53,613 nucleotides of DNA from Clostridia bacterium. Lineage in GTDB: Bacteria > Bacillota > Clostridia > Acetivibrionales > DSM-27016. Each line of letters begins with the position of its first letter. Within the stretch, counting starts at the first letter, position 1. The stretch spans positions 1 to 53,613 of the forward strand of contig JAOAIJ010000018.1 in NCBI GenBank assembly GCA_026414765.1. The letters run 5' to 3'. The translations under genes were made by a program, and so were the position numbers. Of this stretch, positions 1 through 53,613 are shown in pieces. The notes beneath the pieces are model-generated. The model saw only the letters and a list, made by a program, of their open reading frames with translations, made no database searches and was not told where the DNA came from.

Positions 1-3
1 TTG

Positions 4-141
4 CCATAATTATTCAGAAACATGCATATCCAAATTATTGTGGCAAATAATAGTATTATTAAATTCTTCAGGTATAAAGGTTATGGTAACCAGCTATAGC
101 TATTTATCAAAATAAATTTACACGAAATTTCTTATAGACCC
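4..141. repeat. Left arm of 138-bp perfect terminal inverted repeat
   Basis: This arm is identical, base for base by eye, to the reverse complement of 53476-53613, the last 138 bases of the window. Divergence begins exactly at 142 (t here, g in the other arm). The arm holds the last codons of the leftward GIY-YIG gene plus its downstream flank, including the internal palindrome AGCTATAGCT. It may be a natural long inverted repeat, or a shared repeat at which an assembly was broken. The left arm with its three extra bases is 141 long, a length typical of an assembler k-mer overlap. Confidence 0.95.
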
Positions 142-1019
142 TTTTCAACCTCATTTAATGTCTTACCATCGGATGTCTTCCAAGCTTCACGAGCATTAAT
201 TGATGTTCCAGTCACGAAGCATGCGGCTTCAGCAGGACTTCGTAAGGGTATATCTGATTGTAAAACCCCATCAGCGCTTATCTTTAGTGAAAAATGTTCT
301 CGCGCTTTCTTTGCATGTTTTGGGCAGGATGACGATAGCTTCATTTTTATCTTGCTACCTTCGAAAAGCACGAAGCCATCACTTGTTCGCTGCCCCCTGG
401 CATTACAGTTCCCCTGTTTGAGCTCAAAAATAACTTCTTGTACAGTAGTGCTAGAATCTTCGTCAGACTTCACAAGGGCTGATTGAGTAAGAGGTTCAAA
501 TACCTTATGACCTAAGGCACCCATTACAATCCTTGCATAATCAATGAATTCTTCAAGCTCACTTTCTTTTTCTTCGGTGACATGCCCTGAGTTTGGTTCT
601 TTATCATTCTTCACAACACTTCTACTGGCATTTTTAGCCATGTTGCAGAAGCGATTTTCAAGATAGCTAATTTCGGTCGGTCCAAATGAATTATTTGATG
701 TGGCAAATGCTACAGCTTCAGTCCAATAGTCTTTTTCTTGATTTTGAACGTGCTCTTTCAAACGAAGGAGGATTCCCTCACCGTTTTTTCTCACGCCTGC
801 CTGCCCCACATAAACAACATCCTGACCTGTCTCATCAGAGATGCCAAAAAGGAAGTAAACCCCACTTTGCTTAAGAATAGTAATATCTTTACATTTATCT
901 AGCTCAGTGCGAGGAATTTTATATGCAACGCCGGTCCAGTTGGCGAGAGTACACTTAATACGTCCGGTTGGGGTACCATCCATCAAAAATAGGTTTATAC
1001 TTTTTCCACGTGTAGCCAT
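132..1019 (-). CDS. GIY-YIG nuclease-domain protein with C-terminal DUF4357
   Basis: A 295-residue protein. The middle of the N-terminal half carries a GIY-YIG type core: GVYFLFG near residue 53, then VVYVGQAG near 68, followed by an Arg in LLRLKEH. These are the hallmarks of single-strand-nicking homing/repair nucleases. The C-terminal third has the DUF4357 pattern (GFVLFEGS, then SPAEAACFVTG and AWKTSDGKTL). Proteins of this architecture are often found beside restriction-modification loci, and the type I system starts less than 1 kb away on the other strand. The start is supported by GGAGG upstream of the ATG on the minus strand. The last codons and the stop lie inside the terminal inverted repeat. 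The cellular target is unknown; a defence role is inferred from position. Confidence 0.85.
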   Translation of the reverse strand: MATRGKSINLFLMDGTPTGRIKCTLANWTGVAYKIPRTELDKCKDITILKQSGVYFLFGISDETGQDVVYVGQAGVRKNGEGILLRLKEHVQNQEKDYWTEAVAFATSNNSFGPTEISYLENRFCNMAKNASRSVVKNDKEPNSGHVTEEKESELEEFIDYARIVMGALGHKVFEPLTQSALVKSDEDSSTTVQEVIFELKQGNCNARGQRTSDGFVLFEGSKIKMKLSSSCPKHAKKAREHFSLKISADGVLQSDIPLRSPAEAACFVTGTSINAREAWKTSDGKTLNEVEKGL

Positions 1020-1345
1020 ATCTATTCCTCCAATGTTAGGGTTTCATGCAATAAAGCAGTATCGGTGTTTATACAACAAATTTTAACAGAAAGTATCCTA
1101 ATAAAATAATTGAAAATAATCAAAGGGTTTCTACAATGATAAATCTATTTTCCTTAAATAAATATTATGTAAAAATTCGCCATATGTAAATAAAATCCTC
1201 TTATCGAGTGATTAAATTTAATACAGGCTTTATAATCATTGACTACAATACAACACTAACTTTGTTCAGCATGCTTATTTGAGCCATGATTATGATAATA
1301 GGAATCTAATTGATGGAAGCATTTACATAAATGTTTGGACATCTA

Positions 1346-1374
1346 TTGTTATTGTTCGTTTCTACGACTATAAT
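1346..1374 (+). promoter_or_regulatory. Sigma-A type promoter for the small HTH gene
   Basis: TTGTTA, a 17-base spacer, then a consensus TATAAT, ending 36 bases before the ATG at 1411. The rest of the 391-base gap between 1020 and 1410 shows no gene. Confidence 0.5.
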
Positions 1375-1410
1375 AGTATTTGAAAACTAACTTACTGTGA
1401 GGGTGATAAG

Positions 1411-1605
1411 ATGGACTATATCACAGCAAAAGAAGCTTCAGAAAAATGGAGTATTTCAGAACGTCGGGTTCAGGTTTTATGTAGACAGGGTAAGATTCCT
1501 GGAGTATATCGTCTTGGTTGGGCGTGGGCAATACCAAAGGATGCTATGAAACCAAAAGATGATAGACATAAGAATATCAATGAGAGGGGTAAGGATGAAT
1601 TTTAA
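1411..1605 (+). CDS. Small excisionase/MerR-like helix-turn-helix protein
   Basis: A 64-residue protein made almost entirely of one winged HTH of the HTH_17/excisionase type. DYITAKEASEKWSISERRVQ forms the HTH and CRQGKIPGVYRLGWAWAIPKDA the wing, including the typical WAIPKDA ending. Such mini-regulators commonly precede type I restriction operons or mobile-element genes in Firmicutes. Here it sits 240 bp upstream of hsdM in the same direction and may control it, which is inference from position. GAGGGTG precedes the ATG. It is complete at the usual 60-70 residues for the family. Confidence 0.8.
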   Translation: MDYITAKEASEKWSISERRVQVLCRQGKIPGVYRLGWAWAIPKDAMKPKDDRHKNINERGKDEF

Positions 1606-1669
1606 TATTGGACAAATGCAGATGAAAAAATAATTGGTTCGCCATAATAAAATAGCTGTATGGAAAATG

Positions 1670-1700
1670 GTTACTGCTTTAATCTGTTTGTAGCAGTAAC
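1670..1700 (+). repeat. Inverted repeat upstream of hsdM
   Basis: GTTACTGCT and AGCAGTAAC are separated by 13 bases in the 239-base gap between the HTH gene and hsdM. There is no U-run, so a terminator is unlikely. It could be an operator for the HTH protein. Nothing else recognisable lies in this gap. Confidence 0.35.
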
Positions 1701-1844
1701 TTCAGTAACAATGGGCTAGTAATATATAAGTTTCATGTAATGTAAAGAGTACAACATTGTTAAAAGTTTATATTAATGATAAAACTACCTGCCTCCAAGA
1801 TGCTTGTCGTCCATGGAGGTGAGAAAAAATAAGGAGCTGGAACA

Positions 1845-3887
1845 ATGATAACAAAACAAGCATTAGGAAATACCCTTTTTGGAATGGCAGATATCTTGAG
1901 AGACAAGGTCGAGGACTACAAGTCATACATCCTCTCACTTTTGTTTTTTAAAAGGCTTTCTGATAACTATACATGGGAAATTGAATACGGTTTACAGGAA
2001 TTTAGGAAAGAGTTCGGTGTCGAACCAAACGAAAAGCAGAAACAGAAAATCATTGCCGATAAACATGACTTCATTATTCCAGAGGGATGTTTTTGGGAAG
2101 ACGTACGAAAAGCCCCTCTTGATAAAAAAAACGATGCTTTAAATAAGGCGGTTAATAATATTGCGGATGCGAATGTTGCGCTTAAAGGAGTTATTAATAC
2201 TGTACGATGGAATGAGCCATCACCTGATGGATCTGGTGGGAAAAAGCTTCATCCAGAAGTACTTAGTCTTCTTGTAAGCTATCTTGATGCGGTGGATTTA
2301 AGTAATCGCAATGCTTCAGTTGATGTTCTAGGCGATGCTTATGAGTATTTAATTAAAAGGTTTGCTGACGAAAATAAAGGGGGTACTACCGCGGGACAGT
2401 TTTATACTCCGCAAGAAGTAGTAGATATTATAGTTCGGTACCTTAAACCCCAAAAAGGTAACACCGTTTATGATCCGACCTGTGGCTCTGGTGGTTTTTT
2501 AATTAATTCTGCCAAATACATTAAAAGAACAACAGGGTCTCAAAAGAATATACGCCTTTTTGGACAAGAAGATGTCTGGAACACGTGGGCGATTGCAAAT
2601 ATTAATATGATCTTACATGGTCTCGATGCCTCAATAAAGAAAGGCGATACTTTAAGAGACCCCAAATTTACAGAAGAGGAAAATGATCTTGCGATTAGAA
2701 CGTTTGATTTAGTTATGGCAAATTTCCCATTTTCACAAGAGAACTGGTGGAAAAATGGTGAACCCAAAAAAGATAAAAAAGGGAAAGCGGTTTTAAAGAA
2801 TGATGGCTCCCCTCAATTAGAGTATCCAGGGAAAGAAGATTTTAACGATCCATATGATCGTTTTGAGTATGGAATTCCACCGTACTCAAACGGGGATTTT
2901 GCATTTTTACAGCATATAGTAGCTTCAATGAGTGAAAATGGAAAAGCGGGTGTGGTTTGTCCTCAAGGAGTATTATTCCGTGGTCAGCCAGAAAAAACAG
3001 AAGAGGAAGATGGACAAAACCGAAAAGCAGATGATGAATATTTAATTCGTCGTGGCTTCTTACAAGGATCAGTCAATAAAGATGGTGAGTTTGTTAGAGG
3101 AGTTAATATAATAGATGCAATTGTTGTGTTGCCGGGGAACCTTTTCTATGGAACTACAATACCGGGTTCAATTGTATTTTTCAATAAAAATAAACCGGAA
3201 GAGCGTAAAGAAAAGGTTTTGTTGGTTTATGCAGCTAAAGAAGGATGGTACAAAGAAGAACCAAATATGAATGTTTTGTTACCTCAGGACATTTTGCGAA
3301 TTTCTACAATTCTTGAATCCTGGGGTGATATTGAAATAGCTAAAGAATGGATAACATCCCAAAAGGTACGACTTAGAGAACTCATTAAAGAAGAACTTGA
3401 CTTTAAGAAAAGTGAAATAGAACTTGATACACAAGAAGACATTAAATTAGCAGAGGAAAAGCTACGAAAAGCAGAGCTGCAAGTAACAGTTAAAGAAGAA
3501 GAGGGCAAGAAGCCGACTAAAACAGAGTTGGGTAATTTGGAAAAAGCCAAAGATGCTTTTGGAAAATTAGTTTCCCTGAGAGAACAACGTATTATTGAGG
3601 CCGAGAGGCAAGCTGAAATGGAAAGAGCAGCTATTGATGAAGTTGAAGCCGAACTGATCAACATGCTTGCTGATCCTGAGATGCGTAAACGCTATTTTTC
3701 TATTGTTGATATGGAGGAACTGGAAGAGAATGAGTTCAACCTAAATATACCACGATATGTGGATACCTTTGAACCTGAGGAAGAGATAGATTTAGGTGAA
3801 GCGATCAAAGGCTTTAAAGCTGCTTTGCTGGAAGAAAGTGAAGTTGATGAGTTGCTTTCAAAGCTAATGGAGGTGATTCAAAGATGA
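1845..3887 (+). CDS. hsdM: Type I restriction-modification system DNA methyltransferase (M subunit)
   Basis: A 680-residue N6-adenine methyltransferase subunit. An N-terminal HsdM_N helical domain (residues 1-150) is followed by the Rossmann methylase core. The SAM-binding motif I is DPTCGSGGF, starting at residue 210. The catalytic motif IV reads NFPF at 293-296 where NPPF/Y is usual. A GQFYTP signature (residues 187-192) precedes motif I. The last 200 residues are rich in Lys/Glu and likely coiled coil (residues about 530-600), which pairs with the S subunit. The stop overlaps the hsdS start in ATGA, so M and S are translationally coupled. With S it methylates the recognition site, and with S and R it forms the restriction complex. 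Confidence 0.95.
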   Translation: MITKQALGNTLFGMADILRDKVEDYKSYILSLLFFKRLSDNYTWEIEYGLQEFRKEFGVEPNEKQKQKIIADKHDFIIPEGCFWEDVRKAPLDKKNDALNKAVNNIADANVALKGVINTVRWNEPSPDGSGGKKLHPEVLSLLVSYLDAVDLSNRNASVDVLGDAYEYLIKRFADENKGGTTAGQFYTPQEVVDIIVRYLKPQKGNTVYDPTCGSGGFLINSAKYIKRTTGSQKNIRLFGQEDVWNTWAIANINMILHGLDASIKKGDTLRDPKFTEEENDLAIRTFDLVMANFPFSQENWWKNGEPKKDKKGKAVLKNDGSPQLEYPGKEDFNDPYDRFEYGIPPYSNGDFAFLQHIVASMSENGKAGVVCPQGVLFRGQPEKTEEEDGQNRKADDEYLIRRGFLQGSVNKDGEFVRGVNIIDAIVVLPGNLFYGTTIPGSIVFFNKNKPEERKEKVLLVYAAKEGWYKEEPNMNVLLPQDILRISTILESWGDIEIAKEWITSQKVRLRELIKEELDFKKSEIELDTQEDIKLAEEKLRKAELQVTVKEEEGKKPTKTELGNLEKAKDAFGKLVSLREQRIIEAERQAEMERAAIDEVEAELINMLADPEMRKRYFSIVDMEELEENEFNLNIPRYVDTFEPEEEIDLGEAIKGFKAALLEESEVDELLSKLMEVIQR

Positions 3888-5137
3888 AGGCTCTTCAGAA
3901 ATTTACTAATGCAGGGATACCCAAAGACTGGACTCCGTTAAGGTTGAAAACGGTTTGTAATTTTAACTATGGAATCCCCTTGTCTGACTCAAATAGAGTA
4001 GATGGACCCTATCCTGTATATGGCTCGAACGGGATTGTTGGTTGGCACAATTCATATTTTGTTACAGGTCCAGGAATTGTTGTGGGCAGAAAAGGCACTG
4101 CAGGAGAAGTATCTTGGGTATTTGATAATTTCACACCGATTGACACTACATTTTATATCACTCTCAAAGACCAAACTAATAACATGAAATATGTATATTA
4201 CCTGCTTCAAATTTGTGGTTTCGAGAAATTTTCTGGAGCAACAGGGGTTCCTGGTCTAAACAGAAACGATGCTTATAAATTAATAATTCCTATGCCGAAA
4301 GAGACTGAACAAAAAGCTATCGCCGAAATTCTTTCCAAAGTTGACCAAGCTATTGAGGTAGTTAAAAAAAGCATCAAGGTAGCAGATAAACTTAAAAAGT
4401 CTCTGATGCAAAACATACTCACTGGCAAGCTTAAGCCAGATGGTTCTTGGCGTAGTGAAGAAGAGTTTTATGTGGACGAGAAGTTTGGAAAGATACCTAA
4501 GGGATGGCACATAGTCAAAGGAAATAAAATTACATCAAAAATAACAAAAGGCCAATCGCCAAAATGGAAGGGCTTTGAATACCAACCTTCAGGTATACTT
4601 TTCGTTACAAGCGAAAATGTGCGAGATGGTTATATTGATGTATCTGAGCCCAAATTCCTACCAGTTGAATTTCATGAGAAGATCAAAAATAGCCAACTAC
4701 AAAACGGAGATGTATTAATTAATATTGTTGGGGCGTCGATTGGTCGTTGTGCAGTTTATGATCTGAATATAGAGTTAGCTAATACAAATCAGGCAGTATG
4801 TGTATTACGAATAAATGATGATAATGATAGCAAGTTTATTTCTTATTATTTACAATCCGAGAAGACTCAAAGAAGGCTTTTGGGTTCTCAAGTTGAGACT
4901 GCACGAGCAAATTTGTCTCTTAGTGATTTTAGAAAATTTAAATTTATAATACCTGAAACAAAACATGAACAATTATTAATTGCTGAAGAAATAGAGAAGG
5001 TTAATTCTCTTATTGTCTCCAAACAAACCAAGATACACTCACTGAGAATTCTCAAAAAATCGCTCATGCAAAACCTCTTGACGGGTAAGGTGAGAGTGAA
5101 TGTAGAAGAAATCAACCAATTACTGGAGGAGGTATAA
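3884..5137 (+). CDS. hsdS: Type I restriction-modification system specificity subunit (S)
   Basis: A 417-residue S subunit with two target recognition domains (about 15-140 and 205-340). Each is followed by a helical conserved region. The two conserved regions share nearly the same ending, KKSLMQNILTGK and KKSLMQNLLTGK, the typical circularly repeated spacer helices of HsdS. TRD1 opens with IPKDW and TRD2 with IPKGW, the standard first motif. The protein reads the bipartite DNA site and holds two M subunits. Only one hsdS is present and no recombinase or second TRD cassette adjoins it, so nothing suggests phase-variable specificity. The start overlaps the hsdM stop. Confidence 0.95.
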   Translation: MKALQKFTNAGIPKDWTPLRLKTVCNFNYGIPLSDSNRVDGPYPVYGSNGIVGWHNSYFVTGPGIVVGRKGTAGEVSWVFDNFTPIDTTFYITLKDQTNNMKYVYYLLQICGFEKFSGATGVPGLNRNDAYKLIIPMPKETEQKAIAEILSKVDQAIEVVKKSIKVADKLKKSLMQNILTGKLKPDGSWRSEEEFYVDEKFGKIPKGWHIVKGNKITSKITKGQSPKWKGFEYQPSGILFVTSENVRDGYIDVSEPKFLPVEFHEKIKNSQLQNGDVLINIVGASIGRCAVYDLNIELANTNQAVCVLRINDDNDSKFISYYLQSEKTQRRLLGSQVETARANLSLSDFRKFKFIIPETKHEQLLIAEEIEKVNSLIVSKQTKIHSLRILKKSLMQNLLTGKVRVNVEEINQLLEEV

Positions 5138-5139
5138 GA

Positions 5140-8100
5140 ATGAGTAAGTTATCAGAACTCAAAGGTGTAGAAAAACCGGTCACTGAATGGCTAACAAAGA
5201 TGGGTTGGACTTTTAAGAGTAATGAGGACCTAAAGGCTTATAACCGACCATTTTCCAACCCAATCATAAGCCAGATTTTAGTTGAGAAGGTGGCAGAGTT
5301 TAATAGGATATCTATAAGCGTTGCTGAAACAGTGGTTGATCAGCTTCTTCAACACCTTAACAACCCAAGTCCAATTATTGGGAACGAGAACTTTCTCGAG
5401 AAACTCGTTAAGGGAATCACTCTTTCGATTGATGGAGAAGACCGAGATTTTCATTTTATCGACTTTGATAATATCTGGAACAACAGCATGATTGTTACCA
5501 ACCAGTACTGGGTGCAAGGCTTTAAAATGGTGAAGACAGATATCGTCCTACTGATCAACGGTATCCCGCTCATACCTATTGAAGCAAAACAGCGTGCCCG
5601 AAAGGGAACAAACTGGATTGAAGGGGTAAGACAGTTTTCCACCTATGATCAGAGAGCGGACAAACTTTTTATGTGTCATGGATTTGGCGTTGCCTGCAAT
5701 GGTCGTATAACCAAATACGGCATACCTGGTGCGTCATCTTCCTATTTTAATGAATGGAAAAGTACTGTCCTGGATACTACGCATGCAAACCCTATTCTTG
5801 ATGAATCCAATGACCTTTGCAAAACCTATCTGAATGATGAAGATGGCTTTTATCACTTTGATGTGGAACGTCTGCCTAATGGCGAAGTGTTAGAAAGAAT
5901 GAAGTTAGGAATTATCGGCTTGCTACAACCTGCGAGGGTCTTGGACATTATTAAAAACTTTCTGGTGTTTGAACGAACAGATGGTAAAATCATAAAAAAA
6001 GTAGCTAGATACCAGCAGCTTCGTGCTGCCAATAAAATAGTCCATCGAGTTGTTGAATCCGATTTGAAACAAGGTGTTATATGGCATACACAAGGTTCCG
6101 GAAAAAGCCTGACTATGCTATACACAGCTTATAAACTCCGCAACATTCCAAAGCTCAATGATCCGACGGTTTATATTGTTGTTGATAGAAAAGATCTTAA
6201 AGAACAAATTGGGGGCACTTTTGATGATTGTGAATTTCCTAACGCAAGACCAGTTTATAATATAGGAGATTTGAAGTACATAATCGATAATGCACCAGCA
6301 GGAGTATTTATAACGACAATTCAAAAGTTCCGAGAATTGGGAAATAGACAGGATAATAGAGATAATATCATCATTCTTATCGATGAAGCTCATCGAACAC
6401 AGTATGGTGATTTTCAGATTGAACTTCAGAATGTACTTCCAAATGCTCGACGATTTGCCTTTACAGGTACTCCAATACCTAAAACTCATAAAGAATTCGG
6501 AGTTAAAAATGCCAAGGGAAATCAAGAGTATTACCTTGATAAGTATGGGATTAAGGATGCAATTGAGGATGGGGCGACCGTTCCTATTCGCTATACCTTC
6601 GGACCGCAGGAGTGGTTTCTTGACAAGGATAAGCTAAAAGCTGGCTATGAAGAAATTACAGCAGATTTAACTGAAGATGAAAAACGAATGGTTGAAAAAA
6701 GAGTACAGCCATGGAAAGTTTTTTTGAAACATGAGGATCGTATTGCGGTACTTGCTAAGGATATTGCTGAAGACTTTAGAAATGTCGTGGAACCTCAAGG
6801 ATATAAAGCCCAGGTGGTAGCTTGTGACAAAGAGGCTTGTGTGCTCTACTATAATGAGCTTCTTAAATATTTTGATCGATCCGAAATAACTATTATTTTT
6901 TCTACTGGCAACTATGAAGAAGGGGAGAAGTATGAGTTATTTAAAGATCATTATAAAGAAGATAAGGAACGCCGTAGGCTAATTGCGAAATTTAAGAAAC
7001 GTATCACACTGGAAGAACAGAGGGAAGGAAATAATCTTAAGATAATTATTGTTTGTAATATGCTTCTAACAGGCTTTGATGCGCCTATTGAGCAGACTAT
7101 GTATCTTGATAGCCCAATTAGGGATCACAACCTTCTACAGGCTGTTGCAAGAACTAATCGACCATATGATGATAAGGTTTCCAAACTTTCTAAAGAATTC
7201 GGTAGAATAGTAGACTATGTCGGAGTGTTTGAAAATTATAAAGACGCATTGAATTATGACCCTGAAGATATTGGAGAGTTTGAGGATGTAGAAAGTCTGG
7301 TTCTTCAGTTCCCAAAAGTGCTCGATGATGCTTTTGAACCTTTTAAGGACATTAAGCTTGAGGATACATATGAGTGTTCTATGGCAATCGTCAGAAAGTT
7401 AACGGAATTAGATCAGGGTAAATTTGAGCAGTCTTATAAAGAGGTACTACAGTTGTGGGAATCAATATCACCACATCCGAGGCTCAGAGATTATCGTGAG
7501 AAGTATTTGTGGCTCAATGCAGTTTATGAGATTTACCTTGAGGAATTCAAACGTCTTGATTTTGAAGCGGAAGTGTATGCAGCGAAGACCCGTAAATTAA
7601 TTCAGGAAAGTGCGCAGTTGATTGATTTCAAAGGGCATCTACCTGAAGTGAAAATTGATTCGAACTATTTGAATGAACTTAAGGAAACTAAGCTTTCTCC
7701 AACCGATAAGGCTGAAAAGATTATTCGCGATATTGAAACTGTAATCAGAAGAAACGAAGCGAATAGTGCAGTCTATATTGAATTCCAAAATAGATTAGAC
7801 GAGCTTATTAAAAAGAAACAGGAAGAAAGTGATTCAATAGAGCAGTTAATACTAAAACTCAGCGAGCTTTATAGTGAATTAGACGATATTTCGACGCTTC
7901 CACAAAGAATGGGATTTGAGGATAGAGGCACATTTGAAATATTCACGCATATTAAAAATGCAAGGATAGAGAATTTTCATGAAGAAATAACCAGAGAGTT
8001 TGCAAAAGATGTTGTTGATTCTGTCATTCGGAAGAAGATATATATTGGCTGGCAGGATGTACCGAATGAAATAAATAGGCTACGAGTTAATATAGAAATC

Positions 8101-8202
8101 TTTGCAGCTGCAGATAAATACCAGCAATTGGCCATTGACGAGGATGCTCATTTAATGGATACAATCATGCTGAGTGTTGTCAAGCATTTTGGTTTGAGGT
8201 GA
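5140..8202 (+). CDS. hsdR: Type I restriction endonuclease subunit R (nuclease/translocase)
   Basis: A 1020-residue motor and nuclease subunit. The N-terminal PD-(D/E)xK nuclease is visible as D134 and E148-A-K150. The SF2 helicase motor follows, with Walker A GSGKS at 319-323, DEAH at 415-418, motif III in FTGTPI, and a second RecA lobe with NMLLTGFDAP and LLQAVARTNRPY (motif VI). The C-terminal 300 residues are helical and probably bind the M2S core. The gene starts two bases after hsdS with GGAGGT before the ATG, in one operon. All key motifs are intact, so the enzyme should be active. Confidence 0.95.
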   Translation: MSKLSELKGVEKPVTEWLTKMGWTFKSNEDLKAYNRPFSNPIISQILVEKVAEFNRISISVAETVVDQLLQHLNNPSPIIGNENFLEKLVKGITLSIDGEDRDFHFIDFDNIWNNSMIVTNQYWVQGFKMVKTDIVLLINGIPLIPIEAKQRARKGTNWIEGVRQFSTYDQRADKLFMCHGFGVACNGRITKYGIPGASSSYFNEWKSTVLDTTHANPILDESNDLCKTYLNDEDGFYHFDVERLPNGEVLERMKLGIIGLLQPARVLDIIKNFLVFERTDGKIIKKVARYQQLRAANKIVHRVVESDLKQGVIWHTQGSGKSLTMLYTAYKLRNIPKLNDPTVYIVVDRKDLKEQIGGTFDDCEFPNARPVYNIGDLKYIIDNAPAGVFITTIQKFRELGNRQDNRDNIIILIDEAHRTQYGDFQIELQNVLPNARRFAFTGTPIPKTHKEFGVKNAKGNQEYYLDKYGIKDAIEDGATVPIRYTFGPQEWFLDKDKLKAGYEEITADLTEDEKRMVEKRVQPWKVFLKHEDRIAVLAKDIAEDFRNVVEPQGYKAQVVACDKEACVLYYNELLKYFDRSEITIIFSTGNYEEGEKYELFKDHYKEDKERRRLIAKFKKRITLEEQREGNNLKIIIVCNMLLTGFDAPIEQTMYLDSPIRDHNLLQAVARTNRPYDDKVSKLSKEFGRIVDYVGVFENYKDALNYDPEDIGEFEDVESLVLQFPKVLDDAFEPFKDIKLEDTYECSMAIVRKLTELDQGKFEQSYKEVLQLWESISPHPRLRDYREKYLWLNAVYEIYLEEFKRLDFEAEVYAAKTRKLIQESAQLIDFKGHLPEVKIDSNYLNELKETKLSPTDKAEKIIRDIETVIRRNEANSAVYIEFQNRLDELIKKKQEESDSIEQLILKLSELYSELDDISTLPQRMGFEDRGTFEIFTHIKNARIENFHEEITREFAKDVVDSVIRKKIYIGWQDVPNEINRLRVNIEIFAAADKYQQLAIDEDAHLMDTIMLSVVKHFGLR

Positions 8203-8858
8203 TGATCTTGACCGAAGGTTATACATTAGAAAGAAAAAATATTAAACATGCGCGAATAAGAGTATCCGAAGATAAGCAAGTTAGGGTTTTGGTGCCGTAT
8301 TCTTTTACAGATGAGGATATCTCAGCGCTTATGACGAAAAAATCAAAATGGATTTCTAAACAGCTAGCTTTTTTTGATAAGAAATCTCAAATTGAGTTGA
8401 ATCGCAACCAATTACTATTCTATGGTAACAGGTATTCTTATTTTTACGACGAAACTTACAGTCGAAAAATAGTAATTGATCATAGCTTCAAAACGATTCG
8501 TGCAAAAAAGGATTTACTTGATCCTAAGATTCAAAAAAACTGGTATAAGAAAGAGGCACGTAAATACTTAGTTTCCAGAACTGAAGAGTTAGCGAAAAGC
8601 TTAAGTTTTTCGTATAAAGCTATTTATGTAAGAGATCAAAAGACTAAACTTGGGAATTGTTCTCAGGATGGAAACATATCTCTTAATTGGCGGCTAATCA
8701 AGGCCCCGACATTAGTTTCTGATTATATCATTATTCATGAGCTTGTTCATACTAGAATAATGAGTCATTCAAGCAAATTTTGGACTATGCTAAAGTCTTT
8801 GTATCCAGACTACAAGGATGCAATGAACTGGCTTGACAAGTATGGGAATAGTTTGTGA
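8202..8858 (+). CDS. YgjP-like (M48/WLM superfamily) zinc metallopeptidase
   Basis: About 217 residues of the YgjP-like family, often the last gene of type I restriction operons. The zinc site is HELVH near residue 179, with the third ligand in MSHSSKFW about 11 residues later. The family feature KLGNCSQDGNISLNWRL (WGSCS-type) precedes it. Translation is coupled to hsdR: GAGGTGAT overlaps the hsdR stop. Possible starts are GTG 8199, ATG 8202 and TTG 8208, and spacing from the ribosome site slightly favours TTG 8208. The role with HsdR is unknown; regulated proteolysis of restriction subunits is only a guess. Confidence 0.85.
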   Translation: MILTEGYTLERKNIKHARIRVSEDKQVRVLVPYSFTDEDISALMTKKSKWISKQLAFFDKKSQIELNRNQLLFYGNRYSYFYDETYSRKIVIDHSFKTIRAKKDLLDPKIQKNWYKKEARKYLVSRTEELAKSLSFSYKAIYVRDQKTKLGNCSQDGNISLNWRLIKAPTLVSDYIIIHELVHTRIMSHSSKFWTMLKSLYPDYKDAMNWLDKYGNSL

Positions 8859-9014
8859 TGAAAATTTCCTTTAAGCTGAAGGCAATTTTATTTTATTTCT
8901 GGTGACTTAGGAATAATATTGTTGAAGTCTAAGCTGTAGATAAAAGATGCCTATAGTAGATAACAAAAAAGAGATGAATTTAAAATTCTAATACAGAACA
9001 AATCCTTCTCTACG

Positions 9015-9040
9015 AAAGACTCCCTACCTAGGGAGTCTTT
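9015..9040 (+). terminator. Intrinsic terminator of the restriction operon
   Basis: A perfect 11-bp stem (AAAGACTCCCT and AGGGAGTCTTT) with a 4-base loop, running into a T-tract. It ends the hsd operon 150 bp after its last gene and insulates the downstream ATPase promoter. Confidence 0.85.
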
Positions 9041-9053
9041 TTGATATAAAATT

Positions 9054-9134
9054 AATGTACGAACAAGTACGAAAAATATTGACATTCAAGCCATCATAAA
9101 CTAGAATTATATTATAATGTACGAATGAGTACGA
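9054..9134 (+). promoter_or_regulatory. Paired GTACGA direct-repeat operators flanking the IetA promoter
   Basis: Two 19-bp sites, at 9054-9072 and 9116-9134, differ at only two positions. Each contains GTACGA twice with a 10-bp period. They lie on either side of the promoter at 9079-9107, one upstream of the -35 and one downstream of the -10. The downstream ATPase ends in an HTH, so autoregulation is a plausible inference. Confidence 0.6.
9079..9107 (+). promoter_or_regulatory. Promoter for the AAA ATPase gene
   Basis: A perfect TTGACA, 17 bases, then TAGAAT. A second TATAAT at 9113-9118 is 28 bases from the -35 and so less likely. The promoter lies between the two GTACGA operator sites. 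Confidence 0.65.
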
Positions 9135-9154
9135 TTATATAGAGGTGAAATAAA

Positions 9155-10300
9155 ATGAAAGCTAACTTAATTGAAAATCTAATAATTTCGCATTGCATTG
9201 GGGATGAGAGTAAATTCTCAGATGCCGTTTATGAATTGATAAAAGATGAAGAAAAGAAAGGAAATGTTCCTTTAGCAACCCGTTTAAGAAAAGCATATGA
9301 AACAAAGCAAAAGACTAAATCGGAGCCTGAATTTAGTGTGAGTTCGGCCAATTTTACGCCTCAAGCAGCACAGGGAGTTACACCGAGAGATAAAGATAGT
9401 CTTTTGGAGCTGTACGAAATTGTACAACCAAATGTAAGGTTGGAAGATGTAATATTACCGGAAAGCCAGAAAAGTGCATTAGAACAGTTGATTGAAGAGC
9501 AAAAAAATGCTGAGGCTTTAAAGAAACATAACATTGAGCCAGCGAATCGATTACTGCTATGTGGTCCACCTGGTTGTGGAAAAACAATGACTGCATATGC
9601 CATAGGTCAAGCGTTAAGTTTACCCATTGCATATGTAAGATTAGACGGTCTTGTGTCATCTTATTTAGGCCAAACAAGCACAAATTTGAGAAAAGTGTTT
9701 GATTCTGTACGAAATCAGAGGATTATTTTATTTTTAGATGAGTTTGATGCAATCGCAAAAAAGAGAGATGATTCTAATGAACTTGGTGAATTAAAGCGCG
9801 TAGTTACTACACTACTTCAGAATTTTGATAATATGCCGAGTAATGTACTGTTAATAGCTGCTACTAATCATGAACATTTGCTTGATCCAGCAATATGGAG
9901 AAGATTTAATCTGACGATAACTATGGAATTACCTAACGAAGTACAACGATTAATATTACTTCAGAAATGGTTGAAAGAATATGCGATTGATGAAACCCTT
10001 GACTATGAGAATTTAGCAAAGATTACTGAAGGCCTAAATGGCGCACAAATAAAAGAACTTACTAAAGCTGCAGCTAAAAAATACTTTATTAGTAAAGAAA
10101 TAAAAACAGAGGACGTTATAGCAATTTTTATTCAGCAACAAACGATGTATTCAGGAAGCAATGATGATGCTATAAAATTACTAAGTGAAATGAACAATAA
10201 GGGGGTATCCCTTAGAACACTGGCAAAAGCTATAGGTGTGACACATTCAACACTAGATTATAGAATTAAAAAGTATAGGGGGGAACAAATAGATGAGTAA
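9155..10300 (+). CDS. ietA: AAA-family ATPase, IetA-like (ATPase of an ATPase/S8-protease defence pair), with C-terminal HTH
   Basis: A 381-residue classical AAA ATPase. The helical N-terminus (GDESKFSDAVYELIKDEEKK) is typical of ATPases paired with S8 proteases. Walker A is GPPGCGKT at 137-144, Walker B LFLDEFDA with D195/E196, sensor 1 AATNHEHL, and an arginine finger candidate in IWRRF. The last 40 residues (GVSLRTLAKAIGVTHSTLDY) form a helix-turn-helix. A ribosome site AGAGGTG precedes the start. The next gene begins inside this one (ATG 10293) and matches the N-terminus of the S8 partner, which supports the IetAS assignment (an anti-phage pair reported by Gao and colleagues). The partner is destroyed, so the system is probably dead as a pair. 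Confidence 0.75.
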   Translation: MKANLIENLIISHCIGDESKFSDAVYELIKDEEKKGNVPLATRLRKAYETKQKTKSEPEFSVSSANFTPQAAQGVTPRDKDSLLELYEIVQPNVRLEDVILPESQKSALEQLIEEQKNAEALKKHNIEPANRLLLCGPPGCGKTMTAYAIGQALSLPIAYVRLDGLVSSYLGQTSTNLRKVFDSVRNQRIILFLDEFDAIAKKRDDSNELGELKRVVTTLLQNFDNMPSNVLLIAATNHEHLLDPAIWRRFNLTITMELPNEVQRLILLQKWLKEYAIDETLDYENLAKITEGLNGAQIKELTKAAAKKYFISKEIKTEDVIAIFIQQQTMYSGSNDDAIKLLSEMNNKGVSLRTLAKAIGVTHSTLDYRIKKYRGEQIDE

Positions 10301-10432
10301 CGAAGATCAAAAACAACACTTGTGGATACCATTTGAGGAAGTCGAAGAAGTTACAAAAAAGCCCATGAAAATTACTGAAGATAGAGGGCTTGATTATGCA
10401 CAGCATCAGTTTCGGATGGTACCATCCTTATA
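10293..10432 (+). pseudogene. ietS: 5' remnant of the S8 (subtilase) peptidase IetS
   Basis: Only about 45 codons remain, starting MSNEDQKQHLWIPFEEVEE, the usual N-terminus of IetS-type S8 peptidases. The start overlaps the ATPase stop, as expected for the coupled pair. Recognisable coding ends near DYAQ (about 10400). The following codons are really an out-of-frame phage antirepressor fragment, and the frame stops at TAG 10430-10432. The whole catalytic Asp/His/Ser domain is missing. The break marks the edge of the neighbouring mobile-element debris. Confidence 0.75.
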
Positions 10433-10717
10433 GGTGAACTGGCTAAAATTCTCAAAGGCAACGGTATGAACATCGGGCAGAATCGCTTATTTGAAAGACT
10501 CCGTCAGGATGGTTTTCTCATCAAGCGCAAAGGCACTGATTACAATGCACCGACCCAGAAGGCGATGGAGCTTGGATTGTTTAAAGTAAAGGAAACCGCT
10601 ATTACCCATTCGGATGGCCATGTCACTATTTCAAAGACCACGAAGGTGACCGGTAAGGGCCAGCAGTATTTTATCAACTATTTCTTAAATGGAGGTAATG
10701 TCGATGGACAGGTTTAA
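10403..10717 (+). pseudogene. Phage antirepressor C-terminal (KilAC) domain fragment
   Basis: Read from about 10403 in a different frame from the protease stub, the sequence gives ASVSDGTILIGELAKILKGN, continuing IGQNRLFERLRQDGFLIKRK and SDGHVTISKTTKVTGKGQQY. This is the KilAC/ANT DNA-binding domain that ends prophage antirepressors. The N-terminal BRO or AntA half is missing; the reading frame has no start of its own before ATG 10466. The fusion point with the IetS stub is within about 5 bases of 10400. It belongs to the same debris as the next two genes. Confidence 0.8.
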
Positions 10718-11120
10718 TGCGGAACACTACCCTGATCCAACAGCTGCCGATGCACTGGCGGCTGTTGCACGAGATGAAAAGGTAAAGGCAAGGAAGCCCT
10801 GCGTGTTCATCTGCTCTCCATTTGCTGGGGATACTGTAGCGAACACAATGAGAGCTATTCGGTACATGCGGTTTGCAGTGATGAAAGGTGCGATTCCCTT
10901 CGCGCCTCATCTGCTGTACCCACAAGTACTGGATGAAAACGATCCCTCTGAACGTGAGCGTGGTCTGGTTTTTGGAATGGTCTGGCTCGGCAAGTGCGAT
11001 GAGTTATGGGTGTTCGGTAGCCACATATCAAATGGCATGGATCGCGAGATTGCTAAAGCAAAGAAAAGAGGTATTCCCATCCGACGTTTCAGCGATGCTT
11101 GTGAGGAGGTTTGCGAATGA
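10704..11120 (+). CDS. DUF4406-type phage/ICE protein
   Basis: A 138-residue protein related to DUF4406/DUF7768 proteins of prophages and conjugative elements, with a nucleoside 2-deoxyribosyltransferase-like fold. It shows VFICSPFAGD near the N-terminus, then GAIPFAPHLLYPQVLDEND and CDELWVFGSHISNGMDREI, the standard landmarks. ATG 10704 was chosen because GGAGG at 10691-10695 is 8 bases away; ATG 10689 and 10698 are too close to it. It overlaps the antirepressor fragment, as in prophage operons. It appears intact but its operon partners are broken. Confidence 0.75.
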   Translation: MDRFNAEHYPDPTAADALAAVARDEKVKARKPCVFICSPFAGDTVANTMRAIRYMRFAVMKGAIPFAPHLLYPQVLDENDPSERERGLVFGMVWLGKCDELWVFGSHISNGMDREIAKAKKRGIPIRRFSDACEEVCE

Positions 11121-11242
11121 AGATAGCAATCGGCAACAGCCGAATGGATAAAAGATGGAAAAACAAGGACATCTCGTGGGAGGAATTTAAGAACACCGTC
11201 CGTACTACAAGGCATATAACGATGTACTTAAAGAGTATGTGA
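11117..11242 (+). pseudogene. N-terminal remnant of a phage VirE/primase-type protein
   Basis: Forty-one residues beginning MKIAIGNSRMDKRWKNKDIS and continuing WEEFKNTVRTT. This is the usual opening of virulence-associated E/primase proteins of Clostridium prophages and ICEs, which run to many hundreds of residues. Similarity ends at about 11205, where the sequence switches to the unrelated reading frame that continues downstream. It overlaps the DUF4406 gene stop, as expected for the original operon. Confidence 0.6.
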
Positions 11243-13038
11243 AGACAGGTAAAATTTCCCTGACAAAAAGATATATACTTAGGTTCCAACCACAACCCAT
11301 AATAAAGCTCTTTAATGATATTATGCAAAACAAATGGAGTTCAATCAATCACATTGCTAGTAATAGGAAAGAGGCCGAAGGTAATATTATAAATAAGCTA
11401 AAAGAACTGCGACAGTTAGATTTAATTGAAGGAAGCAATGAATCATTTAAACCAACAAATTTAGCTACTAAAGCTTATAATAAAATGAAGATTCCTGAGT
11501 ACTTAAACGGCATAATGAAGCAAAACAGTATAGTTAGAGAAGTAATTAGCAAAGTAGCGGTTGAGAAGAAAATGCATTTAAATGCAGTTAAAGAACTCAT
11601 AAAGAAGGAAATGCCATTCATTGATGCCAAAGATACTACATGGCTATTTTATGCAAGGGTTATAAGTGGGTGGTTAAAAGCCGTTAATATTTTGGCATAT
11701 AAGGATAGTGTTTTGTTACCTAAACAAACAGGTGATGAAAGTATTGACTATTTAAATTCAACTGGGTTTATCCCTTCAATTTATATGCAGCAGTTAGGAA
11801 GATTTATTAATGTATTTGTTGGGTCAAAAGAACCTAAGAGCATTAAGCAGCTTTCGGAAGCCCTAGGCAGAAAATCAATTAATGGGGCTATAACAGATTC
11901 TAGTTTTCTTGGCCTTGTAGATATTGTTGCTAGAGGATATTACAAGTTAACAAAAGATGGAGAACGTTTCTGCAATATGGAAATAGATGAACGGCGTAAG
12001 TATATCTTTAGCAGGATTGATTCAATTGAACATATTCACAACTATATTAATGATATAAAATCAGGAATTGAGCAAGATTCTGCATTTGAAAAAATGGTAG
12101 AATCATTAGGTGGTAATAAATGGAGTGAAGAGACTTATAAATGGAAGCACAAATTAATTAAAAATTGGCTTATTTATTGTGGGATATTGAAAGATAGTAG
12201 AGGCCGTAAAAAAATGGTTAGGAGATTCCCGAATAGAACAGACTTGTATAATGATAGGAGCACACAAATGATCACCATAAAAAACACCCCAAACCTTACC
12301 GGAGTATCCATAAGCGGAGATTTAAATGACCTCTACAACCTTGTGGAGGCCTTACACGAAATCACCGTAAATGAATACTCCGAAAAACACCACCAATACA
12401 TAAATATCTCCACCCGGGTTCTTGGGCTCTGCTATGACATCCGGCATGCCTACCAGGGAGACCGGAAGGTTGAGCTTGTTGACAACAACATGACCGAGGA
12501 TAAAATGAAGTGGCACTCCATCATTGCTCCCAAAAATAACGTTTATTACAGCTGCAACTATCTCTACCCGGAGATGTTTTTCGTCATGCTTGCCTTGAAT
12601 GCCCTTGTTGAACTTCGGATCAGGGATCTTACAAAGGCAAAGTACATCTTCAAAGAAGCAATGGACAAGAAGGTTATCTGGGATGAAACAATCGCAATCA
12701 TCCGGCTTTTTCAGGCTGAATTTGTGAAATGTGTCAAAGGCACATTCACAGAGGCCACCTTTGCCAGATGGATGAATGTGATGAATAGTGATTATATAAG
12801 TATTGAAGATATTGCCGGACAGTATGTTGATTTGCTGAACATCAAATATATAGATATGACTAAGGAAAAGCGCCTCAAAAACCTGTCCTCTATTGCCAAG
12901 AGAATCGCAGAATTCAGATATGACAATGACCATAAGGAAATAAAGGAAGTTGTTACTGAGGCAGCAAGAGAACATCGGTGTGAACCGGGAGCAATTAAGC
13001 TGCAGGGGATTGAGTATCCTGAGGATTTTGAATGGTAA
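11239..13038 (+). CDS. Chimeric open frame: unrecognised winged-helix-rich protein (5' truncated) running into a DUF6904 gene
   Basis: A 599-codon open frame. Residues 1-340 are not recognised. They contain two apparent winged-helix modules (KWSSINHIASNRKEAEGNII and the later SIKQLSEALGRKSINGAITD with GYYKLTKDGERF) and resemble no family I can name. The frame is open upstream of the GTG start to about 11206, where it meets the VirE remnant, so the true N-terminus is probably lost. Residues 344-599 are a complete DUF6904 protein with its own start and ribosome site (listed separately). Base composition shifts from AT-rich to more GC-rich at about 12268, consistent with two genes of different origin that happen to be in frame. 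Confidence 0.5.
   Translation: MKTGKISLTKRYILRFQPQPIIKLFNDIMQNKWSSINHIASNRKEAEGNIINKLKELRQLDLIEGSNESFKPTNLATKAYNKMKIPEYLNGIMKQNSIVREVISKVAVEKKMHLNAVKELIKKEMPFIDAKDTTWLFYARVISGWLKAVNILAYKDSVLLPKQTGDESIDYLNSTGFIPSIYMQQLGRFINVFVGSKEPKSIKQLSEALGRKSINGAITDSSFLGLVDIVARGYYKLTKDGERFCNMEIDERRKYIFSRIDSIEHIHNYINDIKSGIEQDSAFEKMVESLGGNKWSEETYKWKHKLIKNWLIYCGILKDSRGRKKMVRRFPNRTDLYNDRSTQMITIKNTPNLTGVSISGDLNDLYNLVEALHEITVNEYSEKHHQYINISTRVLGLCYDIRHAYQGDRKVELVDNNMTEDKMKWHSIIAPKNNVYYSCNYLYPEMFFVMLALNALVELRIRDLTKAKYIFKEAMDKKVIWDETIAIIRLFQAEFVKCVKGTFTEATFARWMNVMNSDYISIEDIAGQYVDLLNIKYIDMTKEKRLKNLSSIAKRIAEFRYDNDHKEIKEVVTEAAREHRCEPGAIKLQGIEYPEDFEW
12268..13038 (+). CDS. DUF6904 family protein
   Basis: A 256-residue protein starting MITIKNTPNLTGVSISGD, the usual DUF6904 opening. 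It then has LGLCYDIRHAYQGDR and KWHSIIAPKNNVYYSCNYLY. The start at ATG 12268 is preceded by AGGAG with 7-base spacing, so it can be translated independently of the long in-frame sequence upstream. Family function is unknown; members occur near integrative elements and toxin-antitoxin or defence genes. An annotation pipeline may report it as one 599-residue protein with the upstream sequence. Confidence 0.7.
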   Translation: MITIKNTPNLTGVSISGDLNDLYNLVEALHEITVNEYSEKHHQYINISTRVLGLCYDIRHAYQGDRKVELVDNNMTEDKMKWHSIIAPKNNVYYSCNYLYPEMFFVMLALNALVELRIRDLTKAKYIFKEAMDKKVIWDETIAIIRLFQAEFVKCVKGTFTEATFARWMNVMNSDYISIEDIAGQYVDLLNIKYIDMTKEKRLKNLSSIAKRIAEFRYDNDHKEIKEVVTEAAREHRCEPGAIKLQGIEYPEDFEW

Positions 13039-13056
13039 ATTGATAGAAAACAGAGC

Positions 13057-13085
13057 TTGATTTTATTGGAAATGTAATATAGAAT
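13057..13085 (+). promoter_or_regulatory. Promoter of rhuM
   Basis: TTGATT, a 17-base spacer, then TAGAAT. The transcription start would fall at about 13092, directly at the LexA-like box. Confidence 0.55.
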
Positions 13086-13093
13086 AAAAAACA

Positions 13094-13105
13094 GAACAAA
13101 TGTTC
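13094..13105 (+). promoter_or_regulatory. SOS (LexA) box upstream of rhuM
   Basis: GAACAAATGTTC is a perfect GAAC-N4-GTTC as in Gram-positive LexA operators; the next base is G, giving the common GTTCG ending. It sits just after the -10 element and 26 bases before the rhuM start, a repressing position. DNA-damage induction is inferred. Confidence 0.6.
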
Positions 13106-13130
13106 GAATTTATTTTTAAGGGAAAACAAA

Positions 13131-14153
13131 ATGAGTATTGAAAACAATTCTGAGTTTCTTATATACCAGACCGATGACGGTCAAACAAAGATTGATGTAC
13201 GTATTGAGAATGAGACTGTTTGGCTTACTCAGATGCAAATGACAGCGCTGTTTCAGACAACAAAGCAGAATATAAGCCTTCATATCAATAATGTCTTTAA
13301 AGAAGGAGAACTTGACCCAAATGCAACTGTCAAGAAATACTTGACAGTTCAAAATGAAGGCAATAGAAGGGTTTCGAGAGAAATTGACCATTACAACCTT
13401 GATGTTATCATATCCGTAGGCTACCGTGTAAAATCCCACCGCGGCACACAGTTCAGAATGTGGGCAACCCAGCGCCTCCGCGAGTACATCATCAAAGGCT
13501 TTACCATGAATGATGATTTGCTGAAAAAATCCGGTGGTGGCAATTATTTTGAAGAACTCCTACAGCGCATCAGAGATATCCGTTCCAGTGAGAAGGTATT
13601 TTACCGTAAGGTGCTGGAAATCTATGCAACCAGCATTGACTACGATCCGCGGGCAAAGGCAACACAGGAATTTTTCAAAACGGTACAGAATAAAATGCAC
13701 TATTCCGCTCATGGAAAAACTGCTGCAGAAATTATATATGAGCGTGCAGATGGGAATAAACCTAATATGGGGCTGACATCTTGGACAGGCTTAAATCCTA
13801 AAAAGACAGACATAACCGCAGCAAAAAACTATCTTAATGAGGAAGAACTTGATACGCTAAATCGAATTGTAAATATGTATCTGGAATTTGCTGAGCTGCA
13901 GGCCATAAGAAGAAAGCCGATGTATATGGCAGACTGGATCAGCAAGCTTGATGAATTCATGAAAATTTCCGAAAGGGAGATCCTTACCCATGCAGGCAAG
14001 GTGTCTCATGAAATTGCTATACTTAAGGCAAATGAAGAGTTTGAAAAATTCACTGAGCGTACAAAGAATGAACTGTCTCAGGTTGAAAAGCACTTTATTG
14101 AAAGCATTGAAGGTACTGTAAAAAAACTGAAGGAAAGCAAAAGGAAACATTGA
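13131..14153 (+). CDS. rhuM: Virulence RhuM family protein
   Basis: A 340-residue RhuM-family protein. The N-terminal domain shows VRIENETVWLTQMQMTALFQ, KQNISLHINNVFKEGEL and RREIDHYNLDVIISVGYRV-like text, all diagnostic. A coiled-coil C-terminus follows (about 280-340). The family is named from a Salmonella pathogenicity island gene, but its biochemical function is unknown. Members are frequent in mobile and defence islands. It is full length. It has its own promoter with a LexA-type box, so it is probably expressed on DNA damage. The ribosome site AAGGG is 13 bases before the ATG, which is weak. Confidence 0.85.
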   Translation: MSIENNSEFLIYQTDDGQTKIDVRIENETVWLTQMQMTALFQTTKQNISLHINNVFKEGELDPNATVKKYLTVQNEGNRRVSREIDHYNLDVIISVGYRVKSHRGTQFRMWATQRLREYIIKGFTMNDDLLKKSGGGNYFEELLQRIRDIRSSEKVFYRKVLEIYATSIDYDPRAKATQEFFKTVQNKMHYSAHGKTAAEIIYERADGNKPNMGLTSWTGLNPKKTDITAAKNYLNEEELDTLNRIVNMYLEFAELQAIRRKPMYMADWISKLDEFMKISEREILTHAGKVSHEIAILKANEEFEKFTERTKNELSQVEKHFIESIEGTVKKLKESKRKH

Positions 14154-14220
14154 TAAACTGAACCATGGGACAAATGGCTATATTATTCCGATAACGGAAA
14201 TATATCAATGAAAAAGTATA

Positions 14221-14243
14221 ATTTCCGAATATATATTTCCGAA
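14221..14243 (+). repeat. Short direct repeats (ATTTCCGAA, 14-bp period)
   Basis: ATTTCCGAA occurs at 14221-14229 and 14235-14243. A related TTCCGATAACGGAA inverted motif lies about 30 bases upstream. It falls in the 340-base stretch after rhuM that otherwise holds only debris. Iteron- or operator-like; function unknown. Confidence 0.3.
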
Positions 14244-14290
14244 CCTGACATTCTGTCCTTTCTGTCCCATTAGTCACAGAGGGGGCAGGC

Positions 14291-14490
14291 TTACAACGTA
14301 AACCCTCCAGGCAGAATCCGTTCCTCCCTGAACCCCTTAAACAACTCAACCTTACTAACCCTTAACACGTCTTTCACCGCCACAAACCGGTCAAACCAGT
14401 TGGCCCTCTGTAGCGGAGTGGCGTTTTTAGCATCACCCTCGCCTCCACCAGCAGGAAAAAGGCATGGCAGTTTGCTACAGTGAAAAGCAT
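14291..14490 (-). pseudogene. C-terminal fragment of an unrecognised protein
   Basis: About 60 codons on the minus strand ending FREERILPGGFTL. They contain PLQRANWFDRFVAVKDVLRV, which looks like real coding sequence (GC-richer than the surroundings, no internal stop), but I cannot name the family. It runs head-on into the recombinase remnant at about 14490, where its N-terminal side is lost. Confidence 0.35.
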
Positions 14491-14492
14491 TT

Positions 14493-15017
14493 TTGTCCAA
14501 CGAGAAATACAAGGGTGATGCACTTCTTCAAAAATACTTTACGGTGGACTTCTTGACTAAAAAGCGTAAGAGCAATGAGGGCGAGGTTCCTCAGTACTAT
14601 GTTCAGAACAGCCACCCGGCCATTATTGAACCTGATGAGTTCGATGCGGTTCAGGCAGAAATTGAGCGACGAAAAGGTCTCGGTAGGCCATCCGGTTGCA
14701 GCAGCCCTTTCTCAGAGAAGCTTGTCTGCGGTGATTGCGGTGGCTTTTTCGGCTCCAAGGTTTGGGGCTCTAACACAAAATACCGCCGTATTATCTGGTG
14801 GTGCAATGAAAAATACAAGAGCGACAAAAAGTGTAATACACCGCATGTAACAGAGGAGGATGTAAAGCAGCGTTACCTCATAGTTTATAATACTCTAATG
14901 GGTGACCGGGAGGAATTTGACGATAGGCTATGGGCTTTGGCTGTCGGGAAGGTCAAGGTAATGCCGGATGGCAGACTGGTTTTTAGCTTCAGGGATGGTA
15001 CGGAGATTGAAGCATAG
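14493..15017 (+). pseudogene. Large serine recombinase, C-terminal fragment
   Basis: Coding similarity starts at NEKYKGDALLQKYFTVDFLT, which in intact large serine recombinases lies mid-protein after the resolvase and recombinase domains. It then has VQNSHPAIIEPDEFDAVQAE and a zinc beta-ribbon with CGDCG, WWCNEKY and a further Cys in KKCNTPHV. The catalytic serine domain and most of the recombinase domain are missing, so no activity is expected. It is probably the former integrase of the element whose debris fills 10.4-15 kb. The TTG at 14493 is only the first possible codon of the remnant. Confidence 0.85.
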
Positions 15018-15077
15018 TTTTTATGAAATTAAGACAATTGAGATGTAATTCTTTGAGGAAAAATACGCATCTGGAAT

Positions 15078-15120
15078 GGTTTGACATTATTGTAACGTTG
15101 CGTTACAATAATGTCAAACC
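15078..15120. promoter_or_regulatory. Perfect palindrome carrying a symmetric bidirectional promoter
   Basis: Two perfect 20-bp arms (15078-15097 and 15101-15120) are separated by TTG. The plus strand contains TTGACA (15081-15086), 17 bases, then TACAAT (15104-15109). By symmetry the minus strand carries the identical promoter. Rightward transcripts would enter the HTH gene at 15141; leftward ones would run antisense into the recombinase remnant. Without a U-run it is not a good terminator. It is probably also the operator of the HTH protein. Confidence 0.7.
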
Positions 15121-15140
15121 ATATTTTTGGAGGCTTTTTT

Positions 15141-15911
15141 ATGGACATTAGAGAAGAACTATTCCGTGAAAACTATTTGTTTACGCGTGAAGATATATTA
15201 AAGTCACTAGAGTTATTTGTAGAACACGAGAAACTAAATGAAGAGTCTGGATATTCAAGCGAAGTTGTGAAGAATAGAATAAAGCTTTGCAACAAGTTTA
15301 TTGCAGCAGTAAAGAAATGCAAACTTCCGGTTTTGACCGATCTTTGGTGGTTCTATGAATATCAGTTTTTAGGTAATAGCATAGAGCTACATCTTAGTCA
15401 GGCTTCTGAGATTGAAGTTGAAAATGGCGAAATTAGTGTCATGACATCAACAGTGGAGCACACTTTAATAACGGTTGAATGCGATTACCTTACAGTTGAG
15501 AAGTATGCCTCCATGCTTGGAATTGAACCTGTTACGGTCAGGCAATGGATTAGGCGTGGGAAATTAAGACATGCAAAAAAGAATGGTCGTGATTGGTTAA
15601 TTCCCAGCACTGAAGATAAGCCCCAACGTGGCTTTTCCCCTGTGCAGTACTTAGTGGAAAATGAAGCCCAGATTGACAGTGGTGAATTCCCTCTGTTATC
15701 CGCATGCGACTCAATATCTATCTTTCAATCTCAAGATAACAAAAGCAAATTCATTTGTTACCTTAATAATTATAAAACTAAATTCCACAGTGAGCTTGAA
15801 CTGACAAGAAGCGAGGTTGAAAGGCTGGAACATACAATTATTGAATCGGGTAAAGCAAGAGTTGAAGGGAGTATACAATACGTCCCTTATATTAGAGATA
15901 TAGAAGACTGA
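15141..15911 (+). CDS. Helix-turn-helix (excisionase-type) regulator-like protein
   Basis: A 256-residue protein. Residues 1-115 are unrecognised and rich in Trp/Tyr (LTDLWWFYEYQFLG). Residues about 118-150 form an HTH_17 module, YLTVEKYASMLGIEPVTVRQ followed by WIRRGKLRHAKKNGRDWLIP. The C-terminal 90 residues include a likely coiled coil (about 220-245). ATG 15141 was chosen because GGAGG lies 8 bases upstream; an earlier ATG at 15111 lies inside the palindrome and within the promoter region. A DNA-binding role is inferred from the HTH, and autoregulation at the palindrome is a guess. Confidence 0.65.
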   Translation: MDIREELFRENYLFTREDILKSLELFVEHEKLNEESGYSSEVVKNRIKLCNKFIAAVKKCKLPVLTDLWWFYEYQFLGNSIELHLSQASEIEVENGEISVMTSTVEHTLITVECDYLTVEKYASMLGIEPVTVRQWIRRGKLRHAKKNGRDWLIPSTEDKPQRGFSPVQYLVENEAQIDSGEFPLLSACDSISIFQSQDNKSKFICYLNNYKTKFHSELELTRSEVERLEHTIIESGKARVEGSIQYVPYIRDIED

Positions 15912-15974
15912 GTAATCGGCATTACTCGGATATTTAAATAAGAAATTTATTAGGTTGGAATTGGAGGTGAAAGT

Positions 15975-16439
15975 GTGGCAAAGAAATCTTTTAACCAACA
16001 ACTGCAGGATAGCAGGGATATGCCCAAAATAGCTGAGATTACAGATCCAAAGGAAATTACAAGAAATGGTGGAACTAAACTGCTTATCGCTCCACCACTT
16101 GCCTATGACGAAATAATGAAAAAAGTTCCAGCAGGAAAGGTTATTACTTCTGACTACATACGAAGCTATTTAGCAAAGAAGCATGGTGCCGACAATACCT
16201 GTCCTTTGACTGCAGGAATATTTATTAATATTGCAGCAAAAGCTTCTGTTGATCGTGGAGTTGATGAGACACCTTATTGGAGGACCCTGAAAAAAGATGG
16301 TGAGCTTAACGAGAAATACCCTGAAGGTATTGATGGGCAAAAGCTGCATCTTGAGATTGAAGGTCATACCATTATTCAGAAGGGCAAAAAGTATTTTGTG
16401 AAGGATTACAAGGAGAAGTTTTTTGAATTAACTGAATAA
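15975..16439 (+). CDS. MGMT-family (alkyltransferase-like) DNA-binding protein
   Basis: A 154-residue protein of the MGMT family, the DNA-binding part of O6-methylguanine methyltransferases. It shows IMKKVPAGKVITSDYIRSYLAKKHG, with the winged helix, followed by TPYWRTLKKDGELNEKYPEG. The active-site PCHR is absent: the matching region reads ENTCPLTAGIF-like text around TCPLTAGIF, so methyl transfer by the usual cysteine is not expected. It may sense alkylated DNA like alkyltransferase-like proteins. The start is GTG with GGAGGTGA a few bases upstream. A degenerate copy of its C-terminus lies at about 26890-26945. Confidence 0.75.
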   Translation: MAKKSFNQQLQDSRDMPKIAEITDPKEITRNGGTKLLIAPPLAYDEIMKKVPAGKVITSDYIRSYLAKKHGADNTCPLTAGIFINIAAKASVDRGVDETPYWRTLKKDGELNEKYPEGIDGQKLHLEIEGHTIIQKGKKYFVKDYKEKFFELTE

Positions 16440-16461
16440 ATTTACTTAAGGGGGATAACCC

Positions 16462-17433
16462 ATGGATATAGTCAATTGGTTGCTGGAAGGTGAATCATAT
16501 GTTCAATATGCCGTGAGAAAAAATATTCTGAAGCAGAATAAGAATGAATTAAGCGAATTAAAAGCTTCTGTACTGTTGGATATACGAATTCAAAGGTATT
16601 TGAGTGATATAGTTGATTTTAATGCAACACTTGTTACTAATCATAAAAATCCCGATATACCAATACACAAATTGCTATTTTTGCTGGAAGTGGGACTGGA
16701 TACCGATGTTCCTCAAATAGACATGGCAATACAGCAGATATTAAAGAATAAAGATGAAAATGGAGTTCCGAAGAGTATGACTAACATACCGAAGCACTTC
16801 GGTGGTTCGGGAGAGGATACACTCGCCTGGTCGTTATGTGATGCACCACTTATGCTATATGCTTTATTAAAAGCAGGGATGGATTATGATAACCAAGTCA
16901 AAGAAGGTGTCGAACACATTATTGCATTAATTAGAACTAATGGATTTCCTTGTGTAGTATCTAAGGAGCTCGGCAAATTTAGAGGACCTGGAAAAAAGGA
17001 TGATTGCTGTCCTTACGCTACACTTATAATCCTGAAACTCCTATCGATAGTTCCTGAATACCAAAAATCAGAATTGGCAAATTCAATATTAAATGTTTTG
17101 TTGGATTTATGGGAAGAAAGCCAAGAGCAACATCCTTATATGTTTTACATGGGGACGGATTTCAGGAAGCTTAAAGCACCTGCTCTATGGTATGATATCG
17201 TGAGTGTGGCTGATTGCTTAAGTTATTTTGAATCTGCGAGGAAAGATAAGCGTTTTGGTGAAATGCTTGATGTTATTGAAAGTAAAGCAAACTCACACTA
17301 TCAGTTCATACCTGAATCTATATATCAGAAGTGTAAGGAATGGGACTTTGGCCAAAAGAAGCAACCGTCTGCGTGGCTTACTTATTTATGCGCTAGATTA
17401 CTGGAGCGAAGCGGAAGGATTAGCTTTGAGTAA
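16462..17433 (+). CDS. Predicted alpha/alpha-toroid protein (prenyltransferase/squalene-cyclase-like repeats)
   Basis: A 323-residue soluble, helix-rich protein with toroid-like repeats: GSGEDTLAWSLCDAPLMLYA, NGFPCVVSKELGKFRGPG, and KAPALWYDIVSVADCLSYFE. Similar hypothetical proteins are common in Clostridia; the function is unknown and I see no catalytic motif. It follows the MGMT-like gene by 22 bases with GGGGG as ribosome site, so they are probably co-transcribed. A second copy at 26959 keeps residues 1-121 and 269-303 and has lost the 148 codons between them in frame. Confidence 0.65.
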   Translation: MDIVNWLLEGESYVQYAVRKNILKQNKNELSELKASVLLDIRIQRYLSDIVDFNATLVTNHKNPDIPIHKLLFLLEVGLDTDVPQIDMAIQQILKNKDENGVPKSMTNIPKHFGGSGEDTLAWSLCDAPLMLYALLKAGMDYDNQVKEGVEHIIALIRTNGFPCVVSKELGKFRGPGKKDDCCPYATLIILKLLSIVPEYQKSELANSILNVLLDLWEESQEQHPYMFYMGTDFRKLKAPALWYDIVSVADCLSYFESARKDKRFGEMLDVIESKANSHYQFIPESIYQKCKEWDFGQKKQPSAWLTYLCARLLERSGRISFE

Positions 17434-17457
17434 TTGTGTTGAAAGGAGTTTAAGCAT

Positions 17458-17796
17458 ATGTCTGTTTCGAAAATTGGTTGTTGCGGAGCCTACTGCAGGA
17501 CTTGCCCTGCATTCCAGGAGCAAGCATGCAAAGGATGTAAAATTGGTTATGAAAACGGCGAAAGAGAAATTTCAAAAGCAAAATGCAAAATAAAAGTTTG
17601 CTGCATCAATAGCAAACATCGATCCTGTGCTGATTGCAACGAATATGCTGCTTGCAATACTGTTAATGACTTTTATAACAAAAACGGCTATAAATATGGA
17701 AAGTATAAGCAAGCAACAGAGTTTATCAAGAAGAATGGATATGATGCCTTTCTTGAAATTGCAGATAAGTGGAAAAACGCACATGGGAAGTACTGA
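17458..17796 (+). CDS. DUF3795 Cys-rich protein
   Basis: A 112-residue protein with the DUF3795 pattern: ISKIGCCGAYC-like start (CCGAYCRTCPAF), CKGCKIG, and CCINSKHRSCADCNEY. Twelve or more cysteines suggest zinc or Fe-S binding. Function is unknown; it is widespread in anaerobes. AAAGGAG precedes the ATG. It lies 24 bases after the toroid gene, in the same direction, likely the last gene of that operon. Confidence 0.8.
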   Translation: MSVSKIGCCGAYCRTCPAFQEQACKGCKIGYENGEREISKAKCKIKVCCINSKHRSCADCNEYAACNTVNDFYNKNGYKYGKYKQATEFIKKNGYDAFLEIADKWKNAHGKY

Positions 17797-17880
17797 AGGT
17801 GTAGGTTTCACCGATTTTATACCCACTGCCAATTGAACGGTGCTTGGCAATGTAATAATTAGTTTACAACATGGAACAGA

Positions 17881-18093
17881 TTGGTTGATGGATATGAGGA
17901 GTATTTACCTTTGTGGAAGGAAACCCTTGAGGGGGATGATGTAGTTAAAGTATATAGGACAAGGGAAATGATGAACTTGGTCAGGAAAGTCGAATATATA
18001 AATGAAATGCCTTATGGGTTGATGCTTAAGATCCTGTCTCATTTTGAAATTGGCATGATGACACCATTGAGGTTGTATTCCTTGCAGTGGTAA
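17881..18093 (+). other. Possible gene remnant, unrecognised
   Basis: Seventy codons from TTG, with VDGYEEYLPLWKETLEGDDV and RTREMMNLVRKVEYINEMPY. The composition looks protein-like but there is no good ribosome site and no recognised domain. It may be the end of a broken gene. The following stretch to 18283 shows nothing else but a possible short leader (see findings). Confidence 0.25.
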
Positions 18094-18283
18094 TTATAGA
18101 AGTTGCAGTAAATGATTTGAAATGAAATTAATGAAATTTTAGATTTGGAAATGAAAGAATTCCTGCAAAAAGCTATTGACAAATCGGTAATGTTATGAAA
18201 AAATATCTATCAAGTTGAGTATGCATAAGAGCAATGTTGCTTGAGCTGCATAGGGGCAATAAAGCCTTACACGTGGATATATA

Positions 18284-18322
18284 CCCGCGGAGTCACAGAA
18301 GATGTGATTCTGCGGGTTTTTA
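18284..18322 (+). terminator. Terminator in the leader of the acetyltransferase operon
   Basis: A 14-bp stem (CCCGCGGAGTCACA with TGTGATTCTGCGGG, two G-T pairs) and 5-base loop, followed by TTTTTATT. It lies directly upstream of the Shine-Dalgarno of the GNAT gene at 18345, so it either ends upstream transcription or acts as an attenuator. Confidence 0.75.
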
Positions 18323-18344
18323 TTATTTCGAAGGAGGTTTTCTT

Positions 18345-18929
18345 ATGGATTCAGTGAGGCTTAAGTATTTAGGTAATCCAACATTGGATACAGAACGATT
18401 AATACTAAGAAAACTTGATATTACAGATGCAAATGATGTTTTTGAGTATGCAAAACATCCGGAAGTCGCAAGGTACGTGACTTGGGAAGCACATAAGTCC
18501 ATTGAAGATGCGAAGGGTTTTATTAATTGGGCGCTTGGACGTTATAAAAGCGATGAAGCTGGGGAATGGGGAATTATGCTTAAAGAGAATAGCAAAATAA
18601 TCGGAGCCATGGGTTTTGTCCAGCTTGACCTGCAAAATTCTTGCGGGGCAATTGGGTATGTTTTATCAAAGGAATATTGGGGTAAAGGCATTATGACTGA
18701 AGCAGTTACACGTCTAATATCTTTTGGTTTCAACGACATGGAGTTAAACAGGATAGAAGCTGTTCATGCAGTTGAAAATGAGGCTTCAGGTAAGGTTATG
18801 CAAAAATCAGGAATGCAGTTTGAAGGTGTTTTGCGTCAGAAAATGTTTGCAAAGGGAAAGTTCTGGGATGCTAAACAATATTCTATTATAAAAGAGGATT
18901 GGCTTGTAAAGAAAGAAGGGACTATATGA
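18345..18929 (+). CDS. GNAT acetyltransferase, RimJ/RimL-like
   Basis: A 194-residue GNAT. LDTERLILRKLDITDANDVF opens the domain, as in RimJ/RimL ribosomal-protein N-acetyltransferases. The acetyl-CoA loop is in IGYVLSKEYWGKGIMTEAVT, followed by NRIEAVHAVENEASGKVMQK and GMQFEGVLRQ. The substrate is unknown; such enzymes also modify antibiotics. ATG 18345 has a strong AAGGAGG 8 bases upstream. It overlaps the next GNAT gene by ATGA. A strong terminator sits just before its ribosome site, suggesting conditional expression. Confidence 0.85.
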   Translation: MDSVRLKYLGNPTLDTERLILRKLDITDANDVFEYAKHPEVARYVTWEAHKSIEDAKGFINWALGRYKSDEAGEWGIMLKENSKIIGAMGFVQLDLQNSCGAIGYVLSKEYWGKGIMTEAVTRLISFGFNDMELNRIEAVHAVENEASGKVMQKSGMQFEGVLRQKMFAKGKFWDAKQYSIIKEDWLVKKEGTI

Positions 18930-19423
18930 GAACATTGTCTGAGCGGGTACAAACAAAATTAACAGGATGTGGTGTTGAGATTGCAACAAAAAATGACCTT
19001 GAGGATATCCTGAAGCTTCAAAAGCTTGCATATCAGGAAAATGCAATAAGATACAATGATTTTACAATTCCACCGCTTACTCAGACTTTGGAAGAACTGA
19101 AGAAAGAATCGGAAGGTTCGATTATTCTAAAAGTTGTTGAAGACAGGATGATTGTAGGTTCGGTAAGAGCCTTTGAGAAGGACGGAAGCTGCTATATTGG
19201 AAGACTTAGTGTACATCCCAGTTATCAGAATAAAGGGATAGGCAAAAAGCTTATGAAGGCTATTGAAAAATGCTTTGAGGGAGTGAGGTTTGAACTGTTT
19301 ACAGGGTATTTGGATGAAAAGAATCTCGCCTTTTATGAAAAGCTGAGCTATAAAAGATTCAGGGAAGAAAAGATTAATGATGATCTACGGTTTGTTTATT
19401 TTGAAAAGAAGGCAGGGGTGTAG
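18926..19423 (+). CDS. GNAT family N-acetyltransferase
   Basis: A 165-residue GNAT with ATKNDLEDILKLQKLAYQEN near the N-terminus, the motif A region YIGRLSVHPSYQNKGIGKKL (acetyl-CoA binding R/Q-x-x-G-x-G/A), and the C-terminal NLAFYEKLSYKRF. The substrate cannot be told. ATG 18926 overlaps the TGA of the previous gene, and GAAGGGA is in the right place. Two bases separate its stop from the following methyltransferase, so all three form one operon. Confidence 0.85.
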   Translation: MRTLSERVQTKLTGCGVEIATKNDLEDILKLQKLAYQENAIRYNDFTIPPLTQTLEELKKESEGSIILKVVEDRMIVGSVRAFEKDGSCYIGRLSVHPSYQNKGIGKKLMKAIEKCFEGVRFELFTGYLDEKNLAFYEKLSYKRFREEKINDDLRFVYFEKKAGV

Positions 19424-19425
19424 CC

Positions 19426-20115
19426 ATGGAGAGAATGGACAAAATAAAAAATCACTTTGAAGAAGAAGCGGAGATGTATGACGGTATAATAAAAAATCTT
19501 ATACCCTATTACAATAAAATGGTTGAGGCACTGGTGAATACTTTGCCTTTTGACCGAACTGCTGAAATTGATGCTATTGATCTGGGCTGCGGTACCGGCA
19601 CTATATCACGGGCAGTAAAAGATGCTTATCCGAAAGCAAAATTAACATGTGTGGATATTTCTGAAAAAATGCTTAAAATAGCTGCTGGTAAGCTGAGTGA
19701 TGTATCAGATGCAACATTCGTAAACAGAAATTTTTATGACTTCAGCTTTGATAAAAAATATGATGCCGTAGCTTCATCTCTTGCTCTCCATCATCTGGCG
19801 ACAAAACAGGATAAGCTTGAATTTTACCGAAAAATATACTCATGTCTTAATAGTGGTGGCGTATTTATAAATGCAGATGTGGTTCTTGCATCCACAGATG
19901 CTCTCCAAGGCCGATATATGGCACAGTGGAAGAGCTTCATGTGCAAGAACGTGTCAATGGATGAAGTTGATAACAAATGGATTCCAACATACTACGAGGA
20001 AGACCGTCCGGTATCAATGATGGATCATTTTGAAATGCTGAAAGGTGCCGGATTTGAGGTTATGGATGTAGTCTGGAAGTATTACAATTTTGCCGTGTAC
20101 ATGGCACTAAAGTGA
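19426..20115 (+). CDS. Class I SAM-dependent methyltransferase
   Basis: A 229-residue methyltransferase. Motif I is IDLGCGTGTISRAV near residue 48, the acidic loop TCVDISEKMLKIA follows, and the post-motif region has ASSLALHHLATKQDK. The substrate is unknown; the architecture resembles small-molecule methyltransferases of the UbiE/Methyltransf_25 group. It is translationally linked to the preceding GNAT gene (2-base gap) with AGGGGTG as ribosome site. All SAM-binding motifs are present. Confidence 0.85.
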   Translation: MERMDKIKNHFEEEAEMYDGIIKNLIPYYNKMVEALVNTLPFDRTAEIDAIDLGCGTGTISRAVKDAYPKAKLTCVDISEKMLKIAAGKLSDVSDATFVNRNFYDFSFDKKYDAVASSLALHHLATKQDKLEFYRKIYSCLNSGGVFINADVVLASTDALQGRYMAQWKSFMCKNVSMDEVDNKWIPTYYEEDRPVSMMDHFEMLKGAGFEVMDVVWKYYNFAVYMALK

Positions 20116-20125
20116 GGGGAATCCA

Positions 20126-20512
20126 ATGGGAATAAAGGTTGTAAATATACAGGGGAAAATTGGAATAGCAAAATCCCATCTGCTGGCCGCACTTCTTAGA
20201 AGCATCGGAGTACCTGCCGGGTTTTGCTAGCAAGGACTTCTGTTTGATGATATAAGTGACCGGAGGATTGTCATTCACGGTTTGGCTGGAGTATATATTA
20301 AAGAAATTGATAAGTGGATAAGGTTGGATGCAAGAGGGAATATACCAGTAGTTGGTGCACAATTCAGCTTAACCGAGGAAAGACTTGCTTTTCCTGTAAG
20401 GCAAGAACTAGGATAGTTAATTTATTCTGAGCCTTCAATAGCTGTACAAAGGTGTCTGTTTGATTCAATGGACCGGGAAGCGCTTGTTTTGAATCTGCCC
20501 GGAAAGGTTTGA
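20126..20512 (+). pseudogene. Transglutaminase-like protein, decayed
   Basis: Read in one frame the sequence gives KSHLLAALLRSIGVPAGFC, a TAG stop (20228-20230), then QGLLFDD, HGLAGVYIKEIDKW-like text, RLDARGN and FSLTEERLAFPVRQELG, a second TAG (20414-20416), and LIYSEPSIAVQ. This is the C-terminal part of the clostridial transglutaminase-like family, with the His and Asp region present (IHGL, LDARGN). The N-terminal part before KSHLLAA is missing. Two in-frame stops make it dead. Confidence 0.75.
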
Positions 20513-20551
20513 TTCTCAAAAAAAGTATTCTGAGACAGGAGGAGTATATAC

Positions 20552-20980
20552 ATGATGCTTGAATTCAAAAATGAACTTCCAACCCTTGAAGAATATAAAT
20601 ATCTTCGTTCGGCAGTAGGGTGGAAGCTTGTTGACGACAAATCAATATTAAAGGGGCTCGATTCTTCTACATATTCGATTCTGGCCAAAGTAGGAGATAA
20701 AACCATTGGCATGGGGCGCATAGTTGGGGATGGGGGTATTTTTTCATTAATTGTTGACATCATTGTGATTCCTGAATACCAGGGTCAAGGCATTGGTAAA
20801 AAAATTGTTCAGAACATCATGGACTGGATAAAGGCGAATTGTGCTGTAGAAAGTACAGTGTGGCTTTTCGCTGCTAAAGGGCGTGAAGGTTTTTACGAAA
20901 AATTCGGCTTTGAAAAACGTCCTATGGATGGTTATGGTGCTGGAATGCAGTGGTTTTGGAGGAGACATGATCATGCCTGA
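20552..20980 (+). CDS. GNAT family N-acetyltransferase
   Basis: A 142-residue single-domain GNAT. MGRIVGDGGIFSLIVDIIVI leads into the acetyl-CoA loop PEYQGQGIGKKIVQ, then FYEKFGFEKRPMDGYGAGM, as in the widespread YjdJ/ElaA-size clostridial acetyltransferases. GGAGGAG is well placed before the ATG. The stop overlaps the start of a broken acetyltransferase gene. Confidence 0.85.
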   Translation: MMLEFKNELPTLEEYKYLRSAVGWKLVDDKSILKGLDSSTYSILAKVGDKTIGMGRIVGDGGIFSLIVDIIVIPEYQGQGIGKKIVQNIMDWIKANCAVESTVWLFAAKGREGFYEKFGFEKRPMDGYGAGMQWFWRRHDHA

Positions 20981-21220
20981 AGATATAAGATATATAAGGA
21001 AAAATGAACTTGAAAGTCTTTTGGATTTGTATACACAATAAAACAAAGATGATCTTGAGCTTGAAGAAAACGAAAAATTATCGGCTCTGTGGGAATGCAT
21101 TCTTAATAATCCAAGTCATCATTATCTTGTTGCAGGGGCAGAGGAGAAGAGACACTTAAGTTTTATGAAAAGGCAGGGTTTGAAAGAGGCAAAAAGACTG
21201 GATTCATTGTGAAATACTAA
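20973..21220 (+). pseudogene. GNAT acetyltransferase, decayed
   Basis: Starts MPEDIRYIRKNELESLLDLY, then a TAA at 21039-21041, then DLELEENEKLSALWECILNN and PSHHYLVAG. After a frame change and a large internal deletion comes LKFYEKAGFERGKKTGFIVK and the stop. Both ends match the common clostridial GNAT with the ELEENEKL signature. The central acetyl-CoA fold is gone. Confidence 0.75.
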
Positions 21221-21223
21221 GGG

Positions 21224-22207
21224 GTGGTGGCGTTGAAAGAAGAACAGGATACTCTTTTGCATATTTTTTATTGCCTAGAAAACCAGAATCAGCCTGTAAG
21301 CATGGACTCTATTAAACGTAATTTAAGCTGGTCAGGGAATATATCCCTGGTGGCTGAGGATGAAATCAAACGGTTGATTGAAAAAGGCTACTTGACTACT
21401 GAAAATGATAATATATTTTCATTGACCGATATTGGTCGGAATGAAGCTTATAAAGCAAGCAGAATCATGGTGAAAAATGAATTTGATAAAAAGGTTACAA
21501 GACTAACAGGAAGCCGCACATACCTTGACTATTGCGAAGAGGTCTATGGCTACAGAATGTATCTTTTCAATATGATGGATAAAGAACAGCTTGATTTCAT
21601 TATCAATTCTGTTTATATATCACCGCAGGACAAAATTCTGGATTTGGGATGCGGTACAGGAAATGTCCTCAACACTCTTTGTTCGAAATACAACTGTAAA
21701 GGAATCGGTATTGATCAATTAAGTAATGGGGTTGTAGAAATAAACAGCAAAATGATTACATATATTGATGGCGATATTGACAGGCTTTCAGATTATGATA
21801 TAAAGCCCAGCATAACAATTGCCGTCGATAGTCTGTATTTCAGCAGTGATCTGGATAAATTGATCCAACAGTTAATAAGTATAAGAAACAACAGATTATT
21901 CTTATTCTATTCCCAGTATGTTCTTGATGAATCCGCAGTGGACAGGAGTATGCTCCAGCGTGATAAAACAAGGCTTGCAGAGGTACTGGATAAAAACTGT
22001 GTATCCTACGAAACAATTGATTACAGTGGGAATGAAGCTTTATTGTATGAAAAATCTATTAAAGCACTATTGAAATATAAAAAAGCATTCGAAAATGAAG
22101 GAAATTTGGATCTTTTTGAGAATAAATTAAGAGAGGATATGGGAGGGAAGGAGATATACAGTAAGGGTCTTGCAAAAAGGTACCTTTATATTGTTAATAG
22201 GAAATAA
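21224..22207 (+). CDS. SAM-dependent methyltransferase with N-terminal winged-helix-like domain
   Basis: A 325-residue protein. The first 85 residues look like a winged helix (QPVSMDSIKRNLSWSG, EDEIKRLIEKGYLTTEND, FSLTDIGRNEAYKA). A methyltransferase core follows with motif I ILDLGCGTGNVLNTL near residue 143 and GIGIDQLSNGVVE. The C-terminal region has LREDMGGKEIYSKGLAKRYLY. Substrate unknown. GTG 21224, GTG 21227 and TTG 21233 are possible starts; AAGGGG spacing fits the later ones best. The combination of an HTH-like part and a methylase is unusual but appears complete. Confidence 0.75.
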   Translation: MVALKEEQDTLLHIFYCLENQNQPVSMDSIKRNLSWSGNISLVAEDEIKRLIEKGYLTTENDNIFSLTDIGRNEAYKASRIMVKNEFDKKVTRLTGSRTYLDYCEEVYGYRMYLFNMMDKEQLDFIINSVYISPQDKILDLGCGTGNVLNTLCSKYNCKGIGIDQLSNGVVEINSKMITYIDGDIDRLSDYDIKPSITIAVDSLYFSSDLDKLIQQLISIRNNRLFLFYSQYVLDESAVDRSMLQRDKTRLAEVLDKNCVSYETIDYSGNEALLYEKSIKALLKYKKAFENEGNLDLFENKLREDMGGKEIYSKGLAKRYLYIVNRK

Positions 22208-22304
22208 AGGATTTGGTGATAAGTTTGAAGGAGATACCTCAAAGGTGGATTATAAAATAATAGGAATACGTGAAAATAAAGAATGAACATTAGGAGGGCT
22301 GAAA

Positions 22305-22940
22305 ATGAGACTGTCATTTTTACAAAAACTTGGTGCCTATTCGATTATTGCAGGAGGATTTTTATCAGCTGCTTATGCGTTTTGCTTTACGCTTTTGCTG
22401 CCTGTACAAGAACCGACCAAAGATTTCTCGAAAATGGTTAGCCACCCGAACTGGATCTGGGTTACTTCGCTTGCCTTGCCGGGGATAATCCTGATGGTTT
22501 TCGGTTTTACAGCAGTATATAGCAGGATATATGAAAAATCCGGGTGGCTTGGTTTTACAGGATACTTTTTCATTACTACTGCTTATGTTTTTCAGGCAGC
22601 TCAACTCGTTTCAGAAATCTTTTTATACCCGATTATTGCTGAAAATGCTTCCTCAGTTGAACTTTTAAGCAAGAATATTATTTTGAACCATCCGCTAAAT
22701 ACAGTTTTTTCTTACGGCTTTCAAGCAATTATACTGCTCGGCGTGCTTTTGTTCGGAATAACACTTATACGGTTCAAAGAATTTAATAAACTTGGTGGGA
22801 TACTTTTTCTTTCAGGGGCGGTATTTTATGCTGCAGTATCTGCTCTTTCCATTTTCATAGGGATAGCGGGCATAATTATGTTTTCGGCGGGCTGCACAAT
22901 CATTGGTCTTAATCTTATGAAAATGAAAAAACAAGTGTAA
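22305..22940 (+). CDS. Hypothetical six-helix membrane protein
   Basis: A 211-residue integral membrane protein. Hydrophobic segments lie at about 10-32, 52-70, 80-100, 133-152, 162-178 and 182-202. I recognise no family motif. The loop containing PTKDFSKMVSHPNWIW is the only notable polar part. AGGAGG precedes the ATG. It stands alone in the same direction as its neighbours. The 97 bases before it hold no clear gene. Confidence 0.65.
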   Translation: MRLSFLQKLGAYSIIAGGFLSAAYAFCFTLLLPVQEPTKDFSKMVSHPNWIWVTSLALPGIILMVFGFTAVYSRIYEKSGWLGFTGYFFITTAYVFQAAQLVSEIFLYPIIAENASSVELLSKNIILNHPLNTVFSYGFQAIILLGVLLFGITLIRFKEFNKLGGILFLSGAVFYAAVSALSIFIGIAGIIMFSAGCTIIGLNLMKMKKQV

Positions 22941-23013
22941 TTATGGCTTCGCTGACTCACAAGTAAATGAATTTTACAATAAAGACTTTCCTAAATAATG
23001 AGGTAATAAATTA

Positions 23014-23391
23014 ATGATTATTGCTATCACTGGAAGCATAGCTTTTAGCTTTGCAATTATTTTATACATACTAATTGCTTTGGGACAACCATATGGCGAG
23101 TTTGCTATGGGAGGAAAATATAAGATTGTTCCGAAAGAAAAAAGGTTTATTTTTGGTATTTCTGTTATTGTCCAAATTGCAGCAATTGTTGTAGTCTTAC
23201 AGACTGCCGGTGCAATTCCTCTTATTTTTTCACAAAGCACTACAAGGGGAATATGCTTTTTCTTTGCAGCATTTTTATCACTGAATGTAATTGCCAATGC
23301 CATTTCCAATAGCAAAAAAGAGAAATATGTAATTACACCAATTTCTTTCATAACTGCTATTTGTTTCTGGATAACAGCAATTGGGAGATAA
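23014..23391 (+). CDS. Hypothetical small membrane protein
   Basis: A 125-residue protein with four predicted membrane segments (about 3-23, 46-66, 74-95, 104-123). The conserved-looking loop LGQPYGEFAMGGKYKIVPKE follows the first segment; this loop occurs in many clostridial hypothetical proteins. No function is known to me. Ribosome site GAGGTAATAA is just upstream of the ATG. Confidence 0.65.
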   Translation: MIIAITGSIAFSFAIILYILIALGQPYGEFAMGGKYKIVPKEKRFIFGISVIVQIAAIVVVLQTAGAIPLIFSQSTTRGICFFFAAFLSLNVIANAISNSKKEKYVITPISFITAICFWITAIGR

Positions 23392-23445
23392 AAAGCTGTA
23401 CTTTTTTGTGTGATATATGCACCCACTAATAAATGCGGAGGTTAC

Positions 23446-23940
23446 ATGGCAAGTATAAGCATAAGGAACGGTAACAGCTATAAAGCAAAAGATAAGGTGA
23501 AAATCGTAGTTTTTACCGAGGGTACTGTACTAAGACCTAAAAGCATTATCTACCATTTCAGCCACTCATCCTATGTTCCGATAGGTGATTCTGTTGAGAG
23601 ATTAAAGGTATGGGAGCAGCAGGGGGTGGAAATTCTCTATATAACTTCCAGGAAAAAAGAAAAACAGGTAGAGAAAATCAAAGAGTTACTCTTGAAATAT
23701 GATTTTCCAGGAGAATACCTTTATTATAGAGGAGCAGGGGAGAAGTACAAGGATATAGTCGAGGGAGTTATTCCTGGTGTTTTGATAGAAGATGATTGCA
23801 GAAGTATCGGCGGTTCATGGCAGATGTGTATTACTTATGTCAAGCCGGAGATAAAGGACAGAATAAAATCAATTGTTGTTAGGGAATTCAAGGGCATTGA
23901 TTGTTTGCCGTACAAGCTTCAGGACTTGATGAGCATATAA
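23446..23940 (+). CDS. HAD-like protein with degenerate nucleophile motif
   Basis: A 164-residue protein. VKIVVFTEGTVLRPKSI occupies the place of HAD motif I, but the nucleophile Asp-x-Asp is replaced by Thr-Glu-Gly. GVEILYITSRKK fits motif II, GEKYKDIVEGVIPG the lysine motif III, and VLIEDDCRSIG motif IV. It therefore looks like a HAD fold that has lost phosphatase chemistry, perhaps a binding protein. ATG 23446 has GGAGG 6 bases upstream. HAD assignment is inference from motif order. Confidence 0.55.
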   Translation: MASISIRNGNSYKAKDKVKIVVFTEGTVLRPKSIIYHFSHSSYVPIGDSVERLKVWEQQGVEILYITSRKKEKQVEKIKELLLKYDFPGEYLYYRGAGEKYKDIVEGVIPGVLIEDDCRSIGGSWQMCITYVKPEIKDRIKSIVVREFKGIDCLPYKLQDLMSI

Positions 23941-23983
23941 GGCGATGAGCCTGGAAAATTATCAGTATGGGGGAATTAGAAAG

Positions 23984-24688
23984 ATGAGACTGATAGAAAG
24001 AATAAAGGAATTAGGCGATAACTATGGTATTGACTTTATTGGTGTAGCAGGAATCAACCAAGTTAGAAATGAAATCAATGATATTAGTGGTTCCTTGATA
24101 TCTGATTTCCCAAGGGCGTTATCTATAGGTATAATATTGCAAAAGAGTATTGTAAACCTTTTAAATGATAGAGATACATATGAAAATGTGCTTCAATATA
24201 AAACACATGCTTACGATATAATAAATGACCGGCTAGACAATTTTGCTTCGATTATCAGTTCTGTTATACAGCGAAACGGGTATAAAGTAATGCCATTACC
24301 CGCGGCAGAGCGTATAGATAGTAATAGAGTTTGTGCTTCAATGTCGCATAAAGTTAGTGCAAGACTAGCTGGTTTTGGATGGATAGGAAAAAACTGTCTT
24401 TTGGTAAATCCCAATTATGGTCCTCGTATAAGATGGACTACAGTACTTACTGATGCTCCATTTGAAGAAAATAAAGAAATATTAGAAAGTCAATGTGGTA
24501 GTTGTAATAAGTGTGTTAAAATATGTCCTGTTCAAGCCCTAAAAGGTAGAAATTATGTGGAACATGAACCACGTGAATTAAGGTTTGATGTGAAAAAATG
24601 TGAAGAATATTATAATTCTACGCTTAAAGAAGCAGGCAGACTTCAGGTATGTGGTATGTGCCTCTATGCCTGCCCGTTTGGTAAATGA
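23984..24688 (+). CDS. 4Fe-4S protein related to epoxyqueuosine reductase (QueG-like)
   Basis: A 234-residue protein of the QueG/reductive-dehalogenase-like iron-sulphur group. The N-terminal half (DFIGVAGINQV, PRALSIGIIL, LAGFGWIGKNCLLVNPNYGP) matches the cobalamin-binding half of short QueG-like proteins. Two 4Fe-4S motifs follow: CGSCNKCVKICP and, near the C-terminus, CGMCLYACP with a separate Cys in KKCEEY. It ends right after the second cluster and lacks the HEAT repeat domain of true QueG, so it is likely a redox protein of the short clostridial type. ATG 23984 is favoured over ATG 23945. Confidence 0.8.
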   Translation: MRLIERIKELGDNYGIDFIGVAGINQVRNEINDISGSLISDFPRALSIGIILQKSIVNLLNDRDTYENVLQYKTHAYDIINDRLDNFASIISSVIQRNGYKVMPLPAAERIDSNRVCASMSHKVSARLAGFGWIGKNCLLVNPNYGPRIRWTTVLTDAPFEENKEILESQCGSCNKCVKICPVQALKGRNYVEHEPRELRFDVKKCEEYYNSTLKEAGRLQVCGMCLYACPFGK

Positions 24689-24809
24689 AATTAATTTAAA
24701 GAAAACGGATTACCGATGTCACACTTTAACAATTTGTATGTCTAAATATATGAATGTGTTAGTTAAATAGTGAAGCAGTATCATATATACAAATCAGGTG
24801 AGGGCATTT

Positions 24810-25043
24810 ATGAATGAAAACATTGACGGTGTAGTAAAGAAGGCTGTTGGCGGAGATAAAGCATCTCTGGAAGAAATTATAATCAATATTAAGGATATGG
24901 TTTATAACCTTTCTATTAGGATGCTCTGGAATCCTACTGATGCAGAAGATGCAACTCAGGAAATCCTTATAAAAGTGATAACGAATCTATCAAAATTTCA
25001 AGGATATAGTAAATTTTCTACATGGGTCTACACATTCCAATAA
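24810..25043 (+). pseudogene. Sigma-70 family (ECF-type) factor, N-terminal fragment
   Basis: Seventy-seven residues cover only sigma region 2: IKDMVYNLSIRMLWNPTDAE, DATQEILIKVITNLSKFQGY, then KFSTWVYT. This is the -10 binding and melting region of ECF sigma factors. The frame ends two residues after STWVYT and region 4 is absent. The following 43 bases to the next gene contain no continuation in another frame. The ribosome site AGGTGAGGG is intact, so a truncated peptide may still be made. Confidence 0.75.
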
Positions 25044-25086
25044 GTATATAATCTTAAATACTGATTAAGCATGAGGGGGCTAAGTA

Positions 25087-25404
25087 ATGGGAAGGATTAT
25101 TTTTTCGCTGGTGATAGGAGTGGTTGCTGGAATAATTGATATTATTCCAATGTTTTTACAAAAGCTTGACAAGTATGCAATATTATCGGCTTTTGTGCAG
25201 TGGATCATTTTAGGATTTATAATTACCCATATTCAATTTGGTGTTGAAGGATGGCTTAAAGGATTGATAGTTTCAGTGCTGTTAGCACTTCCAATTATTA
25301 TTCTTGTTATGAAAACTGATTTTAAATCGATTTTTCCCATTCTTGTTATGTCAGGAATATTAGGAAGTTTAGTTGGCTTTATAGGTGATAAGTATGTCAA
25401 GTAA
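25087..25404 (+). CDS. Hypothetical small membrane protein
   Basis: A 105-residue protein with four hydrophobic segments (about 3-22, 30-50, 57-75, 80-100) and the polar turn HIQFGVEGWLKG. Similar proteins often follow ECF sigma genes in Clostridia, which fits the sigma remnant just upstream. GAGGGGG precedes the ATG. It overlaps the next gene by 11 bases. Confidence 0.6.
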   Translation: MGRIIFSLVIGVVAGIIDIIPMFLQKLDKYAILSAFVQWIILGFIITHIQFGVEGWLKGLIVSVLLALPIIILVMKTDFKSIFPILVMSGILGSLVGFIGDKYVK

Positions 25405-25753
25405 AACATCTATGCAAATAAAAGTTGTGAATGCCAGGCTTTTGAAAGATTATGGAAGCTGGATTTATTGCGATGTCTGTAACAGTACAGTTGGATATCT
25501 TTGCTACACTACATATCAATACTTTGTATATAATTTTACTTGTAATTGTGGAAGCAAAGGTGTGGTTGAAATTAGAAGAATAGAGGGTGAATCTGATAAG
25601 ATATTGGATAGTACGTTGAATTTGCTTCTGAGAAAAGGGAGGCTGTGTTGCCCGTTTGATCAATCGCCGTTGTTTTCTATAGTTAATAAAAATGTTAAAG
25701 AATGCAGTTATGATATTGTGTGCAAGAAGTGTTTTAAACACTTTACCATTTAA
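25394..25753 (+). CDS. Hypothetical zinc-ribbon-like Cys-rich protein
   Basis: A 119-residue cytoplasmic protein with paired cysteines: CDVCN near 24, CNCG near 47, CCPFD near 86 and CKKCF near the C-terminus. The spacing suggests two zinc ribbons. No family recognised. ATG 25394 with AGGTGATA upstream was preferred; it overlaps the preceding membrane protein gene, so the pair is co-translated. Confidence 0.55.
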   Translation: MSSKTSMQIKVVNARLLKDYGSWIYCDVCNSTVGYLCYTTYQYFVYNFTCNCGSKGVVEIRRIEGESDKILDSTLNLLLRKGRLCCPFDQSPLFSIVNKNVKECSYDIVCKKCFKHFTI

Positions 25754-25842
25754 GTTTATGTCGCAAATTTATGCTTATATAAACAAAAAAGTATGCATAA
25801 AAGTCAAAATAGATTAAAGTACTCTATGTAGCAAAAATTACC

Positions 25843-25887
25843 AAAAAGTCTTGCAGCACAAATATTTGTAACTGATTAAGGCTTTTT
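25843..25887 (+). terminator. Probable terminator after the zinc-ribbon gene
   Basis: AAAAAGTCTT pairs with AAGGCTTTTT (one G-T), with a 25-base loop and a T-rich end. The long loop makes it moderate. Confidence 0.4.
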
Positions 25888-25912
25888 GTGTTTTTGAGGA
25901 AAACATAGAGCT

Positions 25913-25954
25913 AAACCTGCACTAAATAATGTTCTATTCATGTAATGCAGGTTT
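25913..25954 (+). terminator. Possible second terminator
   Basis: AAACCTGCA and TGCAGGTTT are 24 bases apart, followed by TTATTAA. It overlaps the first codons of the next open frame, which suggests the frame's true start lies further in or is lost. Confidence 0.35.
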
Positions 25955-26373
25955 TTATTAATCTTGTATTAGAAGTTGGATATGATTGCCTTTTTATAAG
26001 TTTCTGCTGTGCTATATTAATATCATCACTCAAAGCTATTGCTATCAGTCCTGGTAATACAAACAGCAAAATTAGCAGTTTTACTTATACAGTAAGCTAT
26101 AATAGCGATATTGGAACAAACAGCAGCAATATTGCTGCACCTAGGCTTAAAGCTACACCAAAAAAAGGAGACAAGGTAATAAATGGCGCAGCTTCTCCGT
26201 TATCAACAGTAACGATTAAAGTGAATGGGAAGGATGGTGGAACAGCTAAAACAGATTCAAAGGGTAATTTTACTATAAAACTGAGTAGTGCACTAAAAGC
26301 CGGAGATAAGCTGGAGTTGACATATAAAATCAATAACAAATCCAGTGCACCTTTGAATATAACGATAAAATAA
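25945..26373 (+). CDS. Secreted protein remnant with one bacterial Ig-like domain
   Basis: A 142-residue open frame. Residues about 13-34 are hydrophobic, like a damaged signal peptide or membrane segment. A single Big_6-type Ig-like repeat fills the C-terminus: KGDKVINGAASPLSTVTIKV, then KDGGTAKTDSKGNFTIKLSS and LELTYKINNKSSAPL. Such repeats normally occur in strings in large cell-surface proteins, so this is probably a 5'-truncated last repeat. The start codon is inside a hairpin and has no clear ribosome site. Confidence 0.5.
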   Translation: MQVFINLVLEVGYDCLFISFCCAILISSLKAIAISPGNTNSKISSFTYTVSYNSDIGTNSSNIAAPRLKATPKKGDKVINGAASPLSTVTIKVNGKDGGTAKTDSKGNFTIKLSSALKAGDKLELTYKINNKSSAPLNITIK

Positions 26374-26522
26374 AAAGGGTTATTTGTTCTGTCAACAAGA
26401 AATAAAAGTCAGATTATTATATAATATTTTATAAGATGATTGGTACTGTCAAAGCTAGGATGAACAAGCTTTGATTTAGTCGTGGGTTTGTAAGTCTAGG
26501 CATCGCCTTAACCACGATTTAT

Positions 26523-26553
26523 CTGAAAACCCTTGATAATCAAGGGTTTTCAG
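26523..26553. repeat. Perfect 15-bp-arm palindrome at a mosaic junction
   Basis: CTGAAAACCCTTGAT and its exact complement flank a single A. A second, imperfect hairpin (GTGG/CCAC with a 30-base loop) lies just upstream at about 26483-26518. Restriction-protein coding starts at its right edge, so this may be the end of a mobile element or a terminator. Confidence 0.5.
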
Positions 26554-26946
26554 CGTTTGTTCAGAGTACTTGGATGGACACCCCAAAAGATGGCGGTGGA
26601 ATGGAACAATGTTGACATCGCCCTTTTTAATAGGCTCCCAAGAGAGGATAAAAACCTGATTGCTGTTGTTGAAGCTAATAAAAAAAGAAATTCCTGCCTG
26701 ACGGCCTATTCACAGGCACGAGGTTATGCAAGTGCAAAAGGCAGGGAAAGCTGCAATCTGCTGATTGTCTCTGATGGTCTCCGGTATGGTGTGTACATTA
26801 GGAAGGATGACGATTATATTCTTCATGCCTATATGAATCTTACCGACTTTAAGAATGAATATCCCATATATGGGTGTAAAGGGATAAGAGAGGGCATTGG
26901 CGGGCAAAAGCTTCATCTTGGGATGGAAGGTCATACCATTATTTGA
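26544..26946 (+). pseudogene. Type I restriction R-like N-terminal domain fragment fused to an MGMT-like tail
   Basis: FQRLFRVLGWTPQ, VEWNNVDIALFNRLPREDKN, LIAVVEANKKRNSCLTAYSQ and DGLRYGVYIRKDDDYILHAY match the HSDR_N-type nuclease domain of restriction-like proteins. The E-x-K motif reads EAN here, so the usual lysine is already lost. At about 26885 the frame switches into GIGGQKLHLGMEGHTII, a copy of the C-terminus of the MGMT-like protein at 15975. The chimera ends without the rest of either protein. Confidence 0.7.
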
Positions 26947-26958
26947 GGAGGATTTTTT

Positions 26959-27426
26959 ATGGATATTCTAAATAGGTTGTTGGAATGCGAGCCATATGTT
27001 CAATATGCTGTGAGAAAAAATATTCTGAGGCAGAATAAGAATGAATTAAGCGGATTAAAAACTTCTGTGCTATCGGATATACGAATTTATAAATATTTAA
27101 ATGATATAGTTGATTTTAATGCAACACTCGTTACTAATCATAAAAATCCCGATATTCCAATACATAAATTGCTATTTTTGCTGGAAGTGGGACTGGATAC
27201 CGATGTTCCTCAAATAGACATGGTAATACAGCAGATATTAAAGAATAAAGATGAAAATGGATTTCCAAAGAGTATGACTAACATACCAAAGCACTTCGGT
27301 GGTTCAGGAGAGGATACACTTGATATTATTGAAACTAAAGCAAACTCAAAATATCAGTTCATTCCTGAATCTGTCTATCAAAAGTGTAAGGAATGGGACT
27401 TTGGTCAAAAGAAGCAACCATCATAA
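26959..27426 (+). pseudogene. Internally deleted copy of the alpha/alpha-toroid gene
   Basis: The first 121 residues and residues 269-303 of the protein at 16462 are present with only scattered changes, but the 148 codons between are gone in frame, with a short CT/TTGAT homology at the joint. The C-terminus also ends early at QKKQPS, where the sequence joins the minus-strand oxidoreductase remnant. The order MGMT-tail then toroid copies the order at 15975-17433, so this was a segmental duplication. GAGGAGG precedes its ATG. Confidence 0.8.
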
Positions 27427-28607
27427 GTAAATCTTGAGCCATGACAAGGACAATCCCAGGATTTTTCTGCTGAATTCCAGCTTAATTCGCAGCCCATATG
27501 TGTGCATGTTGTATCTACGACATGTAGTGTGTCCTGCTCATCCCTATATGCTCCAGCTCTTTGGCCGCTTGCCTCAATCACTTTTCCTTCTCCCGGTCTA
27601 ATATCTACATCCAGCGAAAGGGAAGATAATTTACCTTTTATTAGTTCCTTTGCAACATTAAGGTTTTCCACAGCAAAGGTTTTAAGTGAAGCTGATATTG
27701 TTTGTCGAGATGGATTGTACACATCCTGCCAAGGACTATTCCCATTAACGATTAAATCTCTTAATAGCATAGCGGAAGCCACACTGTTGGTCATTCCCCA
27801 TTTCCCATAGCCGGTAGCTACATACATATTGGGGGTTTTTGATGTGAAGTGTCCTACATATGGCAGGTCATCTAAAGTCATACAGTCTTGAGTAGACCAA
27901 CGATAAGGAATGTCTGCTACTGTAAAGGTTTCATTTGCAAAGTCTATTAATGCTTCATAGTGCTTGATAGTGTCTTCGCCCTGTCCTGTTTTATGATGCT
28001 CGCCCCCGATTAATATCAATTCACCATGCTCAGTTAGCTGATTTCGTAAAGAGCGTCCAGGCTCTTCAGCTGTTATATACATTCCACCCGGATACTTTTC
28101 CTTTGCCTTGATTGCAACAACATAGGACCGTCCGGGATATATCCTTGTGAAGTACAAACCGGTTTTATTATAACAAGGGTAATGAGAAGCAATGATAACC
28201 TTTTCAGCGACTACCTTTTTTCCTTTATCAGTAATTAATGTGTATGCCCCATCTTCTTCGATATTTACGATTCTGCTTTGTTCAAATATCTGGCTGTTGT
28301 TTCCTATAATTTTTTCTGCAAGAGGAAGCAGAAATTTTCGTGGGTGGAATTGAGCCTGATTATCAAATCGCACAGCGGCTTTAATGGGGAACGGCAAAGG
28401 TGTTTCTTCTAGATAGGTTGCCTTTATACCAAGGGAAGATGCGGTATTTGCTCCTTTTATATACTCATTATAGGGTTCTATACACCATTTATTTTTCACT
28501 GATATAAATAAATTATCCAATTCATGAGTTTGATCATAAAAGCAAACCGGTTTTAACCTAAACTTAAAGTGTAGCAGATTATGTAACGTAAACATATTAT
28601 GTAGCAT
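27405..28607 (-). pseudogene. FAD-dependent oxidoreductase with Rieske domain, truncated at both ends
   Basis: A 400-codon frame. PFPIKAAVRFDNQAQFHPRK, IASHYPCYNKTGLYFTRIYP, MTLDDLPYVGHF and NMYVATGYGKWGMTNSVASA belong to DadA-type FAD oxidoreductases fused to a Rieske domain. The Rieske ligands are in CTHMGC and CPCHGSRF. The N-terminal Gly-x-Gly-x-x-Gly FAD-binding motif is missing; the first 35 residues look frameshifted. The C-terminus stops at SRFTYDG, where about 25 residues are normally left, and three foreign residues follow. Both losses argue for a dead gene. It is divergent from the DUF2935 gene. Confidence 0.75.
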
Positions 28608-28638
28608 AGTATGAAATATTCATAAGGAGGAATATACT

Positions 28639-29559
28639 ATGCTATCAAGCTTGGATTTTGTGCGGCAGTCACTTGAAATACATCTGTTTTTTGCAAGAAT
28701 AATGAAAGAACACTCATTTTTCCTTGAAGTAGGATTTACACCAAAGGATGATAACTTTACCCAAAAGGCAGATGAATTTCGAAGGGAGTTTGACAGACTT
28801 TTAGCAGAAGTCGTACCGCTTTCAAATGGTATTGTAAGCCCAGGAGTGCTTCAGTCAGGAGAGGTAATAACTCAATATACGCTTAAAGCAGAAATGGCTT
28901 CATCGTATTTTACAGGAGTGCGGATACCAACAGAATTGACTCAGGCGGAAGCAGGATTAATGGGTGGAGGCTTAATGGCAGTAAATCCAATGCTTGAGCA
29001 GAGAGTATCTTTGATAAATCAGGGGGCTATGGGCTTAATATCTGCTCTAATACAGTTTAAAGCCACAATTCTATCAAATGTTTTATCCTGCAAAATGTTT
29101 ACACATACCTACCCGTTAATGGTAGATCATATTTTGAGGGAAGTGAAGTTTTACTTACGAATGGTTCAAAGGCTTCAAAACAGAGAAACTATAAATGTAG
29201 ATAGAGAAGCCTTGGAACAAGAAGTGTTCTGGAACAGAATCATGGCAGAACACTCAAAGTTTATTCGTGGTTTGCTTGATCCTACTGAAAATGATTTGAT
29301 AAATACAGCCAACAATTTTAGTAATGAGTTTGACAAGTTGACGGCAGAAGCGATGGCTGCCATGGATAAGACCGTACCTATAGCAAAAGTCACAGATGAC
29401 AGCCTGAGGGCAACTGCAGCAATCCGGGATTTCAAAGCACAGGGAACACAAGGGTTGGTTGAATGCAAGATTAAATCAATTATTATTCCATTATTGGGTG
29501 ACCATACATTGCGTGAAGCCAATCACTATCTGAGGCTTTTAAAGATATTTGAAAGGTAA
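28639..29559 (+). CDS. DUF2935 protein
   Basis: A 306-residue protein made of two similar halves, each a four-helix bundle. The repeats share the pattern E-x-x-F-(W/F)-x-R-I-M-x-E-H-(S): EIHLFFARIMKEHSFFLE near residue 13 and EVFWNRIMAEHSKFIRGL near residue 197. DUF2935 proteins are common in Clostridia and Bacilli; the conserved Glu/His residues suggest a di-metal or haem-type site, not proven. AAGGAGG sits upstream of the ATG. Complete length for the family. Confidence 0.85.
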   Translation: MLSSLDFVRQSLEIHLFFARIMKEHSFFLEVGFTPKDDNFTQKADEFRREFDRLLAEVVPLSNGIVSPGVLQSGEVITQYTLKAEMASSYFTGVRIPTELTQAEAGLMGGGLMAVNPMLEQRVSLINQGAMGLISALIQFKATILSNVLSCKMFTHTYPLMVDHILREVKFYLRMVQRLQNRETINVDREALEQEVFWNRIMAEHSKFIRGLLDPTENDLINTANNFSNEFDKLTAEAMAAMDKTVPIAKVTDDSLRATAAIRDFKAQGTQGLVECKIKSIIIPLLGDHTLREANHYLRLLKIFER

Positions 29560-29630
29560 TTGGTATTATGAATAGCATTTGGTTTTAGCCAAACATTATT
29601 ATGTGAAAAAATTGTTTGGATGAAACCAAA

Positions 29631-29762
29631 ATGTGTGTAAATAAAATGGATTATCCTAATCCAGGAATAGAGTGTGTTGTAAATACTTGTGGTTACTATA
29701 TGTCAGGTAACCATTGCTCAGTGGAAAAAAATAGAGGTGCAGCCGAGAAACGTCTAAAATAA
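29631..29762 (+). CDS. DUF1540 small Cys-rich protein
   Basis: Forty-three residues: IECVVNTCGYYMSGNHCSVE is the DUF1540 core, with four cysteines in the order C-x4-C-x8-C plus one near the N-terminus. Such proteins are small metal-binding or spore-associated proteins in Clostridia. ATG 29646 is an alternative start. The ribosome site is weak. A terminator follows. Confidence 0.65.
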   Translation: MCVNKMDYPNPGIECVVNTCGYYMSGNHCSVEKNRGAAEKRLK

Positions 29763-29787
29763 TTAATTTACAGTTATAGTGAAAAAT

Positions 29788-29833
29788 AAGAGAATTGAAT
29801 CCTGTTTTCAGGAGGCAGTTTTCTTGTTTTTTT
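29788..29833 (+). terminator. Terminator after the DUF1540 gene
   Basis: AAGAGAATTG pairs with CAGTTTTCTT (G-T pairs allowed), enclosing an inner CCTG/CAGG hairpin, followed by a seven-T run. Confidence 0.55.
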
Positions 29834-29928
29834 AAAAGTTTAATATTCATTTTATATATGAGCTGTCGTTTTTGAATTTATATAAAAAATTGGGATTACA
29901 CCCTTCATTACTTAATCAATCTCTTAAC

Positions 29929-30015
29929 TCACACCATATTTATCAATCTTCTCAGGTTGTATGCAAGGAAACTAAGCCCCAACTCAGCTGTTTTGTTTTT
30001 GTAAATCTTTGAGTA
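29929..30015 (-). pseudogene. Transposase C-terminal remnant
   Basis: On the minus strand, KNKTAELGLSFLAYNLRRLI is the typical end of IS1182/IS4-type transposases, followed by NMV and a stop. Only about 28 codons survive. No inverted repeats are seen nearby. It fills most of the gap before the TetR operon together with the DUF1540 terminator. Confidence 0.55.
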
Positions 30016-30021
30016 ACCGTA

Positions 30022-30050
30022 TTGACAATATATGAATATAGTTCTAAAAT
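30022..30050 (+). promoter_or_regulatory. Promoter of the membrane protein/TetR operon
   Basis: TTGACA, 17 bases, TAAAAT. It is embedded in the operator listed next. Confidence 0.65.
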
Positions 30051-30067
30051 GAATTATGTTCATATAT
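30028..30067 (+). promoter_or_regulatory. Probable TetR operator
   Basis: ATATATGAATATA (30028-30040) and TATGTTCATATAT (30055-30067) form a near-perfect inverted repeat (12 of 13) with a 14-base spacer. One arm lies in the promoter spacer and the other just after the -10, ideal for repression by the TetR protein encoded as second gene. Confidence 0.5.
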
Positions 30068-30094
30068 TTAAGTAATAGCTTCAAATGAAAGGAA

Positions 30095-30541
30095 GTGGTA
30101 AAAATAAAGATTTTTAGTTTCTGGCAAAAATGGTTGTTTACAGTTGGGTTGATAATGTCGATTTTTGGATTGTTACTTGCTTTTTTTAACCAGTCGGAAT
30201 TTTTCAACCTGATTTATAATAACCAAATAAACTCATTGTTTTGGGATGATGGACAATTAACTGAAAAAACTATTATGTTTCAGAAACTGGTATATGGAGT
30301 GCTAGGTGCGACTTGTATTGGATTCGGGGCTTTTATTTCATTCATTGCTTTTTACCCGTTCAGAAATAAAGAGTTATGGTCTTGGAATTGTATTGCAGTT
30401 GCTGTGACGTTATGGTTTATTCCGGATACAGTCTTATCTTTATACTTCGGTGCGGCATTTAATGCGGTCTTAAATACACTACTATATATTGCAATACTTT
30501 TTCCCTTAATCTTTACAAAAAAACATTTTCAGAGGATTTAG
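30095..30541 (+). CDS. Hypothetical four-helix membrane protein
   Basis: A 148-residue membrane protein with segments at about 12-32, 68-90, 98-118 and 122-140. SFWQKWLFTVGLIMSIFGLL and the loop EKTIMFQKLVYGVLGATCIG are typical of a family of clostridial proteins encoded next to TetR regulators. It is probably the target of the TetR. The start is GTG 30095 with GGAAG very close to it; a non-canonical start a few codons later is possible. Four bases separate it from tetR. Confidence 0.65.
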   Translation: MVKIKIFSFWQKWLFTVGLIMSIFGLLLAFFNQSEFFNLIYNNQINSLFWDDGQLTEKTIMFQKLVYGVLGATCIGFGAFISFIAFYPFRNKELWSWNCIAVAVTLWFIPDTVLSLYFGAAFNAVLNTLLYIAILFPLIFTKKHFQRI

Positions 30542-30544
30542 TAT

Positions 30545-31150
30545 ATGGCAGGACTACGGGAGAAGAAGAAAACTGATAGGAATAAACGTATACAAAATGC
30601 TGCTATTAAGCTTTTTGGAACACAGGGTTATGAAGCTACTACTATGAGAGGAATTGCGCAAGAGGCAGAATTGGGAGTCGGAACGCTTTACAACTATTAC
30701 AAATCAAAGGGAGAAATACTTCTTTCAATTATTGATGACAAATCCGAAGAGTTCGTTTATGAGTTTGATGATGCAATAAAAAATCGAAAGAATGACATTT
30801 TTAGTTCCGTGAGTACATTCTTTGGAATATATATAAAAAGCTTTTCGATTTATAATAAACGGATATGGCGAGAGTTTCTTTCAGCAGCACTGACTAAACA
30901 GCCATCAATCATTGAGTATATATGGGCGATTGACTCTATTTTTATAAAAAAATTTACTGAGTTGCTTCAACGCTTTGCAAAAGATGGACTTATTGGGAAT
31001 GGCATCGACTTTGAATCTATTTCACTTACTTTTTATAGTGTTTTGGGTTTTCATATTCTTAAATATATATCGGATGAGGATATATCAATCGAAGTACTGA
31101 AAGAATCATTTGAAAAGCAGATTCGTGTACTTATAGCGGGTTTGATATAG
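30545..31150 (+). CDS. TetR/AcrR family transcriptional regulator
   Basis: A 201-residue regulator. The N-terminal HTH is canonical: AIKLFGTQGYEATTMRGIAQ, then EAELGVGTLYNYYKSKGEIL. The helical C-terminal ligand domain is unremarkable, and the ligand cannot be predicted. It is co-transcribed with the membrane protein 4 bases upstream. The operon promoter is overlaid by an inverted repeat that fits a TetR dimer. Confidence 0.9.
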   Translation: MAGLREKKKTDRNKRIQNAAIKLFGTQGYEATTMRGIAQEAELGVGTLYNYYKSKGEILLSIIDDKSEEFVYEFDDAIKNRKNDIFSSVSTFFGIYIKSFSIYNKRIWREFLSAALTKQPSIIEYIWAIDSIFIKKFTELLQRFAKDGLIGNGIDFESISLTFYSVLGFHILKYISDEDISIEVLKESFEKQIRVLIAGLI

Positions 31151-31200
31151 GATGTATTTAATAAAATGAGGTGTTCAAACCTTTTGGTTATAATCACAAA

Positions 31201-32939
31201 GAAGCACGGGGACGGTTCGAAACCACTGAAAAAGTGCCATTTTCATATAACTTTTAGCCAGTAAATTTTACCTTTAACAGAAATATTCGAAATTTTTACC
31301 ATACAGTAATAAATAACGTTAAAACGAGAGGGTAGTAGGCTTGCTATCCTCTTTAAATTTACTGCTAATGCTGTTAATTTTGCTTGCGTTCGCATGCTTC
31401 TAAGACCATACCCTCTGGCACGATCCATCCCATGAAATCTTTTCATTTCACCATTTTTCCATTCATGACTTGCTCGTTTCTTGTACTTTTCTAAAAACCC
31501 AGGCATCTTGGCTCGCTGGCTATATTCGTAAAATTCCGGGGTGTTCAAACCTAATAACAGCTTATTTGCTATATTGCTTCCATTTATACAATTTTTCCGG
31601 TTCGGGCAGTTACGGCAGGCTTCTTTTTCAAATTTGTATTCTAAAAACTGTCGCCCATCCTTTCTTGTTACCTTCTTTTTATCAACTGTATAATTCCCAT
31701 ATTCACAAAACCACTGGTCTGAGTCTTTATTGTATTTGTATCTGTTTTCGTCCACCCGATAAACTGTTTCACTTACAGGAATAATTGCTTCCACATGATC
31801 TCTTTCCAATATTTCAAGAATCGGTTTTCTGAAATATCCTTTATCCCCATAGGCTCCTTTGATATTTATCCCACACTCCTTTGTCTTAGTGTATAGCTCT
31901 TCATATCCACTTCCATCTACATAAGCCCCATCGTGGGCATCAACTGCAGTAATTATTCTTTCTTCAGGAAGCATTGTAAACTCTACTTTATATCCGAAAA
32001 AGCTATTTGTTTTAGATTTATAGCCTACTCTGGCATCTTCATCAACTAATGACCTTATACCTTTTTGTTGAATAAATTTAGGGTCTTTCAATATCTCTTC
32101 AGCTTTATCTATCGCATTTTTTGTTTCTGGTAAGATCGATACATCAACTTCATTTTTTACTTCCGTAATAAGCTCTTCCAGATAGTTCTTCATGGTTTCT
32201 TTTGCTTGCTTATGGTCTTCTATCTCCTTGTAGTTTGGAATTTTTACGTCTATCTGCTCTGGGATTATCCCATTTTCTTCATTGAGGCTTTTAAGAATTT
32301 TTTTAGCAAGATGCTTCATAACCCTTTCAGGTACTTTCTTTGTGGTATTAGCTTCTGTATGAGTACAATCTATACTGATTCCAGTCCCCTTGATTATTCC
32401 TTTCTCTACACACTGCTTTACTACTTCTTTAATAATGTCATCCAGAGTTGCATATTTCAATCTTTGGATTCTGAATTTCGCCAGTAGACTCGGGTCAGGG
32501 AGGTCTTCTTCAGGATTTATGCCAATAAACCACATGTAGGCAAGGTTTACTGCTGCATTTTCTATAATCTGAATGTCCGAAAGGTTGTACATGTATTGTA
32601 GAATCAGTAATTTTGCCATCATCTCAGGCTCTTTTGCAGGTCTTCCATAATATTTGCAGTAGGAATCTTCTAATATTTTATTGATGAAACTGAAATTTAC
32701 TGCATTATTTATTCGTTTAAGTATATGATTTTCTGGAATTTTGTTATATAATATTGAATACAAACTTAATTGCTTAGGTTCATTCTTAAGCATCAAGAAA
32801 CCCCCTTGTAGATAATGTTTGCGTCACATTCATTATATCATACAAAGGGGTTTTTTGATAGGCTTGTATAGTATTTTATTGCATTATTTACAATATTTAT
32901 TTAAAGTTTTTCAGTGGTTTCGGACGGTTCCTGTGCTTC
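31201..32939. mobile_element. Complete IS1182-family insertion sequence
   Basis: The two ends form 33-bp imperfect inverted repeats (31201-31233 and 32907-32939, four mismatches), starting GAAGCAC and ending at CCACTGAAAAA on each side. Between them is one full-length transposase on the minus strand. An open frame and clean ends suggest a recent insertion that could still be mobile. I could not identify a convincing target duplication. Confidence 0.85.
31243..32796 (-). CDS. IS1182 family transposase
   Basis: A 517-residue DDE transposase. The N-terminal half has YGRPAKEPEMMAKLLILQYM and DLPDPSLLAKFRIQRL, then the RNase H fold with ISIDCTHTEANTTKK (first Asp), AVDAHDGAYVDGSGYEELYT and GAYGDKGYFRK (second Asp). 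The Cys-rich insertion is CRNCPNRKNC, and the catalytic Glu region is in KRFHGMDRARGYGLRSMR. The full length is intact with no frameshift. Confidence 0.9.
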   Translation of the reverse strand: MMLKNEPKQLSLYSILYNKIPENHILKRINNAVNFSFINKILEDSYCKYYGRPAKEPEMMAKLLILQYMYNLSDIQIIENAAVNLAYMWFIGINPEEDLPDPSLLAKFRIQRLKYATLDDIIKEVVKQCVEKGIIKGTGISIDCTHTEANTTKKVPERVMKHLAKKILKSLNEENGIIPEQIDVKIPNYKEIEDHKQAKETMKNYLEELITEVKNEVDVSILPETKNAIDKAEEILKDPKFIQQKGIRSLVDEDARVGYKSKTNSFFGYKVEFTMLPEERIITAVDAHDGAYVDGSGYEELYTKTKECGINIKGAYGDKGYFRKPILEILERDHVEAIIPVSETVYRVDENRYKYNKDSDQWFCEYGNYTVDKKKVTRKDGRQFLEYKFEKEACRNCPNRKNCINGSNIANKLLLGLNTPEFYEYSQRAKMPGFLEKYKKRASHEWKNGEMKRFHGMDRARGYGLRSMRTQAKLTALAVNLKRIASLLPSRFNVIYYCMVKISNISVKGKIYWLKVI

Positions 32940-33084
32940 TTCTTTAAAACTTAATAAATTGAAGGAAAAAACAATTTTAATGTACCATGGTTTCCATCCA
33001 AACGGTATTCATTATACAACTAAAAAATTAAAATGATTAACAAAAAGGTATATAATGCGATTTTCGGCATTTCAATTTTCAAAA

Positions 33085-34185
33085 TTACATTAGATCCCTA
33101 AGTAATATCAATGACTCTAAAGCTATGCTATCAGCGGCCTTACACTCATCAATCAAGAATGCGATTTTTTGTCTTATCTCGGGTTTTGCAAAATTCTGCA
33201 TTTGCTGTTCATTGCGGGCATATCCACCCAAAATATCTGCCATTTTCCATATGTTTGATACTATCTTAGAGAATTGCTCTTCAGCACACTTGCATAAATC
33301 CTTAAATCCGGGAAACTCCTCAGATATTTTTTTTATAAATATAGCTGCATTACGTCGGCCATCAATAAGACAATCCATTGCATCTCCCTGGCACATAAGG
33401 CGTTCGGCTAAAATTGGCAAAATTGCATTCTGGGGGAAATCAGATTCGCTTAATACAGCTTTTTTCCAAGCATCATAAGCTACTATGCCTTTAGCAAAAG
33501 CTTTACCTGGCTTTAAGTCCAATCTCCCTGTCATTACTTTAATAGCATTTTCTATAATTGCTTTATTAGTTATTTGTGGTTTGCGTTTTTCACCAATAGA
33601 AATTACAGCTATAGTATCATTGTTTTCCCACCATTTATTTGAAATGAAGTATCCTGATTCATCGATTTTAACATCAGTAGCGAATTCTGCAGCATCCTGA
33701 AAAAAGTTCCAACCCAACAGGATTTTACCACTTTCTCTATAGCCTGTTATAATACAGGCTTCTGGTGGACCAACTATGCCAAGTGCTATACATGGGGAAC
33801 CTTTGTCAATTTGATTCTTAATAAAGTTGATAAAATCATTTTTATTATCTGAATTGTTATTGCTGTTAAATCTTACATCACATGATGTGTTTGTCCTGGT
33901 TATTATCCGGAACTCACGACCTAATGCTTCAACACCTAATCTGTAAATTTCTTCTGGATTATCAAATGTATGAATAACATCAACATTCCCACCATTCCAC
34001 GAAGTCGTATCCCATGTTAGACGAAAAGCTGCTCCTGTAGATGCCATCAAAAAATCTATACTTACATCTTGACCAAGATAGTTTGCACAGCTTTTCACAC
34101 ACATTGGATATGGTGTACATCCGTCTGAGCCATATTCAACTTTAGAAATTCCATATAGTATAACACTGGTTTCACTTTTATTCAT
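33085..34185 (-). CDS. BtrH N-terminal-like (papain-fold) protein
   Basis: A 366-residue protein. The N-terminal 200 residues follow the BtrH/C39-like cysteine-peptidase or acyltransferase plan: YPMCVKSCANYLGQ, GAAFRLTWDTTSWNGGNVDV, DKGSPCIALGIVGPPEACII and ILLGWNFFQD. The C-terminus is helical (RLDLKPGKAFAKGIVAYDAW). BtrH transfers an acyl group in butirosin biosynthesis; clostridial relatives encoded beside AraC regulators are uncharacterised. The start ATG 34185 overlaps the araC stop, and GAGAGGA is 8 bases away. The chemistry is inferred only. Confidence 0.65.
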   Translation of the reverse strand: MNKSETSVILYGISKVEYGSDGCTPYPMCVKSCANYLGQDVSIDFLMASTGAAFRLTWDTTSWNGGNVDVIHTFDNPEEIYRLGVEALGREFRIITRTNTSCDVRFNSNNNSDNKNDFINFIKNQIDKGSPCIALGIVGPPEACIITGYRESGKILLGWNFFQDAAEFATDVKIDESGYFISNKWWENNDTIAVISIGEKRKPQITNKAIIENAIKVMTGRLDLKPGKAFAKGIVAYDAWKKAVLSESDFPQNAILPILAERLMCQGDAMDCLIDGRRNAAIFIKKISEEFPGFKDLCKCAEEQFSKIVSNIWKMADILGGYARNEQQMQNFAKPEIRQKIAFLIDECKAADSIALESLILLRDLM

Positions 34186-34600
34186 GAGTATCATCCTCTC
34201 TTTTCATTGAATTTAGTAGCCCAACGCCAAACACGCAGGCACAGAGCTTTATTCTGCCTACAGTTGGACGCTTTTTTCTGAACTCAGATGGTGTTAGCCC
34301 AGTGATTCGCTTAAATGCACGCGTAAAAGTATCATGATTAGCAAACCCGTATTTAGTAGCGACGCTTATTACACTTTGGCTGTTATGCAGGATTTCATAT
34401 GCTGCATTGGAAATTTTTCGAGTAAGTATATACTTTGAAAGAGTTATACCAGTTTTCATAACAAAAATATCCCGTATATGTGCTATTGAAAAGCCTGTGG
34501 CTCTTTCTAACTCTTTATAGTTGATTTTTTCATGTATTCTATTTTCTATGTAAATGATAATACAGCTAACAGTCAGAAAGTAATCCATAATCACCGCCAT
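34178..34600 (-). CDS. AraC family regulator (HTH domain only)
   Basis: A 140-residue protein consisting of an AraC-type double HTH: YKELERATGFSIAHIRDIFV as first helix pair and ISVATKYGFANHDTFTRAFK, ITGLTPSEFRKKRPTVG as second. No ligand domain is present. ATG 34600 has GAAGGA upstream. Its stop overlaps the BtrH-like gene by 8 bases, so the two are one operon. The 480 bases between this gene and 35081 are AT-rich and hold no visible gene; promoters for both directions must lie there. Confidence 0.85.
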   Translation of the reverse strand: MAVIMDYFLTVSCIIIYIENRIHEKINYKELERATGFSIAHIRDIFVMKTGITLSKYILTRKISNAAYEILHNSQSVISVATKYGFANHDTFTRAFKRITGLTPSEFRKKRPTVGRIKLCACVFGVGLLNSMKREDDTHE

Positions 34601-35080
34601 GATTTTCCTTCGCAAAGTATATTTAGTATATCATAACAGAAGAAATATTCTCGACTTTTTTACGGGAATTGATATTATCAAAGGCTGACCTAAACATATT
34701 ACCAGCATTAAGGCCAATAATCTTTTTATGCAAACATTTCTCAATAAATTTACCACACCATACAATAGTATAGTTTGTTTACACTTGTCCAAAATTATAT
34801 ATAGTATTTGATTAACTAAGGTTTGGAATACATTACAACAACTATAGACAAATATAAACGTATTCTTTTTAGTACTTATTATTTTGAAGAAGTAGACAAT
34901 AAATAAACTTTATTAGGCTACAAGAAACATAGTTCATAAACTTATTAGTTGCATACTTCAAAACATGCAATTGCTATAATTAGCCTGAAAGACATATGCA
35001 GCATATTCAATGTTTACTATGTGTGTAAAATATTGTATAATTATACCATTAAATGCAATTCTTTGGGGGTTATGTATTAG

Positions 35081-35893
35081 ATGAATACTTCAATATGGTC
35101 TGTGTTATTTGTTACAGTACCAGAACAAGCATTAATGCTTATAACCTGTTTATTAGTGGCAGGCTACAAAGATGTTTTTAGTTTGAGAGTGGAAAAAAAT
35201 ATCGTTAAATTACTCGGAACTGTAATACTTATGGTTATAAGTTCCATTTTATGTTTACGTTTTATAGATAACTCGAATACAACAAAATCAATTGCTTTGG
35301 GAATTATGTTTTTAATGATAATCTATACTGTATTTAGATATAGCTTCTTCAAGTGTTTAGGTGGACTATTAGTTTCATCTATTATTGTAATCATTGGAGA
35401 AGCGATATCATATAGTATAATACTTAGCATTTTAAACATAACAAGTATTGATGTGTACAATTTTAGTACTTTTTCAATGGTGCTTATTTCATCCCCAACT
35501 CGTATCCTTCAGTTAGTATTCTTGTATTTTTTACTTCACTCAAAAAAAATAAAAATAGAAATTAATAAACCTTCCAAAAATGAAATAGTGTTGTTATCTT
35601 TTTGTATAGCGATTATTATTATGAATATGTATCAGATTGAGCACTTCATTACAATATCAAGAACAAAAGAGGATACACTTTTGATGTTTATGAATGCTAT
35701 TTGTACTACAGGGTTTTCGTTATTTTGCTTAATGAAGCTGACTAGTATGGAAAAAAAGATGGTTTACCAGCACCTTATGCACGACTTTGATTTGCATAGA
35801 ATAAAACAGCTTATTGAAGAGGGTAGGACTGACTATGCCGCCGAATTGATTGATTTAACATTAAAAGCTCAGAATAGTACAAATTATGATTGA
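35081..35893 (+). CDS. AgrC-like membrane sensor without a kinase ATPase domain
   Basis: A 270-residue protein. Six or seven membrane segments span residues 8-215, as in AgrC-type autoinducer receptors. The cytoplasmic tail MVYQHLMHDFDLHRIKQLIE, continuing EGRTDYAAELIDLTL, resembles the Spo0B-type dimerisation helices (R-H-D-F pattern, here M-H-D-F with the phosphoacceptor-position His). The HATPase domain that should follow is absent; the protein ends after 45 cytoplasmic residues. The stop is clean and 16 bases later an AgrD-like gene starts. Either it is a truncated kinase or a receptor that works without its own kinase. Confidence 0.65.
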   Translation: MNTSIWSVLFVTVPEQALMLITCLLVAGYKDVFSLRVEKNIVKLLGTVILMVISSILCLRFIDNSNTTKSIALGIMFLMIIYTVFRYSFFKCLGGLLVSSIIVIIGEAISYSIILSILNITSIDVYNFSTFSMVLISSPTRILQLVFLYFLLHSKKIKIEINKPSKNEIVLLSFCIAIIIMNMYQIEHFITISRTKEDTLLMFMNAICTTGFSLFCLMKLTSMEKKMVYQHLMHDFDLHRIKQLIEEGRTDYAAELIDLTLKAQNSTNYD

Positions 35894-35909
35894 AAGGTTG
35901 GGATAACCA

Positions 35910-36032
35910 ATGAAAATTAAAGCTTTGAAAGCATTGGGAGCTATTGCAGCGCTGTTATCAGTTGCATCAGCAGGTTTCCCCAGTTTTTGGATTCTCTATC
36001 AACCACGTGTACCTAAATGCTTAAGAAAGTAA
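35910..36032 (+). CDS. agrD-like: Cyclic lactone autoinducer (AgrD-like) prepeptide
   Basis: Forty residues. An amphipathic/hydrophobic N-terminus (MKIKALKALGAIAALLSVAS) is followed by the signalling segment SFWILYQPRVPKCLRK. This fits clostridial AgrD peptides: a Cys (here Ser) then aromatic residues, followed by the conserved P-x-x-P-x-(S/C)-L recognition tail. A Ser in the ring position would give a lactone instead of a thiolactone. GTTGGGAT lies upstream of the ATG. The maturing enzyme AgrB is not in the window. Confidence 0.7.
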   Translation: MKIKALKALGAIAALLSVASAGFPSFWILYQPRVPKCLRK

Positions 36033-36235
36033 AATAATAGATTATCCTACCCTCTTCAAATAAATTGTTAACTAGGAACGTCACCTAAACAAATAACGAG
36101 GCTACTTTATATACTGCAATTGCTTTAAAATATTTTAAAAGCCTAATGCCCTAAAGTATTAATTTGTCAAGATATTAATTGCACAATCAAGTATTTTGGT
36201 TTATGTCTACAAAAACGCAAACTGATTATTAGTAA

Positions 36236-36475
36236 GTTTTTTTACTATTCTCAGTCACTTTAGTGCTGCATTGGGTACAATCCCATTCATTACACAGTTC
36301 AACATATCTTAACGGCTTTCATAGCCTTTATCTGCCACAGCTTCAATCTTCTCTACCTAATGAGTTTCCTTCGCACTCCGAGCTACTTCTTTTAACAGTC
36401 CTTGGTCAGTGTTGTGATTGATTACTTCATATTCTGCAATCAGATGATTCCCTTTATATACCGCTTAACTGTCTG
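36236..36475 (-). pseudogene. Transposase fragment with stops
   Basis: Read on the minus strand: VYKGNHLIAEYEVINHNTDQ, GLLKEVARSAKETH, a stop, VEKIEAVADKGYES, another stop and MNGIVPNAALK. This is the RNase H core of an IS1182-like transposase (DKGYES is the second-Asp motif), interrupted by several stop codons. It is not a copy of the intact element at 31.2 kb. The 36033-36235 and 36476-36589 flanks show nothing. Confidence 0.7.
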
Positions 36476-36589
36476 TGAATTTGCACTATTCAATGTAGTT
36501 AAGCATATTATGTAAATAAATGGTAATAAGTCTGAATTTTTTTCTTATTTGCCCATGTACAGTGATTAACTTGGAAAGGGGGCTTTAAA

Positions 36590-36994
36590 ATGGCGAATTT
36601 GTTGGATTATGTGGGTGCCGACTCCAGAGTGGGACAAAAGAATAATATATGGGCTCTCTTTCTTTTTTTCTTTTATAATGCAGGGGAGGGAACCTTCAGC
36701 GAACTAAGTCCAAGCAGGATCACTTTTTCAGGAAACACCACCTCACTGGGCAGAACAGAGCCTTTCAACTTACAGGTGGAGCTCTTGAGTAATACGCGGT
36801 GCAATGTAATATTTCAAGGTGCCGCTAGAAATATACCTTACCGGATACAAGACAATACTTTTTATGCCGATCTTTCAACCGATGCCTTGTTTATCATGTC
36901 AAGATACAATAACTCGGAAACATTTGTCAGTGTATCTGTGCTAACTGGAGACGGGGGAGCAACATCTACCACATATCACATACAACCAGTATAA
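36590..36994 (+). CDS. Unrecognised beta-rich protein
   Basis: A 134-residue protein with no signal peptide and no known family. SELSPSRITFSGNTTSLGRT and SVSVLTGDGGATSTTYHIQP suggest a beta-sandwich. The ribosome site GGAAAGGGGGC before the ATG is strong, and codon use is normal. It is followed 12 bases later by another unknown gene. The pair sits downstream of the AgrD-like locus. Confidence 0.5.
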   Translation: MANLLDYVGADSRVGQKNNIWALFLFFFYNAGEGTFSELSPSRITFSGNTTSLGRTEPFNLQVELLSNTRCNVIFQGAARNIPYRIQDNTFYADLSTDALFIMSRYNNSETFVSVSVLTGDGGATSTTYHIQPV

Positions 36995-37005
36995 GGGGTG
37001 TAATT

Positions 37006-37620
37006 GTGAAGAGTATTTACCAAGAAGTAGTGGCGACTATGAGAAATTTAGGAAAATACTATTACACTTTTGAAATACAGACCGAGAACGACTGGGGTGG
37101 AGATATGAATAGGTCCAGGAAAGGAAAATATCGGGAGGAGTTCTATGGGGATTACAAAGTAGATTTTACCAATAGAACTGCGTATATAACTTTAAACAGC
37201 AATGATAAGCGGTTTTTGAATCAAGAAACATACTATAATGACCGAAAGGTATACTTCGGACAAGAGGGCAGAAGGTGGGATATTCTCAAATTTAGCAAAG
37301 AAGAGTATAATAATCTGTTTGAACAGAATGGGAAGCTCTCACTTTTTGCTTTCGGTAGCTATGACGCAAGCAGAATGACTACTCAATACGAGGGTGAGAA
37401 TATAGTTTTGGACAATATATATATGCCAAAGTTTGATTTTAAAAAAAAGGTATACAACCTTGAAGCATTTAAAATTAGAATGAAATCAGATATATTAACA
37501 AATTTGATAAAAATTATAATCTTCGACGGGGACAATCGGTACGGCTATTCAGGCCGTATCAGATACAGATACAAATTGGCTGCTGTAAATGACCTGGTAC
37601 ATATCGAGGAACCATTCTAG
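37006..37620 (+). CDS. Unrecognised protein, partner of the preceding gene
   Basis: A 204-residue cytoplasmic protein starting at GTG with AAGGGGTG 6 bases upstream. It is rich in Tyr, Arg and Asn: EIQTENDWGGDMNRSRKGKY, YNDRKVYFGQEGRRWDILKF, DGDNRYGYSGRIRYRYKL. No family recognised and no membrane segment. The terminator at 37633 ends the two-gene unit. Confidence 0.5.
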   Translation: MKSIYQEVVATMRNLGKYYYTFEIQTENDWGGDMNRSRKGKYREEFYGDYKVDFTNRTAYITLNSNDKRFLNQETYYNDRKVYFGQEGRRWDILKFSKEEYNNLFEQNGKLSLFAFGSYDASRMTTQYEGENIVLDNIYMPKFDFKKKVYNLEAFKIRMKSDILTNLIKIIIFDGDNRYGYSGRIRYRYKLAAVNDLVHIEEPF

Positions 37621-37632
37621 CTATATAAGCGT

Positions 37633-37664
37633 TGGAGCATATTCAAGTCTGCTCCAGGAGTTTT
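37633..37664 (+). terminator. Terminator of the unknown gene pair
   Basis: TGGAGCA and TGCTCCA with a 10-base loop, followed by GGAGTTTTT. It lies 12 bases after the stop codon. Confidence 0.55.
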
Positions 37665-37741
37665 TCAAATTTTCATCCGAACTCCGCAAAATTATCTTCT
37701 ATCTTTATGCCAGTGTCTTCATAATAAGTTGGCAGTACTCC

Positions 37742-37769
37742 GGAGGATATGCATTTTTGTATATCCTCC
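37742..37769. repeat. Hairpin in a decayed stretch
   Basis: A 12-bp stem (GGAGGATATGCA with TGTATATCCTCC, one G-T) and TTTT loop. No U-run follows. The 37665-37886 stretch around it looks like eroded coding sequence of unknown origin. Confidence 0.4.
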
Positions 37770-37886
37770 AGTTTATAAACCGGAATCGCCGTCCGGATGT
37801 GCCGGAATATGCACATATTAAGCAAATTAAGATAAGAGACAAAAGTTCGATGGCGTGTTTATTGGTTTTCACAAAGGATATTTGTA

Positions 37887-38060
37887 TTAGTGATCATGGC
37901 CTTCCTCGTCAGCTTCAGCATTTGCTCTCGTAGCATGGACCGGACCATATGGATGCTGGGGTGGTGCATAAATATAGTACAGCTTAAGCGGTCTATTACC
38001 TGTATTAATTAGATTATGCCATTTGCCGGCAGGGATGATTGAAAGCATAGTTATCGCGTA
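37887..38060 (-). pseudogene. Cupin-domain protein, C-terminal fragment
   Basis: On the minus strand SIIPAGKWHNLINTGNRPLK, then LYYIYAPPQHPYGPVHATRA and a His-rich end (EEGHDH). This is the second half of a small cupin of the kind with HxH...W-H-N metal site; the first half with the other ligands is missing. The upstream residues on this frame are unrelated. Confidence 0.7.
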
Positions 38061-38222
38061 CATTTGCTTGAAAATCCGACATATCTTTCCTATCGCCCAT
38101 TTTAATAAGCCCGTGTGCTTTGATTTGTTAGAATTATATAAATTCTTATCGTAAGAAACAGCAAGATGATTGCTTAGTTGCAATTGAAAGAATTTCGATT
38201 ATTGTTTTTTTGAGATGCTGCA

Positions 38223-38251
38223 TTGACATTCCATGGAATTAGGAATATAAT
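38223..38251 (+). promoter_or_regulatory. Consensus promoter of the arsR-type operon
   Basis: A perfect TTGACA, a 17-base spacer and a perfect TATAAT. Its last base is the first of the operator palindrome. Confidence 0.8.
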
Positions 38252-38290
38252 ATTTTCAGTATATTAGAAAAAACTAATATACTGAAAATA
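38251..38290 (+). promoter_or_regulatory. Probable ArsR operator (perfect 17-bp-arm palindrome)
   Basis: Arms 38251-38267 and 38274-38290 are exact complements around AAAAAA. The inner part is ATATTAG/CTAATAT. It covers the transcription start, so repressor binding would block the promoter. It is about 75 bases before the regulator gene. Confidence 0.7.
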
Positions 38291-38363
38291 GGGAGATAAT
38301 CAAGATAAAGGATTTAATTGAACAAAAGATTGGCGAGTAGCCTACTAGGATGGAGAATTACTT

Positions 38364-38684
38364 ATGTCAAACATGGGGAATCAGCTTGTTTCAAATATTT
38401 TTAAGGCATTATCGCATCCTACAAGACTTCAGATTGTCAGGCTTCTAAAAGAGAAGCCGTTGTGTGTCTGTGATATATTGCCGCAGTTGGAATCGGAGCA
38501 GTCTAATACATCACAGCACCTATCGGTGCTGAAGAATCAGGGCATTGTTGACAGCAAAAAAGACGGACTTATGGTTATATACCGCATAAAGAGCCCTGAA
38601 GTGTACCAAATGATAGATATTGCAGAAGCTATCATATTAAGGCAGATAGAGGAAACAAAATCATCCTTGGAAAAGAACAAGTAA
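38364..38684 (+). CDS. ArsR family transcriptional repressor
   Basis: A 106-residue winged-helix repressor: FKALSHPTRLQIVRLLKEKP, then LCVCDILPQLESEQSNTSQH and LSVLKNQGIVDSKKDGLMVI. The CVCD sequence at the metal-sensing helix is the typical arsenic/antimony (III) site. The first gene of an operon with a permease and a thiol protein, under a strong promoter covered by a perfect palindrome. The ligand is probably a thiophilic metalloid, by family. Confidence 0.9.
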   Translation: MSNMGNQLVSNIFKALSHPTRLQIVRLLKEKPLCVCDILPQLESEQSNTSQHLSVLKNQGIVDSKKDGLMVIYRIKSPEVYQMIDIAEAIILRQIEETKSSLEKNK

Positions 38685-38717
38685 GTTATTTGAGAGGGGT
38701 TAAAGGGAGATGGTTTT

Positions 38718-39722
38718 TTGTTTGTATTTGAATGGCTAAACAATCAATTGTTTAAAATGGAATGGCTGTACAGTCTGATCAGGCTTTTGGTGGAAAAGGT
38801 GTTTGGGTTGAGTATCCAGGATAGATTGGGTGGAAGCATACATTTCTTTGTTTATGACGTAATAAAGATATTTATTTTACTTTCAATATTGATTTTTGTG
38901 ATTTCATATGTACAAAGCTTTTTCCCTCCTGAAAGGACAAGGAAGATATTAGGCCGGTACAATGGAATATCTGCAAATGTATTAGGCGCACTGCTTGGAA
39001 CTGTTACACCCTTTTGCTCATGCTCCTCCATTCCCTTGTTTATTGGATTTACAAGCGCGGGGCTGCCCATAGGGGTTACGTTTTCATTTTTGATATCCTC
39101 ACCGCTTGTGGATTTGGCTTCTGTGATACTTCTTGCAAGCATATTCAACTGGAAAATCGCCATAGCTTACGTAATTGTAGGCATTATACTGGCTGTTATC
39201 GGAGGCTCTGTTATCAGCAGATTAAAGCTTGAAAAATACGTGGAGCCGTTTGTTTTTAGTAACAAGGTCCTGGAAGCAGAGAGAGATGAGTTGACTGTCC
39301 GCGATAGAATGGACTTTTCCAAAGAGCAGGTACTCAGTATAATCAAGAAGGTTTGGATGTATATCTTGATTGGTGTTGGAATAGGTGCCGCCATCCACAA
39401 CTGGATTCCCGAGTCTGTTATCTCTGCAGTACTTGGTCAGGACAAATGGTACTCCGTTTTACTGGCAACCATCGTTGGTGTTCCAATGTATGCGGATATC
39501 TTTGGAACACTGCCTATCGCTGAAGCATTGGTTTTAAAGGGTGTGGGAATTGGTACGGCATTATCCTTTATGATGGCTGTTACTGCACTTTCGCTTCCAT
39601 CTATGATCATGCTGAAGAATGTGGTTAAGACTAAGCTTTTAGTTATCTTTGCGGGTATTGTTACCTTGGGAATAATCATTATTGGATATATATTTAATGC
39701 TTTTGGATACATATTAATATAA
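38718..39722 (+). CDS. Permease of the ArsP/UPF0718 family
   Basis: A 334-residue transporter with about eight membrane segments. The conserved Cys cluster TPFCSCSSIPLFIGF, the partner motif ISSPLVDLASV and the second-half VPMYADIFGTLPIAEAL are diagnostic of the ArsP_1/DUF318 permeases, some of which export trivalent organoarsenicals. TTG 38718 is the most likely start, with AAGGGAG 8 bases upstream. It lies between the ArsR and the thioredoxin-like gene. Confidence 0.85.
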   Translation: MFVFEWLNNQLFKMEWLYSLIRLLVEKVFGLSIQDRLGGSIHFFVYDVIKIFILLSILIFVISYVQSFFPPERTRKILGRYNGISANVLGALLGTVTPFCSCSSIPLFIGFTSAGLPIGVTFSFLISSPLVDLASVILLASIFNWKIAIAYVIVGIILAVIGGSVISRLKLEKYVEPFVFSNKVLEAERDELTVRDRMDFSKEQVLSIIKKVWMYILIGVGIGAAIHNWIPESVISAVLGQDKWYSVLLATIVGVPMYADIFGTLPIAEALVLKGVGIGTALSFMMAVTALSLPSMIMLKNVVKTKLLVIFAGIVTLGIIIIGYIFNAFGYILI

Positions 39723-39741
39723 TTTTAAGGAGAAATTTGCT

Positions 39742-39981
39742 ATGGTAATCAAGGTTTTAGGTTCTGGATGTAAAAACTGTGTGACATTAAAGGAAAATAC
39801 AGAAACAGCGCTAAAGGAATCAGGAATTGAAGCAGAGATTGTCAAGGTTACAGATTTTAAGGACATTATGGCCTACGGTGTAATGTCAACTCCGGCATTG
39901 GTAATTGATGAGAAGGTTGTTTCATTCGGAAAGGTTTTAAAGCCCAAGGACATCGTTAAAATACTCGGAACCTTTAAATAA
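39742..39981 (+). CDS. Thioredoxin-fold redox protein (CxxC)
   Basis: A 79-residue thioredoxin-like protein with the active site SGCKNC near residue 9 and the cis-Pro loop STPALVIDEKV. This "redox-active disulfide protein 2" family is commonly encoded with ArsP-type permeases and ArsR regulators, presumably to handle metalloid or thiol intermediates. AAGGAG precedes the ATG. Last gene of the operon. The 273 bases after it up to the next promoter contain no convincing gene. Confidence 0.9.
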   Translation: MVIKVLGSGCKNCVTLKENTETALKESGIEAEIVKVTDFKDIMAYGVMSTPALVIDEKVVSFGKVLKPKDIVKILGTFK

Positions 39982-40254
39982 AACTGGCTTGCTCGTGATG
40001 GAAGATTGGTCCCAATCCATAGAAGAAAAGTATGGCATGGACATGGCAAAGGTTAATCGATTTCAAGCAGCTTGGCAGTAATTCCGGGAAAAGACTGAGG
40101 AGAAATCAAACGATTGTTCATTAAATTTTTGAACTCCTTTACTATATGTTTATGCTATAATACATGACAAGTTTGATAGCTTGATATATGCATTTTCAGC
40201 TGCTTTTTTTCAAGCACTGATATGTAAATTTATTGCTTCTCATGTAAAAAATAT

Positions 40255-40283
40255 TTGACATACTGTATAATCAATGATACAAT
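40255..40283 (+). promoter_or_regulatory. Promoter of the membrane protein/HTH operon
   Basis: TTGACA, 17 bases, TACAAT, 40 bases before the ATG. The small palindrome ATACAATTTGTAT overlaps the -10 and may be the operator of the HTH protein. Confidence 0.65.
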
Positions 40284-40322
40284 TTGTATATTATTAATTA
40301 CATACATAAGGAGTGATTAGAT

Positions 40323-40829
40323 ATGTCATATCAGGAAAAGAGAACAATCGTATCAATTATTACAGGGCTATTAATTTTTGGGGCATATTGCATATACACA
40401 TATGGGAAGTGGCAGTCTGGTGTTATAGCCGCCGATGATATGAAATTCTGGGCGAGCACCATGCTTGTGTTTATCGGAATAGGTATTGCGGCAGCCATTG
40501 TTATACAAATTGTATTTCACATTCTGCTTTCCATTGCGATTACCATAAAGGAAAGCGTTATGAATGGCAAGTGTGATGACAAAGAAATTGAAAAAACAAT
40601 TGGGGCTGAAATGGTTACAGATGAAATGGACAAATTGATTGAACTTAATTCGATGAGAATTGCCTTTGTTGTTGTCGGTATAGGATTTGTTGCAGCTCTC
40701 TTCTCGCAGATATTCAGCTATTCTATTGCAGTCATGCTAAACATTATGTATTTATCCTTCTACGCAGGGTCACTGCTTGAAGGATTCGTTCAGCTATACT
40801 TTTACAGAAGGGGAATAAAAAATGGCTAA
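40323..40829 (+). CDS. Hypothetical membrane protein paired with an XRE regulator
   Basis: A 168-residue protein with four membrane segments (about 10-27, 43-75, 116-137, 140-160) and a cytoplasmic loop NGKCDDKEIEKTIGAEMVTD. It resembles the DUF2178-like proteins that pair with small HTH regulators in Firmicutes. The stop overlaps the regulator gene by 8 bases. Probably a modulator of, or target for, that regulator. Confidence 0.75.
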   Translation: MSYQEKRTIVSIITGLLIFGAYCIYTYGKWQSGVIAADDMKFWASTMLVFIGIGIAAAIVIQIVFHILLSIAITIKESVMNGKCDDKEIEKTIGAEMVTDEMDKLIELNSMRIAFVVVGIGFVAALFSQIFSYSIAVMLNIMYLSFYAGSLLEGFVQLYFYRRGIKNG

Positions 40830-41046
40830 GAAATTTGAAATTACAAATAACATACGAAGACTACGTTTCTTTGCCAATGAAATGACACAACAGCAGCTTG
40901 CCGAAAAAGTTGGGGCATCAAGACAAACCATAGTGGCAATAGAGGCTGGAAAATATTCTCCCTCATTGGAACTCGCTTTCCGTATCGCTGATGCCTTTGA
41001 TGTTAAAATCGGGGAAGTGTTTGAGTGCGAAGTGAAGGAGGGCTAA
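40822..41046 (+). CDS. Small XRE/Cro-type HTH regulator
   Basis: Seventy-four residues, one HTH: FANEMTQQQLAEKVGASRQT, IVAIEAGKYSPSLELAFRIA. It is of the YozG/YgzD kind, always small and downstream of a membrane protein. Overlaps the upstream gene and is 3 bases before the oxidoreductase gene, so all three may be in one operon. Confidence 0.9.
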   Translation: MAKKFEITNNIRRLRFFANEMTQQQLAEKVGASRQTIVAIEAGKYSPSLELAFRIADAFDVKIGEVFECEVKEG

Positions 41047-41049
41047 ACA

Positions 41050-41994
41050 GTGAAAGCAGTAGTATATGATAAAAGAAATTCTACCAACACCCTTGTGTAC
41101 CAGGAGGTAGAAAAGCCAATACCGAATGATAATGAAGTTTTAGTAAAAATCTTTGCTTCATCGATAAATGCTGCCGATTACCGCTCAATGAAGATGGGGA
41201 TCATTCCGAAACAGAAAATCTTTGGAGCTGATATTGCTGGACGTATTGAGGCGCTTGGGAAAAACACGAATAAGTTTAGAATCGGAGAAGAAGTGCTTGG
41301 AGATATTTCAAATTTTGGTTTTGGAGGTTTTGCCGAATATGTTGCTGTCCCTGAAAGTGCATTGGTTTTGAAACCGGCCAATGTTTCGTTCGTAACAGCT
41401 GCCGCGATTCCAATGGCTGCAGTTACAGCTCTTCAGGCTTTGCGTGATAAAGGAAACGTTCAACCGGGACACAAGATACTGATTTGTGGTGCCGGGGGCG
41501 GTGTGGGTACATTTGCGGTTCAGCTAGCCAAACACTTTGGGGCGGAAGTATCTGCAGTATGCGGCGGGGAGAATGTAAAGGTGGTACAATCTCTTGGTGC
41601 GGACCATGTGGTTAACTACAATAAGGATGACTTTACCAAAGGTAGTAAGCTTTATGATCTCGTCTTAGCTGTAAATGGAAACCATACGATTTCAGTATAT
41701 AAGCGCATGTTGGCTCTAAAGGGTGTTTTTGTCCTGGTTGGAGGGGCATTGACTCAGGTTGTCAAAACAATGCTGTTTGGAACATTCATGTCAATGGGCA
41801 GCAGAAAAATGCGATTTCTTGCGGCGAAGCCGAATGTAAAGGATTTGGAATACATAATTAAGCTTGTTGAAGATGGCAAGGTCAAGCCAGTTATTGACAG
41901 GTGTTATCCGATTCATGAAACTGCAGAAGCAGTGCAGTACCTCAGCAAGGGTCATGCCAAGGGGAAAGTTGTTATAAATGTTCAGAATGATTAA
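41050..41994 (+). CDS. NAD(P)-dependent alcohol dehydrogenase / quinone-oxidoreductase family protein
   Basis: A 314-residue medium-chain reductase. The GroES-like N-terminus (NTLVYQEVEKPIPNDNEVLV, SSINAADYRSMKMG) is followed by the Rossmann motif CGAGGGVGTFAVQLAK (GxGxxG type) near 141 and the C-terminal KVKPVIDRCYPIHETAEAVQ. The structural zinc cysteines are absent, as in quinone-oxidoreductase-like members. Substrate unknown. Start GTG 41050 with GGAGGG 9 bases before. Confidence 0.85.
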   Translation: MKAVVYDKRNSTNTLVYQEVEKPIPNDNEVLVKIFASSINAADYRSMKMGIIPKQKIFGADIAGRIEALGKNTNKFRIGEEVLGDISNFGFGGFAEYVAVPESALVLKPANVSFVTAAAIPMAAVTALQALRDKGNVQPGHKILICGAGGGVGTFAVQLAKHFGAEVSAVCGGENVKVVQSLGADHVVNYNKDDFTKGSKLYDLVLAVNGNHTISVYKRMLALKGVFVLVGGALTQVVKTMLFGTFMSMGSRKMRFLAAKPNVKDLEYIIKLVEDGKVKPVIDRCYPIHETAEAVQYLSKGHAKGKVVINVQND

Positions 41995-42018
41995 TAGATT
42001 AATGAAGGAGTGTATGAT

Positions 42019-42717
42019 ATGATTCCAAGCAAAAAGACGGCGAGATTAGCAGGATTTTTCTACTTACTTATGCTAGTGTTCGGTGGGTTCGCAGAAGTAG
42101 TTCGACAGACTTTATTTGTAACTGGGGATATGGCTGCCACAGCCAATAATATAGTATCAAATGAATTTCTTTATCGCTTTGGTATAGTAAGCGAACTAAT
42201 TATGATGACGTGCTTTGTGCTACTGCCTTTAGTCTTATACAAACTACTTGTTTCAGTAAATAAGAATATTGCTATACTTATGATTATTTTTGCTATAGTG
42301 AGTGTTCCAATAAATATGCTCAACCTTTTAAATAGTTATGCATGTTTGCAATTAATGAGCGGTGCAGGATACTTAAATGTCTTTGAATCAAGTCAGTTGC
42401 AGGCGCAGGCAATGCTGTACCATGATATGTATTTAAGTGGGTATGAAATAGCAAGCATATTCTTTGGTTTATGGCTGGTTCCCTTTGGGTTTTTAGTCTA
42501 TAAGTCAGGGTTTCTTCCCAGGGTTCTTGGTTTTTTGCTGATGATCGGTGGTTGCGGAATGTTTATAAATGTATTTGCACATTTTCTTTTCCCGAGCTAC
42601 CAGATAGTTAATACAATTCTTTTAATACCTGGAACGGTTGCAGAGATTAGCACAATCCTGTGGTTATTAGTCAGAGCCATCAACGAATCAAAAATTAAAG
42701 CTAAAGAATTATTGTAG
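42019..42717 (+). CDS. DUF4386 family membrane protein
   Basis: A 232-residue integral membrane protein with six segments. The N-terminus KKTARLAGFFYLLMLVFGGF is the DUF4386 signature, with GFLLMIGGCGMFINVFAH near the end. Function unknown. ATG 42019 chosen because AAGGAG is 8 bases upstream; GTG 42010 is inside that site. It follows the oxidoreductase gene by 24 bases. Confidence 0.8.
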   Translation: MIPSKKTARLAGFFYLLMLVFGGFAEVVRQTLFVTGDMAATANNIVSNEFLYRFGIVSELIMMTCFVLLPLVLYKLLVSVNKNIAILMIIFAIVSVPINMLNLLNSYACLQLMSGAGYLNVFESSQLQAQAMLYHDMYLSGYEIASIFFGLWLVPFGFLVYKSGFLPRVLGFLLMIGGCGMFINVFAHFLFPSYQIVNTILLIPGTVAEISTILWLLVRAINESKIKAKELL

Positions 42718-42775
42718 TTAACTTTGGTGCTTCCTTTTCATAGACAAGCAGCATTTTTATATAGGCAGGGTTAAT

Positions 42776-42818
42776 AAAATGACAGGTTCGGAAATATGAT
42801 ACTTGTCATTTTTTTTGC
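42776..42818 (+). terminator. Terminator after the DUF4386 gene
   Basis: AAAATGACA and TGTCATTTT with a 19-base loop, followed by eight Ts. It separates this operon from the RiPP cluster. Confidence 0.65.
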
Positions 42819-42967
42819 AGAATTATGACAATTGTAATGATTTTCATGACAAAGGACATGGTGTAAAAAAATGTATATATTGTATGATTATTATAGAAAT
42901 AGCAATAATACAAAAACAAAATTTATGATTTGAAATATAAATATGTTTTCAGGATAAGGACAATGCT

Positions 42968-44743
42968 ATGGAAATATTTCGCATAAATTCTGATGATTTA
43001 AAGTTATTGAAAAGGGCAATAAAATACATAAAGCCTTATAAAATAAGGTTTAGTCTTGCATTTATCTGTATTTTTGCAGGTATAGCTGTTGGAATAATAC
43101 AGCCGTTATTATTTGCTAAAATAGTTACTAACTTGTTTTCAGGGGATTTCAATGGGATCCTAATATATTCATTATATTTATTATTAATGTATTTACTGCA
43201 AATGTGTCTAGGGTTTTTTCAATCATATTTATTCAGTTATTTACAGGTGAGCATAACATTTGATTTAAAGAATAATATGTATGACAAAATCTTATGCTTA
43301 CCCGTAAAAGCATTTGATAAAATGGGAGTAGGGGATTTTTTATCCCGTTTAGAGGGTGATGCATCAGCTATAGCTAGTATTATTACAGAGCAGTTACTAA
43401 ATGCAGTAGTTGATATAATTAAAGTAATTATTTTGAGTATTGTTATATTCATGGTTAGTACACAGTTAGCCTTTATTGTTATACTAAGTTTCCCTGCTAA
43501 TTTCTTAATATTCTCAATTTTTGGTAGAATATTAAGAAATAAAGTTAAAGAAGCTAAAAAAATCAGTGATACTTATTATAGAAACATTCAGGAGTCAATC
43601 TCAGGGATAAGGGAAATAAAAAGTCTGGGAGTAAAAAACAGTAAGCTGAAATCCTATTTATTAATTAATCTGGAACTTAAAATGAAGAATTTAAAGATAG
43701 CAATACTAAATATATTTTCAAATACTATAACTCAAAGCGTTGAGTATATTACAACTGTTCTTGTACTGGTTATAGGGGGATATCTAACACTAAAAGGCTT
43801 TATGAAAATTGAATACTTACTGGCATTCAACTCCTATTCAAACCAATACTTGACCTCCTTAATGAATTTATCAAGGCTAAATTCAAATATACAACAAATA
43901 TTTACATCACTTGAAAGAATATTTGGATTAATGGATAACTTAAATTATAGCTGTACAGAATTTGGTAATGTGAAAAAGGATCATGTAAAAGGGGATATTG
44001 AATTTAAAAATGTCATTTTTGAGCATGATTCAAACCAGCCAGTCTTAAAAGAAGTTTCATTTATTGTTCCTAGTAATAAAATTATTGCAATCGTTGGACC
44101 GAGTGGAAGTGGAAAAACAACAATATTCAATCTTTTACTTCGGTTTTATGAACCTATGTCCGGGCAAATACTTTTGGATAATATCTGTATAGGTGATTAT
44201 GATGAGGAGTCACTTAGAAAACATATCTCCATAGTTCGACAGGAGCCTTTTTTGTTTAATGTATCAATAATAGATAATCTACGATTAGTAAATCCATCTG
44301 CATCAATAGAAGAAATTGATAATGCTTGTAAGGCAACATATATATATGATCACATAAAAAGCCTACCTCAAGGATATAACTCTATAATTGGAGAAAATGG
44401 AGTCAATTTTTCAGGTGGTCAAAAACAGAGGCTGGCAATTGCAAGAGCATTACTAAAAAATTCAAAAGTTATTTTGTTTGATGAGGCAACCTCGTCTCTT
44501 GATAACGAGTCCCAGTTTATTATTAAAAAGACAATTAAGGAGTTATCTTCAAATCATACAATTATAGTTATTGCACATAGACTATTAACTGTAGTTGATG
44601 CAGATGAAATAATTGTCATTGATAACGGTAGGATTTCTGGAAGTGGAACACATCCCAAACTAATTAAAAACAATGCAATATATAAAAATCTATATAAAGA
44701 AGAGCTTAGAATAATAAACGAGAAAAGTGTCCTTGAAGCATAA
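42968..44743 (+). CDS. ABC transporter (fused permease/ATPase) of the RiPP cluster
   Basis: A 591-residue half-transporter: six membrane segments (30-300), then the nucleotide-binding domain with Walker A GPSGSGKTT at 377, Q-loop IVRQEPFLF, signature VNFSGGQKQR, Walker B VILFDEATSS and the H-loop IAHRLL. No N-terminal C39 peptidase is present, so it can export but not trim the leader. It is the first gene in the direction of the CLI_3235-type cluster and probably exports the mature peptide. The ribosome site AAGGA lies upstream of the ATG. Export role inferred from position. Confidence 0.85.
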   Translation: MEIFRINSDDLKLLKRAIKYIKPYKIRFSLAFICIFAGIAVGIIQPLLFAKIVTNLFSGDFNGILIYSLYLLLMYLLQMCLGFFQSYLFSYLQVSITFDLKNNMYDKILCLPVKAFDKMGVGDFLSRLEGDASAIASIITEQLLNAVVDIIKVIILSIVIFMVSTQLAFIVILSFPANFLIFSIFGRILRNKVKEAKKISDTYYRNIQESISGIREIKSLGVKNSKLKSYLLINLELKMKNLKIAILNIFSNTITQSVEYITTVLVLVIGGYLTLKGFMKIEYLLAFNSYSNQYLTSLMNLSRLNSNIQQIFTSLERIFGLMDNLNYSCTEFGNVKKDHVKGDIEFKNVIFEHDSNQPVLKEVSFIVPSNKIIAIVGPSGSGKTTIFNLLLRFYEPMSGQILLDNICIGDYDEESLRKHISIVRQEPFLFNVSIIDNLRLVNPSASIEEIDNACKATYIYDHIKSLPQGYNSIIGENGVNFSGGQKQRLAIARALLKNSKVILFDEATSSLDNESQFIIKKTIKELSSNHTIIVIAHRLLTVVDADEIIVIDNGRISGSGTHPKLIKNNAIYKNLYKEELRIINEKSVLEA

Positions 44744-44893
44744 TTAAGCATTAGCAAATTTTCATATTGGTATTCTTCAATTTGTGTAAATAAGGTTTAA
44801 TTCTCATCATTTTAAAGCGCGCTAAAAGGTGAGTATTAATATATCCCCATAAGAATAATTCGGGAGAAAGGATATAAAGGAGGTGAAATTGAT

Positions 44894-45046
44894 ATGAAAA
44901 AATTGGCAAGAAAGTCTCAAAAATCTATACAGACACTGGAAGCATTCTGCAGTCATGTGGCAGGTCATTATTGTACTTCATGCTACTGTGTTACACAAGG
45001 GGGTTCTGGTTTAGCTAAAATTCCGGTATATAGCGCCGGATACTAA
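44894..45046 (+). CDS. RiPP precursor peptide, CLI_3235-type (Cys-rich)
   Basis: Fifty residues. The leader MKKLARKSQKSIQTLEAF is of the type known from clostridial CLI_3235-class bacteriocin precursors. The core contains CSHVAGHYCTSCYC, four cysteines at residues 19, 27, 30 and 32. The tail VTQGGSGLAKIPVYSAGY is unusual for the class, which is normally Cys-dense to the end. AAAGGAGGTGA, an almost ideal ribosome site, is 8 bases upstream. It lies between the exporter and the radical SAM gene, and is the only good substrate candidate. Confidence 0.75.
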   Translation: MKKLARKSQKSIQTLEAFCSHVAGHYCTSCYCVTQGGSGLAKIPVYSAGY

Positions 45047-45073
45047 TAGGACAACCTGTAGACTACTCAGGAT

Positions 45074-45114
45074 AAATATGCAGTGGGGGTTAGTTTTAAC
45101 CCCACTGCATATTT
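45074..45114 (+). terminator. Strong hairpin between precursor and maturase genes
   Basis: A perfect 15-bp stem (AAATATGCAGTGGGG and its complement) with an 11-base loop, but an A-rich tail instead of a U-run. It is probably a partial terminator or mRNA-stabilising hairpin that makes the precursor more abundant than the enzymes. Confidence 0.6.
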
Positions 45115-45147
45115 ACATAAAAAATAATAAAGTTAGGAGAATTACTG

Positions 45148-46599
45148 ATGAATTCTGAGTTACCTTTTGTTCATCTGTTTAAAAATATTAATGAGTATTA
45201 TTTATATGATGTAAACAAACACAAGATACTTAACATACCAGAAGAAGTATATAATTTGTTACTGAAACAGAAAGAAACGGGTGATAAAGTCCAGCACCCT
45301 TTAATAGCAAAAATGATGGAAAATGGGTATCTGTCATCCAATAGGGTTGTTGAAATGCTTCATTCAGCAGACCCTGTCTTAGAAGATTACTTAAACAGTA
45401 AGGTTGAAAGGATGGTACTTCAGGTAACCCAACAATGTAATTTCAGATGTGCATATTGTGTTTATTCGGGGGAATACACAAACAGAAAACATGCGAATAA
45501 TAAAATGAGTTTAGAAGTAGCTAAAAAAGCTATTGATTTTCTGATTAGTCATTCAAGAGATTCCTCTTCAATTGATTTGGGGTTTTATGGAGGAGAACCA
45601 TTACTGGAATTTGACTTAATTAAAAATTGTATAGAATATTTTGAAAAAAAGGCTGAAGGTAAGGCAATAACAATAAGCATTACATGCAATGGGAGTTTAA
45701 TAAGTGAAGAAATCATAGAATACTTTCAAAACCATAATGTTACAATGAGCATAAGTATTGATGGGCCTAAAGAAGTGCATGACAAAAACAGAAAATTTGC
45801 TGGCAGCGGATGTGGTACTTTTGACAAAGTTCAGGAAAACTTAATTATGATAAGGAAAAAGTATCCGGAATATGCGAAATCCATACTGTATTCAATGGTT
45901 ATTGATCCAACACTTGACTTAAGCTGCATAAATCAGTTTGTAGCTACCGAGGAATATTTTGATGATGTAATAATAAGCACCTCTATTATATCCAGTGATT
46001 ACAAAAAGGATAAGATTAATTATACTGAAGATTTCATTTCAAAATGGGAATACAATAAGTTCAGATTCTTTTTGGCGATGCTAGGGAGAATAGACGATGG
46101 GAATTTAGCTAAATTTGTAAAGATATCTTTTAAGTTATTATATGATTTTATGGAAACCGCTGATAAGTATTATCCGGAAATAAACAGTAAAGACCATCAC
46201 TCCGGGCCATGTGTGCCGGGACAAACAAGGTTATTTGTAAATGTTAATGGTGACCTCTTTCCTTGTGAAAGGGTCAGTGAAGATTCTGAAGCTATGAAAA
46301 TTGGAAATATTTATGATGGGTTTAGTTTTGATAAAGCCCGGGCAATACTGAATATTGGAAAGTTGACTGAGGATAATTGCAGGGATTGTTTTGCATTCAG
46401 AAGATGCACTTTATGTGCTTCACATGCTGATGTGGTTAATGAGAATACAAGTGAATTATCAAAAGAAAAAAAGTTATCTGCATGCTTGGGAGTACGGCAA
46501 AGATTTGAACAGGATCTTAAAGATTATTGCACGCTAAAAAGGCTAGGGTATGACATTAACCGTGATGTTATCAGGATAGGAGAAAAAAATATAAAATAG
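45148..46599 (+). CDS. ccpM: Radical SAM/SPASM peptide maturase, CcpM-type
   Basis: A 483-residue maturase. Residues 1-90 form the precursor-binding-like N-terminus. The radical SAM core has C97-x3-C101-x2-C104 (CNFRCAYC), GFYGGEPLLEF and ISIDGPKEVHD. The SPASM region has C355 (CVPGQ), C373 (FPCERV), C411, C414, C420 and C423 (NCRDCFAFRRCTLC). This matches the Cys-rich peptide radical SAM maturase CcpM family. It would install thioether or similar links on the precursor. Ribosome site AGGAGAA. The next gene is 14 bases downstream. Confidence 0.85.
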   Translation: MNSELPFVHLFKNINEYYLYDVNKHKILNIPEEVYNLLLKQKETGDKVQHPLIAKMMENGYLSSNRVVEMLHSADPVLEDYLNSKVERMVLQVTQQCNFRCAYCVYSGEYTNRKHANNKMSLEVAKKAIDFLISHSRDSSSIDLGFYGGEPLLEFDLIKNCIEYFEKKAEGKAITISITCNGSLISEEIIEYFQNHNVTMSISIDGPKEVHDKNRKFAGSGCGTFDKVQENLIMIRKKYPEYAKSILYSMVIDPTLDLSCINQFVATEEYFDDVIISTSIISSDYKKDKINYTEDFISKWEYNKFRFFLAMLGRIDDGNLAKFVKISFKLLYDFMETADKYYPEINSKDHHSGPCVPGQTRLFVNVNGDLFPCERVSEDSEAMKIGNIYDGFSFDKARAILNIGKLTEDNCRDCFAFRRCTLCASHADVVNENTSELSKEKKLSACLGVRQRFEQDLKDYCTLKRLGYDINRDVIRIGEKNIK

Positions 46600-46613
46600 G
46601 GAGATATAGATAT

Positions 46614-47744
46614 ATGAAAGGTAAAGAGAGAATAATTGTACATCCTTATGATTCACATTTTACTCCGGTATTAAGAAATACGAATTTTTTGAACGAATAT
46701 GATATCGTGGGCGTTTCTTCGCTTACTGGTTGGGGTTTTAGTGGTAAGGATGCTGGTTTGGCAGATGGCGGCAATTTGACCGGGATTATCGTCGAAAAAA
46801 AATTTGACGTACTTATTGAACTATGCGATACCGTACTATTTCTTGAATCTGATTTGAAATGTTCATTTGAATTGAATATTTATCCTCAAATTATGCAAGC
46901 AATAAATGCAGGCAAGAATATAATCTGTACATTAGATTTAAAAGAAAAGTATAAAGAAATCTATGATGCATGCATGTCGAAAAGTGTGAATTTTAACTAT
47001 TTAAGGAAATCAGATGCTAGTGAACCTGAATATTTAAATAAACCGGGTAAAATATCAGACATCAGTACACCTATTATTGCGGTAATCAGCGTCACTGAAG
47101 GAGCGAATAAATTTGCCATCCAATTATCCTTAAGAGACAACATTCAGAAAATGGGTTATAAGGTTAGTCAGGTAGGAACTAGAAACTATTGCGAATTATT
47201 AGATTTTCACTCATTCCCGGAGTTTATGTCTAGTGGTACAATACCTGAATATAAAAAGGTTCTATTGTTTAATGAATACATAAAAAACATAGAGGTGCAG
47301 GAAGAGCCGGATGTTATAATAGTTGGAATACCTGGTGCAATAATGCCATTTAATAATGATATTCATAATGGGTTTGGTATTTTAGCTTACGAGGTATTTC
47401 AGGCAATAAATCCGGATGCTTCAATATTAAGCCTTCTATATGAAGACTATAAAGCTGAATACTTTGATATTTTAACTAAAAAAATAAGATATCAATTTGG
47501 ATTTGATGTTGATGGCATAAACATTACCAATAAAAAGGTGGATTGGATGGAAATGATGAACAATAAAACATCAACTATCAGAACACTTTCAATAAATACG
47601 GATTTTGTTAATAAAAAAGTGAAAGAGTTTAATAATAAATCGGATATACCAGTTTTCAACATATTGGATGACTCGGATTCAAAAAGTATGGCTCAAGTGA
47701 TAATAAACAAATTAGAAGGAAATGCAAATATAAAAATTATTTAG
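46614..47744 (+). CDS. Peptide maturation system protein, TIGR04066-type
   Basis: A 376-residue protein beginning with a conserved IIVHPYDSHFTPVLRN and DIVGVSSLTGWGFSGKDAG, as in the TIGR04066 family of clostridial RiPP clusters. The second half has a P-loop-like region, IAVISVTEGANKFAIQLSLR, and ADIIVG-type text PDVIIVGIPGAIMPFNND, suggesting a nucleotide-binding fold. The biochemical role is not known. GGGAG precedes the start; it is in one operon with ccpM and the next gene. Confidence 0.8.
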   Translation: MKGKERIIVHPYDSHFTPVLRNTNFLNEYDIVGVSSLTGWGFSGKDAGLADGGNLTGIIVEKKFDVLIELCDTVLFLESDLKCSFELNIYPQIMQAINAGKNIICTLDLKEKYKEIYDACMSKSVNFNYLRKSDASEPEYLNKPGKISDISTPIIAVISVTEGANKFAIQLSLRDNIQKMGYKVSQVGTRNYCELLDFHSFPEFMSSGTIPEYKKVLLFNEYIKNIEVQEEPDVIIVGIPGAIMPFNNDIHNGFGILAYEVFQAINPDASILSLLYEDYKAEYFDILTKKIRYQFGFDVDGINITNKKVDWMEMMNNKTSTIRTLSINTDFVNKKVKEFNNKSDIPVFNILDDSDSKSMAQVIINKLEGNANIKII

Positions 47745-47765
47745 TTTGTATTAGGAGGGTGTTTT

Positions 47766-48044
47766 ATGGGCATAAATTGTGATACTAAAAAAGTTGATGA
47801 AACGTTAAAACAGATAATTGAGGATAAACTAAGTCTTAACTTGAATGGTTTCAGTGATGATATGGCTGACCAGGATTTGCTTGGAAGCCACTTTCGGCTA
47901 AAGGCAAGTGAGTTATTATTTATTTTTTTTGAAATAGAAAGAGTTTTTAATGTAAAAATTCCTGAAAGAGATATAAAAGAAGGTAATTTTAATACTTTAA
48001 GTAAGATTAAGAATATTATTCTTAATCAAATTAAAGTAAAATAA
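47766..48044 (+). CDS. Peptide maturation system acyl-carrier-related protein
   Basis: A 92-residue ACP-fold protein of the type found with TIGR04066 and CcpM (TIGR04069-like). ADQDLLGSHFRLKASELLFI aligns with the carrier-protein region around D-S-L, but the position of the phosphopantetheine-bearing serine is occupied by Ala (L-K-A-S). It is followed by FFEIERVFNVKIPERDIKEG, the usual third/fourth helix. So it may bind peptide or enzyme without a prosthetic arm. AGGAGGG precedes the ATG. Last gene of the cluster. Confidence 0.8.
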   Translation: MGINCDTKKVDETLKQIIEDKLSLNLNGFSDDMADQDLLGSHFRLKASELLFIFFEIERVFNVKIPERDIKEGNFNTLSKIKNIILNQIKVK

Positions 48045-48090
48045 ATTAAGTTAAGTTAACAATTAGAGAAGAATACACTAATTGATAGGT

Positions 48091-48246
48091 ATGTTCAAAC
48101 CTATTGGTGTCAGCGAGTACAAGCTTTTGCAGGAAATTTCTGAGGAACTAAAGAGCATCCCGAATTATGTGGTCAAAAGCAATACAAAATGCGATGGAGA
48201 TGCCTTAAGGTTCATGGGATGGCTAATACTGCCTGACACAGGCTAA
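48091..48246 (+). other. Small gene remnant, unrecognised
   Basis: Fifty-one codons, MFKPIGVSEYKLLQEISEEL, then SIPNYVVKSNTKCDGDALRF and WLILPDTG, ending on the last bases of the convergent MocR gene. It looks protein-like but has no ribosome site and no known domain. It is probably a fragment. Confidence 0.3.
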
Positions 48247-49685
48247 AACAATATGCTGCCATCATACTTAGTTCTCGAGGGTATTCTTCCGATACTATCC
48301 TTAATGACACAAGAAATAGTACGAATACCTTTAAGAATTTTTTCATTATTAACTCTATACAGGCTTAAACGGACGATATTTGATTTTCTGTAATCCTGCA
48401 AAAACAAATCTTCAATATCAGTTAAGTAAATACTTTCCGAATGGAGTTTCATGGAAAATAACCTTGCATTGGTACTGGGAGGAAGTTCAATACAAGTAAA
48501 TACGCCAGTTCTTGGTATTGAAGCTTTGCATTCAGTTGGCAAATATAAATTACATGCCTTTCGTAGGGTATCCATTTGTTTGAGAAAATGCTTTCTAATT
48601 TGCTTTATATGCGTGTCATACATACCACTTTTTATAAACACTTCAAGAGCACCTTGAGATAAAACGTTGGTTGTAATATCACAGCAAGCTTTATATTCTT
48701 TGAACACATTATAAAGAACTTTAGGCATAACGGCAAGACCAATTCTTAAGCCGGGTAATACAGTCTTTGAGAAACTTTTCAAGTAAACAACTCTGTTTGA
48801 TAAGTCATGAGAAATCAATGGGTCAGACTTTGAATCCAATTCCAAATCAGCAAGGTAGTCATCTTCCACAATGTATACATCATACTTTTCGGCCAGTTTT
48901 AAGATATCCTTTTTTTGAGATTTAGTATATGAATAACCAGTTGGGTTATGAAAACGGGGCATTGTATAGAAAAACTTGATGTCATCATTACGAAAATACC
49001 TTTCAAGTGTACCCAGATCAATACCTTCCTTATCTCTTTCGATACCTAATGCTGTAACATTGTTTAATTCCAGAACCCTTTTCATACCAAAATACGTAGG
49101 TTGTTCTATCAGAACGTTCTTTTTACCGTTGGGAAAGGGCATACAGGCTAATATGAATAAAGCTTGCTGTACTCCTGATGTAATGAAAATATTATCAGTA
49201 TCAGCAAATACCTGGTAGCCGGCTAGGTGTTTTTGCAAAGCTTTTCTTAAAGCAAAAAAACCTTTTATATCTGAATATTCATATAGGCTATCCTTATGTA
49301 TTTTTATTGCATGAGTTATACACTGGCCAAAATCCAGATTTGAAATTATAGTCGGATTGGGATAGACAGAAGAGAAGTCTATTGTATTATCGTCTTCAGG
49401 CTTTTGCACAATGCTTTCTCCAGGACAAACTGAAGAAAAATCAGAGATGCTTTTTTCTTTATTATTTATATTATCCTTTTCAACAACATAATAGCCACTT
49501 TGAGGTATTGAAAAAATCACATTTTCTCTTTTTAGCTCCTCAAAAGCGTGAATAACAGTGGAAGTACTACATTTGAAATGGTTGGCTATCTTTCGGACAG
49601 ATGTAACTTTATCTCCGGCTTTTAGCTCCGATTCTTTTATTGACTTTTTTACGTACTCCATGATTTTGTTGTACTTGTTTTGCAT
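48243..49685 (-). CDS. MocR-type regulator: GntR HTH fused to PLP-dependent aminotransferase
   Basis: A 480-residue MocR protein. The N-terminal GntR winged helix is KVTSVRKIANHFKCSTSTVI, HAFEELKRENVIFS. The aminotransferase-fold part has FITSGVQQALFILACMPFPN, YTMPRFHNPTGYS, YIVEDDYLADLE and the PLP lysine K307 in LKSFSKTVLPGLRIGL. Relatives such as GabR and PdxR use PLP as effector for amino-acid or vitamin B6 genes. It is divergent from the DinB-like gene. The intergenic region has two TGGTACAG sites. Confidence 0.9.
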   Translation of the reverse strand: MQNKYNKIMEYVKKSIKESELKAGDKVTSVRKIANHFKCSTSTVIHAFEELKRENVIFSIPQSGYYVVEKDNINNKEKSISDFSSVCPGESIVQKPEDDNTIDFSSVYPNPTIISNLDFGQCITHAIKIHKDSLYEYSDIKGFFALRKALQKHLAGYQVFADTDNIFITSGVQQALFILACMPFPNGKKNVLIEQPTYFGMKRVLELNNVTALGIERDKEGIDLGTLERYFRNDDIKFFYTMPRFHNPTGYSYTKSQKKDILKLAEKYDVYIVEDDYLADLELDSKSDPLISHDLSNRVVYLKSFSKTVLPGLRIGLAVMPKVLYNVFKEYKACCDITTNVLSQGALEVFIKSGMYDTHIKQIRKHFLKQMDTLRKACNLYLPTECKASIPRTGVFTCIELPPSTNARLFSMKLHSESIYLTDIEDLFLQDYRKSNIVRLSLYRVNNEKILKGIRTISCVIKDSIGRIPSRTKYDGSILF

Positions 49686-49703
49686 AAGTCACCTTAAACT
49701 GTA

Positions 49704-49775
49704 TTGGTACAGTTAACCTTATTATTGATTGAATTTTTGAGTGTCTATAATTATACTATGGGTGGACTGGTACAG
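49704..49775. promoter_or_regulatory. Direct repeats TGGTACAG, putative MocR sites
   Basis: TTGGTACAG at 49704-49712 and CTGGTACAG at 49767-49775 lie 63 bp apart, about six helical turns, with TATAAT between them (49746-49751). MocR/GabR-type dimers bind direct TACCA-containing repeats, so these fit as operator for the divergent pair. Confidence 0.5.
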
Positions 49776-49811
49776 ACAATATTAATATTTATTTGATGGG
49801 AGATAATGCTT

Positions 49812-50291
49812 ATGACTTTAAAACAGTATATTATAAAACAGCTCATTGAGATAAAACAAGTTATGGAGAGAACAATGAACGGTTTGAAGAATGAAGACCT
49901 TACTTCACATGAACCGTGCAACCACTGGCCTATAGCATGGAATATACAACACTGTTGTGGCGGAATTGATTTACTTCTGTATAAGCACATAACAGGAGGC
50001 CTTTTTTTAGAACATGATGTGGATAGAATTGCTTACCCTTTTAAGTTTGAACCAAAACCAAATGATAGCTATCCTCCTTTAACTGAACTGGAAACACGCT
50101 GGACAAGTCTGATGGATTCAACCATTAATGCAATTTTGAAGCTGGAAGACGAAGAGTTTGATGAATCTTTGATAAATAAATGTTATACAGCTATTAGTCA
50201 TACAAATTTACATCTTCGTGGCATTTGGTGCATTCTAGGGGAAAGACGTGTAGATGAAAAATGGCCGATAGAAGATACTTGTATGCTTTAG
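49812..50291 (+). CDS. DinB-like protein
   Basis: A 159-residue DinB/YfiT-type four-helix protein. HWPIAWNIQHCCGGIDLLLY contains the first metal histidines and SHTNLHLRGIWCILGER the last (H-x3-L-R-x-I), as in DinB_2. Enzymes of this fold use thiols such as bacillithiol for detoxification; no proof here. ATG 49812 has GGGAG 9 bases upstream, and 49806 is the alternative. It is the first gene of a run of four to six small genes. Confidence 0.75.
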   Translation: MTLKQYIIKQLIEIKQVMERTMNGLKNEDLTSHEPCNHWPIAWNIQHCCGGIDLLLYKHITGGLFLEHDVDRIAYPFKFEPKPNDSYPPLTELETRWTSLMDSTINAILKLEDEEFDESLINKCYTAISHTNLHLRGIWCILGERRVDEKWPIEDTCML

Positions 50292-50318
50292 ATTGAATAA
50301 TAAAAAGGAAGGAAGATT

Positions 50319-50810
50319 ATGGACATGAAAATATCGACATGTACAAAAGAAGATTTTGATGAAATAATAGAAAACTTTGAACTGTATTGGGGCAATGAAA
50401 AAAATGAAAGATTGCAGAAAATCAGGACATTGCACCATCCAATGATGCTGTATGAATTAGGAGACAATGCGTATGTTGTTAAAGATGACAATAAAGTTAT
50501 AGCATACTTATTTGGTATAATATCACGGAAAGAGCCGCTTGCTTATGTTCATATGATTGCTACTCACAGGGATTATAAAAGAAAAGGATATGCAAGACAA
50601 CTGTATGAGCATTTTATTGAGGCAGCAAAGCAGGATGGCTGTAAGTACATTAAAGCGATTACATCCATTGGAAATGAAGAATCAAGGAGATTCCATACAG
50701 GAATCGGAATGAGGTTAATAGGTGAAACAAATACCCAAGGTATACCCGTAGTCAGTAATTATGCTGGTCCGGGAGAGGATAGGGTAGTTATTATGAAAAG
50801 TATTGTATAA
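50319..50810 (+). CDS. GNAT family N-acetyltransferase
   Basis: A 163-residue GNAT. AYVHMIATHRDYKRKGYARQ contains the acetyl-CoA loop (R/K-x-K-G-x-A), then YIKAITSIGNEESRRFHTGI and GMRLIGET. Substrate unknown. AAGGAAGGA upstream of ATG 50319; ATG 50325 is possible. 27 bases after the DinB-like gene and probably co-transcribed. Confidence 0.85.
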   Translation: MDMKISTCTKEDFDEIIENFELYWGNEKNERLQKIRTLHHPMMLYELGDNAYVVKDDNKVIAYLFGIISRKEPLAYVHMIATHRDYKRKGYARQLYEHFIEAAKQDGCKYIKAITSIGNEESRRFHTGIGMRLIGETNTQGIPVVSNYAGPGEDRVVIMKSIV

Positions 50811-50846
50811 GAGAGTCGCTCACTTCGCCTTCGGTAAGTAAGCCAG

Positions 50847-51068
50847 ATGGATAGTATTCAAGCCCCCTTAGTGGTACGTACTATTCCGGCTGGTAAATAT
50901 GCAGAATTCACGATCAGGGGGCATGTTCAGGAAGCAGTAGGAGCGCTTTGGCAAGAAATCTGGCAGATGGGTTTGGAAAGATTGTATTCTTATGATTTTG
51001 AGGTATACCACAATAATTCTGAAGATATTAATGACCAGATGATCGATATTTACATTTCTATTAAGTAG
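50847..51068 (+). pseudogene. GyrI-like effector domain, C-terminal fragment of an AraC-type protein
   Basis: VVRTIPAGKYAEFTIRGHVQ followed by LWQEIWQMGLERLYSYDFEV and NDQMIDIYISIK is the last third of a GyrI-like small-molecule-binding domain. It matches the same region of the intact AraC-GyrI gene at 52568 in layout. No ribosome site is seen before its ATG and the AraC HTH and first GyrI strands are missing. Upstream (50811-50846) only short remnant sequence. Confidence 0.7.
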
Positions 51069-51091
51069 CTAAAGAACTTAATAATTTTAAG

Positions 51092-51137
51092 ATAACACGA
51101 TAAACATGACATGCTATTGTCATGTTTATCGTGTTAT
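51092..51137. repeat. Perfect palindrome with 20-bp arms
   Basis: Arms 51092-51111 and 51118-51137 are exact complements around TGCTAT. The right arm runs directly into TATAAT (51135-51140), so it overlaps a -10-like box. No U-run on either side is long enough for a clear terminator. Located 94 bp before the YjbR gene. Confidence 0.6.
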
Positions 51138-51233
51138 AATGGGAAAAAAGCTTATGATATTCAAAATACAGGAAAATAAAAGAGCTAACCAAAGTGGCGA
51201 CAAAATAAATTATGAAGGAGTTTAAGGACTATA

Positions 51234-51593
51234 ATGAAATATGAATGGCTTGACGAATACTGTCTTTCTAAGAAGGGAACAGAAAAAGAGTATAAACCGG
51301 AGTGGGATGCCACCCGCTACATGATTAGGGGTAAGATGTTTGTTTTACTTGGCGGGGACAAAGATGGAAAACCAATTGCTACAGTAAAGTTGGAGCCCTC
51401 ACATGGCGAATTATTGAGACAACAGTACAAAGACATTATACCGGGTTATTATATGAACAAAGAACATTGGAACTCCCTAAACCTGGAAGGAAGTGTGCCG
51501 GATGGGGTACTGAAGGAAATGGTAGACAGTTCTTACAGGTTGATTTTTGAATCTCTGAGTAAAAAAATCCAAAAAGAGCTGTTGGGGGAATGA
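51234..51593 (+). CDS. MmcQ/YjbR family protein
   Basis: A 119-residue protein of the YjbR fold (CyaY-like, DNA-binding in some members). YEWLDEYCLSKKGTEKEYKP at the N-terminus, GKMFVLLGGDKDGKPIATVK, and GYYMNKEHWNSLNLEGSVPD, then LKEMVDSSYRLIFE, are all diagnostic. Function unclear. The AAGGA ribosome site is 6 bases upstream. It is complete. Confidence 0.9.
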   Translation: MKYEWLDEYCLSKKGTEKEYKPEWDATRYMIRGKMFVLLGGDKDGKPIATVKLEPSHGELLRQQYKDIIPGYYMNKEHWNSLNLEGSVPDGVLKEMVDSSYRLIFESLSKKIQKELLGE

Positions 51594-51659
51594 GAAATAT
51601 TTCAGTCAAGATACCGGTTGCTGTGAGTGTAAACACAGACATGAAAGGAGTAAAGCGGT

Positions 51660-52418
51660 ATGAAAATAATGAGTATTGACAGCAGCAATATTGATTCTGA
51701 GCATATTTGCTGTGCTATTTCAGAAAAGAAAGGCGAGACTTGTGTAGCGTCTAAGAAAGCCTGGATGAAAAGACAATTTGAAGAAGGTCTTGTTTTCAAA
51801 AAGCTTGATATCCGGGGAAAGGTCTTTATAGAGTATATACCTGCAGAAAATGCATGGTGTCCCATTGAAGCCGGGGGATATATGTATATAAACTGTTTTT
51901 GGGTTTCCGGGCAATTTAAAGGTCAGGGCTATGCAAACAAACTGCTTGACGAATGCATCAATGATGCGAAACGGCAGTGCAAAAAAGGTCTTGTTATTCT
52001 CTCGTCAAAAAAGAAGATACCGTTTTTATCAGACCCTAAATATTTAAAATATAAAGGTTTTAAAACATGTGATACTGCAGAGCCCTATTATGAGCTTCTA
52101 TATCTACCATTTGATGAAAATATGGATAAGCCAAAATTTAAGCATTGCTGCAAGCGTGCTTCGATTGATGAAAAAGGCATGGTTTTGTTTTACTCAAACC
52201 AATGCCCGCATACCGATAAATATGCTCCATTAATAGCGGAGATTGCCAAATCAAAAGGAAAGAACATTACTTTAAAAAAGATTGAATCAAAGGAGCAGGC
52301 ACAAAATGCCCCGGCTCCGTTTACGACATACAGCTTTTTTTATGATGGGCAGTTTGTGACCAATGAAATATTTTCTGACAGCAAGTTTGTAAAATTTTTA
52401 GAGGAAAAGAGTTTGTAA
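51660..52418 (+). CDS. yoaP: YoaP-type GNAT acetyltransferase
   Basis: A 252-residue protein of the YoaP type. The N-terminal GNAT half has INCFWVSGQFKGQGYANKLL (CoA loop) and SDPKYLKYKGFKTCDTAEPY. The C-terminal half has a thioredoxin-like YoaP domain, VLFYSNQCPHTDKYAPLIAE and TTYSFFYDGQFVTNEIFSDS. The Cys at CPHTD takes the place of a CxxC active site. Substrate unknown. AAAGGAG is 9 bases upstream. It follows the YjbR gene by 66 bases. Confidence 0.85.
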   Translation: MKIMSIDSSNIDSEHICCAISEKKGETCVASKKAWMKRQFEEGLVFKKLDIRGKVFIEYIPAENAWCPIEAGGYMYINCFWVSGQFKGQGYANKLLDECINDAKRQCKKGLVILSSKKKIPFLSDPKYLKYKGFKTCDTAEPYYELLYLPFDENMDKPKFKHCCKRASIDEKGMVLFYSNQCPHTDKYAPLIAEIAKSKGKNITLKKIESKEQAQNAPAPFTTYSFFYDGQFVTNEIFSDSKFVKFLEEKSL

Positions 52419-52567
52419 ATATTCAGTCTTTCTGGATTATGATATTATAGTACCTGGAGTGGTTGGGAATTTGGTGCAAAATATTGATATACCTCACATT
52501 TTCGTGCACAAATTGAGAGGACATGTTATACATCTCCGAATATAATTAAGTCGAAGGAGTAAATACG

Positions 52568-53425
52568 ATGGAATGGTTGGATAGGCTGAATCAATCAATA
52601 AGCTACATAGAGGATAACCTTGCAGGGGCAATAGATTTTGAGCAGGCAGCAAAAATTGCATGCTGTTCATCCTTTCACTTCCAAAGGATGTTCTCATATA
52701 TTGCAAATGTTTCACTGGCAGAGTACATAAGGCGCAGAAGGATGACTCTTGCGGCATTTGAACTGCAGAACAGCGATGTAAAGGTTATCGATTTGGCTTT
52801 TAAATATGGATATGATTCTCCAACCTCGTTTTCAAGAGCTTTTCAGAATGTTCACGGAGTGCCTCCGTCGGTTGCTAAAAGTGAGGGAGTTATTCTGAAG
52901 GCGCATCCACGTATAACCTTCTTGATTTCGATTAAAGGAGAAGTGGAGATGAATTACAGGATTGAAAAAAAAGCAGCTTTCCGTGTTGTGGGGGCTAGAA
53001 AGCATTTTGATTTGAACGTAGAAGAAAACTTTAAAGAAGTGCCTAAGTTCTGGGGAGAGACCTTTCAAAACGGTATGATTGCTGAAATCGGGCAATTATC
53101 TAATCAAGAACCTTTTGGGGTTTTGGGTGTAAGCACATGCATGAATGGTAAGGATTTTGATTACTATATTGCTGCTGCTACTGACAAGCCAGTTCCGGAA
53201 AACATGCATGAATATCAAGTGCCTGCAGCTACCTGGGCAATATTTGAATGTATAGGCCCTATGCCTGCTGCTCTTCAAGAGCTTCAGAAGAGGATTGTAA
53301 CTGAGTGGTTGCCGACATCAGGATATGAATATGCGGATGTACCGGACATAGAGGTTTACCCAGAAGGAGATACAAGCTCACCAAATTATAGATGTGAAGC
53401 TTGGCTGCCGGTTATTAAGATATAG
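52568..53425 (+). CDS. AraC family regulator with GyrI-like effector domain
   Basis: A 285-residue regulator. The N-terminal AraC HTHs are FEQAAKIACCSSFHFQRMFS and VIDLAFKYGYDSPTSFSRAF, QNVHGVPPSVAK. The GyrI-like ligand domain (residues 125-285) has VVGARKHFDLN and PAATWAIFECIGPMPAALQE, DIEVYPEGD. Such proteins sense hydrophobic drugs and induce efflux or detoxification genes. AAGGAG precedes the ATG. Complete; the adjacent GyrI fragment at 50847 may be a dead relative. It ends 50 bases before the terminal repeat. Confidence 0.9.
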   Translation: MEWLDRLNQSISYIEDNLAGAIDFEQAAKIACCSSFHFQRMFSYIANVSLAEYIRRRRMTLAAFELQNSDVKVIDLAFKYGYDSPTSFSRAFQNVHGVPPSVAKSEGVILKAHPRITFLISIKGEVEMNYRIEKKAAFRVVGARKHFDLNVEENFKEVPKFWGETFQNGMIAEIGQLSNQEPFGVLGVSTCMNGKDFDYYIAAATDKPVPENMHEYQVPAATWAIFECIGPMPAALQELQKRIVTEWLPTSGYEYADVPDIEVYPEGDTSSPNYRCEAWLPVIKI

Positions 53426-53475
53426 AAAAAGAGGTTTTTATATAATTGCCTTTGATTGTTGTAGCGGGCGCTATC

Positions 53476-53613
53476 GGGTCTATAAGAAATTTCGTGTAAA
53501 TTTATTTTGATAAATAGCTATAGCTGGTTACCATAACCTTTATACCTGAAGAATTTAATAATACTATTATTTGCCACAATAATTTGGATATGCATGTTTC
53601 TGAATAATTATGG
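53476..53613. repeat. Right arm of 138-bp perfect terminal inverted repeat
   Basis: Exact reverse complement of 4-141. The sequence inside it reads GGTCTATAA on the plus strand, i.e. the last codons and stop of the GIY-YIG gene, so this arm carries a copy of that gene's tail. The seven codons before it (after TAG 53462-53464) do not match the GIY-YIG protein. Confidence 0.95.

Follow-up and report, generated by a model that had tools for sequence, protein, structure and literature searches.

The window (the whole 53,613-nucleotide stretch of DNA that was analysed) contains, as judged from its sequence, a further case of the described CcpM-type cluster, whose odd part is the leader of its precursor peptide. 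The explanation that we favor is that of a CcpM-type (CLI_3235-type) RiPP cluster of ordinary layout, working by the steps proposed below, and we give this reading, with all of its parts taken jointly, a probability of about 0.8. The cluster adds one candidate bacteriocin to a family with one expressed member, as far as the literature searched shows. Additionally, two helper proteins gain a testable identity throughout the family (one with a DUF1611/DgcN-like fold, the other ACP-like and without its serine), so that what CcpM systems do beyond thioethers is now directly testable.

Results and Discussion

Organization of the cluster

The cluster comprises five intact open reading frames, all on the + strand (42968-48044, Table 1). 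The completeness of the genes, claimed in an earlier note on this DNA, is thereby confirmed, as are the cluster type and the gene names given there, now on the basis of NCBIfam matches. CcpM reaches 580.2 bits against TIGR04068 (cut-off 500) and the TIGR04066 protein, encoded 15 nt downstream, reaches 404 bits against its family (cut-off 200). The ACP-related protein, encoded where one is expected, matches TIGR04069 from end to end at 63.9 bits (cut-off 70, E 1.4e-17), and we regard it as a relative of this family outside the curated bound. The exporter matches the Pfam families ABC_membrane (158.5 bits) and ABC_tran (109.3 bits), with no C39 peptidase domain among the best 25 of 26 Pfam families. 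The five-gene cluster itself holds no peptidase gene; three S8 proteases are found on other contigs of the same genome.

Table 1. Features of the cluster, with positions in the window.
Feature	Position	Strand	Basis or remark
ABC exporter, fused membrane and ATPase domains, 591 aa	42968..44743	+	Pfam
Ribosome-binding site of the precursor, AAGGAGGTG	44877..44885	+	Read from the sequence; rated good
Precursor gene, 50 aa	44894..45046	+	TIGR04065 below cut-off, plus independent leader profile
Putative precursor leader, 18 aa, terminal EAF	44894-44947	+	Border inferred from conserved EAY/EAF
Putative precursor core, 32 aa, 4 Cys	44948-45043	+	C-x7-C-x2-C-x-C, then Cys-free 18-aa tail, terminal SAGY
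Hairpin, 16 bp, in the transcript gap between precursor and CcpM	45073..45115	+	Gap folding
CcpM radical SAM/SPASM peptide maturase, 483 aa	45148..46599	+	TIGR04068 above cut-off
TIGR04066 protein, 376 aa	46614..47744	+	TIGR04066 above cut-off, plus AlphaFold2 model
ACP-related protein, 92 aa, Ala47 at the serine site	47766..48044	+	TIGR04069 below cut-off

The neighbourhood survey covered 47 CcpM places in long loci. The TIGR04066 gene adjoins CcpM on its downstream side in 46 of these places and is fused to it in the remaining one, while an ACP-like gene is found at 42 and an exporter at 40. A leader-like ORF is present at 42 places (one of them, L051, being a chance ORF), in 38 of the 42 at most 700 nt upstream. 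At the level of sequence, the five-gene set is the standard CcpM layout.

The same components (a CLI_3235-type precursor, CcpM of TIGR04068, TIGR04066, TIGR04069 and an ABC exporter) make up the SacP23 cluster of Paenibacillus polymyxa #23, for which PMC10731318 reports antibacterial activity upon expression in B. subtilis. According to the same paper, the SacP23 cluster includes in addition genes for a sigma factor and for a subtilisin-like protease, plus one more, all absent from the window, and its precursor carries eight core cysteines, in contrast to the four found here. The predicted SacP23 leader is 19 residues long and, like the window leader, which is similar in style, ends in EAF, and the product is described there as resistant to Edman sequencing and of unpredicted mass.

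The two helper proteins

The AlphaFold2 model of the TIGR04066 protein (pLDDT 93.8) most resembles the structures 2g0t (Z 24.1), 2obn (Z 23.5) and DgcN 7xrj (Z 19.6), the next rows having Z values of at most 14.2 and covering the P-loop domain alone. The predicted two-domain fold of TIGR04066 is shared with DUF1611/DgcN over at least 300 residues, at 9-15% identity, and a profile-profile comparison with two DUF1611 proteins gave a probability of 95.2 (E 2.8e-8, 302 columns). Of 45 members, 8 match Pfam PF07755 (best E 1.8e-4, with the window protein giving no match) and 7 match DapB_N equally well. A sequence search of solved structures gave 2g0t as a weak hint (E 0.13), ranked under two unrelated matches. 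We speak of a predicted two-domain DUF1611/DgcN acetyltransferase fold, with an altered P-loop. The family departs from the canonical GK-x-T, since the lysine is kept in 65/68 members, preceded by glycine in only four of the 68 (mostly by Asn or His) and followed by phenylalanine in 60/68, and the Thr/Ser after the lysine is absent (the window protein reads SVTEGANKFAI, with Lys166 as the P-loop lysine). The literature searched on DgcN and DUF1611 yielded nothing on mechanism.

Among solved structures, the family profile of the ACP-like protein finds carrier proteins (4h2s, E 7.2e-7). Acyl carrier proteins have a serine for 4'-phosphopantetheine, whereas the window protein has an alanine instead. 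This prosthetic-group serine is missing in 55 of 59 ACP-like proteins (Pro in 27, Ala in 25, Ser in 4 and Gly, Val and Glu in one each) and, after collapsing, it is present in 3/43. No earlier report of the predicted TIGR04066 fold or of this serine loss was found in the literature searched.

A different role for the TIGR04066 protein, as an immunity protein outside the chemistry, was put forward for SacP23: a table in PMC10731318 labels it 'immunity', from the remark that the family includes ATPase subunits. We consider this role improbable, because the predicted fold is soluble, two-domain and enzyme-like, and because a natural gene (L060) has the P-loop domain fused onto the CcpM end, with TIGR04066 adjoining CcpM in the other 46 places.

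The maturase and its relatives

CcpM has a CxxxCxxC motif at residues 97-104, and ten cysteines (C97, C101, C104, C355, C373, C411, C414, C420, C423 and C446) are invariant among 39 sequences. Its profile matches CteB (5wgg) from residue 3 and its model superposes on the same structure from residue 3 to residue 464 (Z 26.8, rmsd 4.9 for 409 aligned positions), a match that spans the full model. The N-terminal portion is similar to the domain by which CteB binds its leader. Both the CteB/SCIFF and the PapB/freyrasin systems, which count as ranthipeptides, rely, like CcpM, on radical SAM/SPASM peptide maturases. Nevertheless, the window enzyme scores far below the bounds of these families, with 136.3 bits against the SCIFF maturase family TIGR03974 (cut-off 425) and 190.4 bits against the PapB family (cut-off 340). 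SCIFF peptides have six cysteines in approximately 45 residues, whereas the window peptide has four, and the thioethers differ in type: Cys-Asp/Glu in PapB/freyrasin (the window core is without Asp and Glu), Cys-Asn in NxxC and cysteine to α-carbon in sactipeptides.

Compared with other CcpM proteins, from the same order and from Paenibacillus albidus, the window CcpM shows 43-51% identity. In the tree, which was built without the SacP23 CcpM, it groups with seven Paenibacillus rows (support 93), which are thus its nearest relatives. The cluster of P. albidus (L037) shares the gene order of the window, with a CcpM 51% identical and an exporter that is the best match of the window exporter among the loci compared (529 bits, the next one having 286), although its precursor has 55 aa and six core cysteines, against 50 aa and four. 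Within the genome, six radical SAM matches were found at E ≤1e-20, and only the window CcpM passes the CcpM cut-off. Among plasmid records there is one distant match (36% identity), and among unannotated faecal records labelled phage there are nine (the best at 39-43%).

The precursor peptide

The precursor scores 18.7 bits against TIGR04065 (E 0.0015), below the cut-off of 26, which 10/10 other CcpM-linked precursors tried (hand-picked) pass, and so we describe it as CLI_3235-like and do not count it in TIGR04065. A leader profile was built from 51 other CcpM-linked precursors (those with leader scores of at least 16 bits, which with the window precursor also form the divergence rows); the window precursor was kept out of it, since using it as a seed makes its E-value circular. 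When the window is cut into its 1487 stop-to-stop segments, this profile ranks the precursor first (E 0.00042, 16.8 bits), the runner-up having 5.5 bits. Since a family leader is found directly upstream of CcpM (102 nt from precursor end to CcpM start), we take the peptide to be a CcpM-linked precursor in the wider sense. A better-fitting precursor elsewhere, which the earlier note saw as telling against its reading, was sought in the genome by profile (51 sequences, 30 residues each) and none was found: the window precursor came first (E 0.008) and the next two (E 0.57 and 1.16) are at chance level. A different radical SAM gene is located on the same contig as the third-ranked one (C22:20272), at a distance of approximately 5.7 kb.

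The comparison set consists of 55 CcpM-linked precursors, window included, with the duplicates of the window (loci L001, L002 and L116) merged and the 31-aa chance ORF of L051 left out. At most four core cysteines are found in 24/55 precursors (23 of the 54 others) and fewer than four in 10/55, while 12/55 are at most 50 residues long (with L051, the counts of 24 and 12 become 25 and 13 of 56). Because several rows come from near relatives and are not independent, we also counted after collapsing at ~70% identity, obtaining 21/46 and 10/46, respectively. The core cysteine density (0.125) is close to the median of the 55 (0.122). The Cys-free tail rich in Ser, Asn, Thr, Gly and Tyr is general, with a median of 26 residues (18 in the window), and 28 of the precursors have an aromatic residue within the last five positions. 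The four core cysteines and the SAGY end were correctly described in the earlier note, but the counts, the median density and the general tail contradict its view of the precursor as atypical (short, four cysteines, Gly/aromatic tail); the 24/55 and 12/55 counts and the density rule out a short Cys-poor precursor as a novelty.

What does stand of the outlier view comes from elsewhere, namely from the precursors of the nearest CcpM relatives, which have six cysteines in 7/7 cases, and from the window leader, the second most divergent of 52, a trait that the note had not named. The possible new chemistry suggested there follows from neither. The divergence of the leader, with its score below the TIGR04065 cut-off, could reflect a mismatch between CcpM and peptide, in a cluster that is decaying or silent; however, this is quite unlikely, given that the five frames are intact, CcpM retains its ten invariant cysteines, the good ribosome-binding site and the hairpin are kept, and the SacP23 leader MRKLVKRSTNVGDTIEAF is also off MKKLGKK in a cluster that is active (PMC10731318). 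A new subclass with different cross-links is less likely still: the six-Cys relatives and a core without Asp, Glu and Asn (a trait of only 2/55 precursors, window included) speak for it, but the cysteine density lies at the family median, at most four core cysteines are found in 23 of the 54 others and the CcpM is an ordinary one. Between the first and last cysteine, 22/55 precursors have no Asp, Glu or Asn.

Proposed mechanism

In the mechanism that we propose for this CcpM-type cluster, the leader (MKKLARKSQKSIQTLEAF) would be bound by the RRE-like N-terminal domain of CcpM, and CcpM, as a radical SAM enzyme that has SPASM clusters, would form thioethers between core cysteines (all four or only some of them) and other residues of the core. 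No published structure of any CcpM product was found in the literature searched, and thioether formation is thus proposed by analogy. What also counts against the favored reading is that the precursor and the ACP-like protein score under their curated bounds and that the cluster has no peptidase of its own. Without Asp, Glu and Asn, the core allows no internal Cys-Asp/Glu or Cys-Asn links, and the acceptors would have to be other residues, in a sactipeptide-like linkage to the α-carbon or in another type, which makes this core a clean substrate for deciding the thioether type of CcpM. The TIGR04066 protein would work with CcpM, as would the ACP-like protein without its serine; the two may constitute a helper complex, or else a second tailoring enzyme together with its docking partner. 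The ABC protein would export the product, most likely a bacteriocin or a signal peptide, with the leader being cut by a protease from outside the cluster.

The unexpected predicted shapes of the helpers hint at a second chemical step. Tentatively, and as a reading that we hold to be unlikely but worth stating, CcpM systems might add a second, non-radical modification, in which TIGR04066 would transfer an acyl or similar group to the CcpM-bound peptide (at a side chain, for instance, or at its new N-terminus), with the ACP-like protein as a docking subunit whose prosthetic group was lost. If true, the product would be both cross-linked and capped, a RiPP type so far undescribed. The blocked N-terminus and odd mass of SacP23 (PMC10731318) are compatible with a second modification without demonstrating it.

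Hairpin and other signals

The window has no tRNA and no Rfam match at gathering threshold, and its promoter consensus matches (33, with 31.5 expected) are uninformative. The terminator scan of the window did not flag the hairpin; its single terminator-like site (46790) lies within a gene, at chance level. The gap between precursor and CcpM folds at -31.3 kcal/mol (z -4.88), and 15 of 18 such gaps fold at z ≤-2; the hairpin may govern how much peptide is made relative to the enzyme.

Composition of the cluster

The earlier note had described a complete five-gene set, and this description stands: the exporter, precursor, CcpM, TIGR04066 and ACP-related genes all have intact frames on the forward strand. 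CcpM and the TIGR04066 protein pass their curated cut-offs (the precursor lies 7 bits short and the ACP-related protein 6 bits short). Sequence evidence could hardly make the assignment of this system to the CcpM type any firmer. No peptidase domain appears among the families listed for the ABC exporter in the Pfam search. Neither the DUF4386 gene nor the MocR-like regulator on the flanks looks part of the cluster.

Features of the cluster, its surroundings and the loci discussed (L, comparison loci; C22, a contig of the window's own genome)
Feature	Position	Strand	Remark
Five-gene cluster	42968-48044	+	all frames intact
ABC exporter	42968-44743	+	
Precursor	44894-45046	+	
Hairpin	45073-45115		16 bp, z -4.88
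CcpM	45148-46599	+	
TIGR04066	46614-47744	+	
ACP-related	47766-48044	+	
DUF4386 gene	upstream of cluster		from family/domain search
MocR-like regulator	48243-49685	-	downstream of cluster; PdxR model 294.5 bits, cut-off 320
Three long frames	1845-8199		680, 417 and 1020 aa; by eye type I restriction-modification-like
Other radical SAM gene	C22:13304-14605		155 bits to TIGR04068
Weak leader-like match	C22:20272-20334		E 1.16; 52-aa frame about 5.7 kb from the other radical SAM gene
Tandem precursor genes	L035:2998-3661		two genes
CcpM cluster beyond Bacillota	L044:62-208		Halodesulfovibrio spirochaetisodalis
CcpM fusion	L060:5941-8121		Bacterium 1XD42-54; full-length CcpM and P-loop half of TIGR04066 in one 726-aa frame

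The precursor peptide

Searched with a leader profile built from 51 other CcpM-linked leaders (the window sequence being left out), the precursor frame ranks first among the 1487 stop-to-stop segments of the window (E 0.00042; runner-up E 1.4); a good ribosome-binding site precedes the gene, and 102 nt separate its end from CcpM. A better-fitting second precursor was sought genome-wide and none was found, the assigned one being the best place (E 0.008 vs 0.57 and 1.16 for the next places).

Short length, four cysteines and a Gly/aromatic tail had been taken as signs of an atypical peptide, but counts over 55 distinct CcpM-linked precursors (window included) make all three ordinary. The median length is 58, with 12 of the 55 at 50 aa or less; the median number of core cysteines is 5, with four or fewer in 24 and fewer than four in 10; and the window peptide's core cysteine density (0.125) is close to the median of 0.122, 27 precursors being at or above it. 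Collapsing at about 70% identity gives 21/46, 9/46 and 10/46 for four or fewer cysteines, fewer than four and 50 aa or less, with median density unchanged. Tails rich in Ser/Asn/Thr/Gly/Ala/Tyr after the last cysteine (median 26 aa) are general, an aromatic residue falling within the last five positions in 28/55. In the nearest CcpM relatives, however, all seven precursors have six cysteines (55-67 aa), so the window peptide has fewer within its own branch.

It is the leader by which this precursor does stand out: it reads MKKLARKSQKSIQTLEAF in place of MKKLGKK...EAY, only one of 52 leaders scores lower in a leave-one-out test (20.4 bits for the window's), and the precursor falls under the TIGR04065 cut-off, which all ten hand-picked others exceed. 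With no Asp, Glu or Asn in its core, a lack shared by only one other of the 55 (L044), the window peptide cannot form links to residues of these kinds inside that core. The cysteine block of the L044 precursor, CYCSSCYC, resembles the window's CTSCYC.

The CcpM maturase

Ten cysteines are invariant in 39 CcpM sequences, three in the CxxxCxxC motif and seven in the SPASM part. The CcpM profile has the SCIFF maturase CteB (5wgg) as first match (E 2e-54), starting at residue 3, and residues 3-464 of the predicted model (pLDDT 89.7) superpose on that structure (Z 26.8, rmsd 4.9, 409 aligned), while most other structure matches span only residues 77 onwards. The first part of CteB is a leader-binding RRE domain, and on that basis we infer one in CcpM; by analogy, the enzyme would form thioethers. 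The hairpin between precursor and CcpM, absent from the list of a terminator scan, may tune the peptide:enzyme ratio; 15 of 18 hand-chosen gaps have z <= -2, the exceptions being L037 (Paenibacillus albidus), L039 and L042.

The TIGR04066 and ACP-like proteins

The interest of the system rests on these two helpers, which are features of the whole CcpM family and not window-specific. The TIGR04066 model is confident (pLDDT 93.8, pTM 0.92) and has a predicted DUF1611/DgcN-like fold, a likeness that by itself shows no function. Foldseek ranks highest two DUF1611 proteins, 2obn (E 1.6e-12) and 2g0t, together with DgcN 7xrj, an N-acetyltransferase (E 2.2e-10); a second structure comparison gives Z 24.1 (2g0t), 23.5 (2obn) and 19.6 (7xrj) over 303-315 residues, the next matches (Z <=14.2) being P-loop proteins that cover only the second half. 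Profile comparison with two DUF1611 proteins agrees (probability 95.2, E 2.8e-8, 302 columns). PF07755 is matched in 8/45 members (best E 1.8e-4), the window's not among them, and 7 match DapB_N about equally.

The P-loop Lys is kept in 65/68 TIGR04066 proteins, with Glu four residues before it in 61/68 and Phe after it in 60/68; the Gly before it is left in only 4/68, and in the window protein the first Gly is replaced by Ser. Because the P-loop is altered, ordinary Mg-ATP binding seems doubtful; another phosphate-bearing ligand is possible.

The ACP-like family is already named "acyl carrier-related" in TIGR04069. Its profile hits carrier proteins of solved structure (4h2s, E 7.2e-7; 6lvt, 2e-5), and the carrier serine aligns to Ala47 of the window protein. 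This column holds Pro in 27, Ala in 25, Ser in 4 and Gly, Val and Glu in 1 each (n=59), with Ser in 3/43 after collapsing; with the serine lost in most members, the family has a carrier-protein fold that is mostly unable to hold a phosphopantetheine arm.

TIGR04066 is labelled "immunity" in the report on SacP23, a CcpM-type cluster of Paenibacillus polymyxa #23 (PMC10731318). We favour a part in maturation over immunity for both proteins, because of the L060 fusion and constant adjacency. The TIGR04066 gene adjoins CcpM in 46 of the 47 CcpM places on long loci, the remaining one being L060; 42 of the places have the ACP-like gene at its expected position, 40 an exporter no more than 4.5 kb away and 42 a leader-like ORF (38 of these <=700 nt upstream of CcpM), all lower bounds, since some loci end before every gene could show. 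In L060 the ACP-like gene starts 12 nt after the fusion gene.

According to the same report, the SacP23 cluster expressed in B. subtilis was active against Gram-positive bacteria, its product had a mass of 3.4 kDa vs 4.46 predicted, and Edman analysis failed. A Roseburia cluster has the same enzymes, its precursor unnoticed (PMC4573289), and PMC7343975 gives Haft and Basu 2011 as the source for the family. Outside subscription journals, few publications turn up on CLI_3235, CcpM, TIGR04065/04066/04068/04069 or SacP23, and the DUF1611 fold and lost serine go unmentioned in the available portions of PMC10731318, PMC4573289, PMC7343975, PMC9062424, PMC8326336 and PMC13289728.

Distribution and origin

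An order-wide TIGR04068 search gave matches at E 1e-110 in 16/58 genomes (15 over cut-off). With the window CcpM as query, 12/391 genomes drawn from the class gave matches at E 1e-120; at E 1e-110, matches came from 10/100 genomes of the Paenibacillus albidus genome's genus and 3/398 drawn from its phylum. A named-genome scan yielded at least 79 loci, about the first 30 of those listed having CcpM-like clusters.

A quickly built tree of 68 CcpM proteins groups the window's with seven Paenibacillus rows (SH-aLRT 93), joined next by a Thermincola row (SH-aLRT 95); three more rows from the Paenibacillus genus search are placed elsewhere. Among the comparison loci searched, the exporter is closest to that of Paenibacillus albidus, and the GC content of the cluster (31.2%) is the lowest among 98 overlapping segments of its size in the window (mean 36.0%, sd 2.1). 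Taken together, tree, exporter and GC suggest, without proving, acquisition by transfer.

Two CcpM clusters lie side by side in each of L039, L164 and L166. Two unannotated faecal records labelled phage, MT837814.1 and MT839046.1, each carry a gene for a CcpM-like protein (39% and 43% identity) and may be bacterial DNA.
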